Shown here: positions 1 to 64,000 of the stretch, one piece after another
Position numbering within the stretch: the stretch's first letter is position 1
Layout of the letters: each line of letters starts with the position of its first letter
Origin: Opitutia bacterium
GTDB taxonomy: Bacteria; Verrucomicrobiota; Verrucomicrobiia; Opitutales; T3Sed10-336
Length of the DNA: 64,000 nt
Assembly: GCA_003558065.1 (NCBI GenBank)
Contig: PWMU01000079.1
Location: 1 to 64,000 of the forward strand
Reading direction: 5' to 3'
Program-made: the position numbers and the translations under genes
Notes under the pieces: model-generated
Told to the model about the DNA's origin: nothing
The model's input: only the letters and a program-made list of their open reading frames with translations
Databases searched by the model: none

Positions 1-2
1 AA

Positions 3-812
3 GCGCAGCGGCAAAACAGCAGCCGGGCTCAAACGATTCGCTTGTGGGGCAGCCGGCCGTGGATTGTGGACCCGATCGCCGTGGGGCTTCACGGCGCGGC
101 GGAAGAAGTCGGGGTGGACGAGGAACCCTTCCTGGTGATGGAATCTCTCGGCGAGCCCGTCGAACCGGAGTCCTTGTACGAAGCGCAATTGCGCGACCGC
201 CTCGGGGAATTGCCCGGGTGGGTCGTTGAGGCCGAATCATTCTGGGAGGATTACCGGGAAGAACCGCTGGCCGCCTTCTTTTATCCGTTACGTGAGAATA
301 ATCCCGTGACGCACAATTTTCCCCAAGAGTTGTCCCTGGACTTCCTTGCCGGGGAATTCGAGTCGCTTAAACAGATGCGGCGCCATCCGAACGATTTTGA
401 AGTCGAACCCCCGCCCGAGGGCGTGTTCCGGACCGATTTGATGAAACTCAAGACAGCCGTTCACAACGTTCTTTCGTATGTCCATTCCTTTTCCGTCAGT
501 TTCGGCAGCACCACCCTCTACGCGGAACCCGGGGGGCCGGGAACCGTTACAATCGGGAAAACCGAACGGAACGGACGGAACGAACTGTCCATCCTGGTCG
601 AGTATCCGCACGAGGAACCGGACGGTTATTACGACCGCTACCCGCGGGAAATGCACGTGAGGGGAAAGTACCTCGGCGACAATAAAGCCGAGGAATGGGA
701 CGCCGCTGAGGAAATGGTGCGGGCTCTCGGCGGATCGATCGAGAAACGCAATACCTCCGGGGGCTCGGAGGTGCGGATTACGGTGCCGGAGTTGCCGGTT
801 AACGGCGAGTGA
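3..812 (+). CDS. Hypothetical protein with degenerate histidine-kinase-like C-terminus, 5' partial
   Basis: The frame is open from the left edge of the window, so the true start probably lies outside; an internal TTG at 42 is the first possible start. The last 110 residues resemble a decayed HATPase_c domain: an N-box-like helix (LKTAVHNVLSYVHSFS), then a segment ending in GGSIEKRNTSGGSEVRITVP, which follows the terminal strand pattern of sensor kinases. The glycine-rich ATP-lid motifs (DxGxG, GxGLG) are absent, so ATP binding is doubtful. The upstream part is acidic and I do not recognise it. It could be the end of a degenerate sensor or anti-sigma-like protein. Coding character is good and the stop is clear; the function is unassigned. 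Confidence 0.6.
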   Translation, partial: AQRQNSSRAQTIRLWGSRPWIVDPIAVGLHGAAEEVGVDEEPFLVMESLGEPVEPESLYEAQLRDRLGELPGWVVEAESFWEDYREEPLAAFFYPLRENNPVTHNFPQELSLDFLAGEFESLKQMRRHPNDFEVEPPPEGVFRTDLMKLKTAVHNVLSYVHSFSVSFGSTTLYAEPGGPGTVTIGKTERNGRNELSILVEYPHEEPDGYYDRYPREMHVRGKYLGDNKAEEWDAAEEMVRALGGSIEKRNTSGGSEVRITVPELPVNGE

Positions 813-1013
813 ACCGGCCCAGGAAACCGGCAGGCGGCGCGCCAAACGAAACGCGAGGAACGATTCCACCGCTTGGTCACTCGGTGTGTTTCCCGTAGCC
901 CGGAGGGGCTTCTCCCTTGACCGGGGGACCGCCGGGCGGCATGGTGCGGTTTTATCAGTGAACCGGCCCGACCGTTGTCGTGTTGGGTCGCCCTTTCTAA
1001 ACGATTTACGAGG

Positions 1014-2501
1014 ATGAACTGTTATTCGCCGCTTTCTCGCTCCGCTCTTTGCTTTATCTCCGTAACGGTATCGATTGTGTTAATTGGCTGGCGTCCGGTA
1101 ATGGCGCCTCCGTTTACCCTGGAAGGTCCGGGGGTGGAAACGGCTGATTTTCGGGTGACGGTTTTCGCCTCGGGCCTGGATTTTCCCCTGGGGATGGCGG
1201 AGCTGTCCGATGGGTCGATTCTCGCGACGAGCAGCGAAGGCACGCGGTTCTTCAATTCGAGCGGAAAGCTCGTCAGGTTGGTGGATTCCAACGGGGACGG
1301 CGTGGCGGATGGACCGCCTCAGGTGTTGTACGACGACCTGCCCGGTTCGTTGACTGCCGTCTGTGTCGGGGGAGACCTGGTATTTGTGATGGCGGTCGGT
1401 CGACCGCTGACGATTCTGCGCAAGGGGGATTCGCCCTCGGATCCTCTGAGTTTTGTCGGTGAGATTGAGTTCGACTACAGCGACGGATCGACGACCTACC
1501 ATGCGCATTCGGCGCTGGAATTGCGGGAAACACCGGGAGTTTCGGAGAGCTACGACTTGTTCTTTCAGATCGGGTCCGAAAGCAATTTCGAGGAATCGGC
1601 CCGGACGGCGACCCTCTCGAGCACGACGGTCGCCGATGTCGGCGGAACCCTGGCGGCGGATTCGGCCCACATGATGACGATTGCGGACGAGGGGAAGCAG
1701 GTGAGGATGACCGATGTCGTACGGATAGGCTCGGGGCTTCGCAACGCGGCCGGGGACACCTTTCATCCCGCCACCGGAGACCTGTATTTCCAGGACAATG
1801 GAATCGACGGGCTGGAGGTGGCTACCGAGCCCCACAGCGCGGACGAGCTGAATTTCATCGCCCGCGAGGAGATCGGTCAAAAACCGGTTCCCGATTTCGG
1901 TTTTCCCGACAACTACACCGCCTACCGCACCGGCGAGGTCGTCGGGGGCGAAGGGGTGCAACCGGTCATCGCCTTTCAACCGATCCCGGATCCGGATACA
2001 GGGCTGCGCAGTGAGGGACCCAACAACATCACCTTCGCCCCACCGGGCTTTCCTGACGGGCTTAACACGGGAATCTTCCTGGGATTTCACGGGATATTCA
2101 ATCAGGGCGGTTTGGACAACGACCAGAACCCGGTCGTGTACGCAGATCCCGACACCGGTGAGTATTTCCATATTATCCGGGGCCAGCAGGAGGGTGTCGG
2201 TCACTTGATTGGCCTGCATGCCACGCGCGATTCGCTTTTTGTGGCCGACCTGGTAACCGGGGGCAGCCTGAACGACGGGGCCGGTCAGGGTGTCATCTAC
2301 CAGATTCAGGCGGTGATTCCTCCGACGCCGCCGCAACTCGCGTCACGACGGATCGGGCGGGAGCTGGAACTGACCTGGGATCGGGGCGTCCTTCAGGAAT
2401 CGGATGACCTGGAAGGAGAGTGGGAAGAGGTTGAAAACGCCTTCAGTCCCTACGTGATCGAGCCCGAGGGAACACGCCGGTTTTTCCGTGCTGCTTATTG
2501 A
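1014..2501 (+). CDS. Secreted PQQ-dependent sorbosone dehydrogenase-like beta-propeller protein
   Basis: This 495-residue protein begins with a hydrophobic signal segment (residues about 8-30). The ATG at 1014 was preferred over an in-frame TTG at 975 because it places the signal at the N-terminus. The body starts with a strand pattern (FRVTVFASGLDFPLGMAEL) typical of the glucose/sorbosone dehydrogenase six-bladed propeller, followed by GDLYFQDNGID- and NNITFAPPGFP-like blades. The last 55 residues are a separate small beta module (LTWDRGVLQESDDL to RRFFRAAY) that recurs in two other secreted proteins of this window. It is probably periplasmic or surface exposed and may oxidise a sugar, but PQQ-binding residues cannot be confirmed by eye. 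The SDR gene starts 3 bases after its stop, which suggests an operon. Confidence 0.75.
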   Translation: MNCYSPLSRSALCFISVTVSIVLIGWRPVMAPPFTLEGPGVETADFRVTVFASGLDFPLGMAELSDGSILATSSEGTRFFNSSGKLVRLVDSNGDGVADGPPQVLYDDLPGSLTAVCVGGDLVFVMAVGRPLTILRKGDSPSDPLSFVGEIEFDYSDGSTTYHAHSALELRETPGVSESYDLFFQIGSESNFEESARTATLSSTTVADVGGTLAADSAHMMTIADEGKQVRMTDVVRIGSGLRNAAGDTFHPATGDLYFQDNGIDGLEVATEPHSADELNFIAREEIGQKPVPDFGFPDNYTAYRTGEVVGGEGVQPVIAFQPIPDPDTGLRSEGPNNITFAPPGFPDGLNTGIFLGFHGIFNQGGLDNDQNPVVYADPDTGEYFHIIRGQQEGVGHLIGLHATRDSLFVADLVTGGSLNDGAGQGVIYQIQAVIPPTPPQLASRRIGRELELTWDRGVLQESDDLEGEWEEVENAFSPYVIEPEGTRRFFRAAY

Positions 2502-2504
2502 GCC

Positions 2505-3302
2505 ATGACTGCTTCGAAGGAATCCCCTGTGCCCCGGAACGGCTCGCTTTTCGACCTGGCCGGAAAGGTTATTCTCGTGACCGGTTCGACCGGCGGGCTC
2601 GGATCGGCGATCGCGCGCGGGCTTGCCGAGAACGGGGCGACCGTTGTCCTGAACGGACGCAATCGCGAGAAGCTGGATGCCACCGTCGAAGGCTTCCGGG
2701 AGGCCGGCCTGGACGCGCACGGGGCCGTTTTCGATGTCACGGATTTCGACTCCATTCATGCGCGGATTAAGCGGATCGAGAGCGGGATTGGCCCGATCGA
2801 AGTGCTGGTCAACAACGCTGGAATCACCCGGCGGGCCAGCCTGGAGGTTCTGGAGGAATCCGATTGGCGCGAAGTCATCGATACCAACCTGACGGCCGCC
2901 TTCCTGGTGGCCAAGGCGGTTGTTCCCGGGATGATCGAGCGCAGGCGGGGCAAGATCATCAATATCGGCTCGCTGATGAGCGAACTCGGCCGGGCAACCA
3001 CCGGTGCGTACGCCGCTTCCAAGGGCGGGATCAAGATGCTGACGCGGGCGATGACCGCGGACTGGGCCGTCCACAACATTCAGGTGAACGCGATTGGGCC
3101 CGGGTATTTTGCCACGCAACTGACTCGTCCGCTTGTGGAAAATCAGGAGTTCACAGATTGGCTCAACAAACGGACGCCGGTGGGACGGTGGGGGCGGCCC
3201 GAAGAACTGATCGGAACGGCCGTGTTTTTTTCCTCGGCGGCCTCCGATTTCGTCAACGGACAGATCCTCTACGTCGACGGCGGCATCCAGGCGGTGCTGT
3301 AG
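2505..3302 (+). CDS. SDR-family oxidoreductase, gluconate 5-dehydrogenase-like
   Basis: A classical short-chain dehydrogenase of 265 residues. It has the cofactor motif TGSTGGLG near residue 27, NNAG near residue 103, the catalytic Ser in NIGSLMSE, and YAASK as the Tyr-Lys pair, followed by NAIGPGYFATQLT and the C-terminal FVNGQILYVDGG typical of this subfamily. Length and motifs fit gluconate 5-dehydrogenase / 2-deoxy-D-gluconate 3-dehydrogenase enzymes that interconvert gluconate and 5-ketogluconate with NAD(P). The ATG lies 3 bases after the preceding stop. With the gluconokinase gene 4.5 kb downstream, this supports a gluconate or ketogluconate branch. Substrate assignment among close SDRs is uncertain. 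Confidence 0.85.
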   Translation: MTASKESPVPRNGSLFDLAGKVILVTGSTGGLGSAIARGLAENGATVVLNGRNREKLDATVEGFREAGLDAHGAVFDVTDFDSIHARIKRIESGIGPIEVLVNNAGITRRASLEVLEESDWREVIDTNLTAAFLVAKAVVPGMIERRRGKIINIGSLMSELGRATTGAYAASKGGIKMLTRAMTADWAVHNIQVNAIGPGYFATQLTRPLVENQEFTDWLNKRTPVGRWGRPEELIGTAVFFSSAASDFVNGQILYVDGGIQAVL

Positions 3303-3330
3303 CCTCCGGCCTCTCCCTTCGCCGGAGGCT
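3301..3330 (+). terminator. Strong hairpin after the SDR gene
   Basis: A perfect 10-bp inverted repeat (AGCCTCCGGC and GCCGGAGGCT) with a 10-base loop begins inside the SDR stop codon. No run of T follows, so it may be a processing or attenuating hairpin rather than a true intrinsic terminator. Confidence 0.5.
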
Positions 3331-3538
3331 TACGGAGGCAGTTTGCCGGATGAAGTACGCCGAAGACGGAATCCGCTGGGTCAACGATGTAAACGATAAA
3401 GGCGTTGAGGGGTTCCGGTTCTCACAGCATGCTGCCTGTTATTGATGAATGACCCCGGTCCGGATGTGCATTGAATTGCTTGAATCGCCGGTTCGGCTTT
3501 CCATGAATTGCCTTCAACCCTAACCCACTATAAGACCC
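3331..3538. other. Intergenic region before the glycine-rich protein gene
   Basis: About 210 bases without a convincing gene. A 31-codon open frame starting near 3351 has no recognisable product. The region presumably carries the promoter and leader of the gene starting at 3539; I see no clear -35/-10 pair. Confidence 0.4.
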
Positions 3539-6500
3539 ATGAAAGCGACCCTTCGTATCGCCCGTTCGTACATCCCCGTTTATTTGCTCTGTGCGGGTTT
3601 CCTTTTATTTATCTTCAATCCGGCCGCCGCCCAGGAGGAAGAGCCTCTTGTCCTCGTCGAAGAGGATTTTTCGGAGTTTGAGGTGGGCGGGCAGCCCGAG
3701 CTCGACGCAGTCCGCCCTAACAATAACGTCGGCGCCGACGAGTCATTCCCGATTCCGTTCGGGAGTGCGGTCGGAGCGCTTGTGGTCGGGCCGGAGAGCG
3801 AGCCGGCCTCGAGTCTTCCCAACGGCGACAACCAAAGCCTCCGCCTCTACGACTACACCGATGGGGATATTGCCTATGCGGGGATGAACTTTGTGGATGT
3901 GGCCAGCCGCCGCGATGTCAGGCTGGATTTTCGCTTTCAGCGTTCGACTTCCTTCAGCCGGTTCAGCGATGAGGACGGCCTTTATGTGACCATCGGCGCA
4001 CGCGGCGAAGTCGGCGAAGTCACCCACACCGACGCGGGGAATCGCAACTTTGAATTACGCCTCTTCAACGACGGCGGCTACATCGCCGCCGGCGCGACCT
4101 CGGAGAGCGGAAACTTCGAAACGGGCGGGGACCTCGGCGTGCATGATGTTTCGATCTTTGCCAATGCGGACGCCGAGGAGTCCCTGGAATACGAAGGCCC
4201 GCAGGGGTCGGTCACTTTGCCGGGGCTCGCGGTGAACGTCTACATCAACGGCAGTCGTGTGGTCGAGGAGATGCAGATGCGTCACGACCGGCGCGTGGGT
4301 AAAGTGGCTTTCATGGCCGGCGACGATCCGGACAAGGCCGAAATCGATTTCATTATCGACGATGTGGTGATATCGGAACTTCGCCGCGAGGATCCGCCGG
4401 CCCTGCCGTTCCCGGAGTTTTTCGAGGATTTTTCCGAGCGTGAAGTCGGCGAGCAGCCGCGGGATCTTTTCGGCACCGGCAACAACATCCGTCCGAGCAG
4501 CAATTCGGGCCAGGACGCGGAGCTTCCCCTGCAGGGTTCCGGGGCGGTCGGGGTCGTGGTGGTCGACGAAACCACCGAACCGGTCCCGGCCATCGACGGG
4601 CGCAGCCTGCGGATGTACGACTACAGCGGCGATATCGCGTTCGCCCAGCACCGCTTTCTACGCCAGCCCACCGAGGAGCGTCCCGATATCCGGTTCGATT
4701 TCCAGTTTCGGCGCTCGGCCGGGTTTGCGCGCACCAGTGACAGTGAGCGGGTGATGGTCTCCATGGGCGAGCAGGCCGACGGGGACACCTTGCGCACGAA
4801 CGCGCCAAAGGCCTTCGAGGTCCGCATCTGGAACGATGGAATGATCGGAACCGGCGCCAGCGGGACCTCCGACGAATTCCGCTACGAGGACGAGGATGCC
4901 GAGGAACTCGGCGTGCACGACGTCACCGTTTACGCCAATTCCGGCGAGAACGTGCTCGTCTTCGAAGATCTTAACGAGGAGGAGCGCTCGCTCGATCCCT
5001 ATTCGTTCACGACCTTTGTCAACGGCGAGTTGATCGACGAGAACCGGGGCTTCCGCGGCGGAAGCGACAACACCCCGCTCGGATCATTCGCCATTCAGAC
5101 GGGAACCGGAATGGCCGCGGAGAACATGGATATGGTGTTCGACAACATCCGAGTTTCCCAATTCCTGGGCGACGACGAACTGGACCTCGGGCAACCCGGG
5201 GTGCCGGACGAGATTCTGTTCTCTCAGGTTCCCCTCGGGCGCACCTGGGGAAGCGATCCCATGCCGGGCGCCGAAGTGGCGATACGCGCGGAGGTGAGGG
5301 ATGCGTTCAATGTTCCTTTGGCCGGGCGCGAAGTGACCTTTTCCGTCGACACCGGCGGCGGTTCCCTGGCCGAACCGACGACGGTCGAGACCGATGTGGA
5401 CGGTGCGGTGAGAGTCGTCTACACCACCGCCGAAGGGGATCCCGAAACGGCGTCGATCCGGGCCTCGGTCGGGGAGATTGACGACCTGTGGGACGTGGCT
5501 TCCACCCTCCCGGGGCCGGTGACCGATATCGAAGCCACAGGCGGCAGTGTTTCGACCTTCAGCGACGAGCACGGGGAGTTTCGTGTTCACACGTTCACGA
5601 ACGAGGGCGCCGATACCTTTGAAATCACCTCCGGTTCGGGCGAGATCGAGGTCCTCGTGGTCGCCGGCGGCGGCGGCGGCGGCGGCAGCAGCAATAACCG
5701 CTGGGGCGGTGCGGGGGCCGGCGCCGGCGGTTTGATCCAGACGGTGCTCGGCGCCGAGTCGGGAACCTACGATCTGGCGGTGGGGGCCGGCGGCGCCGGC
5801 GGAGTCGGGGACAGCAACGCGGGAGAGCAGGGCGAGGACTCGGTTTTCGGCGACCTGGTGGCCCTGGGGGGGGCCCGGGCCCGCGGACAGAATAACCAGT
5901 ACGACGGCGGCAGCGGCAGCGGCGGCGCGCCGCAGAGCAGTACGGCTGCACATCATGGCGGCAGGGGGCTGCAGCCGGAGTCGGCCTCCGGCGGGTTCGG
6001 CAACGACGGCGGCTGGGGTACCGAAGCGATCGGCAACGACCGTGCCGGAGGCGGCGGGGGCGGTGCCGGGAGCCCCGGCGGCGATGCCGGCCCGAGTACG
6101 GGCGGTGACGGCGGAGACGGGTGGCTGTCCTTCATCACGGGCACCGGCGTGTACTACGCCGGCGGCGGTGGTGGCGCCGGACGCCATGTCGGCGGCGAAG
6201 GCGGCCTTGGCGGCGGCGGCGGCGGTACGGTCGACGGCGACGGTGAGTCTGCTGCTCCGAACACGGGCGGGGGCGGCGGCGCTTCCAGTCTCGGCGAAGA
6301 CCGCACCGGAGGCGACGGCGGATCGGGCATCGTGGTCGTCCGCTACAAGATCGGCGAGGCGCCCGACGTTTCCGATCCGGATCCGGACCGGGTGCCGACT
6401 GTCACGGCGGGCCGCGTTTCCGGAACCGACGACCTTCGCCTGTCCTGGCTGAGCCTGGAAGGCCAGACCTACCTCCTCCAGCGTTCGGAGAATCTGACTG

Positions 6501-6616
6501 ACTGGGAGGACACCGATGCTTCTTTCGAGGGCGACGGCACCGTTCTGGAGCATATCCTTGAAGGCCTCGGGGACGATCCTCGTGAATTCTTCCGCTTGCT
6601 GATTGAAGAAGATTGA
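3539..6616 (+). CDS. Large secreted protein: two laminin-G-like repeats, Ig-like domain, glycine-rich domain
   Basis: A 1025-residue exported protein. Residues 1-31 are a signal peptide ending PAAAQ. Residues about 41-282 and 296-545 are two homologous beta-sandwich repeats that open with EDFSE...EVG.QP and share SLR.YDY and ELGVHDV-type blocks, LamG/concanavalin-like in pattern. Residues about 556-659 look like a bacterial Ig-like (Big_1/invasin) domain (AEVRDAFNVPLAGREVTFSV). Residues about 661-936 form a glycine-rich domain that opens with EIEVLVVAGGGGGGGSS and closes with GSGIVVVRYK, the pattern of bacterial Gly_rich_2-type domains. The last 65 residues are the Phe-Phe-Arg tail module seen in other secreted proteins here. 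It is probably a cell-surface or matrix protein, perhaps carbohydrate binding. It stands alone between two hairpins. Confidence 0.8.
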   Translation: MKATLRIARSYIPVYLLCAGFLLFIFNPAAAQEEEPLVLVEEDFSEFEVGGQPELDAVRPNNNVGADESFPIPFGSAVGALVVGPESEPASSLPNGDNQSLRLYDYTDGDIAYAGMNFVDVASRRDVRLDFRFQRSTSFSRFSDEDGLYVTIGARGEVGEVTHTDAGNRNFELRLFNDGGYIAAGATSESGNFETGGDLGVHDVSIFANADAEESLEYEGPQGSVTLPGLAVNVYINGSRVVEEMQMRHDRRVGKVAFMAGDDPDKAEIDFIIDDVVISELRREDPPALPFPEFFEDFSEREVGEQPRDLFGTGNNIRPSSNSGQDAELPLQGSGAVGVVVVDETTEPVPAIDGRSLRMYDYSGDIAFAQHRFLRQPTEERPDIRFDFQFRRSAGFARTSDSERVMVSMGEQADGDTLRTNAPKAFEVRIWNDGMIGTGASGTSDEFRYEDEDAEELGVHDVTVYANSGENVLVFEDLNEEERSLDPYSFTTFVNGELIDENRGFRGGSDNTPLGSFAIQTGTGMAAENMDMVFDNIRVSQFLGDDELDLGQPGVPDEILFSQVPLGRTWGSDPMPGAEVAIRAEVRDAFNVPLAGREVTFSVDTGGGSLAEPTTVETDVDGAVRVVYTTAEGDPETASIRASVGEIDDLWDVASTLPGPVTDIEATGGSVSTFSDEHGEFRVHTFTNEGADTFEITSGSGEIEVLVVAGGGGGGGSSNNRWGGAGAGAGGLIQTVLGAESGTYDLAVGAGGAGGVGDSNAGEQGEDSVFGDLVALGGARARGQNNQYDGGSGSGGAPQSSTAAHHGGRGLQPESASGGFGNDGGWGTEAIGNDRAGGGGGGAGSPGGDAGPSTGGDGGDGWLSFITGTGVYYAGGGGGAGRHVGGEGGLGGGGGGTVDGDGESAAPNTGGGGGASSLGEDRTGGDGGSGIVVVRYKIGEAPDVSDPDPDRVPTVTAGRVSGTDDLRLSWLSLEGQTYLLQRSENLTDWEDTDASFEGDGTVLEHILEGLGDDPREFFRLLIEED
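5664..5690 (+). repeat. GGC triplet tract encoding poly-glycine
   Basis: A short run of GGC codons in the glycine-rich domain encodes GGGGGGG. Its triplet unit would let slippage change length without breaking the frame. Confidence 0.7.
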
Positions 6617-6629
6617 GCGAAGGAAACGG

Positions 6630-6669
6630 GATTGCGGCGGCGGCTTAACGGCCGCTGCCGCAATCTTTT
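6630..6669 (+). terminator. Intrinsic terminator of the glycine-rich protein gene
   Basis: A 15-bp GC-rich stem (GATTGCGGCGGCGGC paired with a near-complementary arm ending GCAATC) with a short loop, followed by TTTT. It lies 13 bases after the stop codon and is one of the clearest rho-independent terminators in the window. Confidence 0.8.
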
Positions 6670-6690
6670 GGTTCCAGGCAGATTGACGAT

Positions 6691-7806
6691 ATGAAGTTTT
6701 TTCTGAAATCCGACCCCGGTCGGATTCCGTTTCCGCGTGACGAAACACTGGCCAGGGCGCGGAACGCGCTTTCGGTGACTCCGTTTCACATCACCGACGT
6801 CGCGGCTCACATGAGCGAAGGCGGCATTCACGATTACTATTCCAACGGAGACTACTGGTGGCCGAATCCGGAGACGCGGGATGGCCTGCCCTACGTGCGG
6901 CGCGACGGGGAGACCAATCCGGATTTTTTCTTCGCGCACCGCAAATTCATCAGGAATCTCAGCGAGCACGTGGCCCACCTGGCCGGCGCCTATTTGCTTA
7001 CGGGCGAAGACCGGTTCGCGGCCAGGGCGTGCCGGTTTCTCAAGGAGTTTTTTCTGGACGAAGCAACGAAGATGAATCCGCACCTTTGCTACGCCCAGGC
7101 CATCCCCGGGGTTTGTCCGGGACGGGGTGTCGGGATTATCGATACGCTGCACCTGATCGATATCCCGGTGGCCGTGGAGGCGATGCGGGAATCGCCGGAG
7201 TTTCCGGATGAGGTTGTGACTGGCCTTGTGGCCTGGTTTTCGGAGTACCTCGAATGGATGACCACCCACCAGTACGGGATCGACGAGAGGGAACAGAAAA
7301 ACAATCACGGCATTTGCTGGTCGGTTCAGGCGGGGGTGTTCGCCCGGTTTACGCGGAACGTTCGCGTCATGGATTACCTGCGGACGCGCTACCGCGAGGT
7401 GCAGCTTCCTGGACAAATGGCCGAAGACGGAAGCTTTCCGGCCGAGCTCGGACGCACGAAACCCTACGGGTATTCGATTTTCGTATTGGATAATTTGGTA
7501 ACGCTCTGCCACGTCCTCTCCGAACCCGGAAACGATCTCTGGGAATTCACTCTCGAGGACGGACGCGGCATCCGGAAGGGCATCGATTTTATCGTTCCCT
7601 ACATGCGCAAGAAAGAGACCTGGCCCCACCCGCCGGATGTCCAGCACTTTGAAGGCTGGCCCGCGCGGATCTCGTTTCTCCTTTTCGCCGGTATCGCCTT
7701 CGGAGACGACGGGTACGTCGACCTTTGGCAGCAACTTCCCGAACCCGACGACGACGAAGTCAAACGCAACACCGCGATCAAACAGCCGCTTGCCTGGCTG
7801 CGGTAG
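6691..7806 (+). CDS. Alginate lyase superfamily protein, no signal peptide
   Basis: A 371-residue alpha-helical protein of the alginate-lyase family (PF05426 / PL5-like fold). It shows YWWPNPETRDGLPYVRRDGE near residue 54, the family's substrate-cleft asparagine-histidine motif KNNHGICW near residue 205, and a degenerate PAELGRTKPYGYS segment where typical members read GRQPYEIxRTRSxxYH. There is no signal peptide, so it is predicted to be cytoplasmic, unlike the paralogue at 10957. It may act on oligosaccharides after uptake, as a lyase or as a related eliminase or hydrolase. The start 22 bases after the preceding terminator is well placed. Substrate is not determined. Confidence 0.8.
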   Translation: MKFFLKSDPGRIPFPRDETLARARNALSVTPFHITDVAAHMSEGGIHDYYSNGDYWWPNPETRDGLPYVRRDGETNPDFFFAHRKFIRNLSEHVAHLAGAYLLTGEDRFAARACRFLKEFFLDEATKMNPHLCYAQAIPGVCPGRGVGIIDTLHLIDIPVAVEAMRESPEFPDEVVTGLVAWFSEYLEWMTTHQYGIDEREQKNNHGICWSVQAGVFARFTRNVRVMDYLRTRYREVQLPGQMAEDGSFPAELGRTKPYGYSIFVLDNLVTLCHVLSEPGNDLWEFTLEDGRGIRKGIDFIVPYMRKKETWPHPPDVQHFEGWPARISFLLFAGIAFGDDGYVDLWQQLPEPDDDEVKRNTAIKQPLAWLR

Positions 7807-7842
7807 GCGTGGGGCGGTTGTACCGGGGAAGAGCGTTCGGGA

Positions 7843-8358
7843 TCAGCGACCCTTCCGTATCCGTTCCAGCATTTCCAGAACGAGCGTTTCCGGCGGTTGC
7901 GACGCGTCGAGGCAAAGAGCTTCTTCCGCCCCGGGCTCCTCGAGGGCGGCGAATTGGGAGCCGGCGATCGAGGGGCCCGCAAAATGATCTTCCCGGCCGG
8001 CCAATCGTTCTGTGGCCTTTTCGGGAGAAAGCTTCAGATAAACCAACAGCACCGGCTCTCCCGGCCGGACCAGGATTTCCCGGTACTTTCGTTTTAGCGC
8101 GGAACACGTGAAAACGGCCGGGGTGTCTTCCGCAAGGCAGCCTTCGATCCGTTCCCGGATCCGGTGGAGCCACGGCAGCCGGTCGGCGTCGGTCAGCCCT
8201 TCACCGCGGCGCATCTTTTCTTTCGCTCCCGCCCCGTGAAAGTCGTCTCCGTCGAAAAAAAGAGCGTTCAGGCGACCGGCCGCGAGCCGGCCCAGCGTCG
8301 TTTTCCCGCATCCGGCGACTCCTGTGAAGACAATGATTTTCGCGGCTGGTCCGGTCAT
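7843..8358 (-). CDS. gntK: Gluconokinase
   Basis: A 171-residue kinase of the thermoresistant gluconokinase family. It has the P-loop GVAGCGKTT near residue 14, FFDGDDFHGAGAKEKM (the FxDGDxxH gluconate/Mg motif), a Leu-rich LTDADRLPWL segment, and CSALKRKYR. These are the diagnostic blocks of GntK/IdnK, which phosphorylates gluconate to 6-phosphogluconate with ATP. The frame stays open further upstream, but the ATG at 8358 gives the normal family length. It converges with the lyase gene ending at 7806. The LacI regulator lies upstream on the same strand, 113 bases away, so the two may share a transcript. Confidence 0.92.
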   Translation of the reverse strand: MTGPAAKIIVFTGVAGCGKTTLGRLAAGRLNALFFDGDDFHGAGAKEKMRRGEGLTDADRLPWLHRIRERIEGCLAEDTPAVFTCSALKRKYREILVRPGEPVLLVYLKLSPEKATERLAGREDHFAGPSIAGSQFAALEEPGAEEALCLDASQPPETLVLEMLERIRKGR

Positions 8359-8471
8359 GGCGATGCGGAGTATCGAGAGTCGAGTGGGGGAGTGTCGAGT
8401 GCGGAAAAGTCTGACCGGTATTGGGGGAACCGCGATCCGAAAGGTCGTTCTTTCTGAAGGAGACCGTGACG
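8359..8471. other. Spacer with degenerate GAGTGTCGAGT repeats
   Basis: The spacer between lacI-type gene and gntK contains imperfect tandem copies of a GAGT(G/A)TCGAG unit around 8369-8402. No gene or obvious promoter is visible. Confidence 0.5.
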
Positions 8472-10643
8472 TTAAACTGCTCTTCGGTGCCCGGAATATC
8501 CGGCAGTGCGCTGTTTCGGAGGCCCCGCGGTTTTTCCCGGATTCCAGACCCCATCGACCATCAGCGTGCCGGGATTGTCGGGAATACCGTATTCGTTTCG
8601 TTCGATGAGGTTGATCAGGATATCGGTTGCCCGGGCTCCCAGGAGTTCGGTGTTCTGGTAAATGCCGGAGAGGGATCCGGTGCGTTTCGGACAGCTCAGG
8701 CTGACGAAACCGAGATCCCCGGGGACAGCATACCCCCAGGTGCGCAATCGGTGGAGCAAAGGGCTGGCGTTGGGGCTCACAATGACTTCCGGCCGGACCT
8801 TTTCCATCCATTGCGACACCACCTGCTTCGTCCATTCGCCGGCAACCAAGGGCTTAAGCGGTGCGAGGCCGCCGAGTTCGCGGCACTCCATCAGGTAGGC
8901 GGCCGACCAGCGGTTCTGTACATTGGCGGTTGCGGAGGTGCTCTTCAGCGCCAGGCCGATTCGCCGGTAGCCCAGGCGCGCGCATTCGCGTACGGCCCGT
9001 CGCATGGAACTGTAATGGTCGTTGACGGCACGGTGGATCGGCGGATGACTCAGGGTGAAACCGTAAGCGACGAGGCAAAACCAGTCCCAGTGAAGATCCA
9101 GCTTAAGATCCGGAGCGGGCAGCGAAGCGAACATCAGTCCTTGAATGGACCGACGGCGGAGCTCTTCGGAAAACCGAGGATCGTCTCTTCTCACCGGCGG
9201 AAGCCAGATTTCCTCCATACGGAAGCCCCGTTTTTCCGCTCGTGCCCGGGCCTCGGTGAAAAAAGCGGCAATGGTCGGGGTCACCCGCCGCCAGCCGTCC
9301 CGCGTCGGGAAACTGGTAACGAAGGCGAGCCTAGGCGGCTTTTTCGGAAGCTTTCCGGAGCGTTTCCCGGTCATGAGAAGAGAGATGTAGGGATTGTTTC
9401 GGTACCCGAATTTTTCGGCCGCCTCACGGACTCGTTTTCGAGTGGCGGGCGGAATCTTCGTGCTGTCCCGGAGGCTCAGGGAGACGGTTGAGACATGCAT
9501 GTTCAGTTCCGTGGCAAGGTCGCGCATCGAAACGTAGTGTCCTCGTTTGTGCCGAACCGGGATCGCGGCGACACGCTCCGACGCCTGCTCGACCAGCGTC
9601 TTTCCCGGGTTCCAAACACCCTTGACAAAAAGCGTGTTGGAGAAGGCGGGGCTTCCGCGCTCATTGCGGTCAATGGAGTCGACCAGCATATCCACCGCAC
9701 GGGCGGCCAGAATCGCAGGGTTGGGATAGATGCCGGAGACCGTTCCGTCGAGTGTGGGACTGTTCAAGCTGATCAATCCAAGCTCTTCCGGCACCTTCCA
9801 CCCACCGGTCTCGATCCTTTCCTTCAAAGACCCCGCCCAGGAAACGACCAGTGCTTCGGGACGGTGTTTCCGCAGCCACGCGAAGAGTGTTTGATCGTCC
9901 CACCGTTCCATCAGAAGCGGCGGGAGGCGGTGCGACCTTTGAGAGCGCTCCTGCTCCATCAGGTACGCGGCCAGCCAGCGGCGGTTGATTCTTGGGTTTT
10001 CGTCATCGGCAAGCACCAGTCCTATCCGGCCGCAGCCGCTGCGATGACAGCGTTCCATGGCAGTCATCAGGGATTGAAACGGGTCGCAGGCGACCCGGTT
10101 GAGGGCCGGGCTCCCCACGGCGAAACCAACGCTCACCACCGAAAACCTGTTCCATTCCAGAATCAGTTCGTCACGAAGTTCCGGATACGCAGCCAGTAGA
10201 ACGCCGGAGATATTGCGGGTATAAAGAATTCCGGTGGCGCGCCGGCCGGTCATTCCCTTGTCGCTGAGGTTAAACGTGTCCAGCCGGTATCCTTTCTCCT
10301 CGGCGCGCCTCTCCGCGCTTTCGAGAATCGGATGCAGGAAAGACGACGAAAAACCGGTAAATCGGGGTTCGGCCGCGGTGCACAGGGCGAGGACCGGACG
10401 GGTGACCGATGGGCGGCGGCCTTTGGTCCGCTCGCGGCGAATGGCCATCAGGGCGGAAACGTAGGGATTGCGTTCGTAGCCCAGACGATTGGCCGCCTGA
10501 ATCACCTTGTCCCGGGTGGCGGGGGATATTTTCGGACTTCTGTTGAGCGCCAGAGAAACGGTCGCGGTCGTAACCCCGGCCGCGGATGCCACATCCTGCA
10601 TCGTGACCGGCCTGCGGGGTCTGACTGGGTCATTCTTCGCCAT
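8472..10643 (-). CDS. Double-length LacI-family transcriptional regulator (two HTH plus two ligand domains)
   Basis: One uninterrupted 723-codon frame encodes two complete LacI-type repressors head to tail. Unit 1 has a LacI helix-turn-helix at residues about 13-60 (VTMQDVASAAGVTTATVSLA) and a periplasmic-binding-protein-like domain to about 350. Unit 2 repeats this with an HTH at about 370-420 (YVSMRDLATELNMHVSTVSL) and a second ligand domain to about 705. Both units end in the block GVWNPGKT and share SGIYxNxxxLxARAxDxLxxxIxRNE. Normal LacI proteins are about 330-360 residues and work as dimers; this chain would be an obligate pseudo-dimer or a two-operator binder. It is divergent from the secreted lyase gene and upstream of gntK, so it probably controls this sugar locus. 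Confidence 0.9.
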   Translation of the reverse strand: MAKNDPVRPRRPVTMQDVASAAGVTTATVSLALNRSPKISPATRDKVIQAANRLGYERNPYVSALMAIRRERTKGRRPSVTRPVLALCTAAEPRFTGFSSSFLHPILESAERRAEEKGYRLDTFNLSDKGMTGRRATGILYTRNISGVLLAAYPELRDELILEWNRFSVVSVGFAVGSPALNRVACDPFQSLMTAMERCHRSGCGRIGLVLADDENPRINRRWLAAYLMEQERSQRSHRLPPLLMERWDDQTLFAWLRKHRPEALVVSWAGSLKERIETGGWKVPEELGLISLNSPTLDGTVSGIYPNPAILAARAVDMLVDSIDRNERGSPAFSNTLFVKGVWNPGKTLVEQASERVAAIPVRHKRGHYVSMRDLATELNMHVSTVSLSLRDSTKIPPATRKRVREAAEKFGYRNNPYISLLMTGKRSGKLPKKPPRLAFVTSFPTRDGWRRVTPTIAAFFTEARARAEKRGFRMEEIWLPPVRRDDPRFSEELRRRSIQGLMFASLPAPDLKLDLHWDWFCLVAYGFTLSHPPIHRAVNDHYSSMRRAVRECARLGYRRIGLALKSTSATANVQNRWSAAYLMECRELGGLAPLKPLVAGEWTKQVVSQWMEKVRPEVIVSPNASPLLHRLRTWGYAVPGDLGFVSLSCPKRTGSLSGIYQNTELLGARATDILINLIERNEYGIPDNPGTLMVDGVWNPGKTAGPPKQRTAGYSGHRRAV

Positions 10644-10671
10644 GAATACGGATTCTCCAAAGGATATCTAT

Positions 10672-10702
10672 GACCGATTCCATTCGATTGCAATGGCTGG
10701 TC
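10672..10702. promoter_or_regulatory. Nested inverted repeat upstream of the double-LacI gene
   Basis: GACC/GGTC (10672-10675, 10699-10702) flanks CCATT/AATGG (10680-10684, 10692-10696). It lies about 30 bases upstream of the regulator start and could be an autoregulatory site, but the arms are short and the spacing asymmetric. Confidence 0.25.
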
Positions 10703-10762
10703 AACTATTTAAACGAGAGACTGCCTGCATTCGTGCGCCGCGCCGCCTACGGTTGGCAAAAC

Positions 10763-10778
10763 TGAACACCGATGTTCA
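10763..10778. promoter_or_regulatory. Candidate LacI-type operator TGAACACCGATGTTCA
   Basis: A 16-base palindrome with perfect 6-bp arms (TGAACA/TGTTCA) around a CG-containing centre. This is the architecture of LacI-family operators. It sits in the divergent region between the double-LacI gene and the secreted lyase gene. Assignment to this regulator is inferred from position. Confidence 0.5.
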
Positions 10779-10956
10779 TTCACCAATAAATGTTTTCAAA
10801 CCCCGCATTCGACCATGCACCCGTTCTCATCGGCACGCCCCCGATCCGGCGTGTTCAACCTGATCGAATTGCTCACGGATAAGCAGGAAGCAGCAGGGCG
10901 TTGGGAAACGGCAGGATAACTTCAGGCATTTTAAAACCCGGTATACTTTGGAATCG

Positions 10957-12336
10957 ATGTTGACCTCTTTATTTTATTCAACGCCTCGAAATGAATCGGG
11001 AAGCCGCGAGAGAACGGCGATCTCTTTCGCGTTCTCTTCGCGGCCTGCCGTATTCACCCATCGTTTACGGGTTGGCGGGGTTCCGCTCCTTGTTCTTTCC
11101 TGCCTGGCGTCCGGTTTGGCAGTTGATGCGTCGGCCGGAGAGTCCGGGTCCGGAAGCAGTCGGGACGCACTACCGGAAACCCTTTTCCTGCGTCCGGAAG
11201 CCCTGGCTGCACAAAAGCAGCGCCTGGAAGCGGGCGATTCTCATGTGGAGGCGGCTTTCGACGAGTTGATCCGGCGGGCGGAGGAAGCTTTGGAGCAGGA
11301 GCCGGTCACCATTGTGAGCAAGCCCCAGACCCCGCCGAGCGGCGATAAGCACGATTATATGAGCCTGGGGCCCTACTGGTGGCCCGATCCGGACTCGGAA
11401 GACGGGCTGCCGTACATCCAGCGGGACGGGGAGGTGAATCCGGAACGCTACGATTATGACCTGCCGCGTTTGGACGCGGTGACACGCGCCGTGCGCGATC
11501 TCGGCCCCGCGTATTATTTCAGCGAAAACGAGGAGTACGCCGAACACGCTGCCTTGCTGTTGCGCACGTTCTTCATCGACGTTGAAACCCGTATGAACCC
11601 GAACCTTAAGTACGCGCAAATCCGGCGCGGCCATGGGGAACTGAATCCGGGTGGTATCATCGAAACCACGCGCTTCCGCGATCTGATTGACTCGATTCTT
11701 TTGCTGAAGGGATCGGAAGCCTGGACAAACGAAGACCATACCGCTTTGAAGCGTTGGTTTGGAGACTATACCGATTGGCTGGTCAACAGCGAGCACGCCC
11801 GCGAAGAGGCCGAAGCCGCGAACAATCACGGAACCTGGTGGGCCTACCAGGCGGTTCTCTACGCCCTTTTTTCGGGGAAGAACGACGTCGCGCTCGAAGT
11901 CCTGAAAACCATCCCGGACCGGATCTCGGACCAGATCGAGCCCGACGGCCGCCAGCCGTACGAGATTGTCCGAACGCGTTCCTTTCATTACCACGATTTC
12001 AACAACCGGGGCCTTTTGCGGCTGGCCCGCCTGGCCTCCCATGTCGATTTCGACCTGGCTTCGTTCGAGACCGACGACGGGCGCGGTATCCGTACCGCCG
12101 TCGAGTTTCTGATCCCTTACGCCACCGGCGGGAAGGAATGGGAGTGGGAACAAATCTCAGACATTCGCTATAACAACGTCGCGCGCCAGTTTCGCCGGGC
12201 CTCCGTTGTTTTTGAAGACCCGAAATTTGAACGAGCGATCGAGCGCTTGCCGGACGGGGGCAAGGGTCATTTGCACAGCAGCGTGCGCCTGCTGGATCCC
12301 CCGCCGGAACTCGAAATAGAAAGCGGCTACCGATAA
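10957..12336 (+). CDS. Secreted alginate lyase superfamily protein (PL5-like)
   Basis: A 459-residue protein with an N-terminal hydrophobic stretch (VPLLVLSCLASGLAVDASAG) after a long polar lead, read as a signal peptide. The ATG at 10957 was chosen over a TTG at 10948. Family blocks are intact: YWWPDPDSEDGLPYIQRDGE, ANNHGTWWAYQ, and GRQPYEIVRTRSFHYH, which carry the asparagine, histidine, arginine and tyrosine residues that form the catalytic cleft in PL5 alginate lyases. It probably depolymerises an acidic polysaccharide in the periplasm or outside. The cytoplasmic paralogue at 6691 shares this architecture. Divergent from the double LacI gene with a palindrome between, it is the best candidate target of that regulator. 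Confidence 0.85.
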   Translation: MLTSLFYSTPRNESGSRERTAISFAFSSRPAVFTHRLRVGGVPLLVLSCLASGLAVDASAGESGSGSSRDALPETLFLRPEALAAQKQRLEAGDSHVEAAFDELIRRAEEALEQEPVTIVSKPQTPPSGDKHDYMSLGPYWWPDPDSEDGLPYIQRDGEVNPERYDYDLPRLDAVTRAVRDLGPAYYFSENEEYAEHAALLLRTFFIDVETRMNPNLKYAQIRRGHGELNPGGIIETTRFRDLIDSILLLKGSEAWTNEDHTALKRWFGDYTDWLVNSEHAREEAEAANNHGTWWAYQAVLYALFSGKNDVALEVLKTIPDRISDQIEPDGRQPYEIVRTRSFHYHDFNNRGLLRLARLASHVDFDLASFETDDGRGIRTAVEFLIPYATGGKEWEWEQISDIRYNNVARQFRRASVVFEDPKFERAIERLPDGGKGHLHSSVRLLDPPPELEIESGYR

Positions 12337-12393
12337 GCTCGAAAATATACTCGCGCAGATACCGTTGTTCCAAACCAGTTATATCCCCTGCAA

Positions 12394-12420
12394 CCCTTTG
12401 TGGGAGCGGGTTCACCCGGC
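12394..12420. repeat. REP-like palindrome
   Basis: TTTGTGGGAGCGGGTTCACCCGG contains the hairpin CGGGT-TC-ACCCG. Its reverse complement resembles the element at 63542 (both contain CCGCTCC followed by an AT-richer CAA). It looks like a degenerate REP sequence in the gap after the lyase gene. Confidence 0.4.
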
Positions 12421-12481
12421 CGTCGGCCGTGGACGAAAACCGCGGGAAATGTCCTGAATGATTCGCGTCAAATAAGAAATC

Positions 12482-13525
12482 GTGATTGATCGACTCAGAA
12501 ATCAGAAAAAAAGTCCGGATCGCCCCCCACGAATCAGCCTTGCCGTAGGGCCGTGGCTTCAGTCGGTTCTGTTCGATGATCGATCGTACGCTCGGCTCCA
12601 GGCCGCGGGCGAGTTGCGTATTCAACAGTCTGATCGGCTTTCGGACAAGGAGCTGGCGGACTGGATGAAGGATACCAACATCCTGATCACCGGCTGGAAA
12701 TGTCCGAAGATCGAAAGCTGGATGCTCGACCAGGCGCCCGGGCTTGATCTCGTCGCCCACAGCGCGGGGAGCGTGAAGACTCTTCTGCCTCTCGATGCGT
12801 ACGGACGCGTCACAGTCGTCAGCGCCGCCGCTGCAATGGCACCGGCTGTGGCCGAACTGGCGCTTTCCGCCATTTTGATGATGCTTCGCCGCCCGCACCA
12901 GTACGACGCCGGTATCCGCGAAGGAACACTGAAAGCCTGGGGTAGCTCGTCGGGCGAAATTCTCGGGAGGGAAGTCTGCGGCAGCCGGCTGCTTGTCGTC
13001 GGAGCCAGCCGGGTGGGCCGCTCGTTGGTTTCCTTTGCGAAAGCCCTTGGCGCCGACGTTCGTGTCAGCGATCCCTACCTCGCTTCCGGCGACGCGGCCG
13101 ATATGGGCGTGGTCAACGATTCCCTCGACGCCCTGTTACCCTGGTGCGATGTTCTCTCTCTGCACACGCCCCTGACAGAGGAGACCCGGGGACTGATCGG
13201 GCCCGGGCAATTGGCGCTCCTGCGCGACGGCGCGCTTGTGGTGAACACGGCGCGCGGCGCGCTCATGGATCAAGGAGCTTTGCTCAGAGAGCTGCAGAAC
13301 GGGCGGCTCAACGCTGCGCTTGATGTGTTCGAGAAGGAGCCGTTGCCCGCCGGGGACCCGTTGGGCTCGATTGATAATGTGCTGCTTCTTCCGCATATGG
13401 GCGCCGCAACCGAACAGGCCCGTCGGCGCCAGGGGGAGTTGGTTGTCGAGGAGATCGAGCGTTTTATGACCGGCCGGCCCCTGCGCCATGCCGTCGACGT
13501 CGAGCAATTGGCAATCCTGGCATGA
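12482..13525 (+). CDS. D-isomer-specific 2-hydroxyacid dehydrogenase
   Basis: A 347-residue NAD-dependent dehydrogenase. The Rossmann motif reads VVGASRVGRS near residue 178, with an Asp acceptor in VSDPY. The catalytic triad is visible as Arg in NTARGALMD, Glu in FEKEPLP and His in LLPHMG. These define the phosphoglycerate/glyoxylate dehydrogenase superfamily; the exact 2-keto acid cannot be read. The start is a GTG. The next gene starts 43 bases downstream and a third follows without a gap, so this is likely the first gene of a three-gene sugar operon, perhaps reducing a keto-sugar acid released by the lyases. Confidence 0.85.
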   Translation: MIDRLRNQKKSPDRPPRISLAVGPWLQSVLFDDRSYARLQAAGELRIQQSDRLSDKELADWMKDTNILITGWKCPKIESWMLDQAPGLDLVAHSAGSVKTLLPLDAYGRVTVVSAAAAMAPAVAELALSAILMMLRRPHQYDAGIREGTLKAWGSSSGEILGREVCGSRLLVVGASRVGRSLVSFAKALGADVRVSDPYLASGDAADMGVVNDSLDALLPWCDVLSLHTPLTEETRGLIGPGQLALLRDGALVVNTARGALMDQGALLRELQNGRLNAALDVFEKEPLPAGDPLGSIDNVLLLPHMGAATEQARRRQGELVVEEIERFMTGRPLRHAVDVEQLAILA

Positions 13526-13568
13526 AGAAGCAGCAACGAATGTTCCGCCTGTTCTGCGACAACCAATC

Positions 13569-14471
13569 ATGAACGCGAAAAATTCCATGAACGACCGATG
13601 GATGGTTTTCAGCAAGCATCTGTGGGGCCCGTCGCTGGATGAAACCGGGCGGCGGCTGGCCGAGATGAACGTTGGCGCGATCGATCTGACTGTTCGGCCC
13701 GGCGGCCATGTGGAGCCGGAACGGGCGGCCGATGACTTGCCGGCCGCAGCGGAGGCTCTCGGCGAGCACGATGTCCGGATCGGGATGATCACCACCCAGA
13801 TCACGGACGCGACGGAGGCGACGACGGAATCCATTCTGCGGACTGCTTCCCGGCTCCGGATCCGGTACTACAAGCTCGGTTACTGGCGTTACCACGGCTT
13901 CAGATCCATCAAGTCCCGGCGTGGCGAAGTCGCCGCCCGCCTCAGGGACCTCGCTGCCTTGAATCTTGAATTCGGCATCCACGGCGGTTTCCACAACCAT
14001 TCGGCCGATTTCTTCGGTGCCCTGCCGGGCGACACCGAGGCCGTTCTCGAACAGGTGGCCCCCGAAGCCATCGGCGTCTACTTCGATCCCGCCCACGCAT
14101 CCATCGAGGGTTCTTCGTATGGCTGGCTGATGGGAATGGATCTGCTGGCGGACCGGATCACGATGCTGGCGGTGAAAGACTATCGATGGATACCCAACAC
14201 CGGCAGGCACCAGGCGGGCCGGCTTTACAGTTCGGAGTTTTGTCCCCTGGGCGAGGGCAATACCTGCTGGCCGTCTGTTGTGGAGTGTTTGAATGAGATC
14301 GGGTTTAACGGTCCCGTGTCCTTCCACAGCGAATACCAGGGGCCCCACAGTTTTCAGGATCTCAGTGTCGACGAAGTGTTCGAACAAACCCGGAAGGACG
14401 TGCAGCAGTTTGCATGTTGGACGGAGGCCGCGCGCGGCAGGTCGGGTCAGATTGGAGTTGGCGGTCCCTGA
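13569..14471 (+). CDS. Sugar phosphate isomerase/epimerase (xylose isomerase-like TIM barrel)
   Basis: A 300-residue TIM-barrel protein of the AP-endonuclease-2/xylose-isomerase-like family. Metal-ligand blocks are visible: HGGFHNHSADF, YFDPAHASIEG, AVKDYRW and SFHSEYQ, matching the His/Glu/Asp ligands of inosose isomerase, tagatose epimerase and hexulose isomerase relatives. The reading frame extends into the preceding gene, so ATG 13569 was taken as start. It is followed directly by the solute-binding protein gene (stop TGA abuts ATG). It probably isomerises a sugar or sugar acid in the same pathway; the substrate is unknown. Confidence 0.8.
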   Translation: MNAKNSMNDRWMVFSKHLWGPSLDETGRRLAEMNVGAIDLTVRPGGHVEPERAADDLPAAAEALGEHDVRIGMITTQITDATEATTESILRTASRLRIRYYKLGYWRYHGFRSIKSRRGEVAARLRDLAALNLEFGIHGGFHNHSADFFGALPGDTEAVLEQVAPEAIGVYFDPAHASIEGSSYGWLMGMDLLADRITMLAVKDYRWIPNTGRHQAGRLYSSEFCPLGEGNTCWPSVVECLNEIGFNGPVSFHSEYQGPHSFQDLSVDEVFEQTRKDVQQFACWTEAARGRSGQIGVGGP

Positions 14472-16478
14472 ATGCCGGCGGGAACAAGACAGGTAACCGC
14501 CGCTGTCGCCGGCGTGGTCGTGTTTGTCGGCCTGGTGTTGCTGGTCGCGATACTGGGGCGCGGCATGTATTACCTCACTTATGTCGGGGCTTCCGCGGAA
14601 CGGGAGCTCGAACTCCTGGAAGCGGACGGTTCCCCGCGCGCTCCGATCGGTCACCACCGTGTCGCGGAATGGAACGGGGAACGGGTTTTCGGTGAAGCGC
14701 CCGAACTCGGGAGTCTGGTCGAGGCGGGGGCGCTCCCGCCGGTCGAGGATCGTCTTCCGGAGAATCCCCTGGTGATTGATCCACCTGAACAGATAGGGCC
14801 GTACGGCGGCGTGTGGCGGCGGTTTGGCACGGGTCCCGAAGACATCAGCGCCATGACGGCCGTTATGTACGAGGTCCTGTTTCGCTGGGACCCGATGATG
14901 GAGGAGATACTGCCCAATCTCGCCACGGACTGGGAGGTGAGGGAGGACGGCAGAGTTTATGTGTTCCACCTCCGCCGGGGAGTACGTTGGTCGGATGGCG
15001 AGCCTTTTACTTCCGGGGATCTGATGTTCTGGTACAACCATGTCCTCACTAACAGCGATCTTTCCCCCGCGCCCCACCGGGCTTTCGTTCGGGGAGGAGA
15101 AGTGATGGATATGGAGGCGCCCGACGAGTACACGGTAAAATTCCGCTTTGCCGAGCCGCACGGACTTTTCATGCGCTGGATCGTCGAACACGTAACCCGC
15201 CAGATGCTCGAATATCCAGCGCATTACTTCCGCCGGTTTCATCCGGATTTTCAGGATGAAGAGACCTTGAGCGCGCGGGTGCGGGCGGCGGGATTCAGTT
15301 TCTGGTATCAGTATTTCGAGGATAAAGCCGAATGGCGAAACACGGAACGGCCAACGCTCACGGCCTGGGTTATTACGAGGCCGCCGCCCGCACGGCGAAT
15401 CGTGTTTGAAAGGAACCCGTACTACTGGAAGGTCGACAGCGACGGCAATCAGCTTCCCTATATCGAGCGAAAAACGTATCAGATCTCCGAGCGCGAGGCC
15501 ATCAATCTCCACTTTATGCGGGGGGAAATGGGGGTCGAGGACCGTCATGTCCTGCTCAGAAACTATCCGCTGCTCAAGGAGTTCCGGAAACGCGGCAACT
15601 ACCGGATCCATGAGTGGGTTGCCGAGGAAGGTTCGAGCGCGATCATGCCCAATCTCAACCACCGCGATCTTGAGATGAAGGAGGTGATCGGCGATCGTCG
15701 GTTCCGGTTGGCGCTTTCCCACGCCATCAACCGTGAGGAGATTCGCGAAGCGGTCTATTTCGGCCTCGGCCGGCCCAGGCAGATTACTCCCGCGGCCACC
15801 TCCCCGCTTTACGATGAACGCTTGGCTGTCGCTTACACTGAATTCCGGCCGGAAGAAGCCGAACGGCTCCTGGATGAGATGGGGCTCGACCGACGGAACA
15901 AAGAGGGCATCCGGCTGCTCCCGGGCGGGAAACCGTTGAGTCTGACGATCGAAATGTTTCCGTTACTCGGCGACATGGAGACCCTGAACCTCGTGGCCGA
16001 CCACTGGAAGCAGGTGGGTGTCGATGCCGATGTCCGCCTGCACGCCCGCTCACTGTTCTACACCCGAATGCCCGCCAGGCTCCACGATGTGGGGGTCTCC
16101 AGTATCAGCCAACTGCTCACCCCCTTGTTGGACCATCGGTTTTTTGTTCCGTATCATCCCACGGCACCCCGGCACGCACTCGCCTACAGCAACTGGTTTC
16201 TCTCGGACGGGGAGCGTGGCGAGCGCCCTCCGCCGGAAATGCTTCGTGTCATGGAGCTGTACCGGGAAATCCAGGACACCGTCGATTTGGACGAGCAAAT
16301 TCGGCTTGGAAGACGGATTCAGGAGATCAATACGGAGAACCTCTGGGTCATCGGCCTCGTTGGGGATCTCCCCGGCCTGGTGCTGGTGAACAACAGCTTC
16401 AAAAACGTCCCGTCCGACGCGATCCTCCACGCCAACGTGGGAATGACGGCTCCCGAGTGCTATGCGGTCGAGGAATAG
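14472..16478 (+). CDS. Family 5 ABC-type solute-binding protein, membrane anchored, orphan
   Basis: A 668-residue extracellular solute-binding protein of SBP_bac_5 type. Typical blocks are DWEVREDGRVYVFHLRRGVRWSDGEPFTSGD, RNPYYWKVDSDGNQLPYIE and RRFRLALSHAINREEI. Instead of a lipobox it has one long N-terminal hydrophobic helix (residues about 8-30) with no evident cleavage site, so it is probably anchored in the inner membrane facing the periplasm. These proteins usually bind oligopeptides, and sometimes oligosaccharides, for an ABC importer. No permease or ATPase gene is present nearby. Its ATG directly follows the TGA of the isomerase gene, so translational coupling is likely. Confidence 0.85.
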   Translation: MPAGTRQVTAAVAGVVVFVGLVLLVAILGRGMYYLTYVGASAERELELLEADGSPRAPIGHHRVAEWNGERVFGEAPELGSLVEAGALPPVEDRLPENPLVIDPPEQIGPYGGVWRRFGTGPEDISAMTAVMYEVLFRWDPMMEEILPNLATDWEVREDGRVYVFHLRRGVRWSDGEPFTSGDLMFWYNHVLTNSDLSPAPHRAFVRGGEVMDMEAPDEYTVKFRFAEPHGLFMRWIVEHVTRQMLEYPAHYFRRFHPDFQDEETLSARVRAAGFSFWYQYFEDKAEWRNTERPTLTAWVITRPPPARRIVFERNPYYWKVDSDGNQLPYIERKTYQISEREAINLHFMRGEMGVEDRHVLLRNYPLLKEFRKRGNYRIHEWVAEEGSSAIMPNLNHRDLEMKEVIGDRRFRLALSHAINREEIREAVYFGLGRPRQITPAATSPLYDERLAVAYTEFRPEEAERLLDEMGLDRRNKEGIRLLPGGKPLSLTIEMFPLLGDMETLNLVADHWKQVGVDADVRLHARSLFYTRMPARLHDVGVSSISQLLTPLLDHRFFVPYHPTAPRHALAYSNWFLSDGERGERPPPEMLRVMELYREIQDTVDLDEQIRLGRRIQEINTENLWVIGLVGDLPGLVLVNNSFKNVPSDAILHANVGMTAPECYAVEE

Positions 16479-16530
16479 GCCGGAGGGGCGCGGGTCGAAT
16501 GGCGCTCGGTTAGGCTCAGAGTAAAACGCG

Positions 16531-16564
16531 CTTCCAGCGTGTTGTCTCAGGCTGGAAGCCTGAG
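16531..16564. repeat. Intergenic palindromic repeat (CTCAGGC-TGGAA-GCCTGAG)
   Basis: Two overlapping hairpins: CTTCCAGC/GCTGGAAG (16531-16538, 16551-16558) and CTCAGGC/GCCTGAG (16546-16552, 16558-16564). It lies between convergent genes and may act as a bidirectional terminator or REP-like element. Confidence 0.55.
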
Positions 16565-16649
16565 CTAGTGCGATCCACCGCCTAAACCGGGCGCCATCCG
16601 GATTGGCGGGTGATGAATCGCGGGTTCGACCCGGGCAACCCTTGTTCGC

Positions 16650-17129
16650 TCAGTACTCGATGCGGTCGGGGTTCTGAAGCCAGGCTTCAAAGACGCGAAG
16701 GCCCGTTTCGCGCCGGCTTTGGGTCCAGTTGAGTTCCCTTTCTGGCCAGTCTTTTCGGATTTCGGCGAGGATCTTCCCGTCGTCGAATCCTGCTCGGGCG
16801 GCGTCTTCGCTCCGACAGGCGAATACCAGGCGATCGATCCGCGACCAGTAAATCGCGGCCAGGCACATCGGGCAGGGCTCGCAGCTGCTGTAGAGCGTGC
16901 ATCCGGTGAGGACATGTGTGTCCAGATTTCGGCAGGCGTCCCGGAGAGCGACAATCTCGGCGTGGGCCGAAGGGTCGCGCGAGGAGACCACTTGATTCCA
17001 GCCCTCGCCGACCAGGGTGTCTTCTCGGGTAATCACCGCACCGAAGGGACCCTGACGCCCGTCGCGCGAATGCTCCTCAGCAAGCGAGAGGGCGTGCTCC
17101 AGCCAGGACTCGTCGCGGGTTCCCGGCAT
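16650..17129 (-). CDS. Guanine deaminase-like cytidine/deoxycytidylate deaminase family protein
   Basis: A 159-residue zinc deaminase. Zinc and proton-shuttle residues are present in HAEI (near residue 56) and CEPCPMC (near residue 83). The downstream SEDAARAGFDD segment resembles the Bacillus GuaD subgroup more than the tRNA adenosine deaminase TadA. Predicted reaction: guanine to xanthine in purine salvage. The start codon abuts the stop of the upstream DUF6624-like gene, so the two are co-transcribed. TadA-like activity is the main alternative. Confidence 0.8.
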   Translation of the reverse strand: MPGTRDESWLEHALSLAEEHSRDGRQGPFGAVITREDTLVGEGWNQVVSSRDPSAHAEIVALRDACRNLDTHVLTGCTLYSSCEPCPMCLAAIYWSRIDRLVFACRSEDAARAGFDDGKILAEIRKDWPERELNWTQSRRETGLRVFEAWLQNPDRIEY

Positions 17130-17702
17130 TTAGTGAGAGTGCCATCGATGGAGCGGTTCATCGACCCAGGCCGGGGTGATGAAATCGGGACTCTCGGGGG
17201 CGGTTTCGCCATTCCTCCGGGCGCGTGTCTCGAGTTCACGGAGAGTGGGCACGTCCCATCGGGCGCGCTCCCGGTCGTTGGTTTGTGGATCGACATCCCA
17301 AAGGTGTTGGCCCTCTTCGTCGGCTATCGTGCCGGTTCCGTACTTCTGTGGCATTCCCTGACGCATCAGCCACCGGTCCAGCGACGCGGCGGCGAGCCAT
17401 CGGGCCGGACGGTGGCCCAGTTTCGCTGCGGCGACGGCCAGGGTGTGCGTTTGCCAAATGTCGTCGATGTTGTCGCTCCGTTGAAAAATGACAGCGGCGC
17501 GGTAGTAATCCTCCGGCGCGGTTATACCTCCGGATTCAATCAGGGCGGATGCCCGTTCCCGCCGCCTGATTTCGCGTTGTCGGAGCTCCCAGTGCTCGGG
17601 GGTTCCGTAGGCTGTTGAGGTTCGCTTCTCGCTTTGATCCGCCCGGAATAGACTCAACAATTCTTCGTTCATCGCGGTTAACTCTGGATGGATTGGCGTC
17701 AC
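17130..17702 (-). CDS. DUF6624-like hypothetical protein
   Basis: A 190-residue soluble protein. The core APEDYYRAAVIFQRSDN...HTLAVAAAKLGHRPARWLAAASLDRWLM followed by GMPQKYGTGT matches the pattern of DUF6624 proteins, which have no established function. An internal ATG at 17672 (MNEELLSLF) gives an alternative start after a short polar lead. It precedes the deaminase gene with no gap. Confidence 0.7.
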   Translation of the reverse strand: MTPIHPELTAMNEELLSLFRADQSEKRTSTAYGTPEHWELRQREIRRRERASALIESGGITAPEDYYRAAVIFQRSDNIDDIWQTHTLAVAAAKLGHRPARWLAAASLDRWLMRQGMPQKYGTGTIADEEGQHLWDVDPQTNDRERARWDVPTLRELETRARRNGETAPESPDFITPAWVDEPLHRWHSH

Positions 17703-18059
17703 CCCGGCTCAAATCAATTACTTGAGGAATGAAGGTGTCTGAGTTGTTACAGGAACTGTCAACAAGGCAGGCCGTGTTGAAATCCAGCCTGGATTGAATT
17801 CAAATGAAGGGAACTCCTGATGTTGCTTATAGTAGTATTGTGAGGTTAGAGAGTGAAGCGGCACTCTGCCAAGCTTGTTTTTTAAAACTTTTTCACAATT
17901 AGAAAAGGTTATAATAAAAAATTAGATTCTTTTGTCCAATATGCTGTAGTTTTAGTTTGATTTAGTGTTTTGCCTGTCAATGCGATAAGTCCGCCCCTTC
18001 GAAGGTCGCGGGAGAAACCATAAAGGGGCTGAGGTAATCGGCGGAGCGCAGGTTTGAGA
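17703..18059. other. AT-rich intergenic region
   Basis: This 357-base gap contains a strikingly AT-rich block at about 17870-17960, unlike the surrounding GC-rich DNA. It should hold the promoter for the leftward DUF6624-like gene and the 3' end of the histidine kinase transcript. No gene, tRNA or clear promoter pair was found. Confidence 0.5.
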
Positions 18060-19769
18060 TCAGCCCGGCGAAGGCAGAGTGATGCGCAGGGAGGTTCCTC
18101 CGATATCGGATCGAAGGACTTCAATGCTGCCGTGGTGGCTGTCGAGAATCCGCTTAACAATGGCCATCCCCAGGCCCGTTCCCTCCTGCCGGCCCGTAAG
18201 GAAGGAGTCAAAAATCCTTTCCCTGACCTCGTCCGGAATGCCGCAGCCGGTGTCGGTGATCGTCAGTTCCACCCGGGGCGTTCCGTTGTCATGAAATACC
18301 TTCTTCAAATCCAGGAAGAGGTCGCCGCCCTCCGGCATCGATTGAAGCGCGTTGAACACAAGGTTGAGTACGACCTGCTGCAGTTGCTCCGGGTTTCCTT
18401 CGATCTCGAGCGGGTCCGGAGGTTCCTCGTAATGGAGGCGAATCCGGGCCTGTTCGAGCTTGAGTCGCATGAGAATGAGGGTGTCCCTGAGGATCCCCTG
18501 CAGCGTGCAGCGGGAATGAACGTCCTCCGAGGACTTGGCGAAGTTGAGCACCCGGCTGACGATCGATTCCAGGTGATCCAGTTTTTCCTCGATAACCGCG
18601 CCGTCCCGGGCTCTTGGATCGTTCTCCGGAAACTGCAGATCGAGGGATTGAAACAGCAGTTTGATGACGGTCAGAGGATTTCGGATTTCGTGAGCGACTT
18701 CCGATGCGAGCAGCCCGAGGGCGTTGAGCCGTTCGGTCAGGCGAAGCTGTTCCTCGCTTTGGAAAACGCGTGCGTAGAGCCTGGCGTTTTGAATCGCGAC
18801 GGCCCCGAGGCTGGCCATGGCGGCAACGAGTCGCTTTTCTTCATCGTTGAATCGGTGCGGGTGGGACGTGTAGGCGTTGAGTACGCCGATGACTTCCCCG
18901 TCGTAGATGATCGGCGTGATCAGGAGCGAGATCAACCCTTCGCTTCGGATGGCCTGCAGGACGGGAAGGCTCTCCTCGGTCTTGAGCAGGTCCAGGACCT
19001 CGATTTGCTTTTTGCGCCTGATGGCCGCTCCCACGCTGCTTTCATCGATCGACAGGGGAGGGAGCCCGGCAAACGAGCCGGAGTCGCCATTGACCGAGTA
19101 AAGCTCCATGTGGTCGGTTTCGCCGGCTGTCAGGAACACCGCGCAGAGACGACAGGCGATGATCTTTCGCGCTTCCAGGGTGATGCTGTCGATGATTTCC
19201 TGGAGTTCGAGCTTGGAGACAAGCCTTTGGCCGATGGTGAGCACCGATTCCAGCTGGCTCGCCTTGGTCTTGAGTTGCTGGATAAGCCAGAGGTTGCGGG
19301 CAACCCGGGTGGCCTCCGCCGTTATCAGAAGGAGGAATTTCAGATCCTCTTCCCCAAAGGCGTCGGGTGTGTCGCTGTCGATATTGACGACGCCGATAAT
19401 CCGGCCCCGGTCTTCCATGGGAACCGTCAGCTCGGAGCGCACCGAGTCGCGGATTCTGAAGTAGCGCGGTTCAGTACGTACATCGCGCACCAGAAGCGGT
19501 TTTCCGTGCAGGGCGACCCAGCCGGTTACGCCCACACCCGGTTTCAGGCTCATTCCGGCGTCGTCGCCCGACAGCCCTTCGGCTACCTCGATTTCAAGGT
19601 GTCCGCTGTCGGGATTGATCAGAGCGATGGATCCGCTGCCGGCGCCGAAGATGCTGACGATTTCCCCGAGGATCAGAGCCAGTGCCTCCCGCGGGTCTTC
19701 GGTCTTTCCAGCCAGGCTGCTGATCCGGTAAAGGGTGTCGATCGCGGAAGACCGGCTTAAGTCATTCAT
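18060..19769 (-). CDS. Sensor histidine kinase with two GAF domains
   Basis: A 569-residue soluble kinase. GAF domain 1 spans residues about 20-170 (GSIALINPDSGHLEI, LTVPMEDRGRIIGVVNIDS), GAF domain 2 about 190-345 (LITPIIYDGEVIGVLNAY). The HisKA H-box EVAHEIRNPLT lies near residue 360, and HATPase_c carries N-box LNLVFNALQSMPEG, DTGCGIP and GTGLGMAIVKRIL. There is no membrane segment, so the signal is internal. No response regulator is adjacent. It lies downstream of glnD on the same strand, which suggests but does not prove a link to nitrogen status. Confidence 0.9.
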   Translation of the reverse strand: MNDLSRSSAIDTLYRISSLAGKTEDPREALALILGEIVSIFGAGSGSIALINPDSGHLEIEVAEGLSGDDAGMSLKPGVGVTGWVALHGKPLLVRDVRTEPRYFRIRDSVRSELTVPMEDRGRIIGVVNIDSDTPDAFGEEDLKFLLLITAEATRVARNLWLIQQLKTKASQLESVLTIGQRLVSKLELQEIIDSITLEARKIIACRLCAVFLTAGETDHMELYSVNGDSGSFAGLPPLSIDESSVGAAIRRKKQIEVLDLLKTEESLPVLQAIRSEGLISLLITPIIYDGEVIGVLNAYTSHPHRFNDEEKRLVAAMASLGAVAIQNARLYARVFQSEEQLRLTERLNALGLLASEVAHEIRNPLTVIKLLFQSLDLQFPENDPRARDGAVIEEKLDHLESIVSRVLNFAKSSEDVHSRCTLQGILRDTLILMRLKLEQARIRLHYEEPPDPLEIEGNPEQLQQVVLNLVFNALQSMPEGGDLFLDLKKVFHDNGTPRVELTITDTGCGIPDEVRERIFDSFLTGRQEGTGLGMAIVKRILDSHHGSIEVLRSDIGGTSLRITLPSPG

Positions 19770-19897
19770 CGGGTGGTGGCGCGGGTTGCGGAAGGAGAGT
19801 GTTGAGTGGAGCGGGTTGCGGGTGGAGTGGCAATGGGAAATGAGATATCACAGATAACCGGCGACGAAAAACCAGGAACCCCGAACCGGGAAAGGGC

Positions 19898-22819
19898 TCA
19901 TTCCGGAGCGATCGCTGCGCTGAGAGCCTCCTGGAGCTTCAGTAGATTGGTTTCGTCATCGCCTTTCGCGGGATCGATGTTCTCAATATAGAAGGTGTCG
20001 AGCGCGACGTCGCGTTCGGTCGCGATCCGGGCGAAGGTGATGTCGTAGCCGTAGTCGAAGAGGATGCGGGAGATCTCGTAGAGGAGGCCGATTTTGTCGT
20101 TCGCCTGAATCTCCACGATGGTTCGCTTCAGCGACAATTCGTTGTAAACCTGGACATTCGACGGAATAGAGGCCTCGAGGCGGGGCTTTTCCTGGCGGTA
20201 AAGGGATTTTTCCTTCTTCTTCTTCCGGCGGGCATCGCCCAGGACTTCCGGGAATATATCCTTCTTAGAGGTGAGCGCTCTTTCGAGGGTTTTCCGGAAC
20301 GTGTCCCGGGCTTCCTGGCTTTGCACCATCCCGCGCCCGGGTTCGACCACGTAGAAGGTGTCGATCGCGATGTGGTCGGACCGGGTAATGACTTTTGCGG
20401 TCAGGATATTGAGGCCGGCCGCGATGAAGGCTCCCGCCATTTTGCTGAACAGTCCCGCCCGGTCCCAGGTGACGACGTCGACGATGGTGATGCTGCGGTC
20501 CACGTCGTCATTCCAGTCTATGATCGGAATGAGCGCGCCCTCGGCTTCGCTCTGGGCGGCGATATTCGCCAGGAGCTGGTGAATCAGTTTGATGTGAAGG
20601 ATGATCTCCCCGGTGTCGGTGTTGGTGAAGTACCGTTCCGGCAGCAGGTTGAAGTGGGCCGTGATCTCTTCCTCGCTGATTCCGGGAATCTTCTGCTCGA
20701 TGACGCTTTTGGAGATCATCTTTTTCCGCTCCGTGTGCTTTTGATCAATCGTGGCCCCGAGGGTGAGTTTTTCGGCGGTCGATTGGTACAGCTGGGTGTG
20801 GAGCGTGTCCTTGAAACTGTTCCAAAGGTTCGCGGCCGTGGCCCGGGCGTCGCAGAAAGTGTGGACGTAGAGGTGGCGGAGGTTGTCCAGATTCTCAACC
20901 TGTTCGGCGAACAACGCGGCCGTACGGGGATCCTCGACGTCGTACTTTTGCCAGATCCGGGTCATCAGCAGATGGTTGCGTATTACAAAATCGACCTGTC
21001 GGCACTTTTCCTCCTCGATTTCCATTCGTGTAAGAACGTTTCGTGCCAGTTTGGCGCCGGATTCCGCGTGACCCGCCACTCCCGTCGATTTGCCGATATC
21101 GTGGAGGAAAAGGATCAGGTAAAGGAGTTTGGGGTAGGGGGTTTGCCGGAGAACCGCGCGGTATTTTTCCATGACGGGATCCTCTCCCGCGAAAACGCTG
21201 TCCAGCTCGGCGAGTGTATTCAGAGTATGGATGTCGGCGGTGTAGCGGTGATAAAATTCGTGCTGGACGAGGCAGGTGAGCCGGCCGAATTCGGGAACGA
21301 ATTTCCCGAGGACTCCCAGATCGTGCATCAGGATCAATGTGGGGTACACCTGCCCGGCTTGCTGGAGAATCGTTGCGAAACTGATGTTGGGCCGGGGGGA
21401 GCGGATGACGTCGTTGGTGATGAGATGAACCGATTCCTGGATGAGGCTGGTCAGTTCAAAATCCATCCGGCAGTTGAGCTGCTGGCAGTGCCGGAAGACG
21501 CGGATAAGGCGCTCGGGATCCTTCCTGAAGACATCCCGCATTTCGAAGGTCAATTCGTTTCCCCGCAGAAGAAAGCCGTCGAACTGTTTCTGACGGTCGA
21601 ATTTGCGGGCCCTGATGACTTCCCGGAAGGAGACCCGGTCAGTCGCACGATGGTCCTGCCGGAGCGCCAGGCGCTGTTCCAGCAGTTGCGAGGTGCGGAA
21701 GACGGTTTGCGCGTGCATGTAGTAATCGCGCATAAAAATTTCGACCCGCTTGAAGATGTCTTCTTCTTCATAACCGAGATTCCGGGCCACTACGGGCTGG
21801 CTCTCGAGGTCGAGTAGATCCGTCGGGTGACGACTGATGAAATGCAGTTCGTTGCGGACGCGCATCAGGAAGTCGTAGGCGCGCCGGTAATCCTTCTCTT
21901 CCTTGTGCTGCAGATAGTTGTGCTCGCAGAGGTCCGCCATGCGTTCGATGCCGAGTTTGATGCGCGCCATCCACAGGGTGTTCTGGTAATCGCGAAGCCC
22001 GCCGACGCCGCTTTTGATGTCGGGTTCCTGCAGGAAAATCGTGTTCTGGAAGCGCTCGCGCCGGCCGGCCTGGTCGTGGAGGCGCGCTTCCAGGTACTTG
22101 TGCGGATTCTCCTTTTGGTAGAAGTTCTTATAGGCGTGATGGAAGATATTGAAAAGCTCCTCGGAGCCCGCGACCAGCCTCCCTTCAAGCAGCGACGTTT
22201 TCGTCCGAATATCTTTTCGCGCTTCTTCAATGACTTCGTTGATGGTCCGGGTGGAGTGACCGATTTTCAGCCGGAGATCCCAAAGCGGGTAGAGAACTTC
22301 GTTGGAGAGCAGTTCCTGGAAGGTCTTCAGGTGTTTTCCGCGCGATCTGGCCGGAAAGAGAAACATGATGTCGATATCGCTCAACGGAGACAATTCCGCC
22401 CGGCCGTATCCGCCCAGTCCCAGCAGGCACACGGGGGTGGACGGGACTCCGTGGTCATGGGCGAACCTCTCGAGGGCCTGGGAGAAAAGGTGCTGGAGAA
22501 GGAGATCGATCACACAGGACCGCGCAAGGGCGACATTCAGCCCCGATTCACCCGAACGGTGACGGCGCAGGATCATTTCGTTCTCCAGGCTGAGAAACTG
22601 CTTGTAAATGGCCAGCCGGTCGTTCCGGGTCAGGTGGTCTGAGATATCGAGCCGCGTCGCGGCATGTTTCTGGATTCGCTTCAGCATGTCGGCGGTTTGT
22701 TCTTCGGCCTCCGGATTCAGGCTTTTTGAGGCGGGAGACCCCGTCCTGGGCACAGGAGCCCCGGCGGCGAACCCGTCGCCGTAGGAGACGTTCTCGGGAT
22801 ATGTCTCCTCTCGGTCCAT
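19898..22819 (-). CDS. glnD: [Protein-PII] uridylyltransferase/uridylyl-removing enzyme
   Basis: A 973-residue bifunctional enzyme. The nucleotidyltransferase site reads GLGGYGRAELSPLSDIDIMF near residues 131-152 (Gly-rich loop plus metal-binding DID). A helical linker is followed by an HD domain (FLHDIGKSTGVAGHAESG, near residue 570) for uridylyl removal, and two C-terminal ACT domains (near 783 and 913) for glutamine sensing. This is the full GlnD architecture: it uridylylates PII at low glutamine and removes UMP at high glutamine. The start ATG at 22819 is 142 bases from divergent valS. The histidine kinase gene follows downstream. Confidence 0.92.
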   Translation of the reverse strand: MDREETYPENVSYGDGFAAGAPVPRTGSPASKSLNPEAEEQTADMLKRIQKHAATRLDISDHLTRNDRLAIYKQFLSLENEMILRRHRSGESGLNVALARSCVIDLLLQHLFSQALERFAHDHGVPSTPVCLLGLGGYGRAELSPLSDIDIMFLFPARSRGKHLKTFQELLSNEVLYPLWDLRLKIGHSTRTINEVIEEARKDIRTKTSLLEGRLVAGSEELFNIFHHAYKNFYQKENPHKYLEARLHDQAGRRERFQNTIFLQEPDIKSGVGGLRDYQNTLWMARIKLGIERMADLCEHNYLQHKEEKDYRRAYDFLMRVRNELHFISRHPTDLLDLESQPVVARNLGYEEEDIFKRVEIFMRDYYMHAQTVFRTSQLLEQRLALRQDHRATDRVSFREVIRARKFDRQKQFDGFLLRGNELTFEMRDVFRKDPERLIRVFRHCQQLNCRMDFELTSLIQESVHLITNDVIRSPRPNISFATILQQAGQVYPTLILMHDLGVLGKFVPEFGRLTCLVQHEFYHRYTADIHTLNTLAELDSVFAGEDPVMEKYRAVLRQTPYPKLLYLILFLHDIGKSTGVAGHAESGAKLARNVLTRMEIEEEKCRQVDFVIRNHLLMTRIWQKYDVEDPRTAALFAEQVENLDNLRHLYVHTFCDARATAANLWNSFKDTLHTQLYQSTAEKLTLGATIDQKHTERKKMISKSVIEQKIPGISEEEITAHFNLLPERYFTNTDTGEIILHIKLIHQLLANIAAQSEAEGALIPIIDWNDDVDRSITIVDVVTWDRAGLFSKMAGAFIAAGLNILTAKVITRSDHIAIDTFYVVEPGRGMVQSQEARDTFRKTLERALTSKKDIFPEVLGDARRKKKKEKSLYRQEKPRLEASIPSNVQVYNELSLKRTIVEIQANDKIGLLYEISRILFDYGYDITFARIATERDVALDTFYIENIDPAKGDDETNLLKLQEALSAAIAPE

Positions 22820-22961
22820 GGAAACTCAAATTGGCGAATGATGGAGGGAGCCTAATGCCCGGCCGCCGGGCGGATAGTCATCGAGAAACGGCCCGTCACC
22901 GGCTGGATCCCTGAAATAAATTGAAATTGCCGGACAATCCGGCTTACTGCTACCTTTTTCC

Positions 22962-25673
22962 ATGCCAGAAATCAGTAAAGCATACGATCCGCATCACGTC
23001 GAATTCCGATGGTATAAGACCTGGATCGACAGCCATTGTTTCCGGGGTCGTCCCGATCCGGAGAGGGAACCTTACTGCATCGTGATCCCCCCGCCGAACG
23101 TGACCGGCGTCCTCACCATGGGGCACGTGCTCAACAACACCCTTCAGGACATCCTCATTCGTCGCGCCCGGCAGAAGGGGAAGGAGGCCATGTGGCTTCC
23201 CGGAACCGATCATGCCGGAATCGCCACGCAGACGCGGGTTGAGCGCGATCTGCGCCAGAACGAGGGCCTTACCCGGCGCGACCTGGGGCGGGAGAAGTTT
23301 CTGGAGAAGGCCTGGGAGTGGAAGGAGAAACACGGCGGCATCATCATCGAGCAGTTGAAGCGGCTCGGGTGTTCCTGCGATTGGGAACGGGAGGTGTTCA
23401 CCATGGACCCCGACTACAGCACCCGCGTGCAGGAGGCTTTTGTCCGGCTGTTCCGCGAGGGATTCATTTACCGGGGCAAGCGCATGGTCAACTGGTGCCC
23501 CGCCAGTCTCACGGCCCTCTCGGACGAAGAGGTGATCATGAAGTCTCGGAACAGCGTCCTCTACCACATGCGCTACGAGCTGGTCGACCGCCCCGGGGAA
23601 TTCCTGGAGATTTCAACGACCCGCCCGGAAACCCTCATGGGTGACACCGCCGTCGCCGTTCACCCGGATGACGAGCGCTACAAGCATTTGGTCGGCGAAA
23701 AGGTGTGGCGCCCGTTCCCGCGGGAGGCCATCCCCGTCATTGCGGACTCCTACATCGATCCGGAATTCGGAACCGGCGTTCTCAAAGTGACCCCGGCCCA
23801 CGACAAGGCGGACTTCGACATCGGGCAGCGCCACGACCTGCCCGTCCGCGACGTTTTCAATCCCGACGCCACCCTCAACGAACTGGCGGGCGAGGAGTTC
23901 GCCGGAATCGACCGTTTCGAGGCCAGGAAAGTCGCCGCCCGCAAGCTTGAGGAAGCGGGATTGCTCCTTAAGGAGGAGCCGTATGAGAACAGCGTCGGCT
24001 TCAGCGAACGCGCCGACGTCCCCATCGAGCCCCGCCTTTCCGAGCAGTGGTTTCTCCAGTACCCGAAAGTGGAGGAAGCCAAGGCCGTCGTGCGGGACGG
24101 CCTCATCCGTTTCTATCCCGAGCGTTGGTCAAAGATCTACCTCCATTGGCTCGACAATATCCAGGACTGGTGCATCAGCCGCCAGCTCTGGTGGGGGCAC
24201 CGCATCCCGGTCTGGTACCGGAAGGGAGCGGACAGGTCGCTTCCTGAAAACTGGCATGTCGCCGTCCATCCGCCGGAGGATCCGGAAAACTGGGAGCAGG
24301 AAGAGGATGTCCTCGACACCTGGGCCTCTTCCTGGCTCTGGCCCTTCGCCACGTTGGGGTGGCCGGATCCGGAGGAGGAGGGGAAGCAGGGGCTCGACTA
24401 TTTCTACCCGACCAGCGCGCTGGTGACCGGCCCCGACATCATCTTCTTCTGGGTCGCCCGCATGATTATGGCCGGACTCCAGTTCATGCGGCCCGGAGAG
24501 CCCGCGGAGCGCCGGATTCCTTTTCGTGACGTGTACTACACGGGAATCATACGCGACATCCAGGGCCGGAAGATGTCCAAGTCGCTCGGCAACTCCCCCG
24601 ACCCGATCGATCTGATCGACCGCTACGGCGCCGACGGCCTCCGGCTGGGCATCATGCTGATCGCCCCGAAAGGCCAGGATATCCGTTTCAGTGAGGACCG
24701 GGTCGAAACCGGCCGCCACTTCTGCAACAAGCTCTGGAACGCCTGCCGCTACCGGCAGATGTCCGGGGCAATGAGCGACAACGGGTCGCTCGAGGCAATT
24801 GGTTCGCGCATTCGTCCCGAGGTTTTCGACGACGACGACCACTTTATCCTGGTGCGTCTGCTCGAAGCGACGGAAACCGTTGACCGCGCGCTCGATGGGT
24901 ACGAGTTCACCGGCGCAGCCCAGAAGCTGTTCACGTTCTTCTGGACCGACTTCTGCGACTGGTACCTGGAGGTCTCCAAAACCCGTTCCGACGAGGCCGG
25001 GGTGCGCGACACCGGCCTGGCGCTTCAGGATTTCGTGATCCGGCAATTGCTGCTCATGTTGCACCCGTATATTCCCTTCATCACTGAAGAGTTGTGGCAT
25101 GATCTTGGATACGGAACCGAATCGGACTATATCCAGGATGTGCGAATGCCCGGCGCCGCCTCTTTGAGAAAAGCGCTGGAGTCGGCCGGAGTGTCGCTGG
25201 ATGAGCACGCGGAGCGGAAAACAGTCAACCTTCAGGCGTTTGTCACCCGCGCCCGCGCCCTCAAGGCCGACTACAACCTGGCCAATCGCCGGGACCTTTC
25301 GTTTTTTGTCCAGGCCGGGAGCGATGCGCGGCAGCAGATCGAAGCGTCCCTCGACAAGCTCAAGACGCTGATCGGCGCCTCCGCCATCTCGTTCGAGCCG
25401 GCCGGTGACGCCGCTCCCGCCGTGGTGACGGATCTCGGCACCATTCAGCTCGACCTTTCCGAAGCGGTCGACATCGAGGCGGAAAAAGAACGCCTCGGCA
25501 AGGAGCTGGCCAAGCTGGAGAAACAGGTTGCCGTCGGCGAGGGCAAGTTGAAGAACGAAAAGTTCACCTCGAACGCCCCGCCCGAAATCGTCGAAGGCGC
25601 CCGCCGACAGTTGAACGAACTGAAGGGGAAAAAAGCCGAAATCGAAAAACTCCTCGGCGCGCTGTCGGGCTGA
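22962..25673 (+). CDS. valS: Valyl-tRNA synthetase
   Basis: A 903-residue class Ia synthetase. The HIGH signature appears as MGHVL near residue 52 within PPNVTGVLTMGHVLNNTLQD, and the KMSKS loop as GRKMSKSLGNSPDPIDL near residue 536. The editing domain carries STTRPETLMGDTAVAVHP and the zinc-less NWCPASLTALSDEE segment typical of ValRS. The anticodon-binding domain and a C-terminal coiled coil (about 830-903, KERLGKELAKLEKQV) complete the protein. It charges tRNA-Val and edits mischarged threonine. It is divergent from glnD. Confidence 0.97.
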   Translation: MPEISKAYDPHHVEFRWYKTWIDSHCFRGRPDPEREPYCIVIPPPNVTGVLTMGHVLNNTLQDILIRRARQKGKEAMWLPGTDHAGIATQTRVERDLRQNEGLTRRDLGREKFLEKAWEWKEKHGGIIIEQLKRLGCSCDWEREVFTMDPDYSTRVQEAFVRLFREGFIYRGKRMVNWCPASLTALSDEEVIMKSRNSVLYHMRYELVDRPGEFLEISTTRPETLMGDTAVAVHPDDERYKHLVGEKVWRPFPREAIPVIADSYIDPEFGTGVLKVTPAHDKADFDIGQRHDLPVRDVFNPDATLNELAGEEFAGIDRFEARKVAARKLEEAGLLLKEEPYENSVGFSERADVPIEPRLSEQWFLQYPKVEEAKAVVRDGLIRFYPERWSKIYLHWLDNIQDWCISRQLWWGHRIPVWYRKGADRSLPENWHVAVHPPEDPENWEQEEDVLDTWASSWLWPFATLGWPDPEEEGKQGLDYFYPTSALVTGPDIIFFWVARMIMAGLQFMRPGEPAERRIPFRDVYYTGIIRDIQGRKMSKSLGNSPDPIDLIDRYGADGLRLGIMLIAPKGQDIRFSEDRVETGRHFCNKLWNACRYRQMSGAMSDNGSLEAIGSRIRPEVFDDDDHFILVRLLEATETVDRALDGYEFTGAAQKLFTFFWTDFCDWYLEVSKTRSDEAGVRDTGLALQDFVIRQLLLMLHPYIPFITEELWHDLGYGTESDYIQDVRMPGAASLRKALESAGVSLDEHAERKTVNLQAFVTRARALKADYNLANRRDLSFFVQAGSDARQQIEASLDKLKTLIGASAISFEPAGDAAPAVVTDLGTIQLDLSEAVDIEAEKERLGKELAKLEKQVAVGEGKLKNEKFTSNAPPEIVEGARRQLNELKGKKAEIEKLLGALSG

Positions 25674-25923
25674 TGCCCGGCAACCTCCGGGGTTTCGGAG
25701 CAGGCCGCCGCTGTTGGGCGTTTCCGAACGAATGGCATCCTGATACGAGGGTGCCCCGGCCTTTTCTGTGCGATCCCGGCTGTACAGGTACAGAAACAAA
25801 TGCCTCGACCTGACGTGTGGAAATATCGGACGCTGTCTTCAACCCGTGACCGCGATATCCTGGCTCTGCTCACGGATTAGACTGTTGCCGGGTTCCGCTG
25901 ACTCAATCCGATCCGTTCCCAGA
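25674..25923. other. Intergenic region after valS
   Basis: About 250 bases without a supported gene. A GTCGGGC-TGAT-GCCCGGC hairpin overlaps the valS stop and a second CTCCG/CGGAG hairpin follows, a possible terminator without a T-run. The rest is presumed leader of the next gene. Confidence 0.4.
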
Positions 25924-28900
25924 ATGAAAACACCCTCGTCCATCCTCGCAACCTCCCTGTCTTTCATGATTGCCTCTGCGGGCATAAGTCACGCACTGGA
26001 GCCGCTTTCGTGGCAGTTTGGGTCTGACTTCGACGGGGACGGCGGATTCGAACTGAAGGCCGTCTGGGACGAGGAAGCGGAGGACAAGACAGAGCCGACC
26101 ACGGGCGAATGGCTCCTCGAGTCCGACGCGCTCAGCTTTTACCTCCCCCCGCTCGCCTCGGACGGTCCGAGCAACAACTACACGGATGCGGGCGCCTTTA
26201 TCGCCGTGGACGGGCTGGGTGACGGCAATTATCAGGATTTCCAGATCCAGGTAACGGGAGAAATCATCAGCGTGGGCCATGACTGGAATCGCTTCGGCAT
26301 CGTCGCTCTGGGAGGAGGCGAGCTCGGCACGGTCTACGACACCCTGGATTACTACAGCGCCCGGCTGCAGCGCCCGACGACGGGAGCGAGTGGCCGGCAG
26401 CTGCGCATCGCCCACGGAATGGGGAATCATCTGGGGGGGAGCGGCTTGCAGTTTGATCTTCCGTATTCCCTGGGGTCCGGTGGGTTTACTTTGACGCTGA
26501 CGGGACGCTATAATAATGAGCAGCAGCTTTTTATGGTTCTGAACCTTTTGCACGAGGATTATCCGGATGAAAATTGGACGGCTCAGAGCGACCTTCGCGG
26601 TGGCGATTCCCTGAGAGATGGCATCCACTTCGGCTTCGGCGGACGCTTTCGCTCCGGCACCGGTTCGGACACCGAAGTGCGTTTCACAAGCATGTCCATT
26701 GAGGAAGCCCCGCCGGTCGACACGCCGGAATGGATTACCGGGAGCGGCACGTGGTCTTACGACGACGCCGAGCACTCGTTCACCGTCACCGCCCAGGGCG
26801 AGCTGGGTAACGTCGGCCCCGTCCCCGTGGTCGTTTACCTTAAGAATCTCCCCTTTCCCCGCCTGGGAACCGATTCGGACGAGGCGATCACGGACGACCT
26901 CCTCGACGAGGGGCTCGTCGTGATCGAACTCGATTGTGCCGGTCTGCCCGCGACTTCCATGGAGTTGCAGCGCGCTTTGCTGAATTATTTCGAGAACCTG
27001 TCGACGTTCGTCCTGCAGGCGACCGACGGGACGGTGCAACCCGACAGTCAATTCACCTACTGGCTCCCGGCCGGTTACCGCCTTGAGCGTGATATAGCCT
27101 TCTGGAACATCGAGCAGCACGGCGCTCACGGCTCCCTCGAGCGTATTGTCGATACCTACAATGACTACGTGGTTCCCAATTACGGCGAAGATCCCATCGA
27201 GACACCGGACGAGTTGAGCGGTCCGGGAGGCCGGCCCCTGGACTACAACCTTTACCTCGATATCATGTACCCCTCCGGTGACCTGGAGGAAGCCGTCCCC
27301 GCCATCGCCCACTTCGCCACCCTCAGCAGGAGACCCTCCAGCTTCAGCTCCGGGGAGCGTCCCATGGAACCGCTCGGTTGGCTGTTCGACGGACACGCGT
27401 TGGTGTACGTCGATCATATTTACAATCCTCTTGCCCGACACGAGAACTACGGCCACTTCGAACCGGGCTACACCCTTCAGAACTGGAACGGAATCGCGGC
27501 GGGCTCGGCGGCCATCCGTTTTCTGCGCGCCCACGCCGACACCTATAACCTGACCGATCGCGTCGGAGCCCTCGGCCATTCGAAATCCTCGTACACCGTC
27601 GTGCGAATCGCCGACCCGCGCCATCCCGAGCAGGACGAGCATTCCTCGTTTTCGGGATTCCCTTCGGGCTCGCCCGACCCCCAGCCGTGGCCGGACTATT
27701 CCAGCCGCGTGGACGCCGCCTTCGCCTCGATGGGCGATGGCACCCGGCGCACCCAGTATTTCACCGGCCATATGGCCCCGACTGTCATCGCCGCGGGACG
27801 TCTGGACCACTTCAACCATTGGCAGGTCTTCCCGGACCTGGTCTCCGTTACGGAAGGCGAGGACCTCAATCATCTCGCCCTGTGGATGGAGGAACTGGGA
27901 CACGACCGTCCCTTCGGGGAGGATCTGGCGACGGGCATCGACCGGAACCTGCTTATCCGCGACTTCTTCGCCCAGCACCTGTACCCGCACGGCGTCGAAG
28001 ACCTCGACGTTCTGTTCATGCTGCCGCGGGACAAACGCGATTCCGTGCCCACCGACGGGGTTACGCGGATCCTGACCTCCGACGACGAACTGCCCGACAA
28101 CATGCTCGACCTGTCCCCCTACAGTCCGATCACCGTCCGCTTCGCCCGCTCGATCGATCCGGACTCGCTGGATAACGGGAAACTCGGCGTGTGGCGGGCC
28201 GCCACGGGCGTGGAGGTGCCGGGCGAGTGGACTCCCTCCCTCCAGAACAGCCGCTTCCACTTCACCCCCGACGAACCCCTGCGCGAAGCTTCGGTGTACG
28301 CGGTGGGCGCCTCGGCGGGCGTTCGCGACACCGTGGGACGCGCCCTGCCGCAGTCGCGGGTTCAATACTTTCGCACGGCCGGAGGCGAGACCGATCCTTC
28401 CGAGCCGCATTCGTGGCAGTTCGGGACCGACCGCGACGGCGACGGCGGGTTTCAATTCGCGGCCGTATCGTCGGATGACGACGACGCCACCGATATGTGG
28501 AGTGTCGAGTCCGACTCAATTCGATTTAACATGCCCGAGAACAGCCCCTACGTCGACGCCGGCGCACTGATCGCCGTGAACGAGCTCGGGGGCGGTAATT
28601 ATCAGGATTTCGAGATCGAGCTGTCCGGTGAAATCATGAGCATCGGCCACGATTGGAACCGGTTTGGGATCGTCGCGCTTGCGAATGATGAACTCGGCCG
28701 GGTAGGGCACTACAACGACAGCAGTTACTACAGCGCCCGCATTCAACGCCCCACTACAGGCGGCCGCACACTCCGCATTGCCAACCAAATGGGGAATCAT
28801 CTTGGCGGAAGCGGTTTGGAACTGGATCTTCCCTATCCGTTGGAATCGGGAAAGTTCACTCTGACGCTCACCGGCACCTATGATGATAGCAACGCCCTGC

Positions 28901-29520
28901 TCATGGAGTTGAACCTCTGGCACGAGGATTATCCGGACGAGGACTGGACGGTACAAACCGACCGCCGCAGCGGCCCGAAGGACGATGTTTACTTTGGTTT
29001 CGGCGGACGCTTTCGTTCGAGCGAAGGATCCGGCACGGAGGTATTGTTCACCAGCCTGTCGATCGGTTTGGCCGAAACCGGGGACGAGACTTTCTTCCCG
29101 GCCGATTTCGCAAGCGATACCACCGGCGACGGCGTCCCGGACTGGTGGGTGCGCGAGCACTTCGGCGCTCCCGACGCCGCCCACGGCGACGATCTCGCCC
29201 CGGACGGCTCCGGGTGGACGGTGCGCGAGCACTACCTGGCGGGAACGGATCCGACCGACCCTCTGTCTGTCCTGCGTCTTTCCGCCGATCGGGAGGATAA
29301 TGGCGGGGAAAACGGGCTGCGGCTGCGCTGGCCAAGCGTCCCGGGGCGGGAGTACTTCATCGATTCCTCCGAATCGTTGATGAACCCGTTTGATAGCTGG
29401 GAAGCCGGCGGCCCCATTTCCGCCACACCACCCTGGAACGTGCACGTGCTGCCTGTCGACAGCGGTACGGGATCCGAGTTCTTCCGTCTGCGCGTCCGGC
29501 CCGACTCGTCGACACCCTGA
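25924..29520 (+). CDS. Very large secreted hydrolase-like protein with duplicated flanking beta domains
   Basis: A 1198-residue exported protein (signal peptide about 1-26, ending GISHA). The frame runs upstream, but ATG 25924 gives the signal. Domain order: beta-sandwich A (WQFGSDFDGDGGFEL to SMSIEEAP), an Ig-like linker, a central alpha/beta-hydrolase-like region with a candidate nucleophile elbow GHSKSS, then beta-sandwich B (WQFGTDRDGDGGFQF to TSLSI) closely similar to A, a calcium-binding-like DTTGDGVPDWW segment, and the Phe-Phe-Arg tail module. It may be an esterase or peptidase acting on extracellular polymer, with the repeats binding carbohydrate. Catalytic Asp/His cannot be assigned. 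Confidence 0.8.
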   Translation: MKTPSSILATSLSFMIASAGISHALEPLSWQFGSDFDGDGGFELKAVWDEEAEDKTEPTTGEWLLESDALSFYLPPLASDGPSNNYTDAGAFIAVDGLGDGNYQDFQIQVTGEIISVGHDWNRFGIVALGGGELGTVYDTLDYYSARLQRPTTGASGRQLRIAHGMGNHLGGSGLQFDLPYSLGSGGFTLTLTGRYNNEQQLFMVLNLLHEDYPDENWTAQSDLRGGDSLRDGIHFGFGGRFRSGTGSDTEVRFTSMSIEEAPPVDTPEWITGSGTWSYDDAEHSFTVTAQGELGNVGPVPVVVYLKNLPFPRLGTDSDEAITDDLLDEGLVVIELDCAGLPATSMELQRALLNYFENLSTFVLQATDGTVQPDSQFTYWLPAGYRLERDIAFWNIEQHGAHGSLERIVDTYNDYVVPNYGEDPIETPDELSGPGGRPLDYNLYLDIMYPSGDLEEAVPAIAHFATLSRRPSSFSSGERPMEPLGWLFDGHALVYVDHIYNPLARHENYGHFEPGYTLQNWNGIAAGSAAIRFLRAHADTYNLTDRVGALGHSKSSYTVVRIADPRHPEQDEHSSFSGFPSGSPDPQPWPDYSSRVDAAFASMGDGTRRTQYFTGHMAPTVIAAGRLDHFNHWQVFPDLVSVTEGEDLNHLALWMEELGHDRPFGEDLATGIDRNLLIRDFFAQHLYPHGVEDLDVLFMLPRDKRDSVPTDGVTRILTSDDELPDNMLDLSPYSPITVRFARSIDPDSLDNGKLGVWRAATGVEVPGEWTPSLQNSRFHFTPDEPLREASVYAVGASAGVRDTVGRALPQSRVQYFRTAGGETDPSEPHSWQFGTDRDGDGGFQFAAVSSDDDDATDMWSVESDSIRFNMPENSPYVDAGALIAVNELGGGNYQDFEIELSGEIMSIGHDWNRFGIVALANDELGRVGHYNDSSYYSARIQRPTTGGRTLRIANQMGNHLGGSGLELDLPYPLESGKFTLTLTGTYDDSNALLMELNLWHEDYPDEDWTVQTDRRSGPKDDVYFGFGGRFRSSEGSGTEVLFTSLSIGLAETGDETFFPADFASDTTGDGVPDWWVREHFGAPDAAHGDDLAPDGSGWTVREHYLAGTDPTDPLSVLRLSADREDNGGENGLRLRWPSVPGREYFIDSSESLMNPFDSWEAGGPISATPPWNVHVLPVDSGTGSEFFRLRVRPDSSTP

Positions 29521-29651
29521 CAGGAAGCGGGCAATTCGGGAAATAGTTTTCTTATATGTTTGACAATTTAAATATAATTCCACCATTCTCCCTAATAATA
29601 GATTGACAAATATCAGTATATCGAATTCCTCAACCGTGAACTCCAAAGACC
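29521..29651. promoter_or_regulatory. AT-rich leader of the PEP-CTERM gene
   Basis: AT-rich DNA with two TTGACA hexamers (29560-29565 and 29604-29609) and a TATAAT (29573-29578), but none are at standard 16-18 base spacing. A promoter here is likely; its exact position is unresolved. Confidence 0.35.
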
Positions 29652-30632
29652 ATGATCAAGAAACCGCTGCTTATTCTTTCCTCCGTTTCCCTGCTTGCGC
29701 TGGCCGGCCCGCCGGCGGGTGAAGCTGCCGTCACGATCCTTAACAACGACTTTTCATCCGGAGTTCGCGATGTGCAGGATCTTCCCAACGAATCCGCCTG
29801 GTATGCCGCGGGACCGGGCGAAAGACTCTTCGCCAGCCCTGACGATGGCGGCAGTCTGACTCTGAATCAGGTTAATGCCGGCGGAGCCAACACCGGGGCC
29901 ATGACCTATTTCACGGACTCCGGAGCCATTGAGATTCCCGCCGGCGGGTCATTGAGCGTCAGTTTCGATTTTGTCGTCAACGGCGTATTTGACAGCGACA
30001 ACAACCGATTCTGGGTCGGAATTCATAATTCCCACGGCAGCCGGCTGGTTCAGGACGCGGAAGTGACCGACGCGGGAACCTCGCCCGGCAACCGTCAGAT
30101 GAAATTGGACAAGTTCGAGTCTTACACGGGTTACGAAGCCGCGATGAATATTGATAGGACTCCCGAAAAGGAGGATCCGAACACCAGCCGTATTTACCGG
30201 CGGCCGGCGGATAACGATCGCTCAAGGATCATGTCCAACCAGGGAGCCACGGGTATAGGCAGTTCCAATCCGGAGGGCATGGAGGATCTGTACTTGAATG
30301 ATGAAACGGTGTATCACATGGAGTTTCTTCTTTATCGTTTCCAGGACGGCGAATCCATCCGGGCAACACTGAACGTTTCCGGAGGGGACTTGCTTGAGAC
30401 TCAGACCATGACCGGTACGGATCCGTCCTTGATAGAAACCTCTTTCGACACGTTCACGATTTGGCAGAGTCGCTTCGTCACGAGTGAGGCCACGTTCACT
30501 GATGAATTCATCTTCCAGAACTTCGAGGTTACCTACGTGCCGGAGCCCTCGACCTACGCTCTCCTCTTCGGTGCGGGGGCATTGGTTGTTGCCGGACTCT
30601 ACCGTCGCCGTCATCGGCGGGGGGCCGGTTGA
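29652..30632 (+). CDS. PEP-CTERM sorting-domain exported protein
   Basis: A 326-residue protein with an N-terminal signal peptide (MIKKPLLILSSVSLLALAGP) and a C-terminal PEP-CTERM tail from about residue 296: VPEPSTYALLFGAGALVVAGL followed by RRRHRRG. PEP-CTERM proteins are processed by exosortase and often reach the outer surface in biofilm-forming bacteria. The middle is a beta-rich domain (AVTILNNDFSSGVRD start) of unknown ligand. No exosortase gene is in this window. Monocistronic as far as can be seen. Confidence 0.85.
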   Translation: MIKKPLLILSSVSLLALAGPPAGEAAVTILNNDFSSGVRDVQDLPNESAWYAAGPGERLFASPDDGGSLTLNQVNAGGANTGAMTYFTDSGAIEIPAGGSLSVSFDFVVNGVFDSDNNRFWVGIHNSHGSRLVQDAEVTDAGTSPGNRQMKLDKFESYTGYEAAMNIDRTPEKEDPNTSRIYRRPADNDRSRIMSNQGATGIGSSNPEGMEDLYLNDETVYHMEFLLYRFQDGESIRATLNVSGGDLLETQTMTGTDPSLIETSFDTFTIWQSRFVTSEATFTDEFIFQNFEVTYVPEPSTYALLFGAGALVVAGLYRRRHRRGAG

Positions 30633-30881
30633 AGCGGGCGGCACTGCAGCCGACCCGGGTAAAACGAATGAGTGGGTTGTAATCGATTCCCGGCCGGAAA
30701 GCGGGCTCGTTCCGGCTCCCCGTCCGTTTTATTGGAGTGGTGCCGAGCCGGAATCGAAAGGTGTGCCGGCCTTTGCGGACGCCGTCGACGGTTTCCTTCG
30801 AAAACGTTGCCGGTGCGTCGGTGACAGGTATCGGCCAGGAGGAGTCTCTGTGATGGCCGCCGATCGTTCCGAACGCTGTCG

Positions 30882-30903
30882 AGCGGAGTGTCCGCTTTTT
30901 CTT
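30882..30903 (+). terminator. Hairpin plus T-run
   Basis: AGCGGA-GTG-TCCGCT followed by TTTTT, a compact intrinsic terminator about 250 bases after the PEP-CTERM gene. Confidence 0.55.
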
Positions 30904-30964
30904 GTCGGGTTCCGCGACGAGGCCGCGGCGGATTGAACCTGTCCACCGGATTCATTTCCGGCCC

Positions 30965-30993
30965 TTGACAGGCGATCGAATTGCGCCTGCAAT
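30965..30993 (+). promoter_or_regulatory. Putative promoter of the GspE-like gene
   Basis: TTGACA (30965-30970) and TGCAAT (30988-30993) are separated by 17 bases, 24 bases before the chosen ATG. The -35 is perfect, the -10 weak. Confidence 0.35.
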
Positions 30994-31016
30994 TGGCCGG
31001 AAGAGAAATCGTGTTC

Positions 31017-32576
31017 ATGGTTATCCCCGAAGTAGCTGCTTTCCTTCAGGAAGATGCGATCATTGTCCTCTTGGCCTTGGCGGCTTACCTTATCTGGGTA
31101 TCGTTGGTAGCTTTCACTTCGCAGGCGGGCGGGCTGCCGCCGCGCCGCCGGGAGTTGGCGAATCTCCTGTCACTGGTGGCGGGGCCGGTGGGGTGGACGA
31201 TGCATTTGGTAAACTGGTTCCGGCATCGGGGGAGCATCGATGACGGAGAGGATGCGGCATCAGCCGCACCGCCCGGCGGCGCCATTAAAATGAAACGGAC
31301 CGGGGAGTCGGGGTGCGTCGAGCACGAGGCGCCGGCAAGTTCCCGGCTCATGTCGAAGTCAAAGAGAGGGTGGTGGTTCTTTTCATTCTGGCGCAAAGAT
31401 CCCGAGGAGGCGGACAGCGAGCTCCTGCATCGGATGATCCTTGAGGCCATCAACCAGGACGCCACGGACATTCATTTTGAACCCCGCGACGACCACTACC
31501 TGGCCCGGTTTCGGGTCAATGGCATCCTTCGGAATTACAAGAAATTCCACTCGACCACCGGCGAGCACTTTCTGGCGATTATCAAAGTTATGGCCTCATT
31601 GGATGTCGCGGATAAAGCCAGGGCCAGAGACGGTCGTTTTGAATGGGTCGACAACGATGCCGGTTATAAAATCGACACCCGTGTTTCGATATCGCCCTCG
31701 TTTCGCGGGGAAAAGCTGGCGCTGCGTTTTTTGAACCGGCCGTCGGCCAACGTCGATATTGACTCGCTCGGGATGCGCGAGCCCATGAAGAAGGCGTTGA
31801 AGCGGGCGATCCGGCACCCGGAAGGGTTTATTCTGATCGCCGGAACGACGGGGTCGGGCAAGACGACGACGGCCTACAGTATCCTCAACCTGGTGGCGGG
31901 GCCCTCGGTCAATACGATCACCATTGAAGATCCTGTCGAGTATTCGCTTCCCAACGCAACTCAGATCGGGGTGAATCCGTACCGGGGCATCACTTTTGAG
32001 GAGGGGTTGACCACCGTGCTTCGCCAGGATCCGGACGTGATTTTTATCGGCGAGATGCGCGATCCGAATTCATTCAAGACGGGTATTCGGGCGAGCCTGA
32101 GCGGTCATTTGGTGGTCAGCACCATGCACGCGCGCGATACGGTGCATATTTTCGCCAGCCTTCGCAATATGGGCATTGAAGAGTCAAGCCTGATCGCGTC
32201 CGTAAAGATGGTTGTCGCCCAACGGCTGGTGCGGTTGCTCTGTCCGGATTGCAAGGAAGTTGAGGAGGAGGTCGATGACGAATCGTTGGAGTTTCTGGAG
32301 ATGGATTCCGGCGAAGACTCGCCGCTGTATCAGCCGGGGAGCGGCTGCGAAACATGCTACGAGTCCGGCTTCGTGGGTCGGACCGGCGTCTTCGAATACC
32401 TGACCATGGACCGTGTGGTGAAAGAATGGTTGGAAAAAGGCGGGGCCGCCAGTGAATTGAGAGCGCAGTTGAAGGAGAAAGGTATGTGGCGGTTGCACGA
32501 CGATGCACGGGAAAAAGTGCTTTCCGGGGAGGTCTGGCTGCAGGATGCAATCCGTTCGGTCGGGTTTGATGAATGA
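31017..32576 (+). CDS. GspE/PilB-type secretion ATPase with membrane N-terminus
   Basis: A 519-residue protein. Residues about 1-60 contain one or two hydrophobic helices (DAIIVLLALAAYLIWVSLVAF) in place of the usual soluble N-terminal domain, then a basic linker. From about 130 it is a canonical type II/IV ATPase: SDIHFEP-like DATDIHFEPRDD, Walker A GTTGSGKTT (about 276-284), Asp box EDPVEY, Walker B with FIGEMRD (about 346), His box STMHARD, and a Cys4 zinc site (CPDCK and CETC). It would power pilus assembly or secretion. The stop overlaps the start of the next gene by 4 bases. No pilin, GspF or GspD genes are nearby. Confidence 0.85.
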   Translation: MVIPEVAAFLQEDAIIVLLALAAYLIWVSLVAFTSQAGGLPPRRRELANLLSLVAGPVGWTMHLVNWFRHRGSIDDGEDAASAAPPGGAIKMKRTGESGCVEHEAPASSRLMSKSKRGWWFFSFWRKDPEEADSELLHRMILEAINQDATDIHFEPRDDHYLARFRVNGILRNYKKFHSTTGEHFLAIIKVMASLDVADKARARDGRFEWVDNDAGYKIDTRVSISPSFRGEKLALRFLNRPSANVDIDSLGMREPMKKALKRAIRHPEGFILIAGTTGSGKTTTAYSILNLVAGPSVNTITIEDPVEYSLPNATQIGVNPYRGITFEEGLTTVLRQDPDVIFIGEMRDPNSFKTGIRASLSGHLVVSTMHARDTVHIFASLRNMGIEESSLIASVKMVVAQRLVRLLCPDCKEVEEEVDDESLEFLEMDSGEDSPLYQPGSGCETCYESGFVGRTGVFEYLTMDRVVKEWLEKGGAASELRAQLKEKGMWRLHDDAREKVLSGEVWLQDAIRSVGFDE

Positions 32577-33040
32577 TGACCCCCATGCTGACACAGATTC
32601 TCGTGCTGGTGGTGCTCCTGCTGCTTGTTTTGGTGGCCGTACAGAAGGCCTCTGAGGAGGGCTTTTTCACCTCGCTGTGTACGATGGGGGTGCTTTATGC
32701 CGCCTACCGCTTCGCCTACCTGCAGTGGGAACAGACGTACGAGTTGTTGGCGCGTAATCTCGATATTGATACAGCAAGTGCTGTTTCGGCTTCGTACTGG
32801 ATCGGGTTCTTTCTGGTTATTCTTCCGGGCATGCTTTACGTGCGATTGCTCACCCGGGAAAAAGTACCGTTTCCCCGGCAGATCGAACGATGGGGATCGA
32901 TGCTGGTTGGAGCGGTGTCGGGCCTCCTGTTGTTCGGGGTGGTCGCGAATTCGCTCACCCGCTTCGGTTTTTACGAGGGGCATCTGCAGGTGCCCATGCG
33001 CAACTTCAGGGTACTGCTCGATCTGATTGAAATTATTTAG
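32573..33040 (+). CDS. Small multi-pass membrane protein of unknown function
   Basis: A 155-residue hydrophobic protein with about three to four membrane helices (TQILVLVVLLLLVLVAV; SYWIGFFLVILPGMLYV; GSMLVGAVSGLLLFGVVAN). The pattern is reminiscent of CvpA-like proteins but too weak to assign. Its ATGA overlaps the stop of the GspE-like gene, so the two are translationally coupled and may form a membrane complex together. Confidence 0.7.
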   Translation: MMTPMLTQILVLVVLLLLVLVAVQKASEEGFFTSLCTMGVLYAAYRFAYLQWEQTYELLARNLDIDTASAVSASYWIGFFLVILPGMLYVRLLTREKVPFPRQIERWGSMLVGAVSGLLLFGVVANSLTRFGFYEGHLQVPMRNFRVLLDLIEII

Positions 33041-33167
33041 TCGAATTTTTGTTCTCCCGGCTCAGGTTCGTGAATTGAGCACTTGCCCTGCGTGAACGTA
33101 CAGAGTTAGTTTTCGCTCGGTATTTTCGCCCAGGAGTATTCCCTGCAATTGCCAACCGCACAGCCCG

Positions 33168-35117
33168 ATGGCCCGAAAGAAAAAGGACTCCCGGAAACGG
33201 CAGCAGCGCCTCCAGGCCCGGCGACAGAAAGAGAAGGAGAAGGGGAAGCGAAGGGCGCGCTCCGGCCCGAGCGGGACGGGAACTCTCGGAGGCGTGCGGG
33301 AGATTTCCCCCGAGGAATTGGCGGCTGCGTATGTCGATCCGCCGGCTTCGCGCGAAAAGGGAGCGCGGCGGCCGGCGGAAAAGCGGCGCGGGCGCCCCCG
33401 TAAGCCGGTGACGCAAGTCCCGTCGGGTGAACCTGCCGGCGGATCCGGAAGGGGACCGGACGAGCGGGAACTGTCTCCCCATGCGATTGAGCGCTCCGGG
33501 CGGTACCGTCACTGGGCCGGTGTCTGCGCCCGAATCCGCGAGCAGGCGGTGGACGCGGATGGGAACTTCCGTTTGTCCCGTCTCGAACGGAGACTTCGGC
33601 ATTGGCTCTATCGGGCGCGTCTGCGAAAGCTGAAGGGGGAGTTGCGTTCCTGGCAGATTACGCTGGTGGAAGAGACCGGCTACGATTGGACGGTAGCCGA
33701 GCGCCAGCGCGAACGCAAGGAGCCGGTCAAGAAGAAGAAACGCCCGAAGGAAAAGCTTCCGGAGAAGAAAACGCCGATCTGGGAGGAGTGGGTCGGGCGT
33801 ATCCGGCAGGCCGCGGCGGAGCAGGAGTACGATTTCTTCCACCTTCGGGATCCCGCGCTGCGCCGCTGGCTCCGCAATAGGCGTGCCGAATACAGAAGGG
33901 GAGAATTGCGTCCTGAAGTCCACGCGGCGCTCAAGGGGATGGGATTCGACTGGGACCGGACGGAGCTTTCAGACGGTGCTTACGAGGTCTGGGCGAAAAA
34001 CCTCGAGGCGTACCGGGAACTGGTTCGCGCGGTGGGGAAGGGGGCGGTCCCGGACAAGAAGAAGTTTTACGGACTCTACGTCTGGTTCGGGCGGCAGCGT
34101 TGGTTGTATCGGCGTGGAGACCTGTCCGTGAGGAGGAAACGGGCTCTGGACGCCGCGGGTTTTCCATGGAGTGAGCGACCGATGGAGACCCGCCGGTGGT
34201 GGGAGTTTTTTGACCGGTTGAAGGCGTTTCATCGCAAGTACGGGCAGGCGAATATCACGCAAACCGATCCCGGGGATCCGTCTCTGGGAAGATGGTTGGC
34301 CCGGCAGCGGAGGGCTTGCCGTCAAGGCCGCCTGTCGCCCGCGCAGGAACAGGCGTTGGACTCCCTCGGTATTGATCCGAATCCGCGGCCCGGGCACGGG
34401 GGCGGTGTCCGGGTGGAAACGTCCCGGTCCCTGCAGGACGGCCTATGGCTGCGGCGTTACGAGGAACTCGCGGTCTACTGTGGAAACGAGCACGGGGGAA
34501 GGCTTCCGGACCCGCGGCGCCTTCCCGGCCGTCTCGAGCGGTGGCTCGCCGCCCAGCGACGGTGCCGCAGGAAGGGCAGGTTGAATGAGCGGCAGATCCA
34601 GATGCTCGACGAGCTGGGAATGGCCTGGGATTTACCCGCCCTCCGGGAGGTCCGCTGGCGGTCGCGATACGAGGAACTCAAGCGCTTTGAGCAGGGCCGG
34701 GGACACACCCGCGTGCCCTCCGACGAAGGTGCTGCCGACCTGGCGGCGTGGGTGGAACGGCAGCGTTTTCGGTACCGGCGCGGCCGGCTCCGGGAGGACC
34801 GGAAGCGGCTTCTCGATGAAATCGGTTTCTCATTGGAACTGGAGGAAAAACCTTCCGCCCAATGGATGAGGCACTACGAGGAACTCAAGGACTTCCGCCG
34901 TGAACACGGTCACTGCCGCGTGCCTCGCCAGTACCCGCCGAATCAGGGGCTCGCGGAATGGGCCGCGCAACAGAAGCAGCGCCATAAAAACGGCCTACTC
35001 AAACGGGTTCACATCGACTGGCTCGAGTCGATTGGATTTTCCTGGGCGGTGCCGCGGGCCAAAAAGGACCGGGGTTCCGGGAGCCGGCGGAAATGGCGGA
35101 AGGGATCCGGAACCTGA
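33168..35117 (+). CDS. Stand-alone array of seven helicase-associated (HA) domains
   Basis: A 649-residue basic protein. The first 105 residues are Lys/Arg-rich with an AT-hook-like GRPRK. Then seven degenerate repeats of 60-70 residues follow at about 111, 203, 270, 340, 425, 495 and 564, each with the pattern W..Y..L..F...HG...VP...L..W...QR..YRRG.L......LD..GF.W. This is the helicase-associated domain (PF03457), which usually sits C-terminal to DEAD/SNF2-type helicases and is thought to bind nucleic acid. No helicase motor is present here or next door. It probably binds DNA or RNA. It converges with the thioredoxin-like gene. Confidence 0.85.
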   Translation: MARKKKDSRKRQQRLQARRQKEKEKGKRRARSGPSGTGTLGGVREISPEELAAAYVDPPASREKGARRPAEKRRGRPRKPVTQVPSGEPAGGSGRGPDERELSPHAIERSGRYRHWAGVCARIREQAVDADGNFRLSRLERRLRHWLYRARLRKLKGELRSWQITLVEETGYDWTVAERQRERKEPVKKKKRPKEKLPEKKTPIWEEWVGRIRQAAAEQEYDFFHLRDPALRRWLRNRRAEYRRGELRPEVHAALKGMGFDWDRTELSDGAYEVWAKNLEAYRELVRAVGKGAVPDKKKFYGLYVWFGRQRWLYRRGDLSVRRKRALDAAGFPWSERPMETRRWWEFFDRLKAFHRKYGQANITQTDPGDPSLGRWLARQRRACRQGRLSPAQEQALDSLGIDPNPRPGHGGGVRVETSRSLQDGLWLRRYEELAVYCGNEHGGRLPDPRRLPGRLERWLAAQRRCRRKGRLNERQIQMLDELGMAWDLPALREVRWRSRYEELKRFEQGRGHTRVPSDEGAADLAAWVERQRFRYRRGRLREDRKRLLDEIGFSLELEEKPSAQWMRHYEELKDFRREHGHCRVPRQYPPNQGLAEWAAQQKQRHKNGLLKRVHIDWLESIGFSWAVPRAKKDRGSGSRRKWRKGSGT

Positions 35118-35131
35118 GCAGCGCGCCGCGT

Positions 35132-35914
35132 TCAGGAATCGTTCAAGAGGCTTTCGAACTCGTTGAGCACCTGCCGTGCCGGAGCCCGGCTGCCTCCGGA
35201 GGGCGCCACCACGTTGCCGTCGCGATCGAGGACGATCAGGGTGGGAATGGCGCGGGGACGGTTTTGGGCGGCCGGTTCGACGCGGCCGCGTCGGTTGTAG
35301 TCGATCGCCGGCCACGGCATGGAATAGTCGCTCATGTATTCGGCCATGTCGTTCCGGTTCCGGTCGGAGCTGACGAAGATCAACTCGAAGTTGTCGTGAT
35401 TCCGCTTCAACTCATTGTATTTCCGTACCAGAACCGGTGTGAACTGGCGACAGGGGCCGCACCAGCTCGCCGAGTAATAGAATGCGTAGTAATCGGCATT
35501 CTCGATCGATTCGTAATCGCGAAGCCTGGAAGTCCGGCGCGCGCCGGTAGAGGTTACCAGGGTCCCTTCGAGTGCCTCTGCAACTTCGGACGGACTCCGG
35601 TCGCGCCGCGATTCAGGCCCCTCCGGCGAGCCCGGCGCGTTCGAGGCCTCCGATTCCTCGCCGCTTGGCGGGTTCTCGGAGATGTACCTTCTGTCCTCAT
35701 CCGAAAGGCGGTTGACCGGGTATTCATAGGTGCGGCCGTCGTTGCGGCGAAACGTGGCGACGTCGCCCCTCAATTCGATCAAAGCCGCGTCCATTTGACG
35801 GCCGTCCTCATTCGTCCAGGTGCGAAGCGCGGAATCCTCGTCCGCCGTTGCCGGCGAGGTTGTCGGCAGCATAAGGGCAAGCGACGCGAGGAGGGCTTTG
35901 ATACCGTTCTTCAT
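35132..35914 (-). CDS. Exported thioredoxin-like protein with SHD1-like domain
   Basis: A 260-residue protein. A signal peptide (MKNGIKALLASLALMLPTTSPATA) precedes a small beta domain (RTWTNEDGRQMDAALIELRG to VNRLSDEDRRYI) resembling the SLA1 homology domain 1 common in Verrucomicrobia and Planctomycetes. After a Pro/Ser-rich linker comes a thioredoxin fold with WCGPC near residue 155 and the cis-proline in RAIPTLIVLD. It is a periplasmic thiol-disulfide oxidoreductase of nucleoredoxin/TlpA type. ATG 35914 was chosen over 36004 because it places the signal peptide first. Confidence 0.85.
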   Translation of the reverse strand: MKNGIKALLASLALMLPTTSPATADEDSALRTWTNEDGRQMDAALIELRGDVATFRRNDGRTYEYPVNRLSDEDRRYISENPPSGEESEASNAPGSPEGPESRRDRSPSEVAEALEGTLVTSTGARRTSRLRDYESIENADYYAFYYSASWCGPCRQFTPVLVRKYNELKRNHDNFELIFVSSDRNRNDMAEYMSDYSMPWPAIDYNRRGRVEPAAQNRPRAIPTLIVLDRDGNVVAPSGGSRAPARQVLNEFESLLNDS

Positions 35915-36052
35915 TGTAGTCACGGGTTGGGGTTGCGGGTTGCGGGAGTGGTTTGAAAAACAGAACCGGGAAAAATTATTAGACGGCGTTTTCCGTTTGT
36001 GCAACCGAATTCAAATCACCATGCGAAGCCTCCGAGGGGTTCCCTGCCGCAA

Positions 36053-36793
36053 CTATCGGGAAAACTCGTCGATCGCGGTTCGCGTCGCCAGGTTCAACGC
36101 CTCTTTCCGGAGTGCGAGGGCGTACCTGCTGGGGGTTTCAAAGGTGTACGAGAGGTGCGGATACAGCTTCAGGTGATAGATGGCCTCCGGCCAGTGCCTG
36201 GGCTCATCGGCTTCCGGCCTGTGGTGGATCAGGCCCGGGGCGGTCACGTAGTGATCGTCGATTCGGGCGTTCGGTTCACGTGGGATGATTGTCTCGACCT
36301 GTTCGAGAATCCGGCCGGCAAGCCCAGGGGCGCCGGAGGTGTTGATTTCGTAAAGGTAGAAGCCCGTCGTCTCCCAGTCCTCATGCAGGGAGAGGTAGAG
36401 GTCGTTGGGGGGCTGCGCTTCGAGCCACTTCCGGTGAGCGCGAACTTCCGCGGTGCGCGGGTGGCGGTAATCCCGGTTTAAATCGATGCCCTCGGGGTTT
36501 TCGCGTGTCCCTGAGTCCCAGCTTCCCGGATTCAGCAGAGGGCAGAGAGTCCAGGTGAAACGGTCGTCGAAAAAGCCGGCTTTCACAAGTTCGAAGAGGG
36601 TGAGGGGACCGGCCGGCTCGTCGCCGTGAATCCCCGCCGAAAGGTAGATCCGTTCCCGTGGAACCGGCGCCGGGCGGGTCAGTGCGAGCAGCGGGAGACC
36701 GTGGGCCTCTTCCAGAGTTTCCGTCGAGAAGCCCGCTGTCCGGGCGAGCGCTCGAAATTCTTCCAGCCATTCCTGTGTCTTGGGTCTTTCCAT
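36053..36793 (-). CDS. M14-family zinc carboxypeptidase/succinylglutamate desuccinylase-like protein
   Basis: A 246-residue metallopeptidase-like protein. Zinc motif GIHGDEPAG (HxxE) near residue 55, DLNRDY (Arg binding), SLHED with the third zinc His, and the catalytic Glu in YTFETPSRY are all visible. This matches compact M14 enzymes such as MpaA, which cleaves murein peptides, or AstE-like deacylases. No signal peptide, so cytoplasmic. Transcribed towards the thioredoxin-like gene but separated by about 140 bases. Confidence 0.8.
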   Translation of the reverse strand: MERPKTQEWLEEFRALARTAGFSTETLEEAHGLPLLALTRPAPVPRERIYLSAGIHGDEPAGPLTLFELVKAGFFDDRFTWTLCPLLNPGSWDSGTRENPEGIDLNRDYRHPRTAEVRAHRKWLEAQPPNDLYLSLHEDWETTGFYLYEINTSGAPGLAGRILEQVETIIPREPNARIDDHYVTAPGLIHHRPEADEPRHWPEAIYHLKLYPHLSYTFETPSRYALALRKEALNLATRTAIDEFSR

Positions 36794-37125
36794 GCCTTGG
36801 AGCTTGTGAAGGCATTATTTGAGAGGACCGCCCTGATGAGAAGAAGGAAATGGGGAGGGCGGCCTCCGCCAACCCGGCCCCCGGGAGCGGGTGTGCGGAC
36901 CTTTATGGAACCTGTTGCGCCGGGAGGGTGTTTCTTCCAGGGCTTTTTCATTTGGCTTCAGAGTGCCGCATGACAAAGCATTTGAGATTGAAAATCGAAG
37001 ATTTCAGATTTTTCCCCTCTTTGTGCGGCTCAGGGAATTCCTGTGAAAAGACCGTGGTGTTTCTTCCGGTTGGCTTCCTTGTTATTTGACTGGTTCGCCC
37101 GGGAGTGGCATTAGTGGGAGTGGAA
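36794..37125. other. Divergent intergenic region (M14 peptidase / epimerase)
   Basis: 332 bases with no coding sequence I can support. It contains the imperfect repeats TTGAGATTGAAAATCGAAG-like around 36980-37010 but no clear promoter or operator. Confidence 0.4.
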
Positions 37126-38058
37126 ATGGCCGCACGGAACGAAACCGAGACGGAGGAAAAGTCGATCCTGTTGACGGGGGCTTCCGGTATGGTGGGTTCG
37201 GCGTTGCGCCCGCTTCTGTCAGACAAGGGGTACCGGATCATGAGCCTGACCCGCGACCGCGGGAAAGCCAACGACGGTGCGGTTTTCTGGGACCCGGATG
37301 CCGGCGAAATCGATCCCGGGAAACTGGAACGGCTTTTCGGTGTCATCCACCTCGCCGGTGAGAACATCGCTTCCGGAAAATGGACCAAGGCGAAAAAGGA
37401 GCGGATCCGGGAGAGCCGGGTGCGGGGAACGGGGCTGCTCGCCCGCACGCTGGCGGGGCTGGAGGAGAAGCCGTCGGTGCTGGTGTCGGCATCGGGGGTC
37501 AATTACTACGGCGATTGCGGTGAGGAACGCGTGACCGAGGACCAACCGGCCGGCGAGGGGTTCCTGGCCGGCGTTTGCCGCGAGTGGGAGGCGGCGACGG
37601 AGCCGGCCGAGAAGGGCGGGGTGCGGGTGGTCCGATTGAGGACCGGTCCCGTCCTGTCGCCGAAAGGCGGTATGCTGAAGAAAATCCTGCCCCCGTTTCG
37701 CGCGGGGGCCGGGGGAAGAATCGGCAACGGCCGCCAGTATATCAGTTGGATCGCGATGGATGACCTGCTGGGGGTAATTCAATTTTGCCTGGAGAACGAG
37801 GCCCTTCGCGGCCCGGTCAACGCGGTTGCCCCGAACCCGGTCACCAACGCGGAGTTCACCCGCGTGCTGGCCAAGGTGCTGTCTCGACCGGCGCTCTTTC
37901 CCGTTCCGGCGCTGGGGTTGCGTCTGCTGTTCGGCGAGATGGCGGGCGAGATGCTGCTCTCCGGCATCCGGGCGGTTCCCCGGAAGGTGGAGGAGGCCGG
38001 ATATACGTTTCAGTTTCCGGAGCTCGAGGCGGCGTTGCGTCACGTGCTGGCGCGGTGA
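37126..38058 (+). CDS. TIGR01777-family NAD-dependent epimerase (YfcH-like)
   Basis: A 310-residue Rossmann protein with TGASGMVGSAL near the N-terminus and the family-diagnostic GVIHLAGENIASGKWTKAKKERIRESRV, followed by SGVNYYGDCGEERVTE and VRLRTGPVLSPKGGML. These define the TIGR01777/YfcH subfamily of nucleotide-sugar epimerase relatives, whose substrate is not established. ATG 37126 is preferred over upstream GTG codons at 37105. Independent of its neighbours. Confidence 0.85.
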   Translation: MAARNETETEEKSILLTGASGMVGSALRPLLSDKGYRIMSLTRDRGKANDGAVFWDPDAGEIDPGKLERLFGVIHLAGENIASGKWTKAKKERIRESRVRGTGLLARTLAGLEEKPSVLVSASGVNYYGDCGEERVTEDQPAGEGFLAGVCREWEAATEPAEKGGVRVVRLRTGPVLSPKGGMLKKILPPFRAGAGGRIGNGRQYISWIAMDDLLGVIQFCLENEALRGPVNAVAPNPVTNAEFTRVLAKVLSRPALFPVPALGLRLLFGEMAGEMLLSGIRAVPRKVEEAGYTFQFPELEAALRHVLAR

Positions 38059-38124
38059 ACTATTGCTTTGACGGCTCCGGGGTCTTGCAGAATCATCCGG
38101 GACAACCAATATCAGCCGATCACC

Positions 38125-38772
38125 ATGAGAAGATTACCTTATTTTATAGTCACACTTTCGCTCCTGTTGCTTCCGGCCGCAATGACGGCTTCGGAATCGG
38201 AGGGCGAGGAAACAGAAGAAACACAGGCAAAAGAAATGGAAGACGGACTTTACGCGAAAATGACCACCAACCGCGGCGAAATTCTGCTGCGGCTTCATTA
38301 CGAAAAGGTGCCGATGACGGTGACGAATTTCGTCGGACTGGCCGAAGGCACGATCGGCTCGAACCGTCCGGAGGGCGAGCCCTTTTACGACGGGCTCAAG
38401 TTTCACCGGGTGATCGACGACTTTATGATTCAGGGCGGGTGCCCGGAGGGGACCGGTCGGGGAGGGCCCGGCTACCGGTTTCCCGACGAGTTTGATTCCT
38501 CGCTTCGCCACGATGGTCCGGGAGTCCTTTCGATGGCCAACGCGGGTCCCGGCACCAACGGAAGCCAGTTCTTCATCACTCACGGGCCGACTCCCCACCT
38601 CGACGGAGGGCATACCGTTTTCGGTCAAGTGGTGGAAGGCCAGGATGTGGTCGATTCCATTCGCGGGGGAGATGTCATGGAGAAAGTTGAGATCCTTCGG
38701 GTAGGCGAGTCGGCGGAGTCGTTTGTCGCCGATCAGGAATTTTTCGAAAAACTTCAGGCGGAAAATCGCTGA
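38125..38772 (+). CDS. Exported cyclophilin-type peptidyl-prolyl isomerase
   Basis: A 215-residue protein with a signal peptide (about 1-22, [19 protein letters not shown]), a short acidic linker, and a bacterial cyclophilin domain. Active-site blocks are [25 protein letters not shown] and [16 protein letters not shown], with [12 protein letters not shown]. It would accelerate proline isomerisation in the periplasm. ATG 38125 gives the signal sequence; an upstream in-frame start at 38068 is unlikely. Confidence 0.9.
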
Positions 38773-38820
38773 AAAGCACTATTCCGGCTTGTCCGGGTAA
38801 CTGGCGGGGACCCTGTTCGT

Positions 38821-40728
38821 TCAGTCCAGAAACGGGTCGTATTCGGGCAGGAACTTTCTCAGGCGAAGTTTGATCTGGCTTGCGTCCGAGTGGTAAAGCG
38901 CTTTTCTCAGTTCCCCCAGGAACTGTTCCACCTGTTTGTGTTCGGGGATTTCTTTGGAGCGGATTTGAAGGATTTTTTCGTGTTCAGTGGATTCGGTCTG
39001 GTCTTTTTCAGGGTGAAAAACCTCGATCAGCTTTCCGCCGGGGCGCAGGCCCGAAAATTCTATCTTGAGGTCGATTTCGGGTTGAAGGCCGCTGAGTTCG
39101 ATCATTTGTTTGGCCAGGTCGTAAATCCCGATGGGCTGACCGATGTCCAGGTAAAGGATGTCGCCGGGGTTTCCGCGGGCGGCGGATTCGAGCAGGAGGG
39201 AAGCGGTCTCGGAGATGCTGACGAAGTGGCGAACGGCTTCAGCGTGGGAGACGCGCACCGGTCCCCCGTTCGCAATCTGCCGGGAGAAGTTGTCGATGAA
39301 ACTCCCGCTGGAGCCCAGTGCGTGTCCGAACCGAACTGAGATAAAACGCGTGCCGTCAGGCTGTTTTTGCTGAAGGGCCTGGAGCGATAGCTCTGCAAGG
39401 CGCTTGCACGCCCCCATTACATCAGTGGGCTGCAGGGCGCTGTCCGAGGACGCAAAGACAAACCGTTCCACCCCGGCGTCGATGGCGATCCTCGCGAGTT
39501 GAACGGTGCCGAAGACGTTGTTTTTGACGGCTTCGCCCGGCTGCTGCTCCATCATGACCACGTGTTTATGCGCGGCGGTGTGAAAGACCGTATTCGGCCG
39601 GTATCGCTGAAAGATCGTCCGCATGCGCGGCTCGTCCAGGATGTTTCCTATGAGCGGAACGATGATTCCATTGTGTCCCAGGCGGATCAACTCCTGTTCT
39701 ATCTGGAAAAGCTGAACTTCGCTTTGTTCGACGAGCAGAACCTTGCCGGGGCGATGCAGGAGGACCTGCCGGGCAAGCTCCCCTCCAATGCTTCCACCCG
39801 CGCCGGTAATAAGCGTCGTTTGTTGCCCCAGGCACGCGGCGACCCGGCCTTTGGAGATCCGGACCGTTTCGGTTTCGAGCAGGTCCTGCACACCGACAGG
39901 ACGCAGTTGGCTGACGCGCACCTCTCCGGTGGCGAGCTGATGCATGGACGGGATGGTTGTGAACTTGAGCTTGGCCTCCTGGAGAATAGTGATGATCTCC
40001 CGGATCCTCTTGGTCGAAGCCCCGGGCATGGCGATAATGGCCTCATCGAAACGTTCGCGGACGCTTTCCTCCGTCAGCATTTCCGGGGGGCCGAGAATGG
40101 GGAGGTCGTGAATGCGTGATCCGTGACGTCGCTCGTCCTCATCGAAAAAGGCCACCGGCTTGCGCTTGAGATTCGGACGGAGGAAAAGGTCTTTCACCAG
40201 ATTTGCGGCGGCATCGTCTGTTCCGATAATGCCGACCCTTCGAACATTTCCCTGCTCCCTGGCGTGTCGTGCGTCCGTATGCTGGTGATAGATCCGGATG
40301 AACAGGCGCATGGCGGAGATCCCGCCGAAACTGAGGAAAAGATGCGCCAGGATGACGCCACGGGGTGGCGCGTAGTTGGTTCCGAGGACGAAGTAAACCC
40401 CCAGCATCACCAGGGACGCGCAAAGCAGGGCGAAGAAAATCTTGAAGAGATCCGGGGTGCTGTAATAGCTGAGCACCGGGTCGAATTGGCGGAACAGTTC
40501 GATCAGTAGCAGTTTCAGGGGAATGATCCACAGGAAGATCCACAGGATTTCCTGCCTGACAGAAAGAGGCACCGCGAAGTCGAAGCGGAGCTGGTAGGCG
40601 AACCAGAGGCTCGCGATGTTGATGAGGGAGTAGGTTGCCGCCAGAAAGGCGAAGCGGTGGCCCGCGGTGCCTGAAAATCGGTGCTTTATGTTCCCGAGAG
40701 TTAGGAATGGACGAAAGGCGAATGCCAT
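38821..40728 (-). CDS. CapD/FlaA1-like membrane nucleotide-sugar dehydratase, altered active site
   Basis: A 635-residue protein. Four to five membrane helices occupy residues about 25-135, followed by a first Rossmann domain (VGIIGTDDAAANLVKDLF) and a second NAD domain with TGAGGSIGGELA near residue 306. This is the WbpM/CapD/PglF architecture, which makes UDP-4-keto-6-deoxy sugars for surface polysaccharides. The usual SDKAVNPTNVMGATKR block reads SDSALQPTDVMGACKR here: Asp about 429 is kept but the next Lys is Ser. Known family members use that Asp-Lys pair in catalysis, so activity may be changed. No glycosyltransferases lie beside it. Confidence 0.85.
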   Translation of the reverse strand: MAFAFRPFLTLGNIKHRFSGTAGHRFAFLAATYSLINIASLWFAYQLRFDFAVPLSVRQEILWIFLWIIPLKLLLIELFRQFDPVLSYYSTPDLFKIFFALLCASLVMLGVYFVLGTNYAPPRGVILAHLFLSFGGISAMRLFIRIYHQHTDARHAREQGNVRRVGIIGTDDAAANLVKDLFLRPNLKRKPVAFFDEDERRHGSRIHDLPILGPPEMLTEESVRERFDEAIIAMPGASTKRIREIITILQEAKLKFTTIPSMHQLATGEVRVSQLRPVGVQDLLETETVRISKGRVAACLGQQTTLITGAGGSIGGELARQVLLHRPGKVLLVEQSEVQLFQIEQELIRLGHNGIIVPLIGNILDEPRMRTIFQRYRPNTVFHTAAHKHVVMMEQQPGEAVKNNVFGTVQLARIAIDAGVERFVFASSDSALQPTDVMGACKRLAELSLQALQQKQPDGTRFISVRFGHALGSSGSFIDNFSRQIANGGPVRVSHAEAVRHFVSISETASLLLESAARGNPGDILYLDIGQPIGIYDLAKQMIELSGLQPEIDLKIEFSGLRPGGKLIEVFHPEKDQTESTEHEKILQIRSKEIPEHKQVEQFLGELRKALYHSDASQIKLRLRKFLPEYDPFLD

Positions 40729-40998
40729 GATATCAAGATACCACGTTGAGATTACGGCGGCTCAGGGTAAAGCCTTTTCATCGGTTTTGGCGGAAGTCGA
40801 AGGGGTTCCTGTGGAATTATCCCCCTTTATCGCTCATAGGTGCGGCAACCATGACGCAGCTCGAAACGGTTTTATTTATGACTCCCGGGGTCTTGGGTGG
40901 GCCAAGAGCCAACGGCCAAAACCGGAAAATCTGACGCCCGGTTTCCGGGACTCCTTTTTGGGCATTGACGGGAGAAAGGCTTTCGCTGACATGAAGGA
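40729..40998. other. Divergent intergenic region (CapD-like / dtd)
   Basis: 270 bases; no supported gene. A short CCCGG-TTT-CCGGG hairpin followed by a C/T-rich CTCCTTTTT tract occurs just before dtd, possibly attenuating. Confidence 0.35.
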
Positions 40999-41454
40999 AT
41001 GCGTGCCGTGCTTCAAAGGGTCTCGTCCGCTTCGGTCGAAGCGGCCGGTTCCCCGAAAGCCTCGATCGGGCTCGGACTGGTGGCACTGACTGCCGTGGAA
41101 ACCTCGGATACGTTCGCCGACGTGGAATGGCTGGCGAAAAAGCTCGTTCAGTTGCGTGTCTTCTCCGGAAATGAAGGGAGGATGGACCTTTCCCTGGAAG
41201 AGGTCGACGGTGGCCTCATGGTGATCAGTCAGTTCACTCTGCTGGGAGTCACCCGCAAGGGAACCCGGCCGTCCTGGCATCGTTCGGCCGGACCGGAGCA
41301 GGCGGTGCCGTTGTACGAAGGCTTGGTCCGCCGGACCGAAGCGCTGCTCGGGAAAAGTGTGGTGACAGGGGTATTCGGCGCGGAGATGAAATTGTCTTTG
41401 ACCAATGAGGGTCCAGTGACCCTTATTCTCGATTCAAAACGGAAGGAGATCTGA
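40999..41454 (+). CDS. dtd: D-aminoacyl-tRNA deacylase
   Basis: A 151-residue protein matching the DTD family over its full length: MRAVLQRVSSASVE at the start, the active-site SQFTL in VISQFTLLGVTRKGTRPSWHRSA, and the second signature NEGPVTL (normally N-x-GPVT with a Gly-cisPro pair). It hydrolyses D-amino acids from tRNA and also removes mischarged glycine. The ThuA gene follows 6 bases later. Confidence 0.95.
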   Translation: MRAVLQRVSSASVEAAGSPKASIGLGLVALTAVETSDTFADVEWLAKKLVQLRVFSGNEGRMDLSLEEVDGGLMVISQFTLLGVTRKGTRPSWHRSAGPEQAVPLYEGLVRRTEALLGKSVVTGVFGAEMKLSLTNEGPVTLILDSKRKEI

Positions 41455-41460
41455 AGCATT

Positions 41461-42105
41461 ATGAAACAGGCATTATTCGTATGGGGAGGGTGGGAAGGCC
41501 ACGAGCCGAAGCAATGCGTCGACCTGTTCGCGCCCATTCTGGAGGGGAAGGGCTACGAGGTTGAGATCTCCGACACCCTGGAGACTTACTCGGATGGCGA
41601 GCGTATGAAGACGTTCGACCTGATTGTTCCCGTCTGGACGATGGATGAGCTGCCCAGGGAATCCGAGGAGGGCCTGCTCGAGGCGGTGAAGGCCGGAACC
41701 GGACTTGCCGGATGGCACGGCGGTATGGCGGACGCTTTCCGAAAACAGGTCCGCTACCAGTTCATGGTCGGCGGGCAATGGGTGGCCCATCCGGACAACA
41801 TCAGGGAGTACACGGTCACTATCGTCGACCACGAGGATGAGGTGACCCGGGGAATTCCGGACTTCAAGATGAACTCCGAGCAGTACTACATGCACGTCGA
41901 CCCGTCGAATAAGGTGCTGGCCACGACGACTTTCGAGACCGAAAGCGCCCCCTGGGTCAACGGGACCGTGATGCCGGTCGTGTGGAAGCGGCGGTGGGGC
42001 GAAGGGAAGGTCTTCTATTCATCGCTGGGCCATGTGCGGAAGGACTTCGATGTGGAGGAGGCCCGCGAGATCCAGGTTCGGGGTATGCTGTGGGCGACGC
42101 GGTAG
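41461..42105 (+). CDS. ThuA-like domain protein
   Basis: A 214-residue protein of the ThuA family (glutamine-amidotransferase-like fold): [13 protein letters not shown] at the start, [12 protein letters not shown] in the middle, and [22 protein letters not shown] near the end. ThuA proteins act in trehalose and related sugar catabolism in rhizobia, but their biochemistry is unsettled. It sits 6 bases after dtd, likely co-transcribed. No signal peptide. Confidence 0.85.
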
Positions 42106-42373
42106 CATCGGTCCCGTTGCGAGGGAGGTTCAACGTTGATCCTTGATAAACACGGTTCATGCGGGTTGGCGGAGCGATGGGTTATGGCGCGAAGCGCTGT
42201 GGAGGGCGCGCTCCGTCGTCGCCGCGAACGGGTACGCCAATCCGGGACGCACCGGACACGGTCATGACGGAGGGCACAAGAGCGGCAAGGTGTCTTTCAC
42301 GTTGTGGCCCCGAGTTGCTTGACCCGGGAGGTGTCTCATTAGGCACCCTGAGCGTTGGAAAGGGTTACGGGGC
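42106..42373. other. Leader region of the TonB-dependent receptor
   Basis: 268 bases before the receptor GTG start. It contains a hairpin at about 42331-42348 (GGTGTC-TCATTA-GGCACC, one G-U pair) and, just inside the gene, GGCGGGG/CCCCGCC (42395-42411). I looked for cobalamin, TPP and c-di-GMP riboswitch signatures and did not find a convincing one. Confidence 0.4.
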
Positions 42374-44458
42374 GTGAAGGTGCGACCTTGTGTCGGCGGG
42401 GTCCCCCCGCCTGTCAGCTGGGTGCTGCTTGTTGCAGGCGTTCTTTTCGGTGTGATGACCCAGGTGCTGCGCGCCGGGCCCGCCGATTCGGGGTCGGCCG
42501 GGGACGAACCGCTGGAGGCCGAACCGGTGGTGGTGACCGCGGGCCGCCTGCCCCAGGACCCGGCCCATACGCCGCTGAACGTGACGTTCTTCGACGAGGT
42601 TGACCTGACCAAAACGCCCGCGTTGACCGTCGACGATTTTCTGAGGCGGGTACCGGGCTTCAGCCTGTTCCGGCGAACGAGCAGCGTCGCGGCCCATCCG
42701 ACGACCCAGGGGGTGTCCCTGCGCGGCATCGGTCCGTCCGGCGCCGGCCGGTCGCTGGTGCTTTACGAGGGGGTGCCCGTGAACGATCCGTTCGGCGGCT
42801 GGATTTACTGGAGCCGGATGGACCTGGAGAACGTGGAACGGGTCGAGGTCGTGCGCGGGGGCGGCTCGACGGCATGGGGGAATGCGGCGCTGGGCGGAGT
42901 GATCCATCTGATTCCGAGGCGTCCCGAACCCCGTACCCTGCGGACGACCGCGAGTTACGGCATTCGGGATACCGAACGCGTGTCCTTTTACGCCAGTGAC
43001 GTGGCGGGGCCCGTGGGGGTTTCGATCGAGGGGCGCTATTTCAGCACCGGGGGTTACAAGCGGGTGCGCAAGGACCAGCGCGGGGACGTGGATATCGAGT
43101 CGACCTCGCGGCACCGGTTTCTGGACGGGGCGGTGGAGTATGCCCTGCCCGGCGAGGCACTCCTGACCGTGCGGGGAGGATGGTTTGCCGAAACCCGCGG
43201 CAACGGAACGCCGTTGACCGGCAACGCGTTCGAATCCGGACGCTTGAGCGCCAGGCTGGAGGCGACCGGTGCGGACGGGTCGGCTTGGGAGGTAGTCGCG
43301 TACGGCGAGCGCGGTTCCGGGGAGAGCACGTTTTCTTCCGTCGACGACGACCGCAACTCCGAAACGCTGGTGCTCGACCAATACGATATTCCTTCCCGGA
43401 CAGCGGGAACCGGAGTCCAGACTAGCCGCGAACTGGGAGACCATCGGGTGCTGACCGTCGGTGCGGACACGCGCTGGGTGACCGGTGAGACCCGCGAACG
43501 CGTCGTGTTTCAGGGCGATGACCGCCGGGCGGGAGGAGAGCAGTTCCTTGGCGGGGTCTTTGCCGAGTCGACCTACGAACCCGACAGGACTTGGCAGTTT
43601 TCCGCGGGCGGACGGGTGGATTACTGGCGCCAGTTCGGCGGGTTTCTCGATCCTCCCAATGAGGCCAGGCAAGGTTTCCCCGATCATGACGGGAGTGTGT
43701 TCAATCCGCGTGTCGGCGCGATGTACCGGCCGGCCGATGGCACGGCGTTTCGCAGCGCCGTGTACCGGGGATTCCGGATTCCCACCGTCAACGAACTCTA
43801 CCGTCCCTTTCAGGTGGGCAGTGATGTGACCGAGGCGAATCCCGGACTCGATCCGGAACGGCTGACCGGGACCGAGCTCGGGCTCGACCAGGAGGTCGGA
43901 GGCCGGACAAGCCTCAGCCTGACCGGTTTCTGGAACGAAGTCAGCCATCCTGTCGCCAATGTCACGATCGGCGACAGTGATGCGGGAGGCCGCCTTCGCC
44001 AACGGCAGAACCTCGACCTTTCCCGGGTGCGGGGGATCGAGACCGAAATCGAGTACCGGTTGGACGAGTCCTGGCGGGTGTTCGGCAGTCATGCGTTCAC
44101 CCACGCCCGCGTGGAACGGGCGTCCAACCAGCCCCAACTCGAAGGGAAACGGCTGGCTCAGGTCCCCGAGCACGTCCTCGTCGCCGGCATCGGTTTTTCG
44201 GATCCGAGGCTTCTCGAGGTGGAGCTCAGCGCCCGTTACAACGGGCCGCAGTTCGAGGACGACCTGAACGAGCGGGAACTCGGGGGGTACACGGTGGTGG
44301 ACCTTTATCTTGCGCGCAAACTGCGACCGGAAGCTGAGGTCTTTGTGGGCGTCGAAAACCTCTTCAATCGCCGGTATCCCGACGGTATCACCGGCGACGG
44401 GCTGGTGACGGAAGGGGCGCCGATTTTTGCGAATGCGGGGCTGCGGATGCGCTTTTGA
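42374..44458 (+). CDS. TonB-dependent outer membrane receptor
   Basis: A 694-residue receptor with GTG start and N-terminal signal (VSWVLLVAGVLFGVMTQVLRA). A TonB-box-like EPVVVTAGR is followed by the plug domain (VDDFLRRVPGFSLFRR, VSLRGIGPSGAGRSLVLYEGVPVNDPFGGW, VERVEVVRGGGSTAWGNAALGGVIHL) and a beta-barrel ending in phenylalanine (FANAGLRMRF), typical of BAM substrates. The SxxA-type plug resembles BtuB-like and iron receptors. Ligand unknown; the adjacent leader suggests regulated expression. No transporter genes nearby. Confidence 0.92.
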   Translation: MKVRPCVGGVPPPVSWVLLVAGVLFGVMTQVLRAGPADSGSAGDEPLEAEPVVVTAGRLPQDPAHTPLNVTFFDEVDLTKTPALTVDDFLRRVPGFSLFRRTSSVAAHPTTQGVSLRGIGPSGAGRSLVLYEGVPVNDPFGGWIYWSRMDLENVERVEVVRGGGSTAWGNAALGGVIHLIPRRPEPRTLRTTASYGIRDTERVSFYASDVAGPVGVSIEGRYFSTGGYKRVRKDQRGDVDIESTSRHRFLDGAVEYALPGEALLTVRGGWFAETRGNGTPLTGNAFESGRLSARLEATGADGSAWEVVAYGERGSGESTFSSVDDDRNSETLVLDQYDIPSRTAGTGVQTSRELGDHRVLTVGADTRWVTGETRERVVFQGDDRRAGGEQFLGGVFAESTYEPDRTWQFSAGGRVDYWRQFGGFLDPPNEARQGFPDHDGSVFNPRVGAMYRPADGTAFRSAVYRGFRIPTVNELYRPFQVGSDVTEANPGLDPERLTGTELGLDQEVGGRTSLSLTGFWNEVSHPVANVTIGDSDAGGRLRQRQNLDLSRVRGIETEIEYRLDESWRVFGSHAFTHARVERASNQPQLEGKRLAQVPEHVLVAGIGFSDPRLLEVELSARYNGPQFEDDLNERELGGYTVVDLYLARKLRPEAEVFVGVENLFNRRYPDGITGDGLVTEGAPIFANAGLRMRF

Positions 44459-44469
44459 CAATCGAAACC

Positions 44470-45003
44470 ATGGAACGGACCCTGCTGCAGCACGATTTCT
44501 TCGAGCGCCGGACCCTCACTGTGGCGCGCGAGCTCCTGGGCAAGCACCTCGTGGGAACGCTGGGGCCCGTGGAGGTCGCGCTTCCTGTCACCGACGTTGA
44601 GGCCTACGACGGGCCGAAGGACAAGGCCTGTCACGCCCACCGGGGCAAAACGCCGCGAAACGCCGTCATGTTCGGTCCGCCCGGCTACTGGTACGTTTAC
44701 CTCTGCTACGGGGTGCACTGGTTGCTGAATGTCGTGACCGGTCCGGAGGACTTTCCCGCCGCGGTCCTCATCCGCGGGGCCGGCGAGATTTCCGGCCCGG
44801 GCCGGCTGACCCGGCATTACGGGATTACCCGCGCCCAGAACCGGAGACCCTCCGCACCCGCGACAGGTCTCTGGATCGAGGACCGCGGGCTCCGCGTCAG
44901 GCCGCGCCAGGTCCAGCGTACACCGCGTATTGGAATTGATTCTGCCGGTCCGGTCTGGAGCGCCAAGCATTACCGCTTCGTCTGGGCTCCGGCGAAGAAA
45001 TGA
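44470..45003 (+). CDS. 3-methyladenine DNA glycosylase (AAG/MPG family)
   Basis: A 177-residue base-excision repair enzyme of the eukaryotic-type AAG family. The catalytic block VTDVEAYDGPKDKACHA carries the active-site Glu, followed by GKTPRNAVMFGPPGYWYVYLCYGVHWLLNVVTG. It removes alkylated purines. ATG 44470 was chosen; a TTG at 44455 overlapping the receptor stop is the alternative. It may be co-transcribed with the receptor. Confidence 0.9.
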   Translation: MERTLLQHDFFERRTLTVARELLGKHLVGTLGPVEVALPVTDVEAYDGPKDKACHAHRGKTPRNAVMFGPPGYWYVYLCYGVHWLLNVVTGPEDFPAAVLIRGAGEISGPGRLTRHYGITRAQNRRPSAPATGLWIEDRGLRVRPRQVQRTPRIGIDSAGPVWSAKHYRFVWAPAKK

Positions 45004-45200
45004 CCCCGAATTCCAACGGTCAAAAAACTGCGGGCCGAGCGGAAACAACAGCTGCCAGGTCGCGGAGATCCGGGGAATTGGAATCAGAGCTGGCAGCAGC
45101 CCATTCCGGAGCGTATCCCCGCGAACAAAACGGAAGGAAACGGTCCGAAAATCTGTGATCGCAGCGGAGCGGTTTACCCGGGGCCCGAACGCTGAAGCCT

Positions 45201-45704
45201 CTACCTCCGCCCCAGATCCGGATAACGTGTGTCGATGGTCGAGAGAACCCCCTGGCGGTGAACCCCGATCCGGTTGCCCACGCCATCGTAGGCTTCGATC
45301 GCCACCTCGTAGACCTCGTCGCGCCGCAATCCCCAGATCGAGCCGGATTCGATTTCAAAAGAGGGCAGTCCGGCTTCGATCTCCTGCCTCTCCACCAGCG
45401 GCTGGTTCGGGTTTTCCGGGTTCTGGAATGTTATCTGCAGCATCAACGGCTGCTGAATCTCCTGGTTGGGAGACAGCCGGAGGCGGTAGCGAATTTCGGG
45501 CTGTTGCGCTTCCGGATGCTGAATGATCATGAACCCCGCCTGCTGGGTCGTAAACAAATCGCTTTCCTCGCGATCCGGCATGAGGGATTGGGGCCCCCCG
45601 TTGGTTGTCCCGCAACCGGTGCCGACTAGAAGCGCACTCAGAACCGCCACCACTCCCGGGTGAAGGATCCACAGCTTGATCATGAGTCTCGAATTGGATT
45701 TCAT
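45201..45704 (-). CDS. Hypothetical exported protein, possible lipoprotein
   Basis: A 167-residue protein with an N-terminal hydrophobic segment ending ALLVGTGC, a weak lipobox. The remainder is beta-rich (YRLRLSPNQEIQQPLMLQITFQNPENPNQPLVE) and may be an Ig-like domain. No family recognised. An in-frame ATG nine bases upstream (45713) is an alternative start. About 200 bases separate it from the glycosylase gene it converges with; that gap contains only a short CTGCCAG/CTGGCAG inverted repeat. Confidence 0.6.
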   Translation of the reverse strand: MKSNSRLMIKLWILHPGVVAVLSALLVGTGCGTTNGGPQSLMPDREESDLFTTQQAGFMIIQHPEAQQPEIRYRLRLSPNQEIQQPLMLQITFQNPENPNQPLVERQEIEAGLPSFEIESGSIWGLRRDEVYEVAIEAYDGVGNRIGVHRQGVLSTIDTRYPDLGRR

Positions 45705-45901
45705 GGGAATCATTTCGTATTCACAGGCAGACCTTTGCTTCGGGCCTGTTATGCGTACGTTCAGGTAAGCACAGAGCCGCGTATGCTTCCAGTCGGAAAT
45801 ACCGGAAGAGGCGGCGGCATGCGGAACGCTCATTGAAATTGCCCGGGTGCCCGGTAAATATACCGCGCGTCATCAAACTTTCGGATTCTTTTCCCCTTCG
45901 G

Positions 45902-46093
45902 ATGCAAGATCATTACGCTCTTGAGAGCTGGGCATTGTTAATAAATTTTGTGCGGAACACTATCGAGTATTTCGTACAAGCTGGTTGGCCAATGATGAAA
46001 CACAGCCAACCGAAGTTTACCGAAGAGATCCTTGATCGCATCAATCGAGAGGTCCGAGAGGACCCGAAGCTGATGCGGCGCCGGCTTTCATAA
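45902..46093 (+). CDS. Possible small protein, 63 residues
   Basis: An ATG-initiated frame encodes a short hydrophobic start and a charged end (KFTEEILDRINREVREDPKLMRRR) that looks helix-forming. Base composition is more AT-rich than neighbours. A downstream ATG near 45992 would give a 33-residue peptide. No homology recognised; could be spurious or a gene remnant. Confidence 0.3.
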   Translation: MQDHYALESWALLINFVRNTIEYFVQAGWPMMKHSQPKFTEEILDRINREVREDPKLMRRRLS

Positions 46094-46128
46094 TGTCCCG
46101 CGACCCGGAATATGGGTAATGACCAGTT

Positions 46129-46166
46129 CTGGAGAGGGGGGCATGCGCCAGCATGGTGGGGTGTGT
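46129..46166. repeat. Half copy of the 106-base palindromic element
   Basis: CTGGAGAGGGGGG followed by CCAGCATGGTGGGGTGTGT, nearly identical to the right half of the element at 50249-50354. Confidence 0.7.
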
Positions 46167-46291
46167 TTTTCGAAAACTTGATAAAGGGGAGTATCTTCGC
46201 CTGAGAGTAACAGGCGGCTTCGCCGAAATTAGTAAATCGACATGCAGCCTGTCCCCGGTAGAAACGACGGATAACCCTTGTCCGCGAAATT

Positions 46292-47869
46292 ATGAACACC
46301 ATCAAATACCTTCTTGTCCTCGGATTGCTGGCGGCCGGCATCAGTTCAGCCTCTTCGGCGAATGAGCGCTACGATGTGATATTCAGGGGCGGCAACGTTT
46401 ACGACGGTTCGGGCACTCCCTGGATTCGCTCGGATATTGCCGTAAGCGGCGACCGGATTGCGGCGATGGGAGACCTTGCCGGGGCGGAGGCCGAACGGGT
46501 GGTCGAGGCGCGGGGGCTTATCCTGGCCCCCGGGTTTATCGACACCCATTCCCACGCGTCGCGGGGACTGGCCGACGAAGGGCTCAGTCGGGCCCACGCC
46601 CTGTTGGCGCAGGGAGTGACTTCGGTTTTCGTGAATCCGGACGGCAGCGGGGCCGTGGATCTGGAGGCACAGCAGGAATCGTTTCTGGAACACGGTCTGG
46701 GAGTCAACGTGGCCCAGTTCGTCCCGCACGGATCGGTAAGGCGGCGGGTTATGGGGACGGAGGATCGCGAGGCGAGCGACGACGAGCTGGACGAGATGCG
46801 GGCTCTGGTCGAGAAAGGCATGGAGGCCGGGGCGTTCGGGCTGTCTTCCGGGCTGTTCTACGTTCCGGGCAGCTATTCGCCGACCGGCGAAGTGATCGAA
46901 CTCGCCCGGGTGGCTTCGCGCTACGGGGGCGCCTACCAGAGTCATATTCGCGACGAGGCCGATTATACCGTGGGTGTGGTGGCGTCGGTGGATGAAGTGA
47001 TCGAAATCGCGCGCGAAGCGGAGCTGCCGGGCATTGTCACCCACATCAAGGTCCTCGGGCCGCGAGTCTGGGGCTATTCGGCCGCGCTGGTTCACCGAAT
47101 CGAGCGGGCCCGCGAAGACGGGGTCGAGATCTTTGCGGACCAGTACCCGTACACCGCATCGGCAACCAGCCTGTCGGCGGCGTTGATGCCGCATTGGGCG
47201 CGCGAGGGAGGGCGTTCCGGCATGCTGGAACGAATGGAGGATCCGGACGACCGCGAACGGATTCGCCGGGATATTCTCGACAACCTGGATCGTCGCGGCG
47301 GGGCGGACCGAATTCAAATTCGCAGTTTCAGCCAGGACAGCTCCCTCGAGGGCTTATTGCTGTCGGAAGTTTCGCAACGGCGCGGAATCGACCCGGCGGA
47401 CGCGGTGCTCGACCTGCTCCAAGAGGGAAGCCCGGGGATCGTCTCCCACAACATGCACGACGCGGATGTCGCCCGGCTGATGCGCCAGTCCTGGACCATG
47501 ACCGCCTCGGACGGCGGGCTGTCGGAATTGGGTCGCGGGGTGCCGCACCCGCGGCAGTACGGGACGTTTCCCCGCAAGCTGCGCAAGTACGCCATGGAGG
47601 ACGGCGTGGTCGATTTTCCGTTCGCGATCCGGAGCATGACCGCCATGCCGGCCCTGGTGTACCGGGTCCGGGATCGCGGCGTCCTGCGCGAAGGAGCCTA
47701 TGCGGACATCGTCGTTTTCAACAAAGAGGAGCTCAACGATCCCGCGACCTTCACCGACCCCCACCATCTCGCCGAAGGCATGGTCCATGTCCTGGTCAAC
47801 GGGGAATTCGCCGTCGACGACGGTGAGTTTGCCGACGCGATGAGCGGGCGCGTGCTCCGGCGCCGGTAG
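46292..47869 (+). CDS. Exported N-acyl-D-amino-acid deacylase-like amidohydrolase
   Basis: A 525-residue protein with signal peptide (MNTIKYLLVLGLLAAGISSAS). The amidohydrolase core shows APGFIDTHSHASR (first metal HxH), VTHIKVLGP, TASDGGL and the D-aminoacylase-type HPRQYGTFPRKLRKYAMEDGVV. The C-terminus carries GAYADIVVFNKEEL. This matches the D-aminoacylase/dihydroorotase-like subgroup that deacylates N-acyl-D-amino acids. Periplasmic location is predicted from the signal. Monocistronic. Confidence 0.85.
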   Translation: MNTIKYLLVLGLLAAGISSASSANERYDVIFRGGNVYDGSGTPWIRSDIAVSGDRIAAMGDLAGAEAERVVEARGLILAPGFIDTHSHASRGLADEGLSRAHALLAQGVTSVFVNPDGSGAVDLEAQQESFLEHGLGVNVAQFVPHGSVRRRVMGTEDREASDDELDEMRALVEKGMEAGAFGLSSGLFYVPGSYSPTGEVIELARVASRYGGAYQSHIRDEADYTVGVVASVDEVIEIAREAELPGIVTHIKVLGPRVWGYSAALVHRIERAREDGVEIFADQYPYTASATSLSAALMPHWAREGGRSGMLERMEDPDDRERIRRDILDNLDRRGGADRIQIRSFSQDSSLEGLLLSEVSQRRGIDPADAVLDLLQEGSPGIVSHNMHDADVARLMRQSWTMTASDGGLSELGRGVPHPRQYGTFPRKLRKYAMEDGVVDFPFAIRSMTAMPALVYRVRDRGVLREGAYADIVVFNKEELNDPATFTDPHHLAEGMVHVLVNGEFAVDDGEFADAMSGRVLRRR

Positions 47870-47987
47870 GGAGAGAGGGAGCGAAGACGCGAAAGAGCGA
47901 AGAGGCGGGGTCTCCCTTTTCCGTCTGCGGGAACCGGTTTATCCCGCGATTGGCCGAACCACGCCAGGCGTGGCCGTCCACCCTCGT
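47870..47987. repeat. Degenerate GCGAAGA repeats between convergent genes
   Basis: Imperfect copies of a GCGAAGA/GCGAAAGA unit (about 47879-47907) lie between the convergent amidohydrolase and mnmA genes. No gene. Confidence 0.45.
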
Positions 47988-49073
47988 TCATCCGTGGATC
48001 GTCTCGTACACGCCGCCGCCGAGCAGGGGGTCGCCGCGGTAGAGGGCGAGAATCTGGCCCGGAGCAAGGGCGCGCTGGGGCCGGTCGAAGACGACGTGCG
48101 CCTTGCCGTCCTCAAGCGGGGTAAAGGTGATGTCCTGTGCGGGATCCAGGTAGCGGGGACGCGCTTCCAGGCGGGCGGCCTTCCTCACCCGTTCTCCCGC
48201 GAAGGAAAGTTCGCGCACCGTGACCTCGCTCGCGTAGAGGCCCGGAGAGTCCGGCCGGTCAAAGGCGACAATGAGGCGGTTCCGTTCGCTGTCTTTGCCG
48301 ACGACCACAAAATATTCGTTGTCGGTGTTGGAGGGAACACCGATGCCCCGGCGCTGGCCGACTGTGTAAAAGTGGAGGCCCCGGTGAGTGCCCAGCACGC
48401 GTCCGGCAGTATCGACGATCTCGCCGGGATTATCCGGAATATAATGCGCGAGGAAATCCTGCATTCGGATGTTGCCGATGAAACAGATGCCCTGGCTGTC
48501 CTTCTTGCCGGCGTTGGGGAGGTGGTGCCGGTGCGCGAGATCGCGGACTTCTGCCTTGGTCAGGTGACCGATCGGGAAGACCGCGTGTTCGAGCTGCTCC
48601 GGGCGCATCATGGCTAAAAAGTACGACTGATCCTTTCTTTCATCACGGCCGCGGAGCAGACTCCATCCCCCTTCCGGATTCTCAACCTTCCGCGCGTAAT
48701 GGCCCGTCGCTACCGCATCGAATCCCTCCCTGCGGGCGTAATCGAGAAAGACGCCGAACTTGATCTCCCGGTTGCACATGACATCCGGATTCGGCGTGAG
48801 GCCCTGGTGGTACCCTTGCAGCAGGTAGTCGACGATGCGGGTGCGGTACTCGTCCATCAGGTTGACCACCCGAAACTCGATCCCGAGGGTCTCCGCCGCC
48901 GCACGGGCGCCCTCGATATCCTGCCTCCAGGGACAATCACCGCGTATTTGTTCCTCGTCGTTGATCCAGTTCTTCATGTAGGCGCCGACGACGGGCAGTC
49001 CCTGCTGTTTGAGCAGGAGGGCGGCGACGCTGCTGTCCACGCCGCCGGACATGGCTATCAGTATCTTCTGCAT
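47988..49073 (-). CDS. mnmA: tRNA-specific 2-thiouridylase MnmA
   Basis: A 361-residue enzyme with the PP-loop [10 protein letters not shown] at the N-terminus, the catalytic Cys in [10 protein letters not shown] near residue 100, and the second Cys in GICFIGN near 197. It activates U34 of tRNA Lys/Glu/Gln with ATP and inserts sulfur in making mnm5s2U. Length is normal and the start is well placed. Confidence 0.96.
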
Positions 49074-49282
49074 GGCGAAGCGGTCAAAAACGTGAGTCTG
49101 GCGGTCTGTCGGCGAAGCCCGACAAACCCCTGGTCACAAGGTTGAATCGGTTTCATGCGGTTGCAATCCCGGAACAATGAATTCTCCTGTCATGAGCGGG
49201 CGCTTTCGAAAGGTCCCTCGCAGTCATCCCGTTTTGCCTTGAACCCGGGACCGGGAACCTTGAACCTGTCGTGGAGCCAGCG

Positions 49283-49289
49283 AAAGGAG
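49283..49289 (+). promoter_or_regulatory. Ribosome binding site AAAGGAG
   Basis: A strong Shine-Dalgarno 6 bases before ATG 49296; it decides this start over upstream in-frame options. Confidence 0.75.
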
Positions 49290-49295
49290 TTTCTT

Positions 49296-50069
49296 ATGCG
49301 ACGTCACATCTGTCTTCCCCTCACTCTTGCACTCACCCTGACCCTTGCGGCGGTCAATGGAGTTTTCGCCGCCGGCGAGGATCGGAATCCGCTCAATCAC
49401 GAGATCCATGATCCGGACCGGCCCCAGCCGCCGGTCGTCGATCCGGGGCCGGCAGGTCCGCCGGTGCCGGCGCCTTCCGACGCGGTTGTGCTGTTCGACG
49501 GGTCGGGATTCGACGACTGGGAGGCCATGGACGGTTCGGAAGCCGGATGGGAACTCGTCGACGGCCTGATGCAGGTCGTTCCGGGGGCGGGGGACATTCG
49601 GACCAAGCGTACCTTCGGCGACATCCAGCTGCACGTCGAGTTCAAGACGTATCCCGATTCGCCCGGCAGCGGGCAGAGCCGGAGCAACAGCGGCGTTTTC
49701 ATCGGACCCTATGAAGTTCAGGTGCTCGACTCCTACGAAAACGAAACGTATCCCGACGGCATGAACGCGTCGATCTACGGACAGTACCCGCCGCTGGTCA
49801 ACGCTTCCCGCCCGCCCGGCGAGTGGCAGTTTTACGACATCGTTTACCGGGCGCCGGAATTTGATGAAGACGGGGAGGTTGCCCGTCCGGCCCGCCTGAC
49901 CGTTTTTCACAATAACGTCCTCGTCCAGGACAATGAGGAGTTGGTCGGTCCCACTTCCCACCGGCAGCGCCAGTCCTACAGCCCGCACGGAGACGTGCCC
50001 ATCCGTCTTCAGGACCACCGCGACGACCCGATTCATTTCCGGAACATCTGGCTCCGCGAGCTCAACTGA
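49296..50069 (+). CDS. DUF1080 (3-keto-disaccharide hydrolase-type) exported protein
   Basis: A 257-residue protein with signal peptide (PLTLALTLTLAAVNGVFAAG) and a concanavalin-like DUF1080 domain: VVLFDGSGFDDWEAMDG, GDIQLHVEFKTYP, SNSGVFIGPYEVQVLDSYEN, RPPGEWQFYDIVYRAP and IRLQDHRDDPIHFRNIWLREL. Some DUF1080 proteins hydrolyse 3-keto-glycosides; many are abundant in Verrucomicrobia and Planctomycetes. Secreted; substrate unknown. Monocistronic. Confidence 0.88.
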   Translation: MRRHICLPLTLALTLTLAAVNGVFAAGEDRNPLNHEIHDPDRPQPPVVDPGPAGPPVPAPSDAVVLFDGSGFDDWEAMDGSEAGWELVDGLMQVVPGAGDIRTKRTFGDIQLHVEFKTYPDSPGSGQSRSNSGVFIGPYEVQVLDSYENETYPDGMNASIYGQYPPLVNASRPPGEWQFYDIVYRAPEFDEDGEVARPARLTVFHNNVLVQDNEELVGPTSHRQRQSYSPHGDVPIRLQDHRDDPIHFRNIWLRELN

Positions 50070-50458
50070 CCCGCGGTGTCGCGCGGAGGAAGGAGCGAGT
50101 TTCACCGGCGGGGCTGGCGGGAATGGCCGGTTAAGGCGCTGGATCGAAGTAGCTTGGGCTTCCTGCCTGAGACAACACGCAACTCGAGGGAATGCCACTC
50201 GGATAAGCGTGTAGATCGATGAAAGGATGGGTGCCGAAGGCACAACGGACACACCCCACCGCTCTAGCGAGCGGTCCTTCCCCTCTCCAGAGGGTAATCC
50301 TTGAAAATTCCCCTCTGGAGAGGGGGGACCAGGCACCAGCATGGTGGGGTGTGTCGCCGAACCGGCCTGAATATCCCACTCTCCATAAGCCCAATCCCTC
50401 CGATCAAGCCCCCTAGCAGCCCGTCGGACTTAGGCTACCGCCCAAGTCCGACGGGCTG
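50070..50458. other. Repeat-rich intergenic region
   Basis: 389 bases with no gene, holding the 106-base palindromic element (50249-50354) and most of a 19-bp stem palindrome at its end. Both are listed separately. Confidence 0.7.
50249..50354. repeat. 106-base palindromic element, full copy
   Basis: Terminal arms ACACACCCCACC / GGTGGGGTGTGT are exact 12-bp inverted repeats. Inside are CCGCTC-TAGC-GAGCGG, and CCCCTCTCCAGAGGG with its complement CCCCTCTGGAGAGGGG. The whole can fold into a long hairpin. It looks like a miniature mobile or REP-like intergenic element; a half copy is at 46129. Confidence 0.75.
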
Positions 50459-50462
50459 CTAG
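50413..50462. repeat. Perfect 19-bp stem palindrome overlapping the tetR stop
   Basis: CTAGCAGCCCGTCGGACTT and its exact complement flank a 12-base loop. The right arm includes the TAG stop of the leftward TetR gene. It could act as terminator for tetR or be a REP element that inserted at the gene end. Confidence 0.75.
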
Positions 50463-51106
50463 AGGGGGGTCACTTCCTTTTCGCCGGCGTGAATGCCTTC
50501 CTGGACCAGTTTGATGATGTGGTCGATGCCTTCGTCCAGGGTTTCGGGGGCGCCCAAATCCATGCTCAGGGATTGCGAGAGGGTGTGACGGTTGGAAAAA
50601 TAGATCAGGCACAGCCCGATCAGGTTGATGAGCAGGTGCCGGGCGTCCAGATTGCTCCGGAGTTTGCCTTCGTCGATCCCGCGCTGGATCGCTTCGTTCA
50701 ATTTCGTCAGGATCGGATTCTTGACCTCCGTGAGCTGAGCGCCTTCGATGCCGTGCCCCTGGTTCAGATTCTCCCACAGCAGCAATTTAACGAATTCGGA
50801 GTTGGTCTGGAGGAAGTGAAAATATTCCTTGATGATTGAGGCAAGCAACGCCTCGAGGCCGTCCTTATGCTCCGACAACTCCAACTCAATATCCCCCAGG
50901 CGTCCGAATACCAGCCGCAGCGAGGCCTGATAAAGACGCTCCTTGCTGCCGAAGTAATGGTAAACCATCCGCTTGTTGATCCGGGCTTCGTTGACGATGG
51001 CATCGACCGTGGTCCCGGCGAATCCGCGTTCGGCAAAAAGCCGCGTCGCGATCTCAAGCAGTTTTTCCTTGGTCCGCTTACCCTTTTTGTCTTTCTTTTC
51101 CACCAT
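50459..51106 (-). CDS. TetR-family transcriptional regulator
   Basis: A 215-residue repressor. The HTH reads RLFAERGFAGTTVDAIVNEARINKRMVYHYFGSKERLYQ within residues about 15-55, and the C-terminal helical domain is typical of TetR ligand/dimer domains. The frame is open upstream but ATG 51106 gives the normal length. It is divergent from the epimerase gene with an 84-base gap containing a GTAACC/GGTTAC palindrome. Confidence 0.9.
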   Translation of the reverse strand: MVEKKDKKGKRTKEKLLEIATRLFAERGFAGTTVDAIVNEARINKRMVYHYFGSKERLYQASLRLVFGRLGDIELELSEHKDGLEALLASIIKEYFHFLQTNSEFVKLLLWENLNQGHGIEGAQLTEVKNPILTKLNEAIQRGIDEGKLRSNLDARHLLINLIGLCLIYFSNRHTLSQSLSMDLGAPETLDEGIDHIIKLVQEGIHAGEKEVTPL

Positions 51107-51134
51107 AAAAACCTTGCCACCGAATCGGAGAAGA

Positions 51135-51150
51135 GTAACCGTATGGTTAC
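51135..51150. promoter_or_regulatory. TetR-type operator GTAACCGTATGGTTAC
   Basis: A 16-base site with perfect 6-bp arms between divergent tetR and epimerase genes. Size and position fit TetR operators; binding is inferred. Confidence 0.6.
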
Positions 51151-51190
51151 AAATGAGGCGCTGTGAGCTCAGAAAAAGGAAAAAGTAGTT

Positions 51191-52204
51191 ATGACCCACG
51201 AGGAAATCGATGAAATTTTTGCCCGGCCGACGCCGGGTGCCCTGGAGGCGCTCAAAGGTCTTGAGGGAGACGTGATGCTCCTCGGGGTGGCCGGGAAAAT
51301 GGGATTGTCCACCGCGCTGATGCTGCGCCGGGCATTCGACGAGTTGGGGAAGAAAAACGGGATCTACGGGGTTTCGCGATTCTCCGATGCCGCTACCCGG
51401 GAGCGTCTGGAGGGTTACGGGGTCCGAACAATCCGGGCCGATTTGATCGAGCGTGACGAGGTCGAGGCGCTTCCGGAGTGTCCCAATGTGCTCTTTCTGG
51501 CCGGACACAAGTTCGGGGCCGGGAGTCAGCCGGATCTGAGCTGGGCGATGAATGCGGTGGTTCCGGCCTACGTTGCCGAGCATTACAAGCGGTCCCGCAT
51601 CGTCGCTTTTTCCACGGGCTGTGTTTATCCGTTTGTGCCTGTGGACAGCTCCGGATCGACGGAAGAGGACGAGATCGGGCCGGTCGGCGACTACGCGAAC
51701 TCCTGCGTCGGACGCGAACGGATTTTCACTTATTTCTCCCGCAAGCACGGGACTCCGGTGGCCCTCTTCCGTTTGAATTACGCCATCGATTTGCGCTACG
51801 GGGTTTTGGTGGATATCGCCCAGAAGGTGCTGGCCGGTGAGCCGGTGGATGTGAGTACGGGCTACGTCAACATCATCTGGCAGGGCGATGCGATCGCCCG
51901 TTCCCTGCAGTGTTTCGAACACGCCGTGTCGCCTCCGTTCGTAATCAATGTGACCGGCCCCGAGGTGCTCAAGGTGCGCGATCTCGCCGCCCGTTTCGGG
52001 GAGATTTTCGGAAAGACACCGGAGATCACGGGGACCGAATCCGAAACCGCGTGGTTGAGCAATCCCGCTAAATCGATCGATTTGTTCGGTCCGCTTACGG
52101 TCAGTGTCGACGAAATGATCCACAAGGTCGCCGATCACCTGCGTAACGGCGGGCCCGTCCTCGACAAACCCACTCACTTTGAAAGTCGCAGCGGCAAATT
52201 CTAG
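51191..52204 (+). CDS. NAD-dependent epimerase/dehydratase-like protein with altered YxxxK
   Basis: A 337-residue Rossmann protein with VMLLGVAGKMGLSTALML at the N-terminus, FSTGCVYPFVP (SDR Ser region) and the catalytic Tyr in DYANSCVGRE near residue 168, followed by nucleotide-sugar-type VNIIWQGDAIARSL and FVINVTGPEVLKVRDLA. The canonical Lys four residues after Tyr is Cys here (about 172). First gene of the TetR-controlled cluster; the DapA-like gene starts 6 bases after its stop. Confidence 0.8.
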   Translation: MTHEEIDEIFARPTPGALEALKGLEGDVMLLGVAGKMGLSTALMLRRAFDELGKKNGIYGVSRFSDAATRERLEGYGVRTIRADLIERDEVEALPECPNVLFLAGHKFGAGSQPDLSWAMNAVVPAYVAEHYKRSRIVAFSTGCVYPFVPVDSSGSTEEDEIGPVGDYANSCVGRERIFTYFSRKHGTPVALFRLNYAIDLRYGVLVDIAQKVLAGEPVDVSTGYVNIIWQGDAIARSLQCFEHAVSPPFVINVTGPEVLKVRDLAARFGEIFGKTPEITGTESETAWLSNPAKSIDLFGPLTVSVDEMIHKVADHLRNGGPVLDKPTHFESRSGKF

Positions 52205-52209
52205 CAGTT

Positions 52210-53256
52210 ATGAACCTACGTAATCACTTCGCCCAGGGCCACGTCATCCCGGCCTACCCGCTGGCTCTCGATGAGAATCGCAAGTTGTCCGAAAAGCACC
52301 AGCGTGCGCTCGCCCGTTATTATTTTCACGCGGGGTGCGGCGGCCTGGCGGTCGGGGTTCATTCGACCCAGTTCGAGATCCGCGAACCGGGGCACGCTCT
52401 GTTTGAGCCCGTACTGAGAATCGCCTCCGAGACTCTCGACGCCGAGCTCGGCGACCACCCTCGGGATTTTGTCAAGATCGCCGGGATCTGCGGGGACGCC
52501 GCCCAGGCTGTGAAGGAAGGGGAGCTGGCCGTCGGGCTCGGCTACCAGGCCGGTCTGCTCAGCCTGACCGCGGTCAAGGAACGCCCCCTGCCCGAGATTC
52601 TGGAGCATTGCCGCCAGGTGGCCGAAGTGCTGCCGGTGATCGGGTTCTATCTGCAGCCGGCGGTGGGCGGCCGTGTGTTTCCCTACGCCTTCTGGCGGGA
52701 GTTCATGGAGATCGAAAACGTGGTGGCGGTCAAGATCGCCCCGTTCAACCGCTACCTGACCCAGGATGTGGTGCGGGCGGCCGTTGAGGCGGGCCGGGAC
52801 GATATCTCGCTGTATACCGGAAACGACGACAACATCATTGTCGACCTCCTGACCCGATTTGCCTTTCAGACGCCCGGCGGCCCGAAAACGCGGATCATCG
52901 ACGGAGGCCTGCTCGGACAGTGGGGTGTGTGGACCCGGAAAGCCGTGCTTCTGCTCGAAGAAATCAAGAAGGCGCGGCAGGAAGAGACTCTCGGCGCCGA
53001 CTGGCTGACCCGCAACGCCGCGCTCACCGATATCAACGCCGCCGTCTTTGACGCGGCGAACGGCTTTGCCGGGGTGATTCCCGGGATCCACGAAGTTCTC
53101 CGGCGCCAGGGCCTGCTTCCCGGCACCTGGTGTCTCAATCCGGATGAGAAGCTGTCTCCGGGGCAGTCGGAGGAGATCGACCGGGTCGCCCGGGCGTATC
53201 CGGATTTTGTCGACGACGAGTTTGTTCGGGAGCACCTGCATGAGTGGTTGAAGTGA
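52210..53256 (+). CDS. Dihydrodipicolinate synthase/N-acetylneuraminate lyase family aldolase
   Basis: A 348-residue class I aldolase. The Schiff-base Lys lies in ENVVAVKIAPFNRY and the catalytic Tyr in VIGFYLQPAVGG; the usual GTTGE substrate motif is replaced by GVHSTQFEIRE, so it is not DapA itself. It probably cleaves or makes a keto-sugar acid, in line with the neighbouring epimerase-like gene. Its end overlaps the next gene by 13 bases. Confidence 0.85.
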   Translation: MNLRNHFAQGHVIPAYPLALDENRKLSEKHQRALARYYFHAGCGGLAVGVHSTQFEIREPGHALFEPVLRIASETLDAELGDHPRDFVKIAGICGDAAQAVKEGELAVGLGYQAGLLSLTAVKERPLPEILEHCRQVAEVLPVIGFYLQPAVGGRVFPYAFWREFMEIENVVAVKIAPFNRYLTQDVVRAAVEAGRDDISLYTGNDDNIIVDLLTRFAFQTPGGPKTRIIDGGLLGQWGVWTRKAVLLLEEIKKARQEETLGADWLTRNAALTDINAAVFDAANGFAGVIPGIHEVLRRQGLLPGTWCLNPDEKLSPGQSEEIDRVARAYPDFVDDEFVREHLHEWLK

Positions 53257-54467
53257 TTTCACTCGACGACATCCGCGCGGCCCGCGAGGCGGTTCGCCCG
53301 CACCTGAAGAAAACACCGTGTGTGCTTTCGGAACCGTTGAGCGACCAGCTCGGGTGCCGTCTTTACTTCAAGTTCGAAAACCTGCACCGCACCGGCTCCT
53401 TTAAAGAGCGAGGGGCCTTGTATAAGCTTCTTCATCTCGACAAGGCCTACCGGGCCGCCGGAGTCGTTACCGCCAGCGCCGGCAACCACGGGCAGGCCGT
53501 TGCGTTTCACGCGACTCAGCTGGGTTTGTCGGCCGTCGTGGTGATGCCGGAGAAGACGCCGCTTGTCAAAGTCTCCTCCACCCGCCGGTGGGGTGCCGAG
53601 GTCGTCCTCCATGGCAGGAACTATGACGATGCGCTGAAAAAGGCTCACGAGATCGAGCGGGAACGCGGCAGTTTTTTCGTCCACGGCTTCGATGACCCCG
53701 ATATTATCGCAGGGCAGGGGACTCTGAGCGTCGAGCTTCACGAGGAGGAGGTGCCCTGTGACGTGATGCTCTTGCCGATCGGGGGAGGCGGGCTCATTGC
53801 CGGGAACGCCGTGGCGCTGAAAGCGCTCTATCCGAAGGCCGAGATTTACGGGGTCGAGCCGGAGAATTATCCCTCGATGAAGGAGTCTCTGGCTGCCGGA
53901 CACCCGGTCGCGGTCGAGGGCTTGCCGTCTCTGGCGGACGGACTGGCGGTCAAGAGCGTCGGGAAGCTGCCTTACGAGATTGTCAGTCGCCGGGTGGATG
54001 ATTTTTTCCTGGTCAGCGAGGAAGAGATTGCCAACGCCATCCTGGTCCTGCTCGAAGTCGAGAAGAGCGTGGTCGAAGGAGCCGGCGCCGCCTCGTTCGC
54101 GGCGCTTCTCAACCGGGAGGAACTGCGCCGGAAGGTGGCGGGAAAGGATGTGGTGGTTCCGCTCTGCGGCGGCAACATCGACGTCAATCTGCTCTCCAAG
54201 ATCATCGACCGGGGCCTCGCCAAGGACGGAAGGCTCGGGCGTTTTCGGGTGGTGGTTCCCGACCAGCCGGGTTCGCTCACCGCCGTGACCGAGCGTATCG
54301 CCCGGGGAGGCGGCAACATCCTGGATATTTTCCATACACGGGCGCTTGCCGACACCCAGGTCGGCGAGGTGGCCATCGACGTGGTGGTCGAAACCCGCGG
54401 TCGCGACCACCTCGAAGCGCTCAAGGGGGCGCTCACCGAGGCCGGCATCCGTCTCGAAAGCAAATAG
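53244..54467 (+). CDS. ilvA: Threonine ammonia-lyase (threonine dehydratase)
   Basis: A 407-residue PLP enzyme with NLHRTGSFKERGA (PLP Lys), SAGNHGQAVAFHA, the Gly-rich PIGGGGLIAG, and a C-terminal ACT domain (RFRVVVPDQPGSLTAVTERIARGGGNI). It deaminates threonine to 2-oxobutyrate. The single C-terminal ACT and length fit the TdcB-like form with regulatory domain. The GTG start overlaps the DapA-like gene by 13 bases, so translation is probably coupled. Serine dehydratase activity is possible. Confidence 0.85.
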   Translation: MVEVISLDDIRAAREAVRPHLKKTPCVLSEPLSDQLGCRLYFKFENLHRTGSFKERGALYKLLHLDKAYRAAGVVTASAGNHGQAVAFHATQLGLSAVVVMPEKTPLVKVSSTRRWGAEVVLHGRNYDDALKKAHEIERERGSFFVHGFDDPDIIAGQGTLSVELHEEEVPCDVMLLPIGGGGLIAGNAVALKALYPKAEIYGVEPENYPSMKESLAAGHPVAVEGLPSLADGLAVKSVGKLPYEIVSRRVDDFFLVSEEEIANAILVLLEVEKSVVEGAGAASFAALLNREELRRKVAGKDVVVPLCGGNIDVNLLSKIIDRGLAKDGRLGRFRVVVPDQPGSLTAVTERIARGGGNILDIFHTRALADTQVGEVAIDVVVETRGRDHLEALKGALTEAGIRLESK

Positions 54468-54493
54468 CCCGACTCAGGAGCGGTAATATCTTC

Positions 54494-55627
54494 ATGGCAG
54501 CATCACTAGTGGAAGACCAGTTGAGCGAACTCGTCGCCATTCCCAGTGTGAACTCGGGTTTTGGCGGTCCCGGCGAGGACGCGGTGGGCAAGCACGTATC
54601 AAAGTTTCTGCGACAACGCGGTCTCAAGGTCGAGGAACAGGAGGTTTTTCCCGGACGCTGTAACGTGGTTGCCCGCATCGAGCCCGAGGATCTGGCCGGC
54701 CGACCCGGGGTGCTCCTGGAGAGCCACATGGACACCGTGGCCGCCCGGGAATGGAAGGAGGGGGATCCGTTTATTCCCCGTGTGGTGGATGGTCGCCTGT
54801 ACGGCCGCGGTGCCAGCGACACCAAGGCGTCGCTGGCGGTCATGCTGGCGGTGGTCGATTATTTCGCCCGCCGGCCGGGCGAATTGAAGGCGCCTCTCGT
54901 TTTTGCGGCGTCGGTGGACGAGGAGGTGGGGCAAGTGGGCGCCTTCAAATTGATGGATCTTGGCCTGCCCCTTGCGGGTGCGATCACCGGGGAGCCGACG
55001 CAATGCCAGATCGTGCACGCCCACAAGGGTTTTTTCCGCTGTCGCCTGGGGGTTCGCGGGGTGGCGGCCCACAGCGCGTTTCCCGAAAAGGGAGACAACG
55101 CGATCCTGCGTATGGGTCGTGTTCTGACGCAGGTGGCCGCTTACTTGGAGGAGTTGAAGGGGCGCCCGGGCCACCCTTCCCTGGGCTGTCCCACACTGAG
55201 TGTCGGAACGATCCGCGGAGGCGAGGCGATCAATGTCGTTCCCGACCGGTGCTCGATCGAGCTGGACCGGCGGATGCTTCCGGGCGAAACCGAAGAGGTG
55301 GTGCGCCGGGAGATCGAAGCACTTGTCGGCGGCGAAACGGGTGGAGGGATCGATGAAACAGTGGTTCGACCCGGACTCAACACGGACCCCCAAAGCCCCT
55401 TCGCGGCGGGTCTGGCGGCGGCGGTGAAACGGCATAATCAGGATCGTTGCGAGTTTCAGGCCGCCCCTTACATGACCAACGCCACCGCGTACGCCGCCGC
55501 CGGTGTTCCCGCATTGGTTTTCGGTCCCGGAGACATCGCCCAGGCTCACACCGATTCCGAATTTGTCGAACTGGCTGAACTGGACAAAGCCTTTTCGATT
55601 TTCAAAACTTTTCTCAGTTATGAATAA
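54494..55627 (+). CDS. M20-family peptidase/deacylase (ArgE/DapE-like)
   Basis: A 377-residue zinc enzyme. Metal residues appear in LESHMDTV, GASDTKASLAV and DEEVGQVGA, with a further zinc-ligand region ITGEPTQCQI and HTDSEFVEL at the end. The dimerisation domain carries GVRGVAAHSAFPEKGDNAI. It is of ArgE/DapE/ACY1 type, hydrolysing an N-acyl amino acid or peptide. It follows ilvA by 26 bases and overlaps the phosphoesterase start by 8 bases, so it belongs to the same operon. Confidence 0.88.
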   Translation: MAASLVEDQLSELVAIPSVNSGFGGPGEDAVGKHVSKFLRQRGLKVEEQEVFPGRCNVVARIEPEDLAGRPGVLLESHMDTVAAREWKEGDPFIPRVVDGRLYGRGASDTKASLAVMLAVVDYFARRPGELKAPLVFAASVDEEVGQVGAFKLMDLGLPLAGAITGEPTQCQIVHAHKGFFRCRLGVRGVAAHSAFPEKGDNAILRMGRVLTQVAAYLEELKGRPGHPSLGCPTLSVGTIRGGEAINVVPDRCSIELDRRMLPGETEEVVRREIEALVGGETGGGIDETVVRPGLNTDPQSPFAAGLAAAVKRHNQDRCEFQAAPYMTNATAYAAAGVPALVFGPGDIAQAHTDSEFVELAELDKAFSIFKTFLSYE

Positions 55628-56894
55628 GACGATCTCTACGCTGATTCCGCTCCTTCTGTTGCCGGGACTTGGCCTTTCGCAGGTTTCCGGGGAACGCTCG
55701 AAGCATGAGCCGTTTGAGACACCCGTTGCGCTCTACCTGACCTGGCAGCAGGATCCCACCACCACCATGACCATTCACCGGGTCTCCGAGGGGGCCGAGG
55801 ATGAATCCTGGGTCGACTACCGTCCTTGGAACGAAGAGGAGGCCGCCGGACGTTCCTGGGAGTCGGTCACCGGTTCGAGCGAGCCGATGGCCCGTTTCTC
55901 GAACCTGCCGGTTCACACGGTCGAACTAACCGGACTGGAACCGGCGACCACCTACCAGTTCCGGGTGCCCGAGGGCCCCGGAACATTCAAGTTTCGCACC
56001 CTTCCCGCCGATGCGGACGAACCGATCCGCTTCGCGGCCGGCGGCGACACCATGCACCGGCAGATCTGGATGGAACGGGTCAATCGCGTCGCCATGGAAT
56101 ACGAACCGGAGTTCATCGTTTGGGGCGGAGACCTGGCTTACGCCGATGGACGCGAGAACCGACGCGGCCTCCACCGCTGGTTCGATTGGTTCGACGCGAT
56201 TAAGAATACGATGATCACGGAGGAGGGACGCGTCATTCCGATTGTGGTTACGATGGGCAACCACGAGATGCGGGGCGGTTATTACTTTCACCACGATGAT
56301 TTCGAGCAGACGGACGACTGGCGCCGCGAGGTGGCCCCGTATTTCTATACTCTGTTTTCCATGCCCGGCCAGCCCGGGTACAACGTGCTCGATTTCGGCG
56401 ATTACCTGAGCTTGGTTGTGCTGGATTCCGACCACACGAATCCGGTGGAAGGCGAGCAGACCGAATGGCTCGAGGAGATTCTGGACGAGCGCCAGGAGGT
56501 CCCGCACGTCTTTCCCGTGTATCACGTGCCCGGCTACCCCGGTGTTCGCGATTTCGACGGAGACGTCTCCACAGGCATCCGGAAGCACTGGGTGCCCTTG
56601 TTTGAGCAGTACGGGGTTCGGGTCGCCTTTGAGAATCACGACCACGCCTACAAGCGGACCGTGCCGATCCGCGACGGCGAGGCGGCCGACGACGGGATTG
56701 TCTATATCGGCGACGGCTCCTGGGGCACCAGCGCCCGGAGCGTTCATGACGCCGACGAAACCTGGTACCTGGAACGCTCCGAGTCGGTTCGCCACTTCAT
56801 CCTCGCCACCATCCACGGGGATGACGCCAGTTTTAAAATGATCGACGAATTCGGCGAAAAGATCGACGAGTACGAATTGCCGGCCGACGACTGA
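55620..56894 (+). CDS. Exported purple-acid-phosphatase-like metallophosphoesterase
   Basis: A 424-residue protein: signal peptide (STLIPLLLLPGLGLSQVSG), an N-terminal fibronectin-like PAP domain (ALYLTWQQDPTTTMTIH, TYQFRV), then the metallophosphoesterase domain with GGD, WGGDLAYADG (about 168), MGNHEM (about 213), VYHVPGY (about 300) and ENHDHAYKRT (about 337). The last motif is NHDH where GHxH is usual. It probably hydrolyses phosphate esters in the periplasm. ATG 55620 overlaps the M20 stop. Confidence 0.88.
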   Translation: MNKTISTLIPLLLLPGLGLSQVSGERSKHEPFETPVALYLTWQQDPTTTMTIHRVSEGAEDESWVDYRPWNEEEAAGRSWESVTGSSEPMARFSNLPVHTVELTGLEPATTYQFRVPEGPGTFKFRTLPADADEPIRFAAGGDTMHRQIWMERVNRVAMEYEPEFIVWGGDLAYADGRENRRGLHRWFDWFDAIKNTMITEEGRVIPIVVTMGNHEMRGGYYFHHDDFEQTDDWRREVAPYFYTLFSMPGQPGYNVLDFGDYLSLVVLDSDHTNPVEGEQTEWLEEILDERQEVPHVFPVYHVPGYPGVRDFDGDVSTGIRKHWVPLFEQYGVRVAFENHDHAYKRTVPIRDGEAADDGIVYIGDGSWGTSARSVHDADETWYLERSESVRHFILATIHGDDASFKMIDEFGEKIDEYELPADD

Positions 56895-56904
56895 AAGTCT
56901 CCGA

Positions 56905-57260
56905 TCCACCTTCCATGTTTCACCCTTCCGACTGGTTTCAAGTGTCTCCGGATCGCGCTCCAATAGGCTAAGCGCTTCCCTCAATCTCCGCTCCCACCTG
57001 GGTTCTCTCATCTCGGAGGCTTCTGCTTCCACCACTCGAGAGAGCTGCTCGTCCTTCAAATCGTCGAGCACGGCTTTCCGGAATTCCTTCGTCCCCTTAG
57101 CCCAACCATGGGTCATAGTCTCAAAACCAAGCCGCTTCTGTTCCGCGTCTGTTTCCGAGAGCCAAGTCAGGTACTCGCGATACTTGTGCCGACCCGTGGG
57201 CGAATCCGAAAGCCCGCCGGCGTGTTCCAGCGATGCAAGCCTAACACATGGTGAATTGGA
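56905..57260 (-). pseudogene. Fragment of a REP-associated tyrosine transposase (RAYT)
   Basis: On the minus strand the frame reads ...HAGGLSDSPTGRHKYREYLTWL, then KRLGFETMTHGWAKGTKEFR, DEQLSRVVEAEASEMREPRW and SRKGETWKVDRR. This is the C-terminal part of Verrucomicrobia/Planctomycetes RAYT-type transposases. The N-terminal catalytic half (HUH and Tyr) and the end are missing, so it is a relic. It lies between the phosphoesterase and nspC. Confidence 0.7.
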
Positions 57261-57423
57261 CTGACCACGTTCGATTTCCTGCTGGCAACGGTGGGGGTAA
57301 CCACGGAGTACGCGAAGAAAACCTTAAATTTCAATGTAAACATCCTTCCCGCCAACCTCCATGGGTTCGGGCCAGGGCGTCGTTTGTTTTTCGTGTTCAG
57401 CGGCCGGGAACAGCGGTTCCGTC
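57261..57423. other. Non-coding gap before nspC stop
   Basis: 163 bases with no recognisable coding or regulatory feature; contains possible transposase-insertion debris. Confidence 0.4.
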
Positions 57424-58563
57424 TTATGACAACCGCGTCTTGTAGTCGTCGTAACCGAATTCCCGGACGATCTCGGTTTTGTTTTTGTCCGGCCGGTAGA
57501 TGCCGATGGAGGGGAGGCGCACGCCGTTGAAGGTGGTGTTCTTCACCATGGTGTAGTGGGCCATATCGAGAAATATGATACGGTCGCCCGGGCGAAGCGG
57601 TTCCGGGAAGGAGTATTCGCCGATAACATCGCCCGCGAGGCAGGTAAGGCCGCCGAGGCGGTAGGTGTGCGGGTGCTCGCCGCGCTTCCCGGCCCCGAGG
57701 ATGGCGGGACGGTAGGGCATTTCCAGAACGTCCGGCATGTGGGCGGTGGCGGAGGTGTCGAGAATGGCGTTGAGGCCGTCGTTCTGGACGATGTCGAGAA
57801 CGGAGGCCACCAGGAAACCGGTGTTGAGGGCAATCGCTTCGCCGGGCTCCAGGTAGACCCGGACGCCGTGGCGCTCGCGGAAGCGGGTGACGAGTTCGCA
57901 CAGGAGGTCGATGTCGTAGTCGTCGCGGGTGATGTGGTGGCCGCCGCCGAAGTTCACCCACGTCATCCGTTCGAGGAAGTGACCGAAATTTTCTTCAAAC
58001 GCGGCCACGGTGCGCTCGAGCGTGTCACTGTTCTGCTCGCACATCGTGTGAAAATGCAGGCCTTCCAGCCCGGAGAGGTCCGCGCCCTCCAGGGCCTCGG
58101 CTGTGATTCCGAGCCGCGATCCGGGGGCGCACGGGTCGTAGAGCTCGACTTCGACCTCCGAATGCTCGGGGTTGACGCGCAGCCCGCAGGAGATGGGACG
58201 GGAAGCGTTTTCGACCACGGGACGGAATTGGCGCCACTGCGCCAGGGAATTGAAGCTGATATGATCCGCGTAGCGGATCAGTTCCGCCATCTCGTCGTCC
58301 GTGAACGCCGGGGAGTAGGCGTGAACCTCGCCGCCGAACTCCTCGGAGCCGAGACGGGCTTCGTAGAGGCCGCTCGCGGTGGTGCCGTGCAGGTATTTCC
58401 GGATGAGTGGAAACAGGCTGAACATGGCGAACCCTTTGAGGGCGAGAATCACCGTGGCGCCGCTATGCCGTTGTACCTCGGCCAGGATCCGGAGATTCTT
58501 TTCGAGCAGCCCCTGGTGGACAACGTAGCAGGGGGTGGGAATGCGATCGAAATCGAGGTTCAT
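57424..58563 (-). CDS. nspC: Carboxynorspermidine decarboxylase
   Basis: A 379-residue PLP enzyme of the alanine-racemase-like fold group. The PLP Lys lies in VILALKGFAMFS near residue 42, and GLHFHTMCEQNSDTLERTV, VNFGGGHHITRDDYDID, VYLEPGEAIALNTGFLVA are family blocks, with the C-terminal Cys region in LTCLAGDVIGEYSF. It decarboxylates carboxy(nor)spermidine in the alternative polyamine route. Its ATG overlaps the stop of the upstream dehydrogenase gene by 4 bases. Confidence 0.93.
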   Translation of the reverse strand: MNLDFDRIPTPCYVVHQGLLEKNLRILAEVQRHSGATVILALKGFAMFSLFPLIRKYLHGTTASGLYEARLGSEEFGGEVHAYSPAFTDDEMAELIRYADHISFNSLAQWRQFRPVVENASRPISCGLRVNPEHSEVEVELYDPCAPGSRLGITAEALEGADLSGLEGLHFHTMCEQNSDTLERTVAAFEENFGHFLERMTWVNFGGGHHITRDDYDIDLLCELVTRFRERHGVRVYLEPGEAIALNTGFLVASVLDIVQNDGLNAILDTSATAHMPDVLEMPYRPAILGAGKRGEHPHTYRLGGLTCLAGDVIGEYSFPEPLRPGDRIIFLDMAHYTMVKNTTFNGVRLPSIGIYRPDKNKTEIVREFGYDDYKTRLS

Positions 58564-59744
58564 TCCACCGGCAACTCACGGACCTTCCAGGGCAGTCCGT
58601 GCTGATTCAGGCGTTCCATGAACGGATCCGGATCGAGCTGTTCCATGTTGAAAACCCCCGGTTGTTTCCAGATTCCCTCCAGCATCAGCATGGCCCCGAT
58701 CATGGCGGGGACTCCGGTGGTGTAGGAAACCGCCTGGGACTTGACCTCACGGTAGCACTCCTGGTGGTCGCACACGTTGTAGATGTGGATCTTTTTTCGC
58801 TGGCCGTCTTTGATCCCCTCGATAACGCAGCCGATGTTGGTTTTCCCTTTGGTGCGGGGCCCGAGCGTGCCCGGGTCGGGCAGGATAGCTTTCAGGAACT
58901 GGAGCGGGACGATCTTTTTGCCTTCGTACTCCACGGGTTCGATGCTGGTCATGCCGATGTTCCGGAGCACGTTCAGGTGTGTTAGGTACTTTTCCGAAAA
59001 CGTCATCCAGAATCGGATACGTTTGAGGCCTTTGAGGTGGTGGACGAGTGATTCCATCTCCTCGTGGTAGAGAAGATAAATATCCTTCGGACCGATCTCG
59101 GGGAAATCGTAGGTTTCCTTCAGTTCGAGCGGTTCGGTTTCCACCCATTGGCCGTTTTCCCAGTAACGTCCTTTGGCCGAGATCTCGCGGATATTGATCT
59201 CCGGATTGAAGTTCGTGGCGAAGGGGTAGCCGTGATCCCCGGCGTTGGCGTCGAGGATGTCCACGTAATGAATCTCGTCGAAATAGTGCTTCTGAGCGTA
59301 GGCGCAAAAGACGTTGGTGACGCCCGGATCGAAACCCGAGCCGAGCAGCGCCATGATGCCCGCCTTCTTGTAGTGCCCGTCATAGGGCCACTGCCAGTCG
59401 TAGGTGAAACTCGGCTCGTCCGGCGGTTCGTAACTGGCGGTGTCCAGGTAGTCGACCTGCGCCTCCAGACAGGCGTCCATGATGGCCAGGTCCTGATAGG
59501 GCAGGGCGACGTTGATCACAAGGTCCGGGCCGAAACTCCGGATCAGCTCGACGACTTCCTCCTTGCGGTCCGCATCGACCTGCGCGGTATCGATTGGCCG
59601 GTCGAGTTCCGCCGCGATGCGGTCACACTTTTCCCGGGTGCGGCTGGCCAGGCAGATCTCGGTGAATGTTTCCGGATTCTGCGCACATTTGCGGACGACG
59701 ACGTTGCCGACGCCTCCGGCTCCGATGATCAGTACTTTTCCCAT
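58560..59744 (-). CDS. Carboxynorspermidine/carboxyspermidine dehydrogenase (saccharopine dehydrogenase-like)
   Basis: A 394-residue NAD(P)-dependent enzyme with VLIIGAGGVGNVVVRKC at the N-terminus, SRTREKCDRIA, NVALPYQDLAIMDACLEAQVDYLDTASYE and GSGFDPGVTNVFCAYA, typical of carboxynorspermidine synthase (CANSDH). It condenses aspartate semialdehyde with putrescine or diaminopropane. It directly precedes nspC with a 4-base overlap, giving a complete two-step polyamine module. Confidence 0.92.
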   Translation of the reverse strand: MGKVLIIGAGGVGNVVVRKCAQNPETFTEICLASRTREKCDRIAAELDRPIDTAQVDADRKEEVVELIRSFGPDLVINVALPYQDLAIMDACLEAQVDYLDTASYEPPDEPSFTYDWQWPYDGHYKKAGIMALLGSGFDPGVTNVFCAYAQKHYFDEIHYVDILDANAGDHGYPFATNFNPEINIREISAKGRYWENGQWVETEPLELKETYDFPEIGPKDIYLLYHEEMESLVHHLKGLKRIRFWMTFSEKYLTHLNVLRNIGMTSIEPVEYEGKKIVPLQFLKAILPDPGTLGPRTKGKTNIGCVIEGIKDGQRKKIHIYNVCDHQECYREVKSQAVSYTTGVPAMIGAMLMLEGIWKQPGVFNMEQLDPDPFMERLNQHGLPWKVRELPVE

Positions 59745-59833
59745 GGCTGTCGATGTGATGGTTGAAAATCAGACGTGGAAGGCTCTCCTCGTATGTTTGA
59801 GCGTCCGGCTTCCACGGTCAAGCGGGGAAAGTT

Positions 59834-60457
59834 TCAGAACCGGACTCGCAACCCTCCTGTAACGAAGTTCGAGCCGCTTGAGTCGCTGACCACACCGAAC
59901 ACGCCCGACCGGTGGTGTACGCGGGTGAAGATCTCCCAGTTTTGGCTGTCGGGCGGCGCCGCGGTGATCTCGAACGGCATGAACGCCAGCCGGCGGGAGG
60001 CTTCTCCGTGGCGTCCCTTTTCCAAAGCCGGAGTGGCCAGCGCGATCGAAGGACCGATTCCCAGGGCGATGGAGGTTCGGAGATAATCGTCCCAGGGGAA
60101 TCCCTTCCAGCGCAGGAGCAGTGCCGCGTTGATCTCGGAATGATCCTGCTTTCCCCAGTGACGCGCAACCTGGCCCTCAATTTCCCATTGGGCCAGCTCG
60201 CCGTGCGCGGTCAGTTTCCGGCCCGCCGCCAGCGCCGCCACGTAGGAACTCCGGAAATCGGTCTGCAGCCGGACGATCTCGTTAAACCGGGTGTAAGTGA
60301 CCGGTCCGGCGTAGGTTGCGATCGACCATTTCCCGGGTTCGGATTCGTTGTCCGGGATGGGGCCGTAGGTCTCCCGGGACGGAAGGGTCTCCGCGGCACT
60401 CAGAGCCAGTCCCGCAATTCCTAGAAGTGAAAGGCCTATGGGGAAAGCAACCCGCAT
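59834..60457 (-). CDS. Exported outer-membrane barrel, acyloxyacyl hydrolase/PagL-like
   Basis: A 207-residue protein with signal (VAFPIGLSLLGIAGLALSAAE) and amphipathic strands ending in aromatic-terminal GGLRVRF. The RVHHRSGVFGVVSDSSGSNFVTGGL segment resembles the His-Ser region of PagL-like lipid A deacylases (acyloxyacyl hydrolase family in databases), though the catalytic arrangement cannot be verified. It is 156 bases downstream of trkH on the same strand. Confidence 0.6.
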   Translation of the reverse strand: MRVAFPIGLSLLGIAGLALSAAETLPSRETYGPIPDNESEPGKWSIATYAGPVTYTRFNEIVRLQTDFRSSYVAALAAGRKLTAHGELAQWEIEGQVARHWGKQDHSEINAALLLRWKGFPWDDYLRTSIALGIGPSIALATPALEKGRHGEASRRLAFMPFEITAAPPDSQNWEIFTRVHHRSGVFGVVSDSSGSNFVTGGLRVRF

Positions 60458-60613
60458 CTTTGAATGCGGACAACCTACTTTCGGAGGCATCTTTCCGCAA
60501 CCGGAGGAGCGGTAGAGAAAGGGAGGGAGCAAGAGTCGCGGCTACACAGTCCCCTGTCGCCCGCCGGCTCGCCCAAAGTAGCTTCGCTCGCACCATGCCC
60601 CGACGCTTCCCGA

Positions 60614-62089
60614 TCAGGAAAGCTTTTTCCACAGAAGCGGCGAAAAGAGGACAAGAATGCCGAAGAGTTCGATCCGGCCCATGATCATGAGCAGGGAGAG
60701 GAGGATTTTGCCGGGGGCGCTGACCATGGCGTAATTTTCGGTGGGTCCGACCTCGGCAAAGCCGGGACCGATGTTGAAGAAGCAGGAAACCACCGAGGAA
60801 ATACTCCCTTCGAGGCTGAGCCCGGGTTCGAGCAGGGTGAAGACAACGATGGAGCTGATCGCGAGCAGGGCGAGCAGCGTCAGGTAAATGAGGATGTTCT
60901 CCCGTGTGTCGGGGTCGAGGGGCTTGCCGTTGGCGATGACCGGGCGCACGACGCGGGAGCGGAAGCTTTTTTCCACGTGGGTGACGCAGATTTTCGCTGC
61001 GACGACGATCCGGATCACTTTGGCGCCGCCGGCGGTGGAGGCGGCGCATCCTCCCATTGTCATCAGCGCCAGAAGCAACGCCCGTGTGAAAACCGGCCAT
61101 TGGTCGAAATCCGCCGTGCCGAAACCGCTGGTGCTGGCGATCGAGACGACCTGGAATGCGGCCGTACGGATCGTGTCGTGAATGCCGTCTCTTTCGCCGC
61201 TGACGAACAGGACGCCGGCCGTGAGCGCGGTCGCGAAAATCAAAATGGCGAGGTAGGCGAGGACCTCGGTGTTTTGGCGCGCCGGGCGCCACTGGGCCCG
61301 GAGAATCAGAAGATGGAAGAAGAAGCTGATGCTGCCGAGGATCATGAAAACGATCATGACCCATTCGATACCGGGAGAAGCAAAGGCGGCGATGCTGTCG
61401 GAACGGGTGCTGAAACCGGCGGTGGAGACGGTGGTGAAGGTGTGGCACACGGCATCGTAGAGGTTCATTCCGGCCAACAGCAGCCCGGCGCAGCACGCGG
61501 CGGAGAGGCCGAGGTACAGAAAGAACAGCCGGGCCACGACGCTCTGTACCCGGCCCTGGTGAAAATCGGCGGTCTTGGCCGAGGATTCGTTGGTGAAGAG
61601 GATCTTGCCGCCGGCCCCGAGGAATCCGAGGATGGCGACAAAGAAGACCACGATCCCGATGCCGCCGATCCATTGGCTCATCTGCCGCCAGAACAGGAGG
61701 CTGCGCGGCCATTCCTCGAATCCGGTGAAGACGGACGCGCCGGTGGTGGTGACCCCGGAAGCCGACTCGAAGACGGCGTCCGAGACGCGGCAATCTTCGA
61801 GAATCAGAACGTAGGGCAGCGCGCCGACCAGCGAGGCGAGAATCCAGCCGATCCCGACCAGGCAGAGGGCTTCTTTGCGGAGAATCCGGGGCTCGGCGCC
61901 GCGGCTGAGCAGGTAGAAGACGGCGGCGAGAATCAACGCCACCGCGGTGCTCGCCTGGAATCCGACGATGGCCGCGGACTCTCCGGGGTCGCTCCTGTGC
62001 AGCAGGGCGATGCCCAGGCAAAGAAGAAAGGCCGCTGCGAGCGCTGCGAGAATCAGACTGAGCAGGCGGGATATGAACCGGTAATTCAT
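60614..62089 (-). CDS. trkH: Potassium uptake protein TrkH
   Basis: A 491-residue multi-pass transporter. Four pore loops are visible: SGVTTTGASVF, FTTVSTAGFST, SIASTSGFGTADF and FFNIGPGFAEVGP, each with the conserved selectivity glycine. The frame continues upstream past trkA sequences, but ATG 62089 gives normal TrkH length and starts at the first helix. The trkA gene is 29 bases upstream on the same strand, so the two form an operon. Confidence 0.95.
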   Translation of the reverse strand: MNYRFISRLLSLILAALAAAFLLCLGIALLHRSDPGESAAIVGFQASTAVALILAAVFYLLSRGAEPRILRKEALCLVGIGWILASLVGALPYVLILEDCRVSDAVFESASGVTTTGASVFTGFEEWPRSLLFWRQMSQWIGGIGIVVFFVAILGFLGAGGKILFTNESSAKTADFHQGRVQSVVARLFFLYLGLSAACCAGLLLAGMNLYDAVCHTFTTVSTAGFSTRSDSIAAFASPGIEWVMIVFMILGSISFFFHLLILRAQWRPARQNTEVLAYLAILIFATALTAGVLFVSGERDGIHDTIRTAAFQVVSIASTSGFGTADFDQWPVFTRALLLALMTMGGCAASTAGGAKVIRIVVAAKICVTHVEKSFRSRVVRPVIANGKPLDPDTRENILIYLTLLALLAISSIVVFTLLEPGLSLEGSISSVVSCFFNIGPGFAEVGPTENYAMVSAPGKILLSLLMIMGRIELFGILVLFSPLLWKKLS

Positions 62090-62118
62090 AAGAAGGTCGC
62101 TGGGCGGCGGCACGCCGT

Positions 62119-63468
62119 CTACTTGAGCATCTTCACCAGTTTGCGGGTGTTTTCCTGGTGGATGATGGCAACCACCCGGGCTCCCGCCTCGATGGTGTCG
62201 TCGGCCCCGGGGACCTTGGCTTCCGATTTGTGCATCAGCGCGACAATGACGCAATCGTTCGGCCACTCGATCTCCCGGAGCTTTTTGCCGGCGCAAGGGC
62301 TCTCCGGGCCGACCTTGATCTCGACGATCCGCCCGAAGTCGTTGGCAAGCTTGGCCAGTACGATGTAGGGCTCGCGGCTGGTGTAACGGACGACTTCATT
62401 GGCGGTGGCAATACGGGGAGAAACAACGAGTTCGACCCCGAGGACGCTCCCGAGGCGTTCCAGCACTTCGACGTAGTCGGCCCGGTTGACCAGGAGCATG
62501 GTGTGTTTGGCTCCGAGCTTGGAGGCTTGGAGGCAGGTCATGACATTGTCTTCGTCTTCCTTCGTCAGGCCGATGAAGTAGTCGGCACTCCCGATCTGTT
62601 CCTCTTCCAAAAGCCGCAGGGAGGTCGCGTCTCCCTGGATTACGGTTACTTTAGGGAACTTTTCGGCGAGGAGCCGGCACTGGGGTTTGTTTTCTTCCAG
62701 AATGCGGATTTTGAAGCGCGGGTGGGACAGCAGTCGTATGAGGGCGATGGAGGCCTCGCCGCCCCCGTAGAGAACGATCCGAACCGGTTCGGTTTCCATT
62801 TCCGGATCGAAGAGCGGTTTCACTTCGAAGAGAATCTGGGCCGGACCGAAAAGAGTGACGTAATCGTATTCCTGGAGCACGGTATTGGCACCGGCCACTT
62901 TCTGCTGGTCGCCTGTCTGGACATATCCGATACGGACGCGACGGTCGAGTTTCAGGTCGGCGAGTTTCTTCCCGATCACTTTCGCCTTGGGCTTGACCCG
63001 GAATTGCTGAACCTCGATCTGACCCCGGGCGAGGTTCTCGACCGCGACCCGGCCCGGATGACGAATCTTCTTTGCCAGTTCGACCGCGGCCAGGGCTTCC
63101 GGATTGAGGAGGTGATCGATTCCGAAGTGACCCTGATAGTTGAGGATGGAATTATCCGAGTAGGTCTGGTCGTGAATGCGGGCGATCGTGGTGCCGGCTC
63201 CCAGGGCCTTGGCAAGCGAACAGGAAATGAGGTTGGTCTTGTCGTCGCTGGTCATTGCGAGGAAGTATTCACAACGGTTGGCACCCGCTTGCTGCAGGAC
63301 TTCGGCCGAACTGCCGTTGCCCTTGAAGACGCGGACGTTGAGCTCTTCGTCGACCTGGTCGGCAAGCGTTACATCGCTTTCGATCACGGTCACGTCGTGA
63401 TACTCTTCGCTCAGAATCTCGCAGAGATAGCGACCCACTTCTCCGGCTCCAACAATAAGGATATTCAT
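62119..63468 (-). CDS. trkA: Trk system potassium transport protein TrkA
   Basis: A 449-residue peripheral regulator with two RCK units: NILIVGAGEVGRYLCEIL...VTVIE at the N-terminus and IVLYGGGEASIALIRLL...IRILEE in the middle, each followed by RCK_C domains. NAD/ATP binding gates TrkH. ATG 63468 was chosen over an upstream extension. First gene of the trkAH operon. Confidence 0.95.
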   Translation of the reverse strand: MNILIVGAGEVGRYLCEILSEEYHDVTVIESDVTLADQVDEELNVRVFKGNGSSAEVLQQAGANRCEYFLAMTSDDKTNLISCSLAKALGAGTTIARIHDQTYSDNSILNYQGHFGIDHLLNPEALAAVELAKKIRHPGRVAVENLARGQIEVQQFRVKPKAKVIGKKLADLKLDRRVRIGYVQTGDQQKVAGANTVLQEYDYVTLFGPAQILFEVKPLFDPEMETEPVRIVLYGGGEASIALIRLLSHPRFKIRILEENKPQCRLLAEKFPKVTVIQGDATSLRLLEEEQIGSADYFIGLTKEDEDNVMTCLQASKLGAKHTMLLVNRADYVEVLERLGSVLGVELVVSPRIATANEVVRYTSREPYIVLAKLANDFGRIVEIKVGPESPCAGKKLREIEWPNDCVIVALMHKSEAKVPGADDTIEAGARVVAIIHQENTRKLVKMLK

Positions 63469-63541
63469 TTCACGGAAAAGTATCTTACTTTCGGAAGAGG
63501 GGGATCGAGCCGAAAATGAGGCGTGCCCGAAGGTCATCCTC

Positions 63542-63568
63542 GCGGCATGAAGCCGCTCCTGCAAGGAG
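63542..63568. repeat. REP-like double hairpin
   Basis: GCGGC-ATGAA-GCCGC followed by CTCC-TGCAA-GGAG, in the gap between plsC and trkA. It shares CCGCTCC..CAA with the element at 12394. Confidence 0.5.
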
Positions 63569-63623
63569 ATACCTTCTCAAACATATTCAATTTGTCCGCC
63601 GGGCCGATGGCAGGGGCGAGCTG

Positions 63624-64000
63624 TCAAATCGGCGAGGGCGCAGGCGGCGGAATCGCTGCGACGGCTTTCATGATTCGGCGGGAGGTTTCCAGATAGCGGC
63701 TCTTCTCGTTCGGGCCCGGATCGAATGCGTCCGGGGAGAGGCGAACGCCAAAGGCGACGCTGATGGGAATGTTCAGCGCCGGGACTTCCATGTCGCGTCC
63801 GAAGGCTTCAAAAGACCCGAAAACACGGGCCGGAATGACCGGCACCCGGGCTTTACAGGCGATCATACCCACACCGGGCATGGGATCCCGCAGGGTGCCG
63901 TCCGGCGAGCGGGTGCCTTCAGGGAAAAAGAGGACTCCGCGTCCCTGTTTCAGAGCGCCGAGAACCTTCTTGACAGCCTGGATGTCCGATTCGCCGTCGC
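63624..64000 (-). CDS. plsC: 1-acyl-sn-glycerol-3-phosphate acyltransferase, partial
   Basis: The C-terminal part of a PlsC-family acyltransferase; the rest lies beyond the right edge. The block GVLFFPEGTRSPDGTLRD carries the family Glu-Gly-Thr-Arg motif III, followed by KARVPVIPARVFGSFEAFGR (motif IV, VPVIPV-type). The catalytic HxxxxD is outside the window. It makes phosphatidic acid in membrane lipid synthesis. The frame is open to the edge. Confidence 0.85.
   Translation of the reverse strand, partial: DGESDIQAVKKVLGALKQGRGVLFFPEGTRSPDGTLRDPMPGVGMIACKARVPVIPARVFGSFEAFGRDMEVPALNIPISVAFGVRLSPDAFDPGPNEKSRYLETSRRIMKAVAAIPPPAPSPI

Follow-up and report, generated by a model that had tools for sequence, protein, structure and literature searches.

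The gene at 8472 to 10643 (minus strand) of the window, the 64,000-nucleotide stretch of Opitutia bacterium DNA analysed in this study, encodes two complete LacI units in one protein of 723 amino acids, and this fusion is conserved in relatives. Members of the LacI/GalR family usually have one unit per chain and form dimers of identical chains, which is a usual, not a strictly defining, trait; the window protein departs from it, with two units showing 37% mutual identity. Since two different DNA-reading heads are kept in a conserved fusion, a covalent heterodimer, as proposed in the preliminary description, is the most likely reading, and since the joined form is conserved in relatives, mostly by polysaccharide-degrading genes, the protein probably works as a single unequal pair. 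On balance, we lean towards a single-chain LacI-family repressor, in which a covalent unequal pair would control an acidic-polysaccharide locus.

The reading frame starts with ATG and runs through 723 codons with no internal stop. A Pfam search of the whole protein found PF00356 (LacI) twice and PF13377 (Peripla_BP_3) twice. When the halves were scanned alone, the N half scored 60.4 bits for LacI and 38.6 bits for Peripla_BP_3, and the C half 31.4 and 42.1 bits, respectively, all above the curated Pfam cut-offs of 27 bits for LacI and 26.5 bits for Peripla_BP_3. The first HTH (10467 to 10604, residues 14–59; Pfam) is followed on the minus strand by the first ligand-binding core (9597 to 10433, about residues 71–349), a 21-amino-acid linker (9534 to 9596, residues 350–370) with low AlphaFold2 (AF2) confidence at residues 355–368, the second HTH (9393 to 9530, residues 372–417; Pfam), and the second core (8529 to 9359, about residues 429–705). 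The limits of the cores were taken from the Peripla_BP_3 matches (residues 551–682 in the second core) and the AF2 secondary structure, and the block GVWNPGKT closes both unit 1 (residues 342–349) and unit 2 (residues 698–705). Each unit therefore has an HTH above the curated cut-off and a Peripla_BP-like core, which AF2 predicts as alternating helices and strands. Neither a stop or frameshift between the units nor a LacI match in one half only was found; the single frame, the doubled domains, the shared end block and the diverged ligand domains that had been described from the letters all stood. In a PF00356 search of the window's whole genome, 19 HTHs scored above the cut-off in 16 proteins, three of which (the window protein and those on contigs C88 and C147) carry two HTHs each.

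A protein search of relatives gave full-length fused homologues at 61, 50 and 45–49% identity, and with ORF reading the count of further fusions on independent contigs and genomes rose to six, 44–60% identical to the window protein. The seven fusions, 697–746 amino acids in length, are distributed over four genomes of one family: three in the window genome (C43, which is the window; C88, locus L021; and C147, L022), two in a congener (C184, L024/L035; and C400, L025/L038), and one in each of two other genera (L026/L036 and L027/L037). The window protein is thus not the lone oddity it had appeared to be, but belongs to a small family in which the fusion predates its carrier genera, and the question of whether homologues are also paired across related genomes is answered positively. 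From these relatives, we infer that the carrier family is T3Sed10-336 of GTDB, soda-lake Opitutales now described as Verruconatronaceae, a group of haloalkaliphilic alginate users (PMC13274419); LacI is not mentioned in the main text of that description. As far as sampled, the fusion is specific to this one family: no fusion outside it was found in partly overlapping draws of 373 genomes from the order, 388 from the phylum and 384 from the class, where the other strong matches that were read were single units or adjacent pairs, and the plasmid records searched gave single LacI matches only. We found no description of a natural LacI-LacI fusion in the open-access literature.

The seven independent fused copies, in which the joint contains no stop, rule out an assembly artefact. 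The wider explanation, that the frame is artefactual or that separate translation or processing yields the two units, is very improbable; unfused neighbouring LacI pairs in the same genomes and, in the window protein, an in-frame ATG where unit 2 begins, preceded by GAGGA at a distance of about 11 nt, would be in line with it, but this GAGGA is absent from the other six fusions and an internal start would cut the HTH.

In a tree of 97 rows, all seven N halves grouped together (100/97), as did all seven C halves (100/99), and neither clade included a free-standing protein. The branching order, ((C147,C400),(window,(C88,C184))),(G006,G004), was identical in both clades. The separate N and C clades with matching branching order therefore indicate one old fusion that was inherited and copied, which fits a single event that predates the divergence of the genera, after which the two halves were inherited and duplicated together. 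A recent internal duplication was rejected, as the halves of the window protein are only 37% identical and each half is closest to the matching half of the other fusions; N and C halves shared about 39% identity on average, whereas the N halves shared 48% and the C halves 53% with one another. Placing the N and C halves as sisters, corresponding to an origin by tandem duplication, gave an AU p value of 0.41, so that the two units may derive from either an old tandem duplication or two neighbouring paralogues.

Side-by-side LacI genes could have been the raw material for such fusions. Adjacent separate LacI genes occur in the fusion genus (L023 and L028/L040) and in other Verrucomicrobiota (L039/L045, L043/L069 and L029). 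The two genes of L023 (G000, C128) lie at 1307–2380 and 2411–3442, and those of L028 (G001, C248) at 6323–7477 and about 7480–8508, on the same strand as each other in each pair. The L023 and L028 pairs are orthologous and adjoin beta-helix or heparinase-like genes; their G004 orthologues are not adjacent, being on different contigs. All these unfused pairs resemble the two fused units in being same-strand LacI genes in a row, but they have stop codons between the genes, whereas the fusions have one frame. L069/L043 and L029 had seemed to be full-length matches and were rejected as fusions, each being in fact two adjacent genes. In the L039 and L029 pairs, the recognition residues are identical in both heads, unlike those of the fusions. 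L023 and L028 are close to the C-half clade in the 97-row tree, but the unfused pairs form two clades of their own, and for this reason they are not established as the direct ancestor.

All four domains of the fusions are under purifying selection. The dN/dS values, calculated by NG86 on the orthologous pairs C88/C184 and C147/C400 and rough on account of high dS, were 0.04–0.25 over both HTHs and both cores (0.04–0.06 for HTH1, 0.16–0.23 for HTH2 and 0.14–0.23 for the cores), and about 0.6–0.7 for the linker. The linker is 20–25 amino acids long in all seven fusions, while its sequence drifts. The low values of the domains and the fixed length of the drifting linker thus indicate that heads and cores have been retained, and the linker retained as a spacer.

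Y17 and Q18 of LacI are the most important residues for altering the binding of lac repressor to its operator (PMC1464816). At these positions, head 1 of the window protein carries T,A and head 2 carries V,S, and the alignment gave A,S for the N half of the G004 fusion. The two heads differ at positions 17–18 in every one of the seven fusions. Only about 4% of background LacI head pairs share the same two residues; since unrelated LacI heads usually differ too, what the difference shows is two specificities rather than selection in their favour. The hinges of the window protein read YERNPYVSALM in unit 1 and YRNNPYISLLM in unit 2, both with the hinge leucine that aligns with L56 of LacI and L54 of PurR. 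In the orthologues L022 and L025, the N-half hinge has His in place of this leucine (SPYISAHM).

The His in the N halves of these two paralogues speaks against the covalent pair and would be compatible with a pseudo-dimer, in which one unit binds DNA specifically and the other, with a degenerate head, serves as a partner or second sensor. The weaker Pfam score of the second HTH in the window protein (31.4 vs 60.4 bits) points the same way. We nevertheless consider the pseudo-dimer improbable, as both HTHs score above the cut-off, the HTHs of the fusions are as similar to one another in the N halves (56% identity) as in the C halves (55%), and both HTHs are under purifying selection.

The genomic setting agrees with the preliminary description, which had placed the gene divergent from a lyase and upstream of gntK. 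A GntK/IdnK-type gluconokinase gene (7843 to 8358, minus strand; TIGR01313, 140 bits against a cut-off of 113.75) lies 113 nt downstream of the stop of the double LacI gene on the same strand. A gene with an Alginate_lyase domain (PF05426; 10948 to 12336, plus strand; start codon uncertain) is divergent from the double LacI gene and is a likely target of the repressor, and a second Alginate_lyase-domain gene (6691 to 7806, plus strand) lies beyond gntK and is convergent with it. The plus-strand genes at 12482 to 16478, encoding a 2-hydroxyacid dehydrogenase, a TIM-barrel isomerase-like protein and a family-5 ABC solute-binding protein, probably belong to the same locus as the divergent lyase gene. 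Neighbours of the other fusions include a Chondroitinas_B-type (PL6-like) lyase, beta-helix proteins or GH43 enzymes, and further a pectate-lyase-like protein with DUF4955 and a family-1 solute-binding protein; no lyase family was found among the nearest genes of the G004 fusion. Given these lyase, beta-helix and GH43 neighbours, a role in the use of acidic polysaccharides is likely for most copies, and the lyases together with the gluconokinase suggest uronates as effectors.

Operators of the LacI family are typically even palindromes with a central CG (PMC4052901). The best palindrome of the divergent region, TGAACACCGATGTTCA (TGAACA...TGTTCA; 10763 to 10778), is of this type, almost symmetric and present as a single copy in the 4.13-Mb genome. 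Since about 5% of the shuffled versions of the region contained a palindrome as good with a central CG, TGAACACCGATGTTCA is a candidate operator only. A promoter scan of 10500–11100 detected nothing. Upstream of the starts of the C88 and C184 fusions, a different element, TTTAACCCGTTGAA, is common to both in 14 of 14 bases (L021 1127–1140 and L024 2358–2371); it is the only exact copy in each of the two genomes and is conserved in just that orthologous pair. No consistent half-site asymmetry was found among the operator candidates.

AlphaFold2 modelled the window protein with a pLDDT of 83 and a pTM of 0.78, values that suggest that the two units are arranged in a defined way. The same procedure applied to the G004 homologue gave a pTM of 0.46; the packing of the units was therefore not reproducible, and the arrangement is not established. 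The covalent heterodimer of the preliminary description is thus supported in part: the conserved fusion and the differing heads make it the most likely reading, whereas the packing expected of a pseudo-dimer appeared in one AlphaFold model and failed in the second. The best fold matches were PurR, CelR, RbsR, CcpA and LacI, and a PDB profile search at 1e-20 gave no match. LacI, PurR and CcpA, among the nearest solved structures in both sequence and fold, have the same HTH, hinge and periplasmic-binding-protein-like core as each fused unit, but they carry one unit per chain and form non-covalent dimers, in contrast to the two diverged units per chain of the fusion.

The main rival explanation is an intermolecular dimer, in which the N core would pair with an N core and the C core with a C core of another chain, giving a four-headed repressor with two different homodimeric operator specificities and possibly DNA looping. 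The LacI tetramer binds two operators and can loop DNA. Such a dimer would account for the complete LacI unit, head included, that each half retains, for a long and freely drifting linker, and for the differing heads, which two separate palindromic operators would lead one to expect; the near symmetry of TGAACACCGATGTTCA, for which two different heads are not needed, and the failed packing of the G004 homologue also favor it. However, the pTM of the window protein modelled as one chain, the confinement of the linker to 20–25 amino acids, and the presence of the candidate operator only once in the window argue against the four-headed form, and we regard it as rather unlikely.

Under the preferred reading of a covalent unequal pair, two LacI units would have been fused once in this family, and the two cores of one chain would pack together as in an ordinary LacI dimer, so that the two heads, with their different recognition residues, may touch the half-sites of a single operator, one each. 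The operator would then be freed when a sugar, most likely a uronate or oligo-uronate from the neighbouring lyases, occupies one core or both. On one side, the double LacI gene together with gntK, and on the other the divergent genes for the alginate lyase, dehydrogenase and transporter would be the probable targets. A more far-reaching version, which we offer as tentative, is a natural lineage of single-chain LacI heterodimers with an asymmetric operator and two ligand signals, which the ancient joining of a duplicated repressor pair would have fixed and which would later have multiplied for different polysaccharide loci.

LacI is a textbook model for the divergence of duplicated repressors, and mixed dimers of old and new subunits are part of the problem. 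The fused lineage is a natural experiment in which the mixed dimer would be fixed, and it might open the way to asymmetric operators and to logic based on two signals. Single-chain TetR and other engineered single-chain dimeric repressors likewise join two units through a flexible linker into one molecule, but they are man-made and of another family, whereas the double LacI is natural, old and LacI-type; the 20–25 amino acids of its linker represent a naturally tested length for single-chain LacI designs. In a simulated model of lac-repressor duplication, heterodimers and asymmetric operators arise among diverged repressor units that owe their operator choice to residues 17 and 18, as in the fusion, but the subunits are free and the successful paths go back to palindromic operators, while the units of the fusion are joined (PMC1464816). 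Direct comparisons are possible among the seven fusions and with the unfused pairs that share their genomes.

Long frames without a Pfam match were also observed near the locus, at 16719–17618 and 975–2501 of the window. Large proteins with Gly_rich_2 (glycine-rich) and Big_1 domains are encoded near two of the double-LacI genes, at 3539–6616 of the window and at 2487–6050 of L024.

Follow-up and report, generated by a model that had tools for sequence, protein, structure and literature searches.

Domains of the helicase-associated (HA) family raise a particular question when they fill a protein that carries no helicase, namely what such a protein is and what it might do. One such gene lies in the 64,000-nucleotide stretch of Opitutia bacterium DNA analysed here, which we refer to as the window. 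The original prediction, made by eye from its letters, described seven tandem HA copies behind a basic, AT-hook-like N-terminus and proposed a free nucleic-acid binder.

The protein is a tandem array of seven HA domains

PF03457 (HA) was the sole Pfam family reported in the 649-aa protein at up to E = 10, scoring 222.2 bits (E = 6.3 × 10−67) over six stretches, and NCBIfam held no family matching it. A genome-wide PF03457 search (4.13 Mb, 197 contigs) placed six matches in the frame at 33168-35117, the genome's only HA locus; five exceeded the curated cut-off of 28.4 bits and the sixth was a half-copy at 33846-33947. We also built an HMM from 21 HA repeats taken from other proteins (cut by pattern, with a few extra residues in two of the 21), and this model found seven copies, scoring 7.8, 18.0, 23.6, 49.7, 27.7, 55.4 and 72.7 bits for copies 1 to 7. 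Copy 1 is only marginal by sequence, because its 7.8 bits compare with a top score of 6.3 bits among 200 shuffles of residues 1-265. By sequence, five copies are therefore full, another is recognised over only half its length, and copy 1 is degenerate; the HA consensus W...L...G(H).VP...L..W...QR....G.L...L..GF.W is present in the array, with copies 1 and 2 matching it only partially. Linkers of 6-35 residues join the modules. A promoter scan of the locus found none.

An AlphaFold2 model computed from an alignment of seven sequences (mean pLDDT 71.5, pTM 0.26) contained exactly seven consecutive three-helix units at residues 111-621, copies 1 and 2 included, together with a basic helix at residues 2-31 and a low-confidence segment at 32-99. 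Since the pTM is only 0.26, the relative placement of the units is unreliable. A separate model of copies 6-7 repeated the three-helix pattern (mean pLDDT 82). Foldseek returned no match at E ≤ 0.001 for either model; the expected 2kta was not returned either, and these searches are thus uninformative about the fold. The predicted count of seven is borne out by our HMM and by the modeled units, with Pfam recognising six stretches, and the description of the copies as well diverged and the array as old holds because their mutual identity is 18-40%.

Table 1 Features of the HA-array gene (positions in the window).
Feature	Position	Strand	Details
Gene for stand-alone HA-array protein	33168..35117	+	649 aa, ATG start, net charge +67
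N-terminal basic tail, aa 1-110	33168..33497	+	Predicted basic helix at 2-31, disorder after
RGRPRK, AT-hook-like core, aa 74-79	33387..33404	+	Common to window, G001 and G597; not in 9 other orthologues
HA copy 1, degenerate	33498..33692	+	7.8 bits (HMM of 21 repeats); three helices (AlphaFold2)
HA copy 2	33777..33953	+	Sequence recognises C-terminal half; Pfam, own HMM, AlphaFold2
HA copy 3	33972..34169	+	Pfam, own HMM, AlphaFold2
HA copy 4	34179..34373	+	Pfam, own HMM, AlphaFold2
HA copy 5	34413..34628	+	Pfam, own HMM, AlphaFold2
HA copy 6	34632..34835	+	Pfam, own HMM, AlphaFold2, two-copy model
HA copy 7, best-matching copy	34857..35045	+	Pfam, own HMM, AlphaFold2, two-copy model

The gene is intact and under purifying selection

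In a draft genome of 197 contigs, a motorless array might be one piece of a split or mis-assembled helicase gene. The total open frame, HA gene included, spans only 673 aa, so that no in-frame helicase is possible upstream. Its upstream neighbours instead encode a CvpA-like protein (PF02674, slightly under the cut-off) and a type II/IV secretion ATPase (GspE-like), its downstream neighbour on the opposite strand encodes a thioredoxin-like protein, and no helicase appeared among the Pfam-scanned neighbours. Orthologues in independent assemblies repeat this architecture. Given the closed frame, the unrelated neighbours and this recurrence, we rejected a split or mis-assembled helicase as extremely improbable, and the helicase-free composition claimed for the protein stands.

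The nearest orthologue (G001, PXDC01000053.1) is 68% identical; it shares the start and has an almost identical end. For this pair dN/dS was ~0.14 (at a dS of 1.6, near saturation), and three further pairs gave 0.16-0.21. The HA-array gene is real and under purifying selection.

We compared the neighbours of 12 array loci by blastp and found little except the array in common between families. The most nearly shared neighbour was an AstE/M14-like gene, present in family f1 and in one f4 genome (G079), and one protein was common to G051, G520 and G597, several kb from the array. As no partner is conserved across families except the AstE/M14-like gene in two of them, the array plausibly acts alone. 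The AstE/M14-like gene occupies 36053-36793 on the minus strand of the window; it is close to the array there and in G001, and ~6 kb off in G079. At 30981-33040 the GspE/PilB-like ATPase gene overlaps that of the CvpA-like membrane protein, a pair that is also adjacent on G001 contig C286, apart from the HA array of that genome.

The array belongs to a patchy family within Opitutales

A profile built on the last two copies was run against 372 genomes of the order. Matches at E ≤ 1 × 10−3 occurred in 25 genomes, and 12 of these matched at E ≤ 2.2 × 10−40, the best of the remaining genomes reaching 2.7 × 10−27. The 12 strong-matching genomes span GTDB families f1, f4, f11, f22 and f23, and those family records that bear a name come from Opitutales or Verrucomicrobia MAGs. 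Each member has six to nine recognisable HA stretches, weak ones counted, and all eight of the 12 long members that were Pfam-scanned contained HA only. When the last two repeats were put into a tree (32 rows, 131 columns), a branch with support 89/93, recovered in 92% of bootstraps, set the 12 long stand-alone members apart from HA-helicases, two-HA proteins and plasmid proteins; many inner branches were open and several outgroup rows were long. On the sequence evidence, the array protein belongs to a single-group Opitutales family, distinct from the HA-tailed SF2 helicases of the order.

Occurrence of the family is patchy: PF03457 matched in 7 of 88 relatives, and a same-genus genome at 96% completeness had no array. 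Such occurrence (12/372) argues against a core chromosomal function. Compared copy by copy, orthology was clear in G075 for copies 4 and 7 alone, and in L064 for just the last copy; the remaining copies showed no preference for the same-numbered partner. The G051 genome carries a second C-terminal array fragment of 90 aa (L068:993-1265).

HA domains occur both on and off helicases

In a sample of the phylum, 13 of 387 genomes carried HA, all in open frames no longer than 860 aa, and proteins Pfam-scanned from five of those 13 were all HA only. Within the order, one Pfam scan found four HA-helicases of 994-1625 aa, each with ResIII and Helicase_C domains and with 5 to 12 HA stretches; another protein (1165 aa as cut) had Helicase_C and HA, and three shorter ones (443, 432 and 503 aa) had HA only. 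Query matches were present in 188 of 72,556 plasmid records; eight HA proteins scanned on seven plasmid stretches comprised five with helicase domains (one with Helicase_C only) and three without, from Rufibacter (7 HA), M. intracellulare (8 HA) and Curtobacterium (3 HA). Pseudomonas accounts for 108 of the 188 plasmid records, and most of its records in the listed spread sample carry a DEAD/DEAH helicase annotation. A viral origin was considered and set aside: among 50,697 phage records there was one match, unannotated, and viral contigs yielded no confirmed relative, which is weak evidence because the peptides used were query-specific.

Both forms, helicase-borne and stand-alone, are common; the survey covered a plasmid collection, a phage collection and one phylum. 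The premise that HA domains normally end large helicases was therefore overstated, although HA-helicases do exist in the order, and the stand-alone form is not new, since database examples have no helicase in the same protein. Two of these resemble the window protein in carrying tandem PF03457 domains with no helicase domain: Rufibacter tibetensis WP_062546108.1 (567 aa, 7 HA) and Mycobacterium intracellulare WP_023363516.1 (620 aa, 8 HA), both annotated 'helicase associated domain-containing protein'. They differ, however, in being plasmid-borne, in coming from other phyla (Bacteroidota and Actinomycetota) and in having better-preserved copies, and neither falls inside the Opitutales group in the last-two-repeat tree. 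Verrucomicrobiota two-HA proteins of ~255-280 aa are also stand-alone and from the same phylum, but have a conserved HA-free C-terminal extension (...YIQYNGxG...) and form a separate tree group. In several genomes, loci of this two-HA family (L052:6734-7516, L053-L057, L059-L061) share a region with carA and guaA. The sole PDB sequence with a clear HA match was 2KTA ('putative helicase'; E = 1.3 × 10−6 alone, 4.4 × 10−13 with the repeat profile), which differs in being a 74-residue single-domain chain of one HA, from a protein named putative helicase. A 339-aa protein at L058:5315-6334 ends in one HA domain, the only family that Pfam reports there; its N-terminal part resembles, by eye, what we take to be a REP-associated transposase. 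At L102:3789-6060, HA pieces run across several short frames in what looks like a decayed HA gene.

HA-tailed SF2 helicases (Aneurinibacillus L070; Opitutales L094-L097) share the HA module and its basic helix 2 with the window protein but possess the ResIII/Helicase_C ATPase motor that it lacks. The array could serve as a detached accessory that acts in trans, guiding an SF2 helicase from another locus to its substrate, given that L094-L097 of this order join HA modules to SF2 cores and that the genome holds general ResIII-type proteins (10 matches). We consider this unlikely: an Aneurinibacillus HA-helicase core, the one query used, found no match in the genome while its positive control matched; none of the scanned neighbours is a helicase; and the stand-alone family lies apart from helicase tails in the repeat tree. 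Alternatively, the array might be the decaying remnant of a helicase that has lost its motor, as the degenerate copies 1-2 and the fragmented HA frames at another locus of the order (L102) would allow. With twelve orthologues forming one group (support 89/93), N-terminal tails common to most of them and purifying selection in four pairs, a remnant is very unlikely; ancestral loss of a motor is possible, and current decay is not seen.

Basic second helices and a basic tail suggest nucleic-acid binding

We examined how charge is distributed over the three helices of each unit. Helix 2 of copies 1 to 7 carries +7, +5, +4, +5, +5, +2 and +2, and summed over the window protein helix 2 contributes +30 over 106 residues, compared with +5 for helix 1 and −4 for helix 3. 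Nearly all the charge sits in helix 2 in every HA class. Across 32 proteins, 177 of the 191 HA domains scored had a helix-2 charge of +2 or more, domains with more than three gaps in that helix being excluded (long stand-alone 67/76, helicase-borne 73/75, other stand-alone 25/28, two-HA 12/12). The near-constant Q-R pair of the domain also belongs to helix 2; of 199 aligned domains, 165 have the R and 145 the Q. Net charge was positive in all 12 orthologues, ranging from +26 to +70.

The N-terminus is basic, as predicted, with a candidate AT-hook-like core. Of the 12 orthologues, nine combine a K-rich N-terminus with one of two motifs: six have LARPPK after a K-rich start and three have RGRPRK. 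Neither motif is present in the three f22 members. We take RGRPRK to be an AT-hook-like core; cores of this type are DNA minor-groove motifs. Pfam reported no AT-hook, presumably PF02178, in the 649-aa protein at E ≤ 10, and shuffling the N-terminal 110 residues 20,000 times produced RGRP[RK] in 216 cases (~1%).

From the basic helix 2 and the K/R-rich N-terminus we infer multivalent, electrostatic binding of nucleic acid, and we lean towards a stand-alone binding protein that would be mostly sequence-independent. Each of the seven three-helix modules would present its strongly basic second helix, and the flexible basic tail, AT-hook-like in some members, would add contacts. DNA or structured RNA could then be held by charge along several contacts, with little sequence specificity and without ATP, the array binding as these modules presumably do on SF2 helicase tails, where they would act as a grip. 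The charge pattern lends indirect support to the free nucleic-acid binder originally proposed, which is plausible. No result spoke for the originally suggested roles as a ruler or a decoy. Positive charge alone does not establish binding, as basic helices also serve protein contacts; furthermore, no ligand was seen with the sole solved HA structure found, 2kta, and copies 1-2 lack much of the consensus.

The AT-hook-like core would make DNA a somewhat likelier ligand than RNA, but this argument is weak in view of the core's ~1% chance occurrence and the silence of Pfam. An RNA- or ribosome-associated factor is a less probable, though not negligible, reading: K/R-rich tails such as KKRKxKLARPPKR may suit RNA binding too, and the charge pattern cannot tell the two ligands apart, but no RNA-binding family was matched by Pfam and 3 of the 12 orthologues carry the minor-groove-type RGRPRK core. 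It is also rather doubtful that the family has a chromatin-like, architectural role specific to Opitutales, its HA modules having been freed from helicases to engage DNA at several contacts and bend, bridge or compact it; the tail would be AT-hook-like in some lineages and bear a LARPPKR motif in others.

Discussion

We found no description of HA-domain function, and no paper that we recognised as being about stand-alone HA arrays, in the literature searched, which left most subscription journals outside. A passage of PMC12787238 concerns HA2, a different domain from HA. Stand-alone HA arrays are already known in other bacteria, and the window protein adds another, from Opitutales. Such arrays separate the HA module from the motor and so would allow a direct assay of whether HA binds nucleic acid; the array protein is valuable as a clean system in which to test HA function.
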